DNA of 34,418 nucleotides from Candidatus Daviesbacteria bacterium RIFCSPLOWO2_01_FULL_37_10. GTDB taxonomy: Bacteria; Patescibacteriota; Microgenomatia; Daviesbacterales; UBA10151. Below are positions 1-34,418 of this stretch, piece after piece (within the stretch, counting starts at the first letter, position 1; every line of letters starts with the position of its first letter). The notes below the pieces were generated by a model, which was not told the origin of the DNA, ran no database searches, and worked only from the letters and a program-made list of their open reading frames with translations. Both the position numbers and the translations under genes were made by a program. The stretch covers positions 1 to 34,418 of the forward strand of contig MFDK01000005.1 in assembly GCA_001776865.1 (NCBI GenBank), given 5' to 3'.

Positions 1-39
1 AAACTTAAGTGCTTGTATTTATCCAAACTAATACACCTC

Positions 40-76
40 CTTCAGGTACTAAATTTTACCTGAAGTGCTGCACTTC
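40..76. repeat. Overlapping inverted repeats upstream of the toxin-like gene
   Basis: CTTCAGGTA (40-48) pairs perfectly with TACCTGAAG (57-65) around an 8-nt loop. The last four bases of that arm also begin a second near-palindrome, GAAGTGC-T-GCACTTC (62-76). The two cannot form at once as RNA hairpins. If transcription of the 137 gene starts next to its start codon, as the -10 box suggests, these are DNA sites rather than leader RNA. They could be an operator or the end of an upstream transcript. Function is not shown by the sequence. Confidence 0.5.
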
Positions 77-121
77 GTTTTAGAACTCATGATTAATCTG
101 TGCAGATGTATTTTTGTTTTA

Positions 122-130
122 TGGTAGAAT
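122..130 (+). promoter_or_regulatory. Extended -10 promoter (TGGTAGAAT), likely leaderless
   Basis: TGGTAGAAT carries the TGn extension and ends 6 nt before the GTG start at 137. The predicted transcript would begin at or within a few bases of the start codon. No Shine-Dalgarno sequence precedes that GTG, which fits leaderless translation. No convincing -35 box was found. Confidence 0.45.
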
Positions 131-136
131 TTAACA

Positions 137-439
137 GTGAAGTTTAAAACCATAGTAGGTACAGTAACTCTAACTGTAGAAAGAAAAATTCATATTATCC
201 AGAGACACCCGATAATGGATAATTATTTAGTTCGTATAAAAGAGGTTTTGGAAGTACCGGATGAAACCAGATATAGTCACTACAGTGATACTATCTTGTT
301 ATTCTACCGCTATTTTGATAATATTGAGGGTGGAAAGTATATAGCTGTTGTAGTGAATATCAAAGACTTGCAAGTCAAAACAGCATATTTAACAAACAGA
401 ATTAAATCAGGGAGGAAATATGTCAAAGAAAAATTTTAA
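137..439 (+). CDS. BECR/PBECR-fold nuclease-like protein, candidate toxin
   Basis: A 100-residue protein with a GTG start. The layout resembles small PBECR (phage Barnase-EndoU-ColicinE5/D-RelE-like) nuclease-domain proteins: an early RHP motif (residues 23-25), a PDE motif at 41-43, a hydrophobic strand IAVVVNI (69-75) and a C-terminal TAYLTNRIKSG (82-92). Members of this fold are RNases, often toxins, but catalytic residues cannot be assigned from sequence alone. The DUF2283 gene overlaps its 3' end by 20 bp with its own strong ribosome-binding site, the usual arrangement of a toxin-antitoxin operon. Family recognition is from memory of motifs; the toxin role is inference. It could instead be a non-toxic housekeeping BECR protein. 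Confidence 0.65.
   Translation: MKFKTIVGTVTLTVERKIHIIQRHPIMDNYLVRIKEVLEVPDETRYSHYSDTILLFYRYFDNIEGGKYIAVVVNIKDLQVKTAYLTNRIKSGRKYVKEKF
410..415 (+). promoter_or_regulatory. Shine-Dalgarno GGGAGG for the DUF2283 gene
   Basis: GGGAGG lies inside the end of the nuclease-like gene, 4 nt before the ATG at 420. It fixes this start and implies independent translation initiation of the second gene of the pair. Confidence 0.65.
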
Positions 440-659
440 TTTAGAATTTGATAAAGAAGATGATATTTTATATTTAACTCGAGGGGGGTTAACAAAAGAA
501 GATACCTCAGAGGAGTTGGGTGACGATGTAGTGATTTGGAGGAATAAGAAAACGAATGAAGTTTCCGGTTTTACAGTTTTGAATTTTTCCAAGAGATCTT
601 CCAAAAAGACAGGTAAAGTAAACTTACCTATTGAATTTGAACTTCATCCATTAATTTAA
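420..659 (+). CDS. DUF2283 family protein, candidate antitoxin
   Basis: A 79-residue protein that begins with the DUF2283 signature: LEFDKEDDILYL (8-19), a turn, then DDVVIWRNKKTNEVSGFTVL (35-54). DUF2283 domains are about 50-60 residues, so this one has a short basic/hydrophobic tail. Biochemical function is not established for the family; it often sits beside small nuclease-like or DUF4258 genes and is suspected to be an antitoxin. Here it overlaps the upstream nuclease-like gene by 20 bp and is preceded by GGGAGG. Its 3' end overlaps the convergent glycerophosphodiesterase gene by 9 bp, so the module is tightly packed. The antitoxin role is inference from context. Confidence 0.75.
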   Translation: MSKKNFNLEFDKEDDILYLTRGGLTKEDTSEELGDDVVIWRNKKTNEVSGFTVLNFSKRSSKKTGKVNLPIEFELHPLI

Positions 660-1553
660 CTCTTTTGCTTCTTCCGGGTAATCTGTGCAAATTCCGTCTG
701 GATTAAGATCTATAATTTCTTTAATTCTTTTAAATAGAGTTTTTGTATCACCTTTGGGAGCATCCGGGTGAGCCTCATCTCCTAATAGATGTGGGGAAGT
801 GCCGTGTAACTCTGGTGTAACAAGAGCAATTTTGGCTCCCGCAGCTCTCATTTTATTGAAAACCTCTGCTGTATAAAGTTTTTTCGTGCCTCCATTTTCA
901 CCTGTTAAGTCCCACTCATCCAGCCAGACCCATGGATTTTTTCCAAAGATACCGTCTTTTAGCATTTGTACTACTTCATCTGTTTCTATCAAAGTTTCGG
1001 CAACAACGGAATTAAATCTGTCCACATCATGCTGATGGGCTACAGATGGAGCCAGTGCTATTTCCGGAAATGCCTCTAAAAGTGTTTTAGCTGTTTCCGG
1101 TTTAACATCAAAGATTAGAATTCTTGATAAAACATCAGAATTTTTCTTAAGATGTTCTATTAAAGTTTGCAAATCATCCGGAGTCTGATATTTTCCTTTA
1201 AAATGTAAGGCATTTGTAGTGGACTCACTTTTCCTAATAAGATCCATAACCTCATCAAAAGTCGGGATTTTGCCTTCAGCGGTATGAGAAGTATTCCAGG
1301 ATTTCATTCCATGGAGTTCCTCTACAGTTAAGTCATGAAGAGCTCGCAGATCTTTCCCAAGAGAAAATCTTTCAAGTGTTGGATCATGCCAGACAACTAT
1401 GCCGTCTTTGCAAAAATTCGGATCAAATTCTATTCCGAAGCCTCGGGAAAGCTGATCTTCAAAAGCTTCAAAGCTACTCTCAGGAAAAAAATCCGGTTTA
1501 CTGGGCTCTAATCCCCGATGTGTAAATACAATCATTGACTCTATTGACGCCAT
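651..1553 (-). CDS. Glycerophosphodiester phosphodiesterase family protein
   Basis: A 300-residue GDPD-fold (TIM-barrel) protein. Visible motifs are HRG (12-14), ExD in IEFDPN (E42, D44), the catalytic-type HD in VVWHDPTLER (H56, D57), and the closing DGICTDYPEE (286-295). The family hydrolyses glycerophosphodiesters to glycerol-3-phosphate and an alcohol. The usual E-x-K strand that supplies another metal ligand reads ALHFKGK here (115-121), so the Glu appears to be replaced by His while the Lys is kept; activity or substrate may differ. There is no signal peptide, so the protein is probably cytoplasmic. It has its own promoter (TTGTAA-17-TATAAT) and is convergent with the DUF2283 gene. Met7 is an alternative start, but the promoter position fits Met1. 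Confidence 0.88.
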   Translation of the reverse strand: MASIESMIVFTHRGLEPSKPDFFPESSFEAFEDQLSRGFGIEFDPNFCKDGIVVWHDPTLERFSLGKDLRALHDLTVEELHGMKSWNTSHTAEGKIPTFDEVMDLIRKSESTTNALHFKGKYQTPDDLQTLIEHLKKNSDVLSRILIFDVKPETAKTLLEAFPEIALAPSVAHQHDVDRFNSVVAETLIETDEVVQMLKDGIFGKNPWVWLDEWDLTGENGGTKKLYTAEVFNKMRAAGAKIALVTPELHGTSPHLLGDEAHPDAPKGDTKTLFKRIKEIIDLNPDGICTDYPEEAKELN

Positions 1554-1562
1554 GTCTGAAAC

Positions 1563-1591
1563 ATTATATGCTTAGCGTTATTGATTTACAA
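1563..1591 (-). promoter_or_regulatory. Sigma-70-type promoter TTGTAA-N17-TATAAT for the GDPD gene
   Basis: On the minus strand TTGTAA (1591-1586), a 17-nt spacer and a perfect TATAAT (1568-1563) lie 9 nt upstream of the ATG at 1553. This is the best promoter in the window. Transcription is predicted to begin 1-3 nt before the start codon, which makes the mRNA effectively leaderless. Confidence 0.75.
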
Positions 1592-1598
1592 GTATTGA

Positions 1599-1685
1599 TT
1601 TCAAAAGTTACCCTTTGTCATGCTGAACTTGGTTCAGCATCTTATTAATAGATCCCGAAACGAGTTCGGGATGGCAGTTTTGAAA
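1599..1685. repeat. Double-hairpin palindromic repeat element
   Basis: The core runs from TGTCAT (1616-1621) to ATGGCA (1671-1676), a near-complementary pair of ends. Inside are two hairpins: ATGCTGAAC-TTG-GTTCAGCAT (1620-1640) and ATCCCGAA-N5-TTCGGGAT (1652-1672). Flanking TTTCAAAA (1599-1606) and TTTTGAAA (1678-1685) extend the symmetry. The layout resembles small palindromic intergenic repeats found in many bacterial genomes. It creates an in-frame ATG (1620) that extends the downstream ORF artificially. Confidence 0.8.
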
Positions 1686-1697
1686 ATATTAAACAAT

Positions 1698-2909
1698 ATG
1701 CAAATATTAGATTTATCTAACAAACCAAGAGTGAAGGGTGCGAGATTTTTTGAAGCACCTGTAAATCAGCTTTATCATCCAACCGGGCAGTTTGGTCAGG
1801 ATTCCTGCGACTTAGTTTATTCAAGAGACTTAACGGATTCTAAATTTCTTCCGATTTTACTCAAAGAGTGGTTTTATTTAGTGAAAAAAGATGGGTTTTT
1901 AATAATTGATTATATTCCGGGTAGAATTTGTAATTTTCAAAAACTTGAAGAGACTATGTGGTGGCTTTGGAATCTTAAGTATGACATTATTTATCACGGA
2001 TCAGCTGAAAAATCCAATTTTAAAAATTTGACGGTAAAAAATCCAGGTTTAGGATACTATAGATTTATATGTAAAAAACTAGAAGCAACTAAAAGACCAG
2101 GGGATGATATAAATAAGTGGACTTTTGGAATTATTACCAAAGGAGATAGAAATGACTGGATGGATGAGATGATCGTTGCCATCCGTGCACAAAAAATCCC
2201 GGAGTTTGAAATCATAGTATGCGGGACTTACTTTGATAGAAATGAAAAAGACTTTAAATATATTCCTTTCTTTGACCGGGATGAAAAGGGTTGGATTACA
2301 AAGAAGAAAAATCTGATTGCAAGAGAGGCAAAGTATGAAAACTTATGTATTCTCCACGACAGAATAGTTCTTGATAAAAACTGGTTTACCGGAATAAAAA
2401 AGTATGGTAACGCCTTTGACATTTTATGCAACAGACAAACGCTAAGAGGGAACGGGATTAGAGCAGGCGATTGGTTAACTTATGGGTATGGTACTTTAAA
2501 TAGTCCGTATGGAATTTCTGAACTTCGCTACAATGACTGGGATGAATATGTTTATATGGGAGGACAAGTTTCGATTTTAAAGAAATCGATTTGGGAGGAA
2601 TGCCCCTGGAATGAAACACTTTACTGGGGTGAAGAAGATGTTGAACTCTCATTCAGATTTAGAGACGTAGGATATCTGATTAGATTTAATGAATTTTCAT
2701 CTTGCAGTGCCCTTGCCTGGAGGTTTGGTAAGCTGCCGTCAAAATATTATTCATCGGAAGGGTTGCTGCCTAAAGACATGTTAGTTAGAAGATTCTTAAG
2801 GCATATAAATAAAATACTTTTTTCTGTACCATTTCTAAAACAGATTACAACCCCAATTGTTGTAAAAATAATTAAGTCTAAACTCTATAATCTTGTTATA
2901 CACAGTTGA
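1698..2909 (+). CDS. Glycosyltransferase (GT-A fold) with N-terminal methyltransferase-like segment
   Basis: A 403-residue protein. The first part looks like the second half of a class I methyltransferase: DLVYSRDLTD followed by LLKEWFYLVKKDGFLIIDY (residues 38-72), with no SAM-binding GxGxG motif visible. From about residue 141 a GT-A domain begins (WTFGIITKGDR), with LHDR (219-222) where a DxD usually sits and WGEEDVELSFRFR (310-322), typical of GT7/GT27 C-terminal regions. It probably adds a sugar in the cytoplasm; donor and acceptor are unknown. The ORF track starts at 1620, but those 26 codons are encoded by a palindromic repeat, so I chose ATG 1698. ATG 1671 is also inside the repeat. 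The next gene overlaps or abuts its stop. Confidence 0.75.
   Translation: MQILDLSNKPRVKGARFFEAPVNQLYHPTGQFGQDSCDLVYSRDLTDSKFLPILLKEWFYLVKKDGFLIIDYIPGRICNFQKLEETMWWLWNLKYDIIYHGSAEKSNFKNLTVKNPGLGYYRFICKKLEATKRPGDDINKWTFGIITKGDRNDWMDEMIVAIRAQKIPEFEIIVCGTYFDRNEKDFKYIPFFDRDEKGWITKKKNLIAREAKYENLCILHDRIVLDKNWFTGIKKYGNAFDILCNRQTLRGNGIRAGDWLTYGYGTLNSPYGISELRYNDWDEYVYMGGQVSILKKSIWEECPWNETLYWGEEDVELSFRFRDVGYLIRFNEFSSCSALAWRFGKLPSKYYSSEGLLPKDMLVRRFLRHINKILFSVPFLKQITTPIVVKIIKSKLYNLVIHS
2894..2902 (+). promoter_or_regulatory. Extended -10 promoter (TGTTATACA) inside the end of the 1698 gene
   Basis: TGTTATACA lies 9 nt before a GTG at 2912, the same spacing seen for other block-leading genes. A second TATAAT occurs at 2886-2891. 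This suggests an internal, near-leaderless promoter for the GT-C gene and favours GTG 2912 over TTG 2906. Confidence 0.4.
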
Positions 2910-2911
2910 CT

Positions 2912-4525
2912 GTGTTAGTATCTTTGGAAGATTTAGATCTAATGCTTAAAAAATTATCGAATAATACTCTTGCTCATGTTTTAACTGTTTTTCTGGTTGC
3001 AGTCTTAACGTTTCTTCCTACACTTCAGATGTTTTTCTATTTAGATGAGTGGGGAAATCTTTATGAATTTACGCATGTTCCTTACCAGTTTACTATATTT
3101 ACAGCGCATATGTTCTATTTGCTTTTTTCAATTTTTGGAATTTCCGCAACAGATTATTTTGCAGTTGGAATTTTTATCTATGCATTATCCGCAACATTAC
3201 TTTATTTTTTTGTAAGTACTTTGACTAAAAACAAGTTACTGGGATTAATTGCGGGTCTGATTTATGCGACTTCACCTATTGGAATAGATACTGTTATTAT
3301 GCTTTGGACTTATTTTTTAGAAGGCGGGTATCCTTTAACAATTGCGTTACTACTGCTTTTGTACCTGATCTTAAGGTATTTTCAGGGAGGAAAAATATTT
3401 TTCTTCATACTGGCTCTTTTGGGATTTTTTGTATTTCTGGAACTAGAACCAAGGCGCGTTTTTTTGTTTCTTCCGATAATAATACTTTTTGATTATCTGA
3501 TGCATTTCAGGAAAATTATTGTTCCGGATTTTAAGTTTTTCTTAAGGCAGACGCCTTTTTTTATTTGTTTTGTATTGTATTATAAGTATAGCGTAACTTT
3601 ATCGGGAATATTTGCAACAGGCCGTATTGCGCTTGCAGATTCAGGAAGTTATGATTGGCAAACGAAGTTGGATCTTTTACTTAACACTTTTTCTGATCCG
3701 AAACCTTTTGTAACGCTCGCAAATATACTTCTAGGGGCATTTTTAGTACTTCCTAAAGAAATCCTCAATTTAACAACCGTTAAAGGAACATTTTTTTGGA
3801 CTGCCTTGATAATTGTTATAGCAGCAGCACTGGTAGTTATCGGATTTAAAATAAAAAAGGAATTCGGATTTATGCTTTTGTTTAGTCTTGGGTGGATTTA
3901 TATAAATATACTGGGAATTTATGTATTTAGTTCGCCCGGGATAAGTGAAACCACTCACAGAACACTTTCACTTTCTGCTCCTGCATATGCAATGTTTATA
4001 GCAATTTCAGGTTATGTATTATTTTTATATCTGAAAGAGAAAATCAAGAAAAAAGAAAAATTTGGTAAATTTTTTCTTGAGAATCAGCAAACTTTATTTT
4101 TTTCAGTGCTTATTTTATTCTTAGGGTTTAATTTATATGCAACACATTCTCATTTTGAAAAGTTTAATGCATTCAGGAGTAGACCCGCACGCGCATTTTT
4201 TAAGGATTTAAAAACTTTTCATCCCAGTTTTCCTAAAAAATCCCTTCTCTATATTGAAACCTCAAAAGATCCTCAAATTAAACACAGGCTAACTCGCATT
4301 TATGGAGGTAATAACCTTGGGGCAGGTGCAACTATTGCCGTTTTTTATCCGGAACTGACATATAAAGAAATCGATTTAGTTCGTGAACTCAAAGATGTTG
4401 AAAAATTTTTAAGGGATGATCCGAAGAAAATCGACCAGGTTTTTTATTTTTACTATGATGAAAACGGACTAAAAGATCAAACTAAAGAATTTAGGCTTAA
4501 GCTTAAGAGTAATCAAAAGTTTTAA
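2912..4525 (+). CDS. GT-C type integral membrane glycosyltransferase-like protein
   Basis: About 537 residues with many hydrophobic helices from residue 17 onward and a soluble tail after about 430. After the first helix comes LDEW (44-47), the acidic pair that GT-C enzymes place in the first outer loop. The overall plan, helices followed by an extracytoplasmic tail, matches GT39/PMT-related families, which use polyprenyl-phosphate sugars. The acceptor is unknown. The ORF track uses TTG 2906; a -10 box 9 nt upstream favours GTG 2912, and ATG 2942 is also possible. The 3' end is 4 bp from the convergent epimerase gene, with no terminator between. Membrane location is clear; enzyme activity is inferred. 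Confidence 0.7.
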   Translation: MLVSLEDLDLMLKKLSNNTLAHVLTVFLVAVLTFLPTLQMFFYLDEWGNLYEFTHVPYQFTIFTAHMFYLLFSIFGISATDYFAVGIFIYALSATLLYFFVSTLTKNKLLGLIAGLIYATSPIGIDTVIMLWTYFLEGGYPLTIALLLLLYLILRYFQGGKIFFFILALLGFFVFLELEPRRVFLFLPIIILFDYLMHFRKIIVPDFKFFLRQTPFFICFVLYYKYSVTLSGIFATGRIALADSGSYDWQTKLDLLLNTFSDPKPFVTLANILLGAFLVLPKEILNLTTVKGTFFWTALIIVIAAALVVIGFKIKKEFGFMLLFSLGWIYINILGIYVFSSPGISETTHRTLSLSAPAYAMFIAISGYVLFLYLKEKIKKKEKFGKFFLENQQTLFFSVLILFLGFNLYATHSHFEKFNAFRSRPARAFFKDLKTFHPSFPKKSLLYIETSKDPQIKHRLTRIYGGNNLGAGATIAVFYPELTYKEIDLVRELKDVEKFLRDDPKKIDQVFYFYYDENGLKDQTKEFRLKLKSNQKF

Positions 4526-4529
4526 ATAG

Positions 4530-5648
4530 TTAAAGTAATCCTTTTATTTTTAATTCTTTTTCTGCTGATGAAAAATTATCAATTGCTTTTTCGCCTTCGC
4601 TCCACTCTATTAATTCTTTAAAACCCTCTTCTAATGTTACTTTTGGTGTCCACCCAAGTAGTTTTTGAGCTTTTGTAATATCTGCGAAACAATGCCTTAT
4701 ATCATTTAATCTATAATCCTGGCTAATTTTTACCATTCCCGGTTTTCCTAAAAGCCTGGAAATAGTTTCTGCAATTTCTTTTATAGATGTTGGATGACCC
4801 GAACCCATATTTATTACAGAATAATCAGCCCGATTTCCTTCTAAGGAAAGAATCAATGCATCAACGACATCATGAACTGAAATAAAATCTCTACTTTGCA
4901 ATCCATCTTCATAAACCACAGCTTTCTGGTTATTTTTAATTCTACTTATAAATATAGCAGTAACTCCTGTATAAGGGTTAGATAAACTTTGTCTTGGCCC
5001 ATATACATTAAAGCAACGCAGCGCAATTGTTGGGACTTTATAAATTTTACCAAAAAGCATGAGCATATCTTGCTGAGTTTTCTTAGTAATTGCATATATA
5101 CTGTTTGGATATTCATTTGCATCTTCTGGTGTTGCAACGGAATTAATTTTGCCTCTACATTTAGGGCATTTTATTTGCCAGTCAGCTTGTTGCAGCTGTT
5201 CTTCCGTTCGCAGAGAAGGGCGAACAAACCCGCATTTATTGCATTCATAATTTCCTTCCCCGAGACCCGTCATAGAAGAGTTGGTGATTATTTTTTTAAC
5301 TTTATGCTTTGTATTAACTAATATATCCAAAAGATTTGCCAAACCGCCGAGATTGGTATCAGAGAATTTTTTGACTTCATAATTTGATTGTCCCACCCCA
5401 ACAGCTGCAGCAAGGTGAAAGATAGCATCCATTCCCTGTACAGCTTTTTTAAAAGCATTGTAGTTTCTGACATCCCCTTTAATAAACTGCGCTTTTTTAT
5501 TGAGATAGGATGGTTTTTTACCGTTATGCACTTGTTTTTCAAGATTATCAAATATCCTGACTTTATAATTTTTTGCTATCAGTTCGTCTACAAGAAATGA
5601 TCCAATAAAACCAGCACCACCAGTAACCAAGATTGTTTTATGTAACAT
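4530..5648 (-). CDS. NAD-dependent SDR sugar epimerase, dTDP-L-rhamnose 4-epimerase-like, with zinc ribbon
   Basis: A 372-residue extended SDR. The Rossmann motif GGAGFIG is at 10-16, the catalytic-type YAITK at 185-189, and [16 protein letters not shown] follows. An insert with CNKC (136-139) and CPKC (161-164) forms a probable zinc ribbon, a hallmark I associate with the dTDP-L-rhamnose 4-epimerase (dTDP-6-deoxy-L-talose forming) group. It would act on nucleotide sugars in the cytoplasm. The start is taken at ATG 5648 because homologous SDRs begin just before the Rossmann strand; ATG 5666 adds six residues. Neither start has a Shine-Dalgarno site. It overlaps the upstream SDR gene by 11 bp, so the two are probably co-translated. 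Exact substrate is inferred. Confidence 0.85.
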
Positions 5649-6735
5649 TTTTGGGATTTGTTGCATATTCGCAAAGTTCTTCTAAAATTCTATTTCCATC
5701 ATATGTGTACTTCCAATTAGGGAAATGTTCTTGGAATTTTGAAACGTCAGATATATACCATATATGATCCCCAATCCTATTTTTTGAATTAAATTCTATT
5801 TTAGCTTTTTTGCCTGTAATATGCTCAACTTTTTCTATTGCTTCAATAACTGAAACATTTGAAAATCTGCTACCTCCTATATTATAAACTTCACCAGGCT
5901 TTGGATGTAGATAAAACTCATAAAAGGCACATATAACATCAATAGAATGAATATTATCCCTTACTTGTTTGCCCTTATACCCAAAAATCGTATATGTTTT
6001 TTCATTAACGATACAGTATACCAGGTATGCGAGAAATCCATGGAGCTGTGCAGATGAATGTGCCGGTCCAGTCAAACATCCTCCCCGAAATGTACCCGTT
6101 TTAAGACCAAAATATTTGCCGTATTCCTGCACCATTAGATCGGCTGCAGTTTTTGAAACCCCAAAAATACTGTGCGTATTTTGATCAATACTCATTAATT
6201 CGTCGATTCCATTTTTGTATTTATGTTTTGAGTCTATTTCGTAGCGGGTAGCTTGTTCCTTAAGAGGTAGTTTATTTGGATTATCACCATAAACTTTGTT
6301 TGTTGAGGTAAAAATGAAAGTTGCATCGGGACAATGATTTCTAAAGGCTTCAAGAAGAATATGTGTACCTAAGGCATTAATCGTAAAATCAGTTAAAGGT
6401 TCTTTTGCTGCCCAGTCATGTGAAGGTTGAGCAGCTGTATGTATAATAAGAACAGGCTTAAAAAATTCAAAAATTCTATTTATTTCTTTTTCATTCCTGA
6501 TATCTGCAGATATGTGTAAATAATTACTAAATTCCTCCTCCAGAAGCGTTTTATTCCAGCTTGTACTCGCTGCAGGACCAAAAAAATATTTCCTTAAATC
6601 GTTATCTATTCCAATTACTTTAAAATTCTTTTTGCAAAAAAATCTAACTGCCTCTGATCCAATCAGCCCTGCTGCACCAGTAACCAAGACATATTTATGA
6701 GCATTTGATCCGTCGGAAACCTTATCTTTACGCAT
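5638..6735 (-). CDS. NAD-dependent SDR epimerase/dehydratase, CDP-paratose 2-epimerase-like
   Basis: A 365-residue extended SDR with TGAAGLIG (19-26), TSTNKVYG (143-150), FRGGCLTGP (217-225) and [13 protein letters not shown] (252-264). These motifs match the group usually annotated as CDP-paratose (tyvelose) 2-epimerase-like. The YxxxK site reads FGVSK (191-195), so the catalytic Tyr is Phe. My recollection is that this subgroup often shows Phe there, but the RfbE-type enzymes keep Tyr. It is likely a nucleotide-sugar modifier in the cytoplasm. The neighbouring SDR gene overlaps its 3' end. A possible -10 (TAGAAT, minus strand, 6755-6750) lies 14 nt upstream. The precise reaction is uncertain. 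Confidence 0.82.
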
Positions 6736-6771
6736 CTATGATTTGGCAGATTCTAATATTAATTCATAAGT

Positions 6772-7998
6772 TTAACTTAAGTCAATTGACATTTTACTAA
6801 TTGCACTGGAATAAGTATTTTCCCAGGTGTTACCTTTGGCTCTTTTGATGGCATTTTTTTTCATTGCATTATATATTATCTTATTTTTTAACAAGCTGGT
6901 TATAGTTTTGGCGAATTCTTTTGGATTGTCGCCTGTAATTATAGCTGCTCCGTCTTGTTCGACATCCCTACCTAAAGGAGGAACTTTTGTTGTAATTACC
7001 GGGAGACCTGCTGCAAGATAAAGCCTTATTTTAGTTGCATCTGCCCACCATCTAGGAGAACCAGGAGTTTCTAAATAAGGTGCGAGTGCAATCGCATACT
7101 GACTTGTTTGTTTTGACAATTCTACTTGATCAGAAATGAATCCATGAAAAACAACTTTACCGGTTAATTTCAATTTATTGCTCAAGTTTTTTATCCTTGA
7201 AATATCCGGTTCGCCATCTCCGTATATGTGAAGGGTGACATTTGGAAGCGTCTTTAAAACTTCAGTTAACGCCCTTATGGCAATATCCGGTCCATTTATT
7301 TTTCCGAGTGTTCCGACATATACTAAGGAATTTGGGATAATTTTAGAAACAGGCAAATATTTTATTTGCTTTTTATAAAGAGCATTTGGGACATGTATTA
7401 AAAGGGCAGTTTTTTTTGGATCAAGTCCAGCTTTGATTCTAGCTGGCATCATTGCTTTTGATACATCCCATATGAAATCGCAGTTTATAGCAGCGAAGCG
7501 ATCGAGTGAAAGATATAGCTTGTTAAACCAGGCGACCTTATACCGGTTTGGTGAATAGTCTGAAACATAATAAACAACTCTATTAACAACCTTAAGTCTT
7601 CTTAAGATTATGCCGGCAAGCGCATTAATTGATTCCAGACCAATAAAAAGATCATATTTTTGCCGGTTTCTAAGTATAAGCTCGAATATAGATAAAAAAT
7701 CCCTAACTTTAAAAATTATCTGAGTTTTATTCAGATTACTAAGTTTTAAAAGAGGTAAAAGTAAATAAGATGTTAAAAAAAAATGCGACTTTTTTTTTAG
7801 TTTTCCATTTTTGTAGTTTTCAAGAATGGGAATAACAGTATCAGATCCCGGATGCGGTTGTTCCAGAAGCATAAATCTTTTAAGCTTTGGGACAAAGAAG
7901 CTTTCTATCGGTTCTATCATTCCGTTTGTTGATGTTCTTTCATTATTACTTCTGATAGAAAAAGTAGCAAAAAATACAGAATTTATTTTGTTTGTCAT
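6772..7998 (-). CDS. GT4-family glycosyltransferase
   Basis: A 408-residue GT-B protein. The C-terminal half shows LVYVGTLGKINGPD, then YGDGE, VVFHGF and DATKIRLYLAAGLPVITT, the order expected for the donor-binding lobe of GT4 enzymes. The usual EGFG-type glutamate loop is replaced by the DATKI variant, as in GT4 subfamilies with a PTKLFEY-like signature. It probably transfers a nucleotide-activated sugar to a lipid-linked or protein acceptor at the inner face of the membrane. It sits 22 bp after the 1000-residue GT-C gene and 36 bp before the SDR pair, so these four genes are likely one operon. An AT-rich TATAAC lies 4 nt before its start on the minus strand. Confidence 0.85.
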   Translation of the reverse strand: MTNKINSVFFATFSIRSNNERTSTNGMIEPIESFFVPKLKRFMLLEQPHPGSDTVIPILENYKNGKLKKKSHFFLTSYLLLPLLKLSNLNKTQIIFKVRDFLSIFELILRNRQKYDLFIGLESINALAGIILRRLKVVNRVVYYVSDYSPNRYKVAWFNKLYLSLDRFAAINCDFIWDVSKAMMPARIKAGLDPKKTALLIHVPNALYKKQIKYLPVSKIIPNSLVYVGTLGKINGPDIAIRALTEVLKTLPNVTLHIYGDGEPDISRIKNLSNKLKLTGKVVFHGFISDQVELSKQTSQYAIALAPYLETPGSPRWWADATKIRLYLAAGLPVITTKVPPLGRDVEQDGAAIITGDNPKEFAKTITSLLKNKIIYNAMKKNAIKRAKGNTWENTYSSAISKMSIDLS

Positions 7999-8020
7999 AT
8001 AAGTTATAAAATAAGAATAA

Positions 8021-11000
8021 CTATTTTAACACAGCTTCTATTAATTCCATTTCAACAGGGTATGGAGGGCCAATGAAAAATATTTTTCGCAAATAACTGC
8101 CGAAACAATTGATTACAACCTTATCTTGAAATTCGTTTGATCTATAGGGAATATTTATTTTTGTTGCATGCCAAATTCCCTGAACAATCTCTATTTTTTC
8201 TCTTAATTGTTTTTTCCAGTCTAAATCTTCTGCACAGGCCCAAAGTAAAGTAAGGTGATCGTAACTTTTTATATCGGCAAGTTGCTGATATAATTCAAAA
8301 GTATTCACGTATTGGTATGCTATTTCTTCAGTCTGGTGAATTTGCAAAGGGGAATATGAAATCGCCTTCTCATTATCTATAACTATTTCATCTAAGACAA
8401 CAGGTCTTGCGCTGGTAATCTCTAATTTTAAGGAACGCGAGTTAATTGTTTTTGGTAAATCGATCTTAGTCATTGCACCTTTGTTTGGACTCCAATTCTC
8501 CGGGATTAAATTTTCTTGTGTAATTATTTTGTCAAATTTTAGGTCATCAAGCGAAGCAGAAAGTGTAATTTTTTTGGGGTATTGTGACGAAGTATAGATT
8601 AAAGGTGTATTCAGTAAAATACGCTTAATATATCTAATGTCAGGAAAGGAAATGGTTACGGTAGTAGGGTTTTCCTCGGCTATGAAATAATGTTCTTGTG
8701 ATGTTGGATTAGGATGTGTAGTATAAAAGCCATCAATTAGAGACTCAGCGGTTATAAAAGTTTTATCTTCCATATCTGAAACCGTCACCCTTGCGTTCGC
8801 TATTAGCTTTTTTCTATCCTGCAATATGGTAAGTATTTGGGTAAATTTTTCAGCTGATTTTTCATTGGATCTTTGTTTAAGTAGTTCTGGGTTAGAAAAG
8901 ATCAAAGGAGGCGGTTCTATTATTTCCCAGACTTTCTGAGGGAAATTATATGTAGAAATTTTACCCTTTTCTGTGAAAAATGCATCTGATAACGGTAATG
9001 TAGGAGTGGATAATTTTTTAAATCTAAATTTTAGGTTTAAGTCTTCCTCTGTAATAATTCTTTCATTTATCGGTAAGGATTCAATTATTGCTCTTTCATA
9101 AATAGTCGTATTTACTCCAATGATTTTTTTCTCAGCCGATTTATTATTAGGTTTTGGAAATTCAAAAGACTTATCTGATTTTAGATTTTCAGATTTTGTA
9201 AAGAAATACCTTCTGGTTTCTTCTGAAATATCCGTGAATGTAAGAGTATGCGGGTTATTAAAGAAAGCATATAAATTATCTTTGGTGTAATGATTGTTCT
9301 TGATGAGAGTGCTTACTTCTTTCGGATCAGTGCTGTAATATAATTCATTCTCTTTATAAAAACCATACAACCATTCCCATCCTCCAAATTTTCGATCCAA
9401 GCTGTTACTTTCCGGGTTGGTTGAAAAAAGTAATTTAGGTTTTCCATCGCGCGGAACTAACTTAAAAATATTTTCTACCAGGGATTTATATTTGTTCATT
9501 CCATCAAAGTTATTAATTTGAGCACGAATTGTAAAGTAGGTATTACCACCAATAACAATTATGCAGAAAAGAATGGCAAAAAATACTGACTTTTTACCTT
9601 TTTTTGCGAGCCAATAAACAAAAAGAGCAAAAAGTAAGCTAGCGCCGACTGCTGAAGAAAATATATATCTAGAGCCGGGACCATAGCCGCTGCTTTCCTG
9701 GGAGAACTCGCGGTCAAATAACTGTGCAAAATTATTTGTTTCCGGATTAAAAAAATCCGGTGCTTGGTATCCTAATGCATTGTGAAACATATTTAGGATT
9801 ATAAAAAATGACGCAAATATGATTAGCCATTTTGTCTCTTTATGTCTAGATCTTAAAGTTATAAAGAGTGTGAATAGAATACAAAGGATTATAATGATCC
9901 CTAAGCTTAATACCAGGCTTATTTTAGGGAAAGTTGATTGAAAAAAAGGGAGTATTTCGGCAACCAGACCGCTCGGTATAAAAAGATGAGTGAAAAAAAA
10001 CACGAGTTTTGTAAGATTAAGAGAAGAATCAATCCCTCTGTATTCAGTAATATAATCAATTACTGGGCTTAAGCTCATTGATTTTACTATTCCCACAAAA
10101 AGATTTATAAGTTCTGGGTAGATAAATTCAAGTAATACGAACGAGAAGGTGATTACAATGTATGGAAGCCAATTGGTTATTACTGACAAAGGTTTTATCC
10201 TGATTCGGTTGTCCAAAGGTAACAAAAGAAGTAAGGGAGGTATAAAAGTATATCCGGCACTTCTTATAAAACCGATTTTGATAGCAGTAAAGAAAAACAT
10301 GAGAGAAAGGATATAGTATGTAAAAGACCCCCTTTTTTGATAATTGCGTTTGTAGTACAAAAGACAGATGAAAGAAGTAAGACCGGCAATAAGCGTTGGG
10401 GCGTGGGCTGTGGTGTGGAAAGTGAACATATCAAGGAATGCAGGAGTTGAAGCAAAAAAAAGCGTTGCTAGCCCTGCGACAGATTTTTTATTTGTCAGAA
10501 GAAAAATAAACCAATAAACAAATAGGGTGGAGATGGCGAAATACATTATACTGAAAAGTGGATATACCCATGCTTTAGTTCCAAACACTAAATAGAGGAA
10601 GGCATAAGATGAAACAAAATATCCGCGCATGTTTGAACTCCCCACTAAGTGGAATCTGAATGGATCATTTTGCGTTATAGGTTTTAGTATAAAATTAACT
10701 TCTTCTGCCCAAAAAAAGTAGTTCAAAATTCCCAAGTGGACAATAAGCGCGGAGATAAAAATTAGACAAAGAAGCCAAAAATGTTTTTTTAGCCGGGCTT
10801 GAACTTTATTTATATTAGTTCGTCGTTTCAAAAAAAAGAAGGAAGCGACAATCGTAACATAGAGTGGTACTAACTGATCAATTAAATATGCCCATCCCAT
10901 GCCGACAAATGGAAAAAGGATTCGTTCAATGAAATACCGAAAGCTAAAAAATGCCGCCAACAGAACAAAAATATTTACAGTAATAAACGTATGTTTTTTA

Positions 11001-11023
11001 AAGAATAAAATAACTTGGCTCAT
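8021..11023 (-). CDS. Large GT-C membrane glycosyltransferase-like protein with C-terminal F5/8C (discoidin)-like domain
   Basis: A 1000-residue protein. Residues 10-500 hold about 12-13 hydrophobic helices, with WAEE (105-108) in the position of the GT-C acidic motif. Residues 500-740 look extracytoplasmic. Residues 745-885 resemble an F5/8 type C domain: SLIDGF (761-766), ISFPDIRYIKRILL (791-804), YPKKITLSASLDD (815-827), then RSLKLEIT and VLDEIVID. Such domains bind carbohydrates or surfaces. A final beta-rich tail ends in FGSYLRKIFFIGPPYPVE (974-991). The protein probably sits in the plasma membrane, transferring sugars on the outer face and holding the product through its C-terminal domain. 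It leads the minus-strand operon. Glycosyltransferase activity is inferred. Confidence 0.72.
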   Translation of the reverse strand: MSQVILFFKKHTFITVNIFVLLAAFFSFRYFIERILFPFVGMGWAYLIDQLVPLYVTIVASFFFLKRRTNINKVQARLKKHFWLLCLIFISALIVHLGILNYFFWAEEVNFILKPITQNDPFRFHLVGSSNMRGYFVSSYAFLYLVFGTKAWVYPLFSIMYFAISTLFVYWFIFLLTNKKSVAGLATLFFASTPAFLDMFTFHTTAHAPTLIAGLTSFICLLYYKRNYQKRGSFTYYILSLMFFFTAIKIGFIRSAGYTFIPPLLLLLPLDNRIRIKPLSVITNWLPYIVITFSFVLLEFIYPELINLFVGIVKSMSLSPVIDYITEYRGIDSSLNLTKLVFFFTHLFIPSGLVAEILPFFQSTFPKISLVLSLGIIIILCILFTLFITLRSRHKETKWLIIFASFFIILNMFHNALGYQAPDFFNPETNNFAQLFDREFSQESSGYGPGSRYIFSSAVGASLLFALFVYWLAKKGKKSVFFAILFCIIVIGGNTYFTIRAQINNFDGMNKYKSLVENIFKLVPRDGKPKLLFSTNPESNSLDRKFGGWEWLYGFYKENELYYSTDPKEVSTLIKNNHYTKDNLYAFFNNPHTLTFTDISEETRRYFFTKSENLKSDKSFEFPKPNNKSAEKKIIGVNTTIYERAIIESLPINERIITEEDLNLKFRFKKLSTPTLPLSDAFFTEKGKISTYNFPQKVWEIIEPPPLIFSNPELLKQRSNEKSAEKFTQILTILQDRKKLIANARVTVSDMEDKTFITAESLIDGFYTTHPNPTSQEHYFIAEENPTTVTISFPDIRYIKRILLNTPLIYTSSQYPKKITLSASLDDLKFDKIITQENLIPENWSPNKGAMTKIDLPKTINSRSLKLEITSARPVVLDEIVIDNEKAISYSPLQIHQTEEIAYQYVNTFELYQQLADIKSYDHLTLLWACAEDLDWKKQLREKIEIVQGIWHATKINIPYRSNEFQDKVVINCFGSYLRKIFFIGPPYPVEMELIEAVLK

Positions 11024-11058
11024 AAATTAAAGAGGCAATCTGTTTGTAGCAATGAATA

Positions 11059-11241
11059 TTAGTTCTTTCTTTCAGAAAAATCAATGATACGTGTATGAAT
11101 CCCGGATATACTTTTTACTTTTGAACTTCGATTACTCAAAATAAATTCAATAGGAATAGGCGGACTTACCACAATTATATTACGCAGCATACTCCCTAAC
11201 ATGTATAAAGAGTGAAGTTTTCTTTTAATATGATTTAAATT
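11059..11241 (-). pseudogene. Remnant of a paralogue of the 1000-residue GT-C protein (C-terminus only)
   Basis: The gap between the divergent genes encodes, on the minus strand, an open frame with no good start. It contains LGSMLRNIIVVSPPIPIEF and ends at TAA 11059-11061. This aligns with the extreme C-terminus of the neighbouring 1000-residue protein (FGSYLRKIFFIGPPYPVE): GS, LR, I, PP, P and E are shared in the same spacing. A 23-residue tail after it is absent from the neighbour. It therefore looks like the last piece of a duplicated gene whose front was lost. An ATG at 11202 would give 47 codons, but a functional peptide is unlikely. Confidence 0.7.
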
Positions 11242-11270
11242 TTAGTTAAGCCCTTAAAACGCAAAAAAAA

Positions 11271-11279
11271 TGTTATACT
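11271..11279 (+). promoter_or_regulatory. Extended -10 promoter (TGTTATACT), likely leaderless
   Basis: TGTTATACT ends 10 nt before the ATG at 11290. The predicted transcription start leaves only 3-4 nt of leader and no Shine-Dalgarno site. No clear -35 box is visible, consistent with an extended -10 promoter. Confidence 0.6.
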
Positions 11280-11289
11280 GCTTTGGAAA

Positions 11290-14200
11290 ATGAAGTTTTT
11301 TAAATTCGAAAATACTCAAACTCTATTACGAAGTAATAAATTTTTGACATTTGCCTGTGTTTATGCCTTTTTTGCTTTGTTTTGTCTACTTCTTTTGGTC
11401 AGAGTTTACTGGTTGCCTCCAGGGTTTGCTCTAGCAGGGCATGATTCAGGGTTACCACTTGATGCAAAACAATTTTTGCTAAGCCGCTTGTATGCCTGGG
11501 ATGACCGGTTAGGTTTTGGGCTTGATAATTCAGCCAATTTCGGGAGTTTAACTATACATTTTTTTGACTGGATTTCTTCGGTAATTGCAGGTACGCCTTA
11601 TGCGGGTAACTATGTTTCACTTTTTTTCTGGTTAGGGCTTATTTTTTTATCAGCATTTATTTTTGCATATCAGCTTAAAAGTGTATGCGGAAAACCTTTT
11701 GTATTTATTTTACCGGTTTTTTTGACATTTAATTTTTATGTGTTTCAATCGGTATTTATGCTGGAAAGAGCGAAGTTTGGTATTTTCTCCGCGACACTTT
11801 TATCTTTGGCGGTTTTTTTTAGAATGCAGGAAAAGAAATTTTCCGTAATTACCTCAGCAGTGCTAACTTCTTTTATATTTTCAGTTTTTAATGGTGGAGG
11901 TTGGTTTGGCATTACTCTTTATGGAGGAGTTGCAGTTATATTAATATCACTAATTTTATACGATTTGATTCAGGGAATAGTTAATAGAAATTTGGATAAG
12001 CTTAGGAGGACTCTAATCTTTATAGTACTTACTATGATATTCTACATTTTCCTTAATTTTTACTCTATTCTTCCATACTCGCAGAATTTTATATCAAACG
12101 ATGCCCCCAGACTTTTACGGGAATCAACTATGGAAGCGCACATATCCTGGTTAAGATACGTCAGCCGTTCAACTTCCCTGATAAATCTGTTTAGGCTTTT
12201 TGGTGTTCCTGACTGGTATTCGGAACCTAACGAAATAAATCAAACTAATGTTTTACATCCCTATGCACCGCTTTATTTGGATAATAAGATTCTTGTCGGG
12301 TTAAGTTTTATTTTTCCTATACTTTCTTTTGCAAGTTTCCTTCTGGCAAAAACTAAAAAACAAAAACAAATACTTTCTATTTTTGGGCTTATTACACTTA
12401 TAGAGATTGTTTTCGCAGCCGGCTCAAATTCTCCTTTTGGTTTCTTTTATGAGTTTTTAATGAATAATGTGCCTGGATTTATTCTGTTGCGTTCGGCTTT
12501 CTATAAATTCGGAATTTTTTACGGCTTAGGAGTTTTAGTTCTTTTCTCTTTTTCTATAAGCATATTAATAGAGAGGCTTATTGAAAAAGTTCCAAATGTA
12601 TATGGTTGGTTTAGAAGTATTTTTCTATATAGCCTTACGTTTTCAATACTTTGTTTATGGTTAGGTTACCATTTTGTCTTGCTTGATCCGACCAAAATTT
12701 TTGCATGGAAGAGTGATCAAACTACTAAACTGCAGGTTCCCAGTTATATTTACGATTTTGAGAAATTTGCAGTGGAAAATAATTTAGGTGAAAAACGGGT
12801 TTTAATCCTTCCTCCGGTTAATAAAGATTGGGAGAATGATGCTTATGACTGGGGCTATTGGAGCCTTTCTCCTTTACCGTTTACTTTAAGTTCAGCCAGA
12901 ACCTTTTCCAATTGGCACGGCCTTACTCTTGAAGAACTTAACCTGGTTGATAATTTGTATAATGCAATAAGAACAAATGATGAAAAAAGCTTTTACGATC
13001 AAGCATTGAGTTTGAATATAGGATATATCTTATTAAGAAATGACGTATTAATCGATTCTAAGTGGTCTGCCAGCGAAAAACCGGATAGTTACAAAGCTGT
13101 AATAGAATCCTTTAAGAATGTATCAAAGATAAAAACTTTTGGGCGGTGGGAGTTTTATCAGTTGAATGAGACTACTCCTATGCAGGTTTTTACTGCATCT
13201 TCAATAAATATCACTGCAGATAACTTTATCTCTTTAGCAAATAAATTTTTAAGTGAAGGGTATACAGTTGGGATGTCTGATAAAAAGAAATATCCGGAAA
13301 TTGATGATATTAGCTTGAACAAAGTGTATGCATATGATTGCCTTTCTTGTCTTTTAGAAAAACAGGTACGCTTAAAGAGCCTGCCGGAAACAGTAGTGCT
13401 TCCTGGTTCCTTGTTTTACCGCTTCAAAGAAGCGCGCGAACAAAAAGTTATAAGCCAACCTCAAGACTCAAGAAGCAAAATTGCCAATTTCCTGGGTTTT
13501 GTTTTAACGCGTACTGCAGAACAAAAAAAGATGTTAGATCTTTCAGTAAAGGAAGAACGGGTATTGAATAATGCAGGAGTTATACGTATGTATCTTGGAC
13601 AGCTTAATTTAGAAATTGAAAGCTCAAAAAATTACTCTAATGACTTTGAACTCCTGAGCCAAATTCTTGATTTTTTAAGCCCTGTTGAGCGTGCAGTCAG
13701 CGATTATATGAAAACGAATATATCCAAAAGTCATAGCCACCGTTTTGATGAAGAGATGTTGGGTATCCTTTGGGACATTGGTAAAATTAAGGATTATTTT
13801 GCATCTCTTTTGGATAATAGAGAGAGGTGGTCAAACGAAAAAGTTTACAAGTTGACTTTTCCTGAAACCGGAAACTACAATTTAGCTTTTTCTTCTAATG
13901 CATTTCCGAAGACTTTGGGAGGTGAGATAATTCTGCCAAAACAAATAAGATTTACTAAAGGAAGTGAAGAAAAAATAATCAAAGTTTCTGAAAGTAAAGA
14001 AAACTGGTTAAGTGCGGATCTTGGTTATCAGGATAAAGGAGATGGGAAACTTGTATTATATTTTGACGAATTGCCGGGTTTATTTAGTGTTGATGAAACC
14101 CGGGTAGAAAAATTTCCTTTTGGAAATGTAGCCTGTATTAACGGGCAAATTAAAAATTTTGACAGAAAGCGTGCGTATGAAATTTTAATATCAAGAACTG

Positions 14201-14820
14201 ATAGGTTAAGAACCGCTACTGCCATTTTAAGAGATAAAAGCAGATCATATTCAGAACAGCACAGTTTCTTAAAGGGCGAGGATTTGTTTGAAGTGCCTGC
14301 AGTTGCAAGCGGCGAATTTTCCAGATATATTTACTTTCCTTCGTCTTATGCTAGCAATATTTCTCTTTATATTTGCAGTGATGACAAAATTATTCCTTCA
14401 ATCGAAAAAATTGTTGTACGCGAATTTTTTTCTCCCTCAGTGCTAATTGTTAACAAATCCGATTTAGTAGTTCAATCTCCGCCAAGCTTAAATTATACAA
14501 GAATAAATCCAACAAGCTATTTTGGGGATATAAATGATTCAAATTACCCTTTTATATTAGTTTTCGACGAAAAGCTTAATCATTTATGGAAACTTTCAAC
14601 AAGTAGCAGGAATGGTAATTGGGAAACCAATAATAAACATTTCATGGTTGACGGGTATGCTAATGGTTGGTTAATTGAGAAAGGAAGCGAGAGAAAATTT
14701 AAAATTGAATACACACCTCAAACAATGTTTGTTATAGGAGTTGTTGTGTCAATTTGTGTATTAACGTTTTGTATTTCCTGGTTAGTGTATTCATTTGTTA
14801 AAATGATTAGAAGAAAATAA
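11290..14820 (+). CDS. Very large GT-C/YfhO/AftD-like membrane protein
   Basis: An 1176-residue protein. Residues 15-465 contain about 12 hydrophobic helices. After the first comes AGHDSGLPLDAKQF (49-62) in place of the GT-C acidic loop. LLRSAFYKFG (399-408) resembles the FR-x-x-x-KF motif of AftD (DUF3367)/YfhO-related proteins. Residues 466-1145 are predominantly soluble and beta-rich, then a last helix (about 1148-1170) and a basic RRK end return the chain to the membrane. The likely role is transfer of sugars from lipid carriers at the outer face, with a large outer module for acceptor binding. The small membrane gene 2 bp downstream is presumably co-expressed. The family link is inferred from architecture and short motifs. 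Confidence 0.65.
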   Translation: MKFFKFENTQTLLRSNKFLTFACVYAFFALFCLLLLVRVYWLPPGFALAGHDSGLPLDAKQFLLSRLYAWDDRLGFGLDNSANFGSLTIHFFDWISSVIAGTPYAGNYVSLFFWLGLIFLSAFIFAYQLKSVCGKPFVFILPVFLTFNFYVFQSVFMLERAKFGIFSATLLSLAVFFRMQEKKFSVITSAVLTSFIFSVFNGGGWFGITLYGGVAVILISLILYDLIQGIVNRNLDKLRRTLIFIVLTMIFYIFLNFYSILPYSQNFISNDAPRLLRESTMEAHISWLRYVSRSTSLINLFRLFGVPDWYSEPNEINQTNVLHPYAPLYLDNKILVGLSFIFPILSFASFLLAKTKKQKQILSIFGLITLIEIVFAAGSNSPFGFFYEFLMNNVPGFILLRSAFYKFGIFYGLGVLVLFSFSISILIERLIEKVPNVYGWFRSIFLYSLTFSILCLWLGYHFVLLDPTKIFAWKSDQTTKLQVPSYIYDFEKFAVENNLGEKRVLILPPVNKDWENDAYDWGYWSLSPLPFTLSSARTFSNWHGLTLEELNLVDNLYNAIRTNDEKSFYDQALSLNIGYILLRNDVLIDSKWSASEKPDSYKAVIESFKNVSKIKTFGRWEFYQLNETTPMQVFTASSINITADNFISLANKFLSEGYTVGMSDKKKYPEIDDISLNKVYAYDCLSCLLEKQVRLKSLPETVVLPGSLFYRFKEAREQKVISQPQDSRSKIANFLGFVLTRTAEQKKMLDLSVKEERVLNNAGVIRMYLGQLNLEIESSKNYSNDFELLSQILDFLSPVERAVSDYMKTNISKSHSHRFDEEMLGILWDIGKIKDYFASLLDNRERWSNEKVYKLTFPETGNYNLAFSSNAFPKTLGGEIILPKQIRFTKGSEEKIIKVSESKENWLSADLGYQDKGDGKLVLYFDELPGLFSVDETRVEKFPFGNVACINGQIKNFDRKRAYEILISRTDRLRTATAILRDKSRSYSEQHSFLKGEDLFEVPAVASGEFSRYIYFPSSYASNISLYICSDDKIIPSIEKIVVREFFSPSVLIVNKSDLVVQSPPSLNYTRINPTSYFGDINDSNYPFILVFDEKLNHLWKLSTSSRNGNWETNNKHFMVDGYANGWLIEKGSERKFKIEYTPQTMFVIGVVVSICVLTFCISWLVYSFVKMIRRK

Positions 14821-14822
14821 AG

Positions 14823-15188
14823 ATGAACATTTTTAAAAAATTAGATGCCGGGATTGTTAGAGATATAGAAAATAATATTTTGAAATGGATTTGGATCCGT
14901 AGATATAAAACACCCATATTTATTTTAGCGGTTCTATTACTAATACTAATTTCCAAGGCTCCATACATTAACCTATTCTTTAATTCCTATTTAATTATTT
15001 TTATATCGGCAATTTTAGCGCCGCTTATTTTAGATATCGAATATAAACCGCTTTTTACTTTCTCAATAATACTTTTTACACTTGCACTTGTTTTATGGTT
15101 TTATGACCGCGATAGCGCAGAGGCGATTACAAATTATATTTTTATAATACTTTTTTCCGGAGTGATAAAGATTATTTTTTCAGGATGA
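14823..15188 (+). CDS. Small multi-pass membrane protein of unknown function
   Basis: A 121-residue protein with a short amphipathic N-terminus followed by about four hydrophobic segments (roughly 30-46, 52-70, 76-91 and 104-119). I do not recognise the family. It begins 2 bp after the stop of the 1176-residue GT-C-like gene, so it is almost certainly in the same transcript and may be an accessory subunit. Its last 17 bp overlap the convergent methyltransferase gene. Only a weak purine-rich AGAAG lies upstream, so translation probably depends on the preceding gene. Confidence 0.6.
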   Translation: MNIFKKLDAGIVRDIENNILKWIWIRRYKTPIFILAVLLLILISKAPYINLFFNSYLIIFISAILAPLILDIEYKPLFTFSIILFTLALVLWFYDRDSAEAITNYIFIILFSGVIKIIFSG

Positions 15189-15792
15189 AAGTTACTTCCA
15201 TTCCAAAATGTGTAAATTTTTTCTTTAAAATCCTAAACCCCGCACTGCGGATAATTCTTTCCAGCTCACTGTGATGGAAAGGATGCAGATGGGCGCCTTG
15301 CCATACCTTTCCTCTGGTATTCTCCCAAAAAAACCAGATAATACGGAATAGGATGTTTCCTGAATCCATGGCTATTATAGCCCGACCGCGCCTTTTAAGC
15401 ACCCTGTGTATCTCTTTTAAAGCTTGGGTAGGGTCAATAAGGTGTTCAAGAGTCTCGTAATTCACAACTAAATCATATGAGCTGGATTTAAATGGCAGAA
15501 AGTGAGCATCAGCGACTAAAAAATTAATCTTCGGGTATTTTTTTCTAGCGTATTTTATGGCTTTGGCGTAGGCATCGATGGCTGTTATTTTTCCATCTGA
15601 AACTTGAGATATTTTTTCAGTAAAAGTTCCGCCTGCACAACCAATTTCTAAAATATGTTTATACTTATGAGTCCCGACAATTTCTTTAAAACTACTTATT
15701 TTTCTTTCATGCCAAAGATTTTGAAGAAAATTGCACCTATCATAATAATCAACAGGTACTTTATTTAAAATTTTATAAATCTTATTATCCAT
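15172..15792 (-). CDS. Class I SAM-dependent methyltransferase
   Basis: A 206-residue Methyltransf_11-type protein. Motif I is ILEIGCAGG (47-55), followed by ITAIDAY (acidic end of strand 2), LVADAHFLPF, YDLVVNYETLEHL and the late RVLKRRGRAIIAMDSG. Size and motif order are normal for the family. The substrate is unknown; given its neighbours, methylation of a sugar or a lipid-linked glycan is plausible. It overlaps the end of the upstream GT39-like gene by 8 bp and lacks a Shine-Dalgarno site, which suggests translational coupling as the last gene of the minus-strand block. Confidence 0.85.
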   Translation of the reverse strand: MDNKIYKILNKVPVDYYDRCNFLQNLWHERKISSFKEIVGTHKYKHILEIGCAGGTFTEKISQVSDGKITAIDAYAKAIKYARKKYPKINFLVADAHFLPFKSSSYDLVVNYETLEHLIDPTQALKEIHRVLKRRGRAIIAMDSGNILFRIIWFFWENTRGKVWQGAHLHPFHHSELERIIRSAGFRILKKKFTHFGMEVTFILKK

Positions 15793-17182
15793 TAGCTTTT
15801 TTTAATATATACAATGTGGTTTGGTAAACCCTTGGAAAGATATCTCTATCTACACTAAATTGCATCTTTTTTACTAAGGCATATTTTTTTAGTGCAGGAT
15901 ACTTTTCTAATGTTCCAATATGATCAATGATTATGGTGTTTTTGTCAAATAAAAAATCAGGCGGGATATTATCAACATTTAATACTGTATAATTTTTTGC
16001 ATAATATTGGAATTGGCGAAAAGTAACAGATGAAATAATTATTACCTCATCCGGCTTAAAATTATCTTTAGTATACAAAATAGGGGAGATAGTTGCTGGA
16101 ATTGAATTTTTAAAGCGGATTAGCTGACTAAAACTCACAGAAAAAATATAAACAATAAGAAAAATAGAGAAGATAATTGCAAAGCGTTTTTTAAAAAAAC
16201 TAAATATAAAAAAAGATGTAAGTATTGCTAAGGGGGGTAAGATCGGTAATGTATATCGAGTTACCTCCATATTGTAAATGCTTAAGTGAACAAAAACATA
16301 TGAAAATAGGTATAAATTTAGGAAAATTACCTCAAAACTAAAGAAAAGTTTTTTTCTTATATTTAGGATCAAAGTAGTACCAATTAAAAATGTTAATAAC
16401 AAAGGTATGGAGTAAGAGATGTTAAGCAGATTTAAGTAGCTCAAAAATCTTTGTTGGATTAGAAGTATAGTATTTGCGCTGTTTAAACTAATAGAGTCAT
16501 GTTCTAGTATATAAGTTGCAATAAATGTAAACGACTTTATAAACTTATCAAAACCCGTAACGTAAATGAGAGGTAATATCCAAAGTAAAACGCCTGTTAA
16601 AAAAGAAACAATAGCTAAAATCGCAAGTTTAAAATTCTTCTTATCAAATAGTATTAATGCAAGCAGTGATATTATTATTGGGGCTTCTGTAAATCTCAGT
16701 CCCAGCATGGACCCAAAAAGAAATGAAACAATGACGATTCCTTTAAAAGATCTCCTGTAAACATACATAAAATAAATAAGTAGGTTCAAGAAAAACTGTC
16801 CCGGAATATTTGTTAATGCTACTTCAGAGATAATCCAGTGTACTGGTGTTATGACTAAAATTAGAGATGAAAGTATTGCAGTTTCTTTATTAAACATTTT
16901 TTTAGCCAAAAAATATAGTGGGAAAACTGTTAGCGAACCCAGAAGCGCACTCATGATAGTTAAGGCAAGCGCCCCGTCATAAATGAACATGTTAAAAATT
17001 TTTCCTAGTATGATATATAATGGGTATCCTGGGGGATGAGGTAGATGTTCTACTATAGAGTAATGATTTAGAGCAAGAACAAATTGGACTGAATCCCAAT
17101 CCTCAAGCCATGGAGAGAGAAACATCAGCCGTAAAAAAAATGCAATAACGGCAATTACTATTATCTCTTTGTGTTTTTCCAT
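15785..17182 (-). CDS. GT39-like (PMT/ArnT-type) membrane glycosyltransferase
   Basis: A 465-residue protein. After the first helix EDWDS (27-31) gives the acidic GT-C pair, and HPPGYPLY (49-56) is the second hallmark of the PMT/ArnT and DUF2723-like enzymes. About ten to eleven helices follow, then a short outer C-terminal domain. Such enzymes move a sugar from a polyprenyl-phosphate donor to a lipid or protein on the outer face. The ORF track starts at 17242, but GGAG (17193-17190) lies 7 nt before ATG 17182, so that start is preferred; it still overlaps the YfhO-like gene by 22 bp. The acceptor is unknown. Confidence 0.82.
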   Translation of the reverse strand: MEKHKEIIVIAVIAFFLRLMFLSPWLEDWDSVQFVLALNHYSIVEHLPHPPGYPLYIILGKIFNMFIYDGALALTIMSALLGSLTVFPLYFLAKKMFNKETAILSSLILVITPVHWIISEVALTNIPGQFFLNLLIYFMYVYRRSFKGIVIVSFLFGSMLGLRFTEAPIIISLLALILFDKKNFKLAILAIVSFLTGVLLWILPLIYVTGFDKFIKSFTFIATYILEHDSISLNSANTILLIQQRFLSYLNLLNISYSIPLLLTFLIGTTLILNIRKKLFFSFEVIFLNLYLFSYVFVHLSIYNMEVTRYTLPILPPLAILTSFFIFSFFKKRFAIIFSIFLIVYIFSVSFSQLIRFKNSIPATISPILYTKDNFKPDEVIIISSVTFRQFQYYAKNYTVLNVDNIPPDFLFDKNTIIIDHIGTLEKYPALKKYALVKKMQFSVDRDIFPRVYQTTLYILKKANG

Positions 17183-19137
17183 TTTATTACTCCGAATAAA
17201 ATAATAAACGATAGACTTAAAATAGTTACTAAGCTTCCCCAAATAAAGCTATCCGGTTGGTATTTAAAATCTACAAACTTTGTATCTTCTTTTATTTTAA
17301 CATTCCTGAGTTTATTTTTAGGCTCTAAAATCACAGTTTCCTCTTTTCCATTTAGATATACTTTCCATCCAGGACTCCATACTTCTGAAAGAGTAAACTC
17401 CAGAGATGGATGTCCATTCGTATTTACCTGGATAAAGTTAGGAGAGTAAATTGTAATAGGTGCCTCAGCCCCATTGCTAAAAAATGCCCGTTTTTTTACA
17501 ATAATGTTTTCATAGATTAAATAATTATCAACTTGCCTTTTTAGTACGAGATTTTTATCTGTTAGCTTATGGGGCGAGATTACATATCTTACATTATAAT
17601 CAGCAAGCTCTGGAGTAAAGGGTTGAATTTGTCTGTGCTTATATATTTCAAACGGTGGTAAGGGAAGAGTATATTTATCCCAGTAAACTTGGGAAAGTTG
17701 TATAAATTCATCAAAATAATTTTTTTGCTGAAGAGTATTGTAACCTTCTATCAGTTCTAAATTATAAATTGCAGCTTTTTTTTGGGACAAACAGCGTGTT
17801 ACACAGAAAACCCGGAAATGATCTTTATCAGCTGCCAAAAAATGATGAACTTCTTCATTAACAAATTGTGTTTGGACTGGAACAGGCTTCATAAGTCGAA
17901 ACCAGGAAAGAGTTAATGATTCGATTATTATTGCTGTAACAAGAGTATATGCCCAATTTCTATAAGAACTCCTGCACATTTTATCAAACCCAAAGGCAGC
18001 TAGAAAGACTACAAGAGTAGTTGGGATAACCCATACCCTGGTTGAGACTCTTGCAAATACATATAAATCTTGAGATAGAAGAAAACTGCGCAGCGGAGAA
18101 GCATTGTTTAGTGCGATTAAAGAAACTGTGACAAAAGATATGAAAATGAAAAATTTCAGCTTATTTTTAAGCTGTAAAAATCCTAAAGTAGACAATAGAG
18201 TTGGTGTGATGCCTATTGCCAGCCACTTTTCCGTATCAATGCTCCATAGCTTCTCAGATCCTCTCAATAATGGAAGAAAAATGTTTTGCAGAAATTCAAA
18301 AACGCCTGTCCATTGTGGATAAACAGCTCGGTCGTTTAAGAGTAAAGATCTTGTTGTTGTTGGCAGCCATTCGAGCTGCGGCAGTAGAGTTATAGCAGTT
18401 AAGCCAACTGTTAGAATTCCCGCCAGGGTAAATAAAAAAATGGCTTTTAGAAATACTTTTTTTGTATGGTTTGTGAATAAGGTAATAAGAAATATTACCA
18501 GTGAAGAGAATAGAATAACCAGGAAATTTACAGTATGAGTAAAGAACAGGTTTGCCAAGCTAATCGCCAGAAGAATTGCCCATTTAACTTTGAGCTCACG
18601 AGTAAGCTGAATTACTCCCAGGAGTACAAATGGTACCCAAGCAAGTGATCCTGCTAACCCAAAATGTCCGGCTTCGATATATCCGCTCGCTTTAGGTATA
18701 AGGATATAAAGGACTCCAGCGAATATGCTGGCTTTTTCAGAAAATTTTAGCCCGTATCTTGCCGCTAAATATACACCAATTCCACCTATGAATGTATGAA
18801 TAATGAAATATAATAGAAATGCTGCATCTGTTGGGAAAAAATAAAATAGAAAGTTACCCGGGTAAATGAGTGAAAACTGCGGATCTGGTAATAGCGGCAT
18901 TCCGGAAAACCATAAGTTGTTCCAAAGCGGGAATGTCTGATTTTCCCAAATGCTTTTGCGAATTAGATAAAAAACAGGCCAGAATTGTTCTTCAAGATCA
19001 TTTCCGCGGTTAAGCAAAATTGGTGGATTAAAAAGAATTGGTAAATAATAAAAAAGTGTAGTGAAGAGAAGAAAAATAAAAATCTTAAGATTATTTGTGT
19101 GCCGAATCTGTTGGTGTTGACTCTTTAGTTTCTTCAT
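17161..19137 (-). CDS. YfhO-family membrane protein (GT-C superfamily)
   Basis: A 658-residue protein with about 12 helices. The first outer loop holds GNDLEEQFWP (45-54) and then FPLWNNLWFSGMPLLPDPQ, the N-terminal pattern of YfhO proteins. The C-terminal outer domain carries SPGWKVYLNGK (588-598) and FKYQPDSFIWG before the last helix, which also match YfhO. YfhO is linked to glycosylation of lipoteichoic acid in Firmicutes; here the role is probably sugar transfer on the outer face. The ORF track begins at TTG 19164; ATG 19137 is chosen as the more usual codon, though the TTG is possible. It is the promoter-proximal gene of a three-gene minus-strand operon and is divergent from the DUF5667 gene. 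Confidence 0.85.
   Translation of the reverse strand: MKKLKSQHQQIRHTNNLKIFIFLLFTTLFYYLPILFNPPILLNRGNDLEEQFWPVFYLIRKSIWENQTFPLWNNLWFSGMPLLPDPQFSLIYPGNFLFYFFPTDAAFLLYFIIHTFIGGIGVYLAARYGLKFSEKASIFAGVLYILIPKASGYIEAGHFGLAGSLAWVPFVLLGVIQLTRELKVKWAILLAISLANLFFTHTVNFLVILFSSLVIFLITLFTNHTKKVFLKAIFLFTLAGILTVGLTAITLLPQLEWLPTTTRSLLLNDRAVYPQWTGVFEFLQNIFLPLLRGSEKLWSIDTEKWLAIGITPTLLSTLGFLQLKNKLKFFIFISFVTVSLIALNNASPLRSFLLSQDLYVFARVSTRVWVIPTTLVVFLAAFGFDKMCRSSYRNWAYTLVTAIIIESLTLSWFRLMKPVPVQTQFVNEEVHHFLAADKDHFRVFCVTRCLSQKKAAIYNLELIEGYNTLQQKNYFDEFIQLSQVYWDKYTLPLPPFEIYKHRQIQPFTPELADYNVRYVISPHKLTDKNLVLKRQVDNYLIYENIIVKKRAFFSNGAEAPITIYSPNFIQVNTNGHPSLEFTLSEVWSPGWKVYLNGKEETVILEPKNKLRNVKIKEDTKFVDFKYQPDSFIWGSLVTILSLSFIILFGVIKWKNTKR
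17190..17193 (-). promoter_or_regulatory. Shine-Dalgarno GGAG that fixes the start at 17182
   Basis: GGAG on the minus strand sits 7 nt before ATG 17182, inside the end of the YfhO-like gene. It argues against the longer ORF-track start at 17242. Confidence 0.6.
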
Positions 19138-19183
19138 GTTAGTGTAGGTGTTATTGTCTGGCAAAGCTTTTAACCACTTTGCA

Positions 19184-19189
19184 TATAAT
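19184..19189 (+). promoter_or_regulatory. -10 box TATAAT, leaderless start for the DUF5667 gene
   Basis: A perfect TATAAT ends 5 nt before ATG 19195, so transcription should begin on or next to the A of the start codon. A TG lies two bases upstream of the box. No -35 box is clear. The site lies in the short gap shared with the divergent YfhO-like gene. Confidence 0.6.
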
Positions 19190-19194
19190 ACTCA

Positions 19195-19728
19195 ATGATA
19201 ATTAAACTTGCTACCTTTTTACTTTTTACGCTAATTTTTACTTCATTTTTTGGCAATGTAAAAGCTGTTCAGGAAGCAAGTTCAGGTACAAATTTGGTAG
19301 TGATTTCTGTGAGGGACGTAACTTATGAGCAGGTTAATCCGTTAGATGGTTCGAAGTATTTAATTAAGAGAATTGGTGAAAAAATCAATATGTTTTTTTC
19401 TTTTTCCAGCAAAAGTAAAGTTAAAGTTTACAAAAAATTAGTAAACGTTAGACTGGCAGAGTTAAAATTTATAATTGAAAAAAAAGAAATGGGATATTTT
19501 GAAGCGGCAACGAAAAGGTATTTTACAACAGTAGGACAATTAAAAAATCTTTTAGTATCTTCAAATATAAAGAGTGAATTCATGCCAATCAAAGAGGAAC
19601 TTTCATCACATATTTCTGTCTTGATTAAGCTGCGCGACAGTTATGATCCTTCAACTGCCGAGTGGAGATTTGTTGAAGATGATATAAATTACGTCAAGGG
19701 ATATCTAGATGAACTGTCTACAGAATAG
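19195..19728 (+). CDS. DUF5667 domain-containing exported protein
   Basis: A 177-residue protein. Residues 1-24 form a signal peptide or anchor, ending in VKA before the mature start. The central LIKRIGEKINMFFSF (56-70) and the following helix-rich stretch with RLAELKFIIEKKE fit DUF5667, a domain of exported CPR proteins that usually opens with a tyrosine/proline-rich strand and KRIGEK. Its function is unknown. It is a single gene with its own leaderless-type promoter, 66 bp before the next gene, so it may only be a neighbour of the glycan genes and not part of their pathway. Confidence 0.75.
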   Translation: MIIKLATFLLFTLIFTSFFGNVKAVQEASSGTNLVVISVRDVTYEQVNPLDGSKYLIKRIGEKINMFFSFSSKSKVKVYKKLVNVRLAELKFIIEKKEMGYFEAATKRYFTTVGQLKNLLVSSNIKSEFMPIKEELSSHISVLIKLRDSYDPSTAEWRFVEDDINYVKGYLDELSTE

Positions 19729-19780
19729 TCTTTTCAATTTTTGATTTTCAATAAAATATTAAAGAAGCTTTTGCATCTTG

Positions 19781-19786
19781 TATTCT
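19781..19786 (+). promoter_or_regulatory. -10-like box TATTCT before the 19795 gene
   Basis: TATTCT ends 8 nt before ATG 19795, with no Shine-Dalgarno site in between. The position repeats the pattern of the other block-leading genes, but the hexamer is weaker and no -35 box is seen. Confidence 0.4.
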
Positions 19787-19794
19787 AAATCAAC

Positions 19795-21297
19795 ATGAGA
19801 TTCACTTCAATCTTAGATGATAATTTTAACAAACTCGCCATTTTAATTAGTCTTAGCCTTATTTTCTTCTTTCTATTTAGACTTGTTAATATTTCAAATA
19901 GTTCATATTTTTCTCAGGATGATTTTTTCCATCTTAGAATGATAATGGACAAAAATATTTATGATATTCCCAGTTTCTTTGTCAATACTATAGAAGGACA
20001 GACATTTTATAGACCCTTGTCAAGGGAAACATACAATTTAATAATGTATCAGTTGTTTGGTTTAAACCCAATGCCTTTTCATATTTATAACCTTTTGCTT
20101 ATTTTATTAAATTCAATACTTTTGACACTTATTGTAAAAAGAATAACAAATAGTTTGCTGACAACTTATTTATCAGTTCTGATTTTTTTAGTGAGCAGCA
20201 TTCATAGCGTAGAGCTTTATTATTTATCATCTGTTCAAACGCTTATGTCAACGAGTCTGGTTCTATTATCGATTTTAGTATACACATTATTTATTAGAAG
20301 TAGAAATATAAATTATTTTCTGTTTTCTATTCTTCTTTTTTCTATAGCTTTATTTTCTCATGAATCATCTATTGTACTTCCGGGATTTATTTTAATTTTG
20401 GAGATATTTTATGGAAGGAAAATTAGTATTAAATCTTTTGCAGTTTACCTTATGCCTTTTTTATTTCTCGCATTGCTTTTTTTAATAAGTACTACATCAA
20501 TTACAAATTTACCATCGCAAAAAGTATACCAGCCAATTTTTAATATAAAAAGTATTTTAAACACTTTTGGGTGGTACTTAGCCTGGAGTTTGGGTGTTCC
20601 GGAAATGCTGGTGGATTTTGTTAAACCAGGTCTTAAGTTAAAGCCTGAGTTTGTTGTATGGTACAAAGATTATGTAAAAGTAATTTCCCCCCTTATTTTC
20701 ATTTATGGTACGGTTTTGCTTCTACTTATTTTTCATTTAAGAAAAACACTAATCAAAAATAGATTTTTTATCTTTTGTGTTCTTGCGTTTATTATTTCTC
20801 TTCTGCCTTTTATTTTTTTCCCTCAGCATAAGTTTGTTTATTACTTGAGCCTTGCATTTATCTGGTTTTCTATTATTTTTGGAATTATACTTTCAAGTGC
20901 ATGGCAGTATTCCTTGATTCATAAAGCACTTGTTGTTTTAGCAGTATTAGCTTTTAGTTTAGTAGCTTATAAAACCATAGAGATAAATTCGATAACTCAT
21001 TGGGCAGCAAAAAGGGCAAAGTCAGCAGAAGTTTTAATGGAGGGCATTAAAAAAGATTATCCTTCGGTTCCAAAGGGGAGTATTTTTTATATAAAAGATG
21101 ATCCAAACTATCCGTATATTGCAGCGGAGTGGGGAACTTCAAGCAAACAGGTATTTTATATACTTTCCGGATCAGATGCCTTAAAATTGTTTTACAAAGA
21201 TTCTTCCATAGAAACTTATTTTCAGGCAGTTGGCGGATTGCCGAAAAAAACTAATGAAAGTAGAGTAATAAATTTTACAGCAATATTTCCTTACTAA
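19795..21297 (+). CDS. GT-C type membrane glycosyltransferase-like protein
   Basis: A 500-residue protein with about ten to eleven helices and a short outer C-terminal domain of roughly 100 residues. After the first helix comes SQDDFFHLR (40-48), the acidic GT-C motif, and later FYRPLSR, as in PMT-like proteins with the F-R-P turn. It is likely a polyprenyl-phosphate-sugar-dependent transferase at the outer face; the acceptor is unknown. It lies 66 bp after the DUF5667 gene and 58 bp before the 951-residue GT-C-like gene, each with its own -10-like box, so these three may be separately transcribed. Confidence 0.7.
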   Translation: MRFTSILDDNFNKLAILISLSLIFFFLFRLVNISNSSYFSQDDFFHLRMIMDKNIYDIPSFFVNTIEGQTFYRPLSRETYNLIMYQLFGLNPMPFHIYNLLLILLNSILLTLIVKRITNSLLTTYLSVLIFLVSSIHSVELYYLSSVQTLMSTSLVLLSILVYTLFIRSRNINYFLFSILLFSIALFSHESSIVLPGFILILEIFYGRKISIKSFAVYLMPFLFLALLFLISTTSITNLPSQKVYQPIFNIKSILNTFGWYLAWSLGVPEMLVDFVKPGLKLKPEFVVWYKDYVKVISPLIFIYGTVLLLLIFHLRKTLIKNRFFIFCVLAFIISLLPFIFFPQHKFVYYLSLAFIWFSIIFGIILSSAWQYSLIHKALVVLAVLAFSLVAYKTIEINSITHWAAKRAKSAEVLMEGIKKDYPSVPKGSIFYIKDDPNYPYIAAEWGTSSKQVFYILSGSDALKLFYKDSSIETYFQAVGGLPKKTNESRVINFTAIFPY

Positions 21298-21341
21298 TCC
21301 AAAGTCTTTTTTAAGCTGTACTAAATATTATCCAGATATTA

Positions 21342-21347
21342 TATACT
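21342..21347 (+). promoter_or_regulatory. -10 box TATACT, leaderless-type start for the 21356 gene
   Basis: TATACT ends 8 nt before ATG 21356; predicted transcription starts 1-2 nt before the codon. There is no Shine-Dalgarno site and no obvious -35 box. Confidence 0.55.
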
Positions 21348-21355
21348 ACATAAAA

Positions 21356-24211
21356 ATGTTGCAAGTTGTTCGGCTAGCTACAAAATTTGGTCCATTTATT
21401 ATTTTTACTAATCTAATAATTGTTGTCTTTTTAATTTACTCCAGTCATTTAGGAATTGCTGAAACGCTTGGGAATTTCCTTTTATTTTTAACATTTTTTG
21501 TTTTGCTTTTGCGAAAGTCCAGTACTCAGTCTGAAAAATCTATTCAGCACCAGTTTAGTAATAGGTTTTACTTTTTGTTTTATTCAGGAATTATTATTGC
21601 AGGATTGCTTGTTTTTCGCGCTATTTTTTCCGCTGGTCCTGCTGTTTGGGGAGATGCGCCTTATTTTTATCCTGAAACATTCAGAGTTTTTTTTTCTGAA
21701 CCCTTTGTTTGGGAAAGCAGGGGGAGACTAGGAGTTGTTAATGATCTTTATTGGATCTATCCTTTGATGTTTATTTATAACGGGTTGGGGACGTTGGCTG
21801 GAGTAAGCAATGATTTGGTTATTCGTCTGGTTTTTTATTTTCCGGCATTTTTTTTAAGTTTTATTTCTCCCTGGTTTCTCACAAAATACTTTGGATTTTC
21901 ACCTCTTGTACGAATGTTTTCTGTAATTACATATGCACTAAGCACTTACTTTATTTTAATCGTTGATGGAGGGCAGGTTGGAGTTGTGCTAGCCTACGGT
22001 TTATTTCCTTTAGCGCTTTTACAGCTACATAAATTAATGGCTCTAAGAACTGTGAAGCAGTTTTTTGCAAGCTTAGGTTTCTTTATGCTGCTAATAATTT
22101 CTGATGTAAGATTTGCTGCAATTGCAATTTTTACTTTAATTTCCTGGTTTGGATTTGATCATTTCACTTCTTCCAGGAAAATTAAAATTCAAAAGCTAAA
22201 GCCGCTGTTTTATTTACTTTTTATTTCTTTTTTGCTTAGTATTTACTGGGTGGTTCCAGCTTTTTCAATTGAGGCAACTACCGGTTCTGGCATCAGATCT
22301 GACCTAAAGCTTATTTCAATATTAAACGCAATTTTTATTTTTTCACCGCATTGGCCATTTAATGAATTCGGTAAAATTTTTCCGCCGCCGTGGTATTTTG
22401 CGATTATTCCGCTTCTTATATTCAGCAATATTTTTTTTAAAAAAACAAAGTATAGTTTTATTTTGCTCTCAAATTTTCTGTTTTTTGCATATCTTGTAAA
22501 AGGAGAAACAGGATTTTTGGGTGGTATATACGCCTGGGTAGTTGATACCTTACCCTTAGGGGGGGCATTTAGGGATTCAACCAAATTTTTCGCTCCGCTT
22601 CTGCTATTCTCAGGAATTTTAATAGGGCTCTCGGTTGAAAATTTAGCAGGAGTTTTTAAAAAAAAATTATTTTCAAAACTAATAGTCTGTTTTGTTTTTA
22701 CTTACCTTCTTATTCTAATTTATCCGGCAATTACAGGAAAAATGCACGGAGTTTTGTCGGGAAGAGAATTTCCGGGGGAAATGCAGGTTATTGCAGATAA
22801 AGTATCTTCTGAAAAAGAATTTTTAAGGACTGTATGGGTTCCTGAGCGTCATCCGTTAGGATTTAACTCAGAGGGAAAACCAGCGCTTGACGCAAAAACT
22901 CTTATTCATTTACGGCCTTTTGCATCTCTTAATGTAGGTGATTCGGACTTATTTAATTTTCTTCACAATAAACAATTTTTGCAATGGATGGATATTTTTG
23001 GCGTGAAGTACCTAATATTTTCAGGTGATACACGCAGAGTATTGCCTGATCTTGAAAAAGATAAAGATTGGAGTAATTTACTAAATCTAGCTTCGAACAT
23101 TGAGGGTTTAAATAGGGTTAACTGGGATCTAAACTTACCTATTTATCAGACGAAAAGCTATAAACCGCGTTTTTTTGCAGTAGATAAAGTTTTTGCAGTT
23201 ATAGGTGGTGATGATATATATCAAAAGCTGATTGATTCTAATGAGAAGTTTTCCATAGGTAATCAGGGGTTTATTTTTTTTGAAGATGGTAAATTTAATC
23301 CGGGAAGCTTACAAAATGTCTCATCGAATTCACTGGTTATCATGTTTAACCAAAAAGAAGAAAAAGATCTAATTTTTAGTTTTTTGTCTGAATTTTTTCA
23401 AACTCCAATGAATGCTGAAAAATCACAGTGGGCTTTGAGGGGCACAGGGGAATATCTAAAATGGAAATACGAGCTTTTAGTAAATGGTATCCCAACTCAT
23501 GAGTTTGACTACGGAAAAGGTATTGCATTTTCTTCTCAGCCAAACGAAGAACTTATATTTAAACTTAAAGTTCTTAGGGAAAGTGAGTATATACTTGCTT
23601 TAAGATATATGTCTGCATCAGGAAGTGGTGCTTTGCGGGTATCAATGTTAGGTTTAGAAGAAGAAATACCTAAAAATGCTTCAGGTCGGTTTAACTGGTA
23701 TATAAAACAGGTAAAATTAAACGAGGGGAGCTTTGATTTAACTGTTAAAAATACAGGGGGGTTTCAAGTTGTTAATACAGCTGCACTCATTCCTGCTGCA
23801 GATTGGGAAAACGCAGGCAATCTAACAAACGAATTACTTGCTAAATTCCAGAAAGAGAACAATATAATTGAACTTGCTTCTTTAGGTAGCCGGGATGAGG
23901 TAAGTTATAAAATGATAAGTCCTATAGAATATGATGTAGATACGCTAAAGAATTCTTGGTTAATATTTTCAGATAATTATCATCCCGGGTGGAGTTTAAA
24001 ACTAGAAGGTGAAGAAATGGATGTGTTCCCGGTTTATTCAGCAGTTAATGGTTTTTATGTCAATAAAAGTGGTAATAAGCCAGCCAAAGTATTTTTTAAA
24101 GAGCAGGATCGATTAAGAATCGCATTAAGTTTCTCGCTTGCCTCTTTATCAATGCTTGCGGTAGTTTCTTTTTGGATCTACCATATTAAGAGGAGGAAGA
24201 AAAGTGTATAA
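21356..24211 (+). CDS. Large AftD/YfhO-like GT-C membrane protein
   Basis: A 951-residue protein. Roughly 13-14 helices lie within residues 10-455. VWGDAPYFYPE (97-107) takes the place of the first-loop acidic motif, and LGGAFRDSTKFF (401-412) matches the FRD-x-x-KF motif seen in AftD (DUF3367)-type arabinofuranosyltransferases. An outer region follows, including a beta-sandwich-like stretch (ILALRYMSASGSGALRVSML) and NYHPGWSLKLEGEE, which resembles the YfhO C-terminal PGW element. A last helix and a KRRKK end close the protein. It probably transfers sugars on the outer face. The next gene starts within its last 8 bp and has a strong Shine-Dalgarno site, so the two are coupled. Confidence 0.68.
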   Translation: MLQVVRLATKFGPFIIFTNLIIVVFLIYSSHLGIAETLGNFLLFLTFFVLLLRKSSTQSEKSIQHQFSNRFYFLFYSGIIIAGLLVFRAIFSAGPAVWGDAPYFYPETFRVFFSEPFVWESRGRLGVVNDLYWIYPLMFIYNGLGTLAGVSNDLVIRLVFYFPAFFLSFISPWFLTKYFGFSPLVRMFSVITYALSTYFILIVDGGQVGVVLAYGLFPLALLQLHKLMALRTVKQFFASLGFFMLLIISDVRFAAIAIFTLISWFGFDHFTSSRKIKIQKLKPLFYLLFISFLLSIYWVVPAFSIEATTGSGIRSDLKLISILNAIFIFSPHWPFNEFGKIFPPPWYFAIIPLLIFSNIFFKKTKYSFILLSNFLFFAYLVKGETGFLGGIYAWVVDTLPLGGAFRDSTKFFAPLLLFSGILIGLSVENLAGVFKKKLFSKLIVCFVFTYLLILIYPAITGKMHGVLSGREFPGEMQVIADKVSSEKEFLRTVWVPERHPLGFNSEGKPALDAKTLIHLRPFASLNVGDSDLFNFLHNKQFLQWMDIFGVKYLIFSGDTRRVLPDLEKDKDWSNLLNLASNIEGLNRVNWDLNLPIYQTKSYKPRFFAVDKVFAVIGGDDIYQKLIDSNEKFSIGNQGFIFFEDGKFNPGSLQNVSSNSLVIMFNQKEEKDLIFSFLSEFFQTPMNAEKSQWALRGTGEYLKWKYELLVNGIPTHEFDYGKGIAFSSQPNEELIFKLKVLRESEYILALRYMSASGSGALRVSMLGLEEEIPKNASGRFNWYIKQVKLNEGSFDLTVKNTGGFQVVNTAALIPAADWENAGNLTNELLAKFQKENNIIELASLGSRDEVSYKMISPIEYDVDTLKNSWLIFSDNYHPGWSLKLEGEEMDVFPVYSAVNGFYVNKSGNKPAKVFFKEQDRLRIALSFSLASLSMLAVVSFWIYHIKRRKKSV
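24191..24196 (+). promoter_or_regulatory. Strong Shine-Dalgarno AGGAGG for the 24204 gene
   Basis: A perfect AGGAGG lies 7 nt before GTG 24204, inside the last codons of the 951-residue gene. It fixes the GTG start and shows that this organism does use Shine-Dalgarno initiation within operons. Confidence 0.75.
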
Positions 24212-24776
24212 ATTAACTCTCAGCACTATATTTTTACTTGGCTTGTTTTACGTTATTTCTCCCGGACCTGCAAAAATAGAAAATTTCCCGCCTATTTCGG
24301 ATTCTTTGAAATCCGGCGAATCCGGAGATACTACGGAGTATCCAAACGTTGCAGCATTTTATTCAGAGCTTAACAGAAGACAGATAACGGATTATTTTCG
24401 TGATGTTTACAGAAGGCAATTTTTGTTTGGATGGATTTTCCCGCCGGTAAATCTTAATTATTCTCCACAGGATACATCGAAATATATAAGGAATTACTAT
24501 ATCAGCACTACTTTTTTGGAGGAATATGTTTATCCTTTGCATGGCTCGGTTTTTGTAAACGGGTACGAGCCTTACGTTGAAAACGAGATTTTAGGAATTC
24601 CCCATGGCCCTTTAGGGGATCGTATGGGAGTTGGAACTAAGTTTTTTGCGTCCAAAGCAACAATCCGCCTTTATCAAAATTACTGGTATCAAAGAGTTAT
24701 AGTTTATTTTGGAATTTGTTTTTTTACTTATTTTATTTACAAATTATGGAAAAAAGCCGTTTTGCAGGATTTGTAA
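24204..24776 (+). CDS. Small membrane-anchored protein of unknown function, partner of the 951-residue GT-C-like protein
   Basis: A 190-residue protein with a GTG start. An N-terminal hydrophobic segment (about 5-18) and a C-terminal helix (about 166-183) flank a roughly 145-residue middle region that is aromatic-rich, with NRRQITDYFRDVYRRQF and FVNGYEPYVEN. The middle is presumably outside the cell, with both ends in or near the membrane. I do not recognise a named family. It overlaps the large GT-C-like gene by 8 bp (GTGTATAA) and has a perfect AGGAGG, so it is made with it in defined ratio. A subunit or acceptor role is inference. Confidence 0.65.
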   Translation: MYKLTLSTIFLLGLFYVISPGPAKIENFPPISDSLKSGESGDTTEYPNVAAFYSELNRRQITDYFRDVYRRQFLFGWIFPPVNLNYSPQDTSKYIRNYYISTTFLEEYVYPLHGSVFVNGYEPYVENEILGIPHGPLGDRMGVGTKFFASKATIRLYQNYWYQRVIVYFGICFFTYFIYKLWKKAVLQDL

Positions 24777-24808
24777 AAATAAATAAGTGGTAACTTATGC
24801 CAATTTAA

Positions 24809-24816
24809 TATACACT
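24809..24816 (+). promoter_or_regulatory. -10-like box TATACACT before the flippase gene
   Basis: Overlapping TATACA (24809-24814) and TACACT (24811-24816) lie 10-12 nt before ATG 24827, giving a leader of only a few bases. No Shine-Dalgarno site is present. A short hairpin (ATAAGT-GGTA-ACTTAT, 24783-24798) sits just upstream without a T-run. Confidence 0.4.
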
Positions 24817-24826
24817 GAGTTTAGTT

Positions 24827-26092
24827 ATGCATCTTCAAGGATTAAGTAAAATTCTGAAAACAAAAACTTTTTCTCAGTCCAGTCTAACAATTAGCGCAAC
24901 GATATTAAATGGAATTCTTGGAGTGATTTTTTTTATATTACTCGCCCGTATTCTTGGTCCAGAGTCTTTAGGAATTTTTGCCTTTACTATTGCATTTATT
25001 ACATTGGCTGCGGATATCGCGAATTTAGGTACAGATACAGGGATAATCAGGTTTATTGGTAAATATATAAATTCAGGAGAAGATAAGAAATTTCTAAAGC
25101 TTGGTTTAGAGCTAAAGATCCTTGCCTGGGCAGCAGTTTTTTTAATTGGATGGATTCACACTCCATTTATAGCAGTAACTTTTTTTAATAAAGCGGAACT
25201 TATTTTTCCTCTTCGTCTGGCCCTTTTCGGTATAGGAGGGGCTTTACTTTATTCATTTATAACCGCATCACTTCAAGCTTATCAGAAATACTTAGCGTAT
25301 TCTCTTATTATGATAGGTACAAATGGCTTGAGACTTTTACTTGCCATAGTATTTGTTATTTTTTCTGCTATCTCGGTAAAAAATTCTTTGTTAATTTATA
25401 TGGTTGTCCCTTTTTTCGGTTTTTTTGCAGGACTTGTTATTTTACCTAATTTTTTATCTGCTAAAAATGAATGGAGTGTTGCTAAGCTTTTTTTCCATTA
25501 TAATAAATGGATTGCCTCTATTTCAGTTGTATCTGCTATAGGCTTAAGGTTGGATACATTTCTTCTAACAAAATTTCTAACAATTGCTGAAGTTGGGATT
25601 TATTCTGTAGCTGTACAACTCACTTCTTTTATTCCTCAAATATTTTTTGCATTGGCAGCAGTAGCAGCACCTAAACTTGCCAGTTTTGACGAAAAGAATA
25701 AAGTTAGAGCATATTTTTCAAAGCTGCAGCTTTTGACAATTGGTATGGCATTTATCGGGCTTTTGGGAATTCCTTTGGGATTTATTTTAATCCCAATCCT
25801 TTATGGCAGTGAATATTTAGCTAGTGTAATACCGTTTGTAGTTTTACTTTTAGGGCAGATTTTATTTTTACTGTCACTACCATCCCATCAAGCGGTTTAT
25901 TACTATTTTGCTAAACCAAAAATAATATTTCTTACTTCAATTATTGAAGTTTTAGTAATTGCTTTATCAGGTTTAGTATTAATTCCAGAATTGGGTATAG
26001 TGGGAGCCAGTATTTCAATTTTTTTGGGAAGAGTAGTTATTTTTTTAATTCCGGTTATTTGGGTAAGTTTTAACCTATTTTACAAAAAATGA
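24827..26092 (+). CDS. Oligosaccharide flippase (MOP superfamily, Wzx-like)
   Basis: A 421-residue protein with about 12 helices spread evenly. The N-terminus shows the flippase pattern: TFSQSSLTISATILNGILG, then LARILGPESLGIFAF, with GTDTGIIRFIGKY shortly after, as in polysaccharide_synt (PF01943)-type proteins. It would flip polyprenyl-linked glycans from the inner to the outer face. The length is usual for Wzx. The following GT2 gene starts inside its stop codon (ATGA), so flippase and glycosyltransferases are co-translated. This gene links the cytoplasmic GT-A/GT-B enzymes with the outer-face GT-C enzymes. The substrate cannot be read from sequence. Confidence 0.88.
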   Translation: MHLQGLSKILKTKTFSQSSLTISATILNGILGVIFFILLARILGPESLGIFAFTIAFITLAADIANLGTDTGIIRFIGKYINSGEDKKFLKLGLELKILAWAAVFLIGWIHTPFIAVTFFNKAELIFPLRLALFGIGGALLYSFITASLQAYQKYLAYSLIMIGTNGLRLLLAIVFVIFSAISVKNSLLIYMVVPFFGFFAGLVILPNFLSAKNEWSVAKLFFHYNKWIASISVVSAIGLRLDTFLLTKFLTIAEVGIYSVAVQLTSFIPQIFFALAAVAAPKLASFDEKNKVRAYFSKLQLLTIGMAFIGLLGIPLGFILIPILYGSEYLASVIPFVVLLLGQILFLLSLPSHQAVYYYFAKPKIIFLTSIIEVLVIALSGLVLIPELGIVGASISIFLGRVVIFLIPVIWVSFNLFYKK

Positions 26093-26919
26093 AGAAAACG
26101 ATTTGGGCGAACACCATTGTAAAAAATGAAGAACGTTTCATTTGGTTTGCACTGATGTCGGTTATTGACTTTGTAGATAAGATACTAGTTTGGGATACAG
26201 GAAGCACGGATAACACTGTTAAAATAATAAAGGAAATACAAGGCGTAAAAAAGAACAAAATAGAGTTTAAGCAAACAGGTAGTGTTGATAAAAACTCATT
26301 TACAAAAGCACGTCAGAAGATGTTGGAAGAAACCAAAAGCGATTGGTTATTTATTTTAGATGGTGACGAGGTTTGGTGGAAAGATTCAATTAATAAAGTT
26401 ACGGAAACTATCCAGAAAAAAGGGGATGATTTAGATTTAATAGTGACTCCATTCGTTAGTGTTATTGGTGATATCTATCATTTTCAGGATGAAAAGGCAG
26501 GAAGATATAATTTAGCCGGTAAGCGCGGTCATCTTAACATTAGGGCAATTAATAGAAAAATACCAGGATTGTACGTGGATAGACCTTATGGTTCTGAGGG
26601 GTACTTTGATGAAAATGGAAGAAGTATTCAAGATAGGAATAAAGAAAGAATACTTTATTTGGATAAGCTGTATTTGCACCTCAGTAATATAAAAAGGTCT
26701 AATTTAGATTATGGAGACTCTGCGGTTATGCAAAGAAATAGAAAAATTAGACATGAGCTGGGACTTAAATTTGGCAAAAATTTCAAGTATCCTGAAGTTT
26801 TTTATACAGATTTACCAGATATAGTGCCAGATCCTTGGAAAAAGATGTCAACTGTTTTTAAACTGAGAGCTTTACTCGAAACACCGCTTAGAAGTATAAA
26901 AAGAAAGTTTAATGATTAA
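26089..26919 (+). CDS. GT2-family glycosyltransferase
   Basis: A 276-residue GT-A protein. TIVKNEERF (9-17) opens the fold, VWDTGSTDNT (34-43) is the nucleotide-binding turn, and LDGDEVWW (90-97) supplies the DxD metal site, as in WaaE/SunS-like GT2 enzymes. The C-terminal half has no hydrophobic helices, so the enzyme is cytoplasmic or peripheral. It probably adds a sugar to a lipid-linked glycan. It starts at ATGA overlapping the flippase stop and its own end overlaps the methyltransferase start by 8 bp, so the block is tightly coupled. Donor unknown. Confidence 0.88.
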   Translation: MKKTIWANTIVKNEERFIWFALMSVIDFVDKILVWDTGSTDNTVKIIKEIQGVKKNKIEFKQTGSVDKNSFTKARQKMLEETKSDWLFILDGDEVWWKDSINKVTETIQKKGDDLDLIVTPFVSVIGDIYHFQDEKAGRYNLAGKRGHLNIRAINRKIPGLYVDRPYGSEGYFDENGRSIQDRNKERILYLDKLYLHLSNIKRSNLDYGDSAVMQRNRKIRHELGLKFGKNFKYPEVFYTDLPDIVPDPWKKMSTVFKLRALLETPLRSIKRKFND

Positions 26920-27724
26920 AACTTGTATTATTTGCAAAGGAGTATTAATTAAGTTTACAAAGAGCTTTGAGTATGAGATATTCAAGTGTGTAAACTGTGG
27001 TTTTGGAGTTACAGATAAAGCAATTTTACAAAAAGGTTCTTATCATAGGGATGAAACTTATATAGAAGAAGAAAAACTATTCGGAAATATTTTTCAAAAA
27101 AGAGTAAATATTTTAAACAAGTTAGTGAAACCCGGGCGAGTTTTGGAAATTGGTTGCTCTACTGGAATTTTTTTGTGGCAGCTCAAAAGAATTGGCTGGG
27201 ATGTAAAAGGAATTGAGATTTCAAAAGCTTCCGTCGCAGCTGCAAAAGATAAGGGAATTAATGTTATAACCGTACCCTTCGAAAAAGCAAAACTGGATGA
27301 AAAATTTGATTTAGTTATTTTAAATCATACGCTGGAACACTTGAAAGATCCGCTGCAGGTTATGAAAAAACTTTCAGAAATAATTAAAAGTGGCGGATAT
27401 CTTTACATTGATTTGCCTAATTTTGCGAGTCTTTCTTGTAAAATATTAAAAGGGAATTGGTCAATGTTATTACCTGAAGAGCATCTTTGGCATTTTACTC
27501 AAAAATCTTTAAAAGTACTTCTAAATAAAAATGGACTACGAATGGTTTTCGTAGATAAGGCTTCAGGCATTTGGGATTTTGCAGATCCTATTGGTGGAAT
27601 ATTTGATTCGTTTCTTACTTTGAAAAAGAGATTTTTTACTCAAATTGTAACTGCTATTCCTTCTTATATTGTATGGAAGCTTGGACTTGGAAGCGATTTG
27701 ATGGTAATTGCAAAAAAATTATGA
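26912..27724 (+). CDS. Class I SAM-dependent methyltransferase with N-terminal zinc ribbon
   Basis: A 270-residue protein. Cysteine pairs CIIC (5-8) and CVNC (26-29) form a probable zinc ribbon. The Methyltransf_23-type core follows: VLEIGCSTG (77-85), IEISKASVAAAK, FDLVILNHTLEHLKDP and a late SGGYLYIDLPN. This ribbon-plus-methyltransferase plan is common for enzymes acting on sugar nucleotides or glycans, for example C-methyltransferase relatives, though the extra C-terminal domain of those enzymes is missing here. The gene overlaps both neighbours (8 bp upstream, 4 bp downstream). Substrate unknown. Confidence 0.87.
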   Translation: MIKTCIICKGVLIKFTKSFEYEIFKCVNCGFGVTDKAILQKGSYHRDETYIEEEKLFGNIFQKRVNILNKLVKPGRVLEIGCSTGIFLWQLKRIGWDVKGIEISKASVAAAKDKGINVITVPFEKAKLDEKFDLVILNHTLEHLKDPLQVMKKLSEIIKSGGYLYIDLPNFASLSCKILKGNWSMLLPEEHLWHFTQKSLKVLLNKNGLRMVFVDKASGIWDFADPIGGIFDSFLTLKKRFFTQIVTAIPSYIVWKLGLGSDLMVIAKKL

Positions 27725-29076
27725 TATACATATTTTTTCTAATTATAATTTCTGTACATTCATTAATTCTTTCAAACATTCAATTTACAGCCTGGCCTGA
27801 AATGTTTTCTTATCCATATTTATTAAATAACGGGTTTAAGATGTATAAAGATATTGGGTTTCCATACCAGCCTATTTTACCTTTAATACTTGAATTCGTT
27901 TTTAGAATTTTTGGGTTTAAACTCTTAAGTCTACAAATCTTTACATGGTTAATAATACTAATTAATGATTGCCTGATTTTTTTAATCTCTTTGAAATTAA
28001 CAGGAAAAAAGATTCTCTCAGTAATCCCTCTTGCGATATATGTATTAATTCAACCATTAGCTGAAGGAAATATGCTTTGGTTTGATTTGGCAACGACCCC
28101 CTTTATTTTACTTGGAGTCTATTTACTATTAAAACTAAAAAGCACTATAAACTATTTTTTGTTTGGTTTGATGTTTTCAATCGCATTTTTTATAAAACAG
28201 CAAACAGGAATTTTATATCTACTTTTGATAAGTTATCTTATTTTAAGCAAGAACTTTCGTGAGATGTTTTATATTTTAGCTGGAAGTATTTTGCCGGCAA
28301 TTTTCGTTTTATTTTATGTAATCTTTAATGGAATAATTAGTGACTATATTTTTTGGACAATTGAGGTTCCTGTTCTTTGGTATCCAAAATTCCCGGGTTA
28401 TACTGATTTACCATCGATTAAAGAAGCGCTATTCGTCGGCATACTTTTTATTCCAGTAGTTTACTCTGGCTTTAAATTATTAGGGAAGGATACTAATTTT
28501 ACGGTAGTATTTTTTTTATTTACAGGTGCTTTTATTGCTGCATTCCCCAGGTTTGCTTTTTTCAGGTTTCAACCGGCGCTAGCTTTATATGTTGTGCTTT
28601 TAATGTATATTATTCCCGTTTTAAAAATAAGGTTTAGATTAATTTTTTACTCAATCGCTATTCTGGTATTTGGTCTGCTTTTAAAAAATAACCTGCAATT
28701 TTTTTATTTACCGGCAAGGTTTTATGGAGATAGTGAGTATAAAACTTCACAAAATATGGGCAATTTTGTCTCACACGGCCAAACTTTATATTTACTAAAT
28801 GAGCACTCGTTATTTTATATCTTAACAAGTACTATTCCGCCAAAGCCCTGGATAGATAACTATGTTTGGTATATGGAGATTGAAGGAATGCAGACAAAGG
28901 TAATTGATGGTCTAAATAAAAATCCGCCAAAAATAATCTTCAGAAAAAATCCTATTGCGGGTAACTGGTATAATCTAGGCGCTTATGAACCAAAAAAAAT
29001 TGTTGAATATATAGAACAAAATTATCAAAAGACAGCTATTATTGAAAGTGAGATTGAAGTATGGAAAAGAAATTGA
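27721..29076 (+). CDS. GT-C type membrane glycosyltransferase-like protein
   Basis: A 451-residue protein with about 11 helices and a short outer C-terminal tail. The first outer loop holds TAWPEMFSYPYLL (23-35) and MYKDIGFPYQP (41-51), a GT39-like layout in which the loop acid is Glu27 with no paired Asp. KIIFRK and the final EVWKRN lie in the tail domain. The ORF track starts at 27673, but ATG 27721 forms an ATGA overlap with the methyltransferase stop and begins directly with the first helix, so it is preferred. The next gene overlaps its end by 16 bp. Enzyme activity is inferred from fold and context. Confidence 0.7.
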   Translation: MIYIFFLIIISVHSLILSNIQFTAWPEMFSYPYLLNNGFKMYKDIGFPYQPILPLILEFVFRIFGFKLLSLQIFTWLIILINDCLIFLISLKLTGKKILSVIPLAIYVLIQPLAEGNMLWFDLATTPFILLGVYLLLKLKSTINYFLFGLMFSIAFFIKQQTGILYLLLISYLILSKNFREMFYILAGSILPAIFVLFYVIFNGIISDYIFWTIEVPVLWYPKFPGYTDLPSIKEALFVGILFIPVVYSGFKLLGKDTNFTVVFFLFTGAFIAAFPRFAFFRFQPALALYVVLLMYIIPVLKIRFRLIFYSIAILVFGLLLKNNLQFFYLPARFYGDSEYKTSQNMGNFVSHGQTLYLLNEHSLFYILTSTIPPKPWIDNYVWYMEIEGMQTKVIDGLNKNPPKIIFRKNPIAGNWYNLGAYEPKKIVEYIEQNYQKTAIIESEIEVWKRN

Positions 29077-30116
29077 AAATAGCATTTTTTAATTTTACTC
29101 AAACAACAGTTGAACGTGGTGCTGAAGTTTTTGTAAGTGAACTTTCAAAAAGATTTAAAAAAAACCATGTAGTTACTATATTTTCAGATAGCAATAAATT
29201 AATTCCCCGTGTACCTTTTCTTTGGAGATTTTACATTGATTTTCAGGGGATTCAAATACTGCTTTTTACTATTGATCACATAAAAGAAGTTATAAGAGAA
29301 AAATACGACGTTGTTATACCTCTGAATGGAGGATGGCAAGTAGTTTTACTTAAGGTTGTGACATGGTTTTATGGCGGCAAAATGATTATTTCCGGACAAT
29401 CAGGAAAAGGATGGGATGACAGAAATAATGTTCTAATATTTCCTGATTGTTTTGTTTCTCTCTCTACTTCACTAAAAGCTTGGGCGAAAAAAATAAACCC
29501 GTTTATAAAAGTTGAATATATTCCAAACGGGGTTGATTTGACTCGATTTCATCCGGATGGTTCTAAAATAAATATTCGTTTGGAAAAACCAATAATTTTG
29601 TGTGTCGGGGCTTTAACTACTGAAAAAAGAATTGATTTAGTAATTAAAGCCGTTTCTGAATTAGAAAAAGGGAGTTTGTTAGTGGTTGGTGACGGTTCTT
29701 TGAAAGATCAACTTACAGATTTAGGTAAAAATGTTTTAGGGAAGAAATTTTTGCTAACTAAATCTAAATTCAAAGATTTGCCAAAGTATTACAGGGAGGC
29801 TGATTTATTTACTTTACCCTCACCAAGTTACAGGTCATTTGAAATAGTAATTGTTGAAGCGATGGCATCTAATTTGCCAGTAGTGGTTAATGATGATCCA
29901 ATCAGAAAAGAGATTGTCGGGGATGCGGGATTATTTGTTGACCCAAAAGATGAAGGCAAATATGTAAAGGTTTTAGAAGAAGCTTTGAAAAAAAAATGGG
30001 GTGATAAACCGAGAAAACAGGCAGAAAAATTTTCGTGGGATGAAATTGCTAGAAAATACGAAAAATTGTTTGTAGAATTAATTGATTCTAGAAGACGTAA
30101 GTATAGCATTACATAA
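29061..30116 (+). CDS. GT4-family glycosyltransferase
   Basis: A 351-residue GT-B protein: an N-terminal lobe (1-160), YIPNGVDLTRFHP (153-165) at the hinge, ILCVGALTTEKRID (179-192), VVGDGS (208-213), and the C-terminal PSYRSFEIVIVEAMASNLPVVV (255-276). The E-x7-E loop usually reads EGFGxxxxE; here the first Glu falls on Arg258 and the Gly on Glu261, while Glu266 is kept, so the loop is altered. GDAGLFVDP follows normally. It likely adds a sugar on the cytoplasmic side. It overlaps the GT-C-like gene upstream by 16 bp; 27 bp separate it from the next gene. Confidence 0.86.
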   Translation: MEKKLKIAFFNFTQTTVERGAEVFVSELSKRFKKNHVVTIFSDSNKLIPRVPFLWRFYIDFQGIQILLFTIDHIKEVIREKYDVVIPLNGGWQVVLLKVVTWFYGGKMIISGQSGKGWDDRNNVLIFPDCFVSLSTSLKAWAKKINPFIKVEYIPNGVDLTRFHPDGSKINIRLEKPIILCVGALTTEKRIDLVIKAVSELEKGSLLVVGDGSLKDQLTDLGKNVLGKKFLLTKSKFKDLPKYYREADLFTLPSPSYRSFEIVIVEAMASNLPVVVNDDPIRKEIVGDAGLFVDPKDEGKYVKVLEEALKKKWGDKPRKQAEKFSWDEIARKYEKLFVELIDSRRRKYSIT

Positions 30117-30127
30117 TAGTATACTTT

Positions 30128-30136
30128 TGGCATAAT
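30128..30136 (+). promoter_or_regulatory. Extended -10-like box TGGCATAAT before the GT2 gene
   Basis: TGGCATAAT ends 7 nt before ATG 30144. ATTACA (30108-30113) lies 17 nt upstream of the hexamer as a weak -35. A second TATACT is at 30120-30125. This could be an internal promoter in the glycosyltransferase block. Confidence 0.4.
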
Positions 30137-30143
30137 TAAATAT

Positions 30144-31001
30144 ATGAGTAAAGTTTCAGTTATTATACCCACATTTAATGAAGAAAATGTTATTGGAGAT
30201 TGTCTGGAAAGTTTGTCAAACCAAACATATAAAGATATAGAGGTTGTTACTGTGGATGATGGATCAGAAGACCATACAATAGATGTGATAAAAACATATC
30301 TCATATCTCATATCACTTATCACTTATACAAGCAGGCCCATAAAGGATCTGGAATAGCCAGAAATTTAGGGGCTAAAAATGCCAAGGGGGAAATTCTGGT
30401 TTTTGTAGACGCTGATATGACTTTTGACAAAAAATTCATACAGATGCTTATTAAACCGATTATTTCCGGAAAAGCAATTGGAACTTTCAGTAAAGATGAA
30501 TTTGTCTTAAATAATGAGAATGTATGGAGTAAATGCTGGAATATTAACAAAGGTTTGCCTTTATATAGAATGCACCCAAAAAAATATCCAAATGAACAAA
30601 AAGTTTTTAGGGCAATTCTAAAAAAAGAATTTGATAAAACCGGAGGATTTTCCCCAATAGGATATATAGATGATTATACTTTAGCTGAAAAGTTGGGAGT
30701 TAAAGCTGTGGTTGCTCCAAATGCTGTTTTTTATCACAGGAACCCCGAAACCTTAACTGAAGTTTTTAAACAGGCAAGATGGATAGGAAAGTCAGAATAC
30801 AAGAGGAGGAAAATCAAGAATGAACAGGTTATGAGGATTTTATCTCTAATTAGGTATTTATTACCTTTTACTCTAATACACTCATGTATTAGAGTATTGA
30901 AGTACAGGATTCTTAAGTATTTTATTTTTAAAATTGTTTATGATTTAGCAGTAGAAATATCTTTAATTAAATCTTTTTTTGGAGAACAAAAGTATAAATG
31001 A
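30144..31001 (+). CDS. GT2-family glycosyltransferase
   Basis: A 285-residue GT-A enzyme. SVIIPTFNEE (5-14), VDDGSEDHT (37-45) and FVDADMTF (87-94, DxD) are the standard GT2 motifs, and FDKTGGFSPIGYIDDYTLAEK holds the acceptor-side ED-like motif as DD. The C-terminal 60 residues are hydrophobic and basic and may lie along the membrane. Two odd DNA insertions lie in frame: heptamer tandem repeats encoding YLISHITYHLY (52-62), and a 12-bp hairpin encoding the TLIHSCIRV stretch. The reading frame is intact through both. The next gene begins at its stop codon (ATGA). The donor sugar is unknown. Confidence 0.88.
   Translation: MSKVSVIIPTFNEENVIGDCLESLSNQTYKDIEVVTVDDGSEDHTIDVIKTYLISHITYHLYKQAHKGSGIARNLGAKNAKGEILVFVDADMTFDKKFIQMLIKPIISGKAIGTFSKDEFVLNNENVWSKCWNINKGLPLYRMHPKKYPNEQKVFRAILKKEFDKTGGFSPIGYIDDYTLAEKLGVKAVVAPNAVFYHRNPETLTEVFKQARWIGKSEYKRRKIKNEQVMRILSLIRYLLPFTLIHSCIRVLKYRILKYFIFKIVYDLAVEISLIKSFFGEQKYK
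30295..30329 (+). repeat. Heptanucleotide tandem repeat inside the GT2 gene
   Basis: Five 7-nt units: CATATCT, CATATCT, CATATCA, CTTATCA, CTTATAC. They sit between the VDDGS region and the GSGIARNLGA helix, at a loop position, and keep the frame. The drift between units suggests an old expansion. Confidence 0.75.
30869..30896. repeat. Perfect 12-bp inverted repeat inside the GT2 gene
   Basis: TACTCTAATACA and TGTATTAGAGTA are exact reverse complements separated by CTCA. The element lies in the hydrophobic C-terminal part of the GT2 coding region, without a following T-run, so it is not a standard terminator. Confidence 0.8.
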
Positions 31002-32422
31002 TTTGGATAATACTTTTAGCAGCTTTTGTTTTAAGGCTTATTAATATTAATCAAAGCCTTTGGCTTGATGAAGCGATTAACGTTTTATCGTCACAAAATT
31101 TCTCATTTTGGGATATGGTTACAAAGTATCCAGTTGGTGACTTTCATCCGCCAGGATATTTTGCTCTGCTTTGGATTTGGACAAGGATAGGGGGAATCGG
31201 TGAGATTTGGGTTAGACTTCCATCAGTCTTTTTTGGAGTTGTCACAGTATGGCTTGTTTATCTAATCGGGAAAGAAATGTTTAGTAAAAGGGTTGGGATG
31301 TTGGGAGCATTTTTTATGGCAATCGCTCCACTGCATGTATATTATTCTCAAGAAGCAAGGATGTATTCACTAGTAGTCTTTTCAGTAACCCTGTCATTTT
31401 ATTTTTTCTGGCGATTAATAAGCAGGGGAGATAAGGGGAATTTAGGTGATAGGATTGTTTATGGAATGAGTAATGTTTTAGTTTTATATTCTGATTATCT
31501 TATATATCTAATAATTCCGTCACAATTAATTTTTATTTTACTATTTAGAAGAGACACCCTTAAAAGAATATTAATTCCTCTTGTGTTTTCGCTTTCCGTA
31601 ATCATACCTTGGCTATTTATTTTTCAAAAACAGTTAGCCATTGGAACCGCCGCTGCATCGGCTTTACCAGGCTGGGCAAATATTGTAGGGGGAGCTAGTG
31701 CAAAAGAACTACTGCTTATTCCAGTTAAAACTTTTTTCGGAAGGGTAAGCATAGAAAATAATCAAATTTATACTCTAGCTGCAGGGAGCGTTGGGTTTCT
31801 ATATGGGTTATTAATTTTTAAAGGTTTAAAGAAATTAGATAATGCAACAAAACTTCTTCTTTGCTGGATTTCCATACCCGTTTCAGCTGCTTTTTTTATA
31901 TCATTTTTTATTCCGGTTTTATCTTATTTCAGAATGGTTTTTATCCTGCCCCCGGTCTATCTACTTTTAGCAAAAGATGTGAATACTCTACGCTCCCGGG
32001 AGACTCCTTGGAAGCTCGGGACAGGAGTAATTTGTCTGATCAGCTTGATTTCTCTTTATGCCTATTACACAAATCCGAAATTTCAAAGGGAGGATTGGAG
32101 AAGTGCTGTAAAAATGGTGGATGAGCTAGCAATAGAGGACGGGTTAATTGTTTTTGAAAATGATAACCTTCCGGCTCCCTTTATTTACTATTCAAAAAAT
32201 AAATCTCCGGCAATGGGTGGTTTAAATAAAGTTCCAGCTATAAATGAGGATGATATTAAAATTATTCCAAATATAGAAAATATCTATCTTTTCGAATATT
32301 TAGTAGATATTACAGATCCAAAGAGGCTTTTACAAAAAAATATAGTAAGAAGAGAGTATAAAGAAGTTGAAACTTTAAACTTTAACGGAGTTGGATTTGT
32401 GAGGCATTATCGATTAAGATGA
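30998..32422 (+). CDS. GT39-family (PMT-like) membrane glycosyltransferase
   Basis: A 474-residue protein with the clearest GT39 signature in the window: SLWLDEA (20-26) in the first outer loop, GDFHPPGYF (47-55), VRLPSV, and SQEARMYSL. About ten helices are followed by an outer domain of roughly 90 residues. Enzymes of this family transfer mannose or another sugar from polyprenyl phosphate to proteins or lipids outside the membrane. The gene overlaps the GT2 gene by 4 bp (ATGA); GGAG lies 13 nt upstream, too far to be a firm ribosome-binding site. That GT2 partner could supply a polyprenyl-linked donor, but its sequence is not clearly a polyprenyl-phosphate mannosyltransferase. Confidence 0.88.
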   Translation: MIWIILLAAFVLRLININQSLWLDEAINVLSSQNFSFWDMVTKYPVGDFHPPGYFALLWIWTRIGGIGEIWVRLPSVFFGVVTVWLVYLIGKEMFSKRVGMLGAFFMAIAPLHVYYSQEARMYSLVVFSVTLSFYFFWRLISRGDKGNLGDRIVYGMSNVLVLYSDYLIYLIIPSQLIFILLFRRDTLKRILIPLVFSLSVIIPWLFIFQKQLAIGTAAASALPGWANIVGGASAKELLLIPVKTFFGRVSIENNQIYTLAAGSVGFLYGLLIFKGLKKLDNATKLLLCWISIPVSAAFFISFFIPVLSYFRMVFILPPVYLLLAKDVNTLRSRETPWKLGTGVICLISLISLYAYYTNPKFQREDWRSAVKMVDELAIEDGLIVFENDNLPAPFIYYSKNKSPAMGGLNKVPAINEDDIKIIPNIENIYLFEYLVDITDPKRLLQKNIVRREYKEVETLNFNGVGFVRHYRLR

Positions 32423-32430
32423 ATAGAGAT

Positions 32431-32453
32431 ATATTCTCGACTTCGCTCGAATA
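32431..32453. repeat. Degenerate palindromic repeat remnant
   Basis: ATATTCTCGACTTCGCTCGAATA, in the 37-bp gap between the GT39 and GT4 genes, has two TCGA arms around CTTCGC. It resembles the common palindromic intergenic repeat containing TCGAGCGAAGTCGAGA. It may be a fragment of a second dispersed element family. The similarity is from memory and the symmetry is imperfect. Confidence 0.45.
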
Positions 32454-32459
32454 ATAATT

Positions 32460-33479
32460 ATGATTAAAGTTGGAATGGATATTTCGCAGATTGCGCACTT
32501 TGGAGGCGTTCCTGTTTACACCAGGGAACTTAGCTCAAATCTCCAGAAACAAAAAACTTTAGAGATGGTGTATTTTTTTTCATCTCTTAGAAGGACTTAT
32601 CATGGATCTCTTAAGGGTGTTAAGAAATTTAAACTTCCGCCTGCCCTTTTTGAAATGCTTTTTAACAGGTTGAGAAACGTTGGAATTGAACATTTTATTG
32701 GACCTATTGATATTTTTCACTCATCAGATTGGACTCAACCCCCAAGCAAAGCTAAAAAAGTTACAACTTATCATGATGTAGTTCCGCTAAAGTATCCGCA
32801 GTGGTCACATCCAAAGATTACTGCAGTACAAAGAAGACGTCTTAGAATTGTAGAATCCGAAATAGATATGGTTATTTGTGTAAGTGAGTCAACAAAAAAG
32901 GATTTACTCACAATTTCAAGGATTCCGAAAGAAAAAACAGTGGTTATTTATGAAGGGGTTAGTGAGATTTTTAAACCACAGGATATTAAAGTAATTAAGG
33001 ATTTTAAGAAAAGGTATGATCTACCGGAAGAATTTGTTTTGGCAATTGGAGGAGTCGGGGAGCGAAGAAATTTAAAAAGAGTTAAAGAAGCATCTAAAAA
33101 TTATAAACTAATAATATCCGGAATGGATATTCCCTGGGTTTCATACGAAGAACTTCCTCTTTTATACTCATCTGCCAGGGTTTTGTTTTATCCGAGCTTT
33201 TACGAAGGATTCGGGTTACCAATAATTGAGTCGATGGCCTCTGGAATACCAGTAATTACATCAAACGTTTCAAGCATGCCGGAGGCAGGAGGAGATGCAG
33301 CAATATATGTAAATCCTGAAGATGCGGGAGAAATGGAAGGTAAGTTAAAAGAAGTTATGGAAAATAAAAGTTTAAGAGAGGAACTGATTAAAAAGGGTTT
33401 TACCCAAGCCAAAAAATTCTCCTGGCAAAAATGCGCAGAAGAAACATCGGAGGTTTATAGGAGGCTTTTGGAACGATGA
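32460..33479 (+). CDS. GT4-family glycosyltransferase
   Basis: A 339-residue GT-B protein. The N-terminal loop GMDISQIAHFGGVPVY (5-20) is the Gly-rich acceptor-side motif. FHSSDWTQPP and TTYHDVVPLKYP match mannosyltransferase-like GT4 enzymes (WbaZ/WbdB group). The C-terminal lobe shows LAIGGVGERRN, YPSFYEGFGLPIIESMASGIPVI with an intact E-x7-E, and GGDAAIYVNP. It is slightly shorter than usual because the segment after the donor-lobe start is compact. It is followed directly by a related GT4 gene whose start overlaps its stop codon. Donor inferred only as a nucleotide sugar. Confidence 0.88.
   Translation: MIKVGMDISQIAHFGGVPVYTRELSSNLQKQKTLEMVYFFSSLRRTYHGSLKGVKKFKLPPALFEMLFNRLRNVGIEHFIGPIDIFHSSDWTQPPSKAKKVTTYHDVVPLKYPQWSHPKITAVQRRRLRIVESEIDMVICVSESTKKDLLTISRIPKEKTVVIYEGVSEIFKPQDIKVIKDFKKRYDLPEEFVLAIGGVGERRNLKRVKEASKNYKLIISGMDIPWVSYEELPLLYSSARVLFYPSFYEGFGLPIIESMASGIPVITSNVSSMPEAGGDAAIYVNPEDAGEMEGKLKEVMENKSLREELIKKGFTQAKKFSWQKCAEETSEVYRRLLER
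33459..33464 (+). promoter_or_regulatory. Shine-Dalgarno-like AGGAGG before the last GT4 gene
   Basis: AGGAGG lies 11 nt before ATG 33476, slightly long spacing, inside the end of the preceding GT4 gene. It supports the ATGA-overlap start. Confidence 0.5.
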
Positions 33480-34418
33480 ATATCTGGATAGATGGGAAAG
33501 AGGCAAATCAGCCTAACCGCGTTGGATCAGGACAGTTTGCATTTGAAGTAATTAGAAATCTTGAGAAATTGGATCATAAAAATGAATATACTATTTTACT
33601 ACCTTCTCTTACAATGGAAGATTTACCAAAAGAGCGTCCTGGATGGAATTATAAAATATTAAAACCAAATAAACTTTGGACAATAGTTACTCTTCCTTTG
33701 GCGCTATATTCTGCAAAAGTAAAACCTGATTTAATATTTTCCCCAACTCATTACATCCCGAGATTTTCTCCTGTAAAGCGGGTGGTAACTATTTTTGATT
33801 TAGCATATCTTCATTTTCCAGAGATGTTTACAAAAAAGGATTTGTGGCAGTTAACGAACTGGAGTAAATATTCAATAAAAAAAGCAGACCATATTATTAC
33901 AATTTCTAAATCTACTAAAAAAGATATTATGAAAAAATATAAAGTGAAAAGTAAAAAAATTACAGTTGCATATCCGGGATATGACAGAAAAAATTACAAA
34001 TTACAAATTACAAATTTCAAGTTAGAGAATATAAAGAAAAAATATGAAATATTGGGTGGCTACATTATATATATAGGGACAATACAGCCAAGGAAAAATC
34101 TTGTAAGGCTTATGGAGGCGTTTGCGCGGATCGTCCACCTCCGAGGTGAGACAAAGAGTACATCCGGATTACACCTCGGAGGTGGATTGCAGTTAGTCAT
34201 TGCTGGTAAGACTACTGGTCCAGGAAGGAAAGGCTGGAAATATGAAGATATTTTAAAAACACCTAAAATGTTAGGGATAGAGGATAAAATAATTTTTACC
34301 GGATTTGTTCCAGCGGAAGATTTGCCTGTTCTTTTGTATGGTGCTGAAGCATTTGTCCTTCCGTCTTTATGGGAGGGATTTGGGATACCGGTTTTAGAAG
34401 CTATGGCTTGTGGTGTTC
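33476..34418 (+). CDS. GT4-family glycosyltransferase (3' end beyond the window)
   Basis: 314 complete codons are present and the frame is open at the window edge, so the ORF track omitted it. The N-terminus has the Gly-rich GSGQFAFEV. FSPTHYIPRF and TIFDLAYLHFPEMF match mannosyltransferase-like GT4 enzymes; YIGTIQPRKNLVRLMEAF, FTGFVPAEDLPVLLYGA and PSLWEGFGIPVLEAMACG form the donor lobe with an intact E-x7-E. Two DNA insertions lie in frame: heptamer repeats (residues about 173-183) and a perfect palindromic element giving VHLRGETKSTSGLHLGGG (220-237) between EAFARI and LQLVIAGK, where relatives have a short loop. It starts at ATGA within the stop of the previous GT4 gene. Confidence 0.88.
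   Translation, partial: MNIWIDGKEANQPNRVGSGQFAFEVIRNLEKLDHKNEYTILLPSLTMEDLPKERPGWNYKILKPNKLWTIVTLPLALYSAKVKPDLIFSPTHYIPRFSPVKRVVTIFDLAYLHFPEMFTKKDLWQLTNWSKYSIKKADHIITISKSTKKDIMKKYKVKSKKITVAYPGYDRKNYKLQITNFKLENIKKKYEILGGYIIYIGTIQPRKNLVRLMEAFARIVHLRGETKSTSGLHLGGGLQLVIAGKTTGPGRKGWKYEDILKTPKMLGIEDKIIFTGFVPAEDLPVLLYGAEAFVLPSLWEGFGIPVLEAMACGV
33991..34025 (+). repeat. Heptanucleotide tandem repeat inside the last GT4 gene
   Basis: Units AAATTAC, AAATTAC, AAATTAC, AAATTTC and a diverged AAGTTAG. They encode the KNYKLQITNFKLEN stretch between the GT-B hinge and the donor lobe, with the frame kept. Confidence 0.75.
34134..34186. repeat. Perfect 15-bp inverted repeat element inserted in the last GT4 gene
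   Basis: TCCACCTCCGAGGTG (34134-34148) and CACCTCGGAGGTGGA (34172-34186) are exact reverse complements around a 23-nt spacer. Each arm is itself nearly palindromic (CACCTC-C-GAGGTG). The element is much more GC-rich than the gene around it and is translated in frame. Confidence 0.88.

Follow-up and report, generated by a model that had tools for sequence, protein, structure and literature searches.

A probable REPIN-like, RAYT-associated palindromic element in a glycosyltransferase gene of Candidatus Daviesbacteria

Among the described families of short palindromic repeats, two come close to the element reported here. In the REPIN/RAYT system, a short palindrome occurs as inverted doublets that form a hairpin, and RAYT genes are flanked by their own palindrome, which related genes tend to share (PMC3116915, PMC6006769). 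In E. coli, a CT dinucleotide is the cleavage site of the transposase TnpA-REP on single-stranded REP hairpins (PMC8266576). Rickettsia palindromic elements (RPEs) are protein-coding palindromes inserted in frame into many unrelated genes (PMC2229807, PMC10969869), and the title of Ogata 2002, as given in PMC10969869, calls such palindromes unique to Rickettsia.

The locus described here lies in a window of 34,418 nt, the whole stretch of DNA that was analysed, from Candidatus Daviesbacteria bacterium RIFCSPLOWO2_01_FULL_37_10 (contig MFDK01000005.1). It carries what is probably a non-autonomous, REPIN-like element, most likely spread by RAYT-type transposases and often present as an in-frame cassette of 51 bp. 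We know of no established account of how protein-coding palindromes move. A similar element in another phylum, the ends of which are shared with the flanks of RAYT-like genes, makes a mobilisation hypothesis directly testable.

The palindrome and its host gene

The palindrome consists of two 15-nt arms on the forward strand, the 5' arm TCCACCTCCGAGGTG (34134-34148) and the 3' arm CACCTCGGAGGTGGA (34172-34186), which are complementary at 15 of 15 positions and lie 23 nt apart. These arms have the top length among the perfect inverted repeats of the window with spacers of up to 70 nt, for which about 0.01 perfect 15-bp pairs are expected by chance. Their G+C content is 67% compared with 33% for the window, and the palindrome is predicted to fold as single-stranded DNA with -17.1 kcal/mol (z = -6.2). 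Each arm contains a 13-nt core, CACCTC-S-GAGGTG, that is in itself palindromic. The core of the 5' arm (34136-34148, CACCTC-C-GAGGTG) is a REP-like half-site that is repeated elsewhere in the host genome and is found beside RAYT-like genes in relatives; the core of the 3' arm (34172-34184, CACCTC-G-GAGGTG) is inverted relative to it. The initial annotation, which had described a GC-rich and perfectly symmetric element of 53 bp in AT-rich DNA with nested symmetry in each arm, was thus largely right, save that the symmetry extends over the arms and not over the asymmetric 23-nt centre AGACAAAGAGTACATCCGGATTA (34149-34171). The centre varies from copy to copy, with a mean identity of 44%. In the consensus, the 23-nt centres are quasi-palindromic (130 symmetric Watson-Crick pairs vs 90 in shuffled loops); a maintained symmetry was rejected, as there was no covariation (130 pairs vs 137 expected from column shuffles). 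A search of Rfam over 33000-34418 gave no match at gathering score.

The host gene (33476-34417, forward strand; PF00534, PF13439) encodes a GT4-type glycosyltransferase and is open at the window end; in the contig, its frame spans 394 codons from stop to stop. The element was correctly described as leaving this frame open. The in-frame insert HLRGETKSTSGLHLGGG comprises 51 nt (34136-34186) and corresponds to codons 221-237, so that about 17 residues are in the protein frame rather than the roughly 18 that had been proposed. An AlphaFold2 model of the protein has a mean pLDDT of 84.5 and shows the insert as a loop of low confidence (residues 228-235) between a helix (206-222) and a strand (239-243); the nearest matches in a fold search with this model are GT-B glycosyltransferases such as MshA (3c4q). 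This agrees with the suggested position in a helix-strand connection of the GT-B fold. In the alignment with homologues that had been proposed as a check, most orthologues from the family (60-67% identity) do not have these residues, and their site reads ARIENLQLVIVGK-like. The 51-nt block thus appears, judged by these alignments, to be an insertion into the GT4 gene, and the protein apparently bears 17 added residues if the insert is translated.

Further repeats were observed in the window. The same GT4 gene contains two 14-nt tandem units AAATTACAAATTAC at 33991-34018, another in-frame low-complexity repeat, and a glycosyltransferase-like ORF at 30144-31001 contains TYLISHITYHLYKQ, apparently a short insert derived from a repeat. 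Another palindromic repeat, GTCATGCTGAACTTGGTTCAGCATCTTATTAATAGATCCCGAAACGAGTTCGGGATGGC (1618-1678), coincides with the beginning of ORF 1620-2909, whose N-terminus LNLVQHLINRSRNEFGM it encodes; the true start of this ORF may lie downstream of the repeat.

Copies of the element and their association with RAYT-like genes

The host genome comprises 970 kb in 40 contigs, and genome-wide counts were obtained with search tools. Six exact copies were found, compared with none for a reversed control pattern. With a covariance model built from 28 copies, the host genome yields about 21 copies and G034, a relative from the same family, yields 20 (E<=0.01). Exact-arm copies are present in 11 of the 95 genomes searched, including the host; all 11 belong to the host's family, in which the number of exact copies per genome ranges from 0 to 18. 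The proposed search for arm pairs in the genome and its relatives thus revealed copies in both, in line with the suggested, putatively mobile or once-mobile small repeat. GTDB-wide, exact-arm copies are present in many Microgenomates genomes, with the host's own family, Daviesbacteria, in first place. By group, they come chiefly from Daviesbacteria, Curtissbacteria, Roizmanbacteria, Levybacteria, and Beckwithbacteria, and a few come from Omnitrophota. The matches on three Omnitrophota contigs (L022, L036, L052) have unrelated centres and reflect either distant transfer or convergent palindromes. Viral spread was considered and rejected because exact-arm copies are absent from viral_contigs.

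The half-sites occur mainly as inverted doublets. All 38 exact half-sites of G034 are explained as 19 doublets, and the 26 half-sites of the host genome comprise 18 in exact doublets, four with an altered partner, and four single ones. The spacer usually has 23 nt, with a subtype of 14-15 nt (AAAAAATGCnnTTA). Among 53 copies, 30 arm positions are altered in both arms with pairing kept and 13 are broken, compared with about 0.6 both-arm changes expected under independence, a ratio that is somewhat inflated since the copy-finding model favours pairs. Such paired changes could be explained either by fresh mobility or by hairpin-templated correction. On host contig C27 (L005, 1501-1549), one copy lies within another palindromic repeat (tcatcctgaaa..caggatcggaatgaca), and the elements may therefore nest.

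Most copies reside in coding sequence. Forty-five of the 57 distinct exact-arm copies are deep in ORFs (120 codons or more, with 20 or more to either side of the copy), a share that by itself does not prove a preference, since random insertions into a dense genome would also be mostly genic. All 20 covariance-model copies of G034 are inside ORFs and in frame; in the host genome, some copies lie between genes or at ORF ends. At least one open frame runs through each of the 57 copies, most of which each sit in a long open frame, and two main reading frames are used, yielding HLRGE..HLGG or TSEV..TSEV peptides. The length of the in-ORF copies is mostly 3n+1, to which the family usually adds two more bases. 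Host genes, named by eye from their translations, include TsaD, LepA-like, UvrD-like, and topoisomerase-like genes. What sets this distribution apart is the lack of disruptive copies and the small number of intergenic ones.

The host genome contains four Y1_Tnp genes, and 41 of 45 family genomes contain at least one. The palindrome CACCTC-S-GAGGTG was found on both sides of RAYT-like genes in Daviesbacteria (L077), in Curtissbacteria (L087), and in the Daviesbacteria family (L225), and the flanking palindrome of the latter, TCCACCTCSGAGGTGGA, equals the window arm. Ten RAYT-like genes have ACCTC-n-GAGGT in their flanks. Other RAYT-like genes have palindromes of the same build, such as AGGGTC-S-GACCCT or CACACC-S-GGTGTG, and variant copies of the element with CACCCC-S-GGGGTG match the palindrome of the RAYT-like genes L194, L221, and L227. 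Overall, 30 of 109 RAYT-like ORFs are flanked by matched palindromes, compared with 3 of 399 control ORFs. The palindrome tends to be common to related RAYT-like genes; the clustering of the CACCTC label among them was not significant against shuffles. The element's palindrome is absent from the flanks of all four Y1 genes in the host genome, and an active RAYT may have been lost, may be absent from the assembly, or may work without sites of its own; L009 falls within a clade of 27 rows to which six of the ten CACCTC-type genes belong. On host contig C11, a RAYT-like gene (L008, 1265-1939) lies between AGGGTC-S-GACCCT palindromes, with one more copy inside the gene.

The RAYT-like proteins have the HUH motif and the catalytic tyrosine expected of RAYTs. 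In an alignment of 26 sequences, the HxH and YxH motifs are invariant (H81/H83 and Y141 in L225 numbering), and TnpA-REP (4er8) is the first structure match both for the profile (E 0.0016) and for the L225 fold (E 5.5e-7). A phmmer search of the PDB with the single L077 protein gave nothing up to E = 1, so that 4er8 is reached by sequence only via the profile. With the NCBI REP_Tyr_transpos model, the proteins score 39.9-59.7 bits, below the cut-off of 80 bits. The link between these genes and the element is one of association; mobilisation by RAYTs is presumed.

Spread and persistence of the element

In the proposed mechanism, a 23-nt spacer separates two REP-like palindromes, CACCTC-S-GAGGTG, in inverted orientation, and the element would most likely be spread by a RAYT-type Y1/HUH transposase, with the palindrome recognised in its single-stranded hairpin form. 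The commonest copies would be 51-bp cassettes, made up of 49 bp and a 3' TA and placed after a CT dinucleotide; such a unit would keep the frame and add 17 residues, presumably without target duplication. When the flanks are oriented by the centre, CT precedes the copy in 17 of 39 cases (p 5e-11) and TA follows in 14 of 39 (p 5e-8); the window copy has neither flank. The 51-bp unit is deduced from these flank statistics and the frame because the orthologues are too diverged for exact junctions. Neither transposition events nor strain-level insertion polymorphisms were seen.

In other orthologues, the site in the GT4 gene is occupied by other repeats. In L104 and L109, the same loop contains a different element, GTCATCCTGGAG..CCAGAATGAC; L110 has a CACCTCGAAGG variant and L105 a relic, and a more distant homologue, L131, has a bigger GTCATTGCG..CGCAATGAC element. 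Likewise, in the t6A enzyme TsaD, seven of 30 genomes have one site free of inserts, and most of the rest carry an in-frame repeat there, from no fewer than five unrelated types; inserts are also present at a second TsaD site. In the Daviesbacteria TsaD loci L255-L284, the unrelated in-frame inserts lie in the loop between HFYANWI and FPCLGLLVSGGHT; they include tandem-unit hairpins and GTCATTGCGAG..CTCGCAATGAC elements. As far as can be judged from these alignments, tolerant surface loops serve as common landing pads for unrelated in-frame repeat families. The sites at which copies are observed seem to depend more on loop tolerance than on the element, and copies would survive when they land in such a loop, where they are presumably neutral for the host.

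This occupancy bears on the most serious alternative, according to which the copies are ancient, vertically inherited insertions that are now immobile and, at shared sites, are kept perfect by hairpin-templated repair of one arm from the other. The same sites are indeed filled across genera, in a GT4 paralogue (L129, L130, and the G034 fragment L035/L139), in an AspRS-like gene (L024/L025), and in a topoisomerase-like gene (L137/L146), and the covarying arms around centres diverged to 44% identity would fit such repair. Common descent need not follow from a common site, since unrelated repeat families occupy the same loops in sister species. Moreover, the frames at the TsaD site are not the same (phase 0 for L133, phase 2 for L155/L261), and genomes of the family have between 0 and 18 exact copies. 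Ancient insertion is considered unlikely, albeit well ahead of the following two readings. It is improbable that the element is a host-selected functional peptide or a regulatory hairpin, e.g. an intragenic mRNA stability or pausing signal. Its arms are much more conserved than its centres, and copies are present in several conserved genes (those named by eye above), which speaks for this reading; it is opposed by the patchy presence, with many orthologues having an empty site or other repeats, and possibly also by the third codon position of the centre, which lacks the relaxation typical of selected peptides. Bypass elements resemble, in outline, a strong hairpin with conserved ends, and by this analogy the element might be bypassed or spliced after transcription, leaving a protein without the residues. 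A skipped segment needs no frame, and the open frame in 57 of 57 exact-arm copies together with the usual length of 3n+1 plus two bases makes skipping the least probable of the readings.

Mobilisation by RAYTs, the preferred reading, allows a more tentative generalisation, which we regard as possible but somewhat doubtful: RAYT-driven REPINs of Patescibacteria might mainly inhabit coding sequence, as 51-bp in-frame cassettes, with surface loops of essential proteins hit repeatedly and unrelated families replacing one another. If true, RAYT-driven coding REPINs would provide a transposase-based route to protein-coding palindromes such as RPEs. The copies described here also show that genomes streamlined to about 1 Mb can bear repeated in-frame insertions in conserved enzymes, TsaD among them. 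This is relevant to the origin of new protein loops and to the reading of insertions in Patescibacteria proteins.

Comparison with known systems

With REPINs and RAYTs, the Daviesbacteria element shares the inverted doublets and the RAYT-like genes between copies of their palindrome. In contrast to the extragenic classical REPs, it lies mostly in ORFs (45 of 57; 20 of 20 in G034); it reaches about 20 copies per genome, each half-site is a short, nearly perfect palindrome with a single central base, and the corresponding RAYT-like proteins score under the NCBIfam cut-off. By eye, no GTAG-type tetranucleotide as in classical REPs was found at the foot of the palindrome, RAYT flanks included. The element behaves as a REPIN with its RAYT, yet it departs from the classical definition in its genic location and the missing GTAG. 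In the literature searched for RAYTs together with the candidate phyla radiation, no report of RAYT-linked elements in Patescibacteria was found, which does not prove their absence.

Dimers of GTAG/CGTC REPs located in ORFs and corresponding to 20-30 residues have been reported for Opitutus terrae and Rickettsia conorii (PMC3733652). These differ from the present element in palindrome sequence and host phylum, and the families are mostly intergenic, whereas the Daviesbacteria copies are mostly in ORFs. PARCELs (palindromic amphipathic repeat coding elements) are likewise protein-coding palindromic DNA that possibly spreads between genomes (PMC2996958); they form tandem repeats of 25 residues in ORFs of no assigned function, in contrast to the single inserts in conserved enzymes described here. 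The likeness to RPEs, which had been noticed from the window alone, holds for the behaviour as in-frame coding palindromes in unrelated genes. The published length of RPEs is 105-146 bp compared with 49-51 bp here, and the Daviesbacteria element has a candidate transposase tied to it by matching flanks. Because the same palindrome flanks RAYT-type transposase genes, a REPIN-like, RAYT-dependent element is a better description than the analogy to RPEs.
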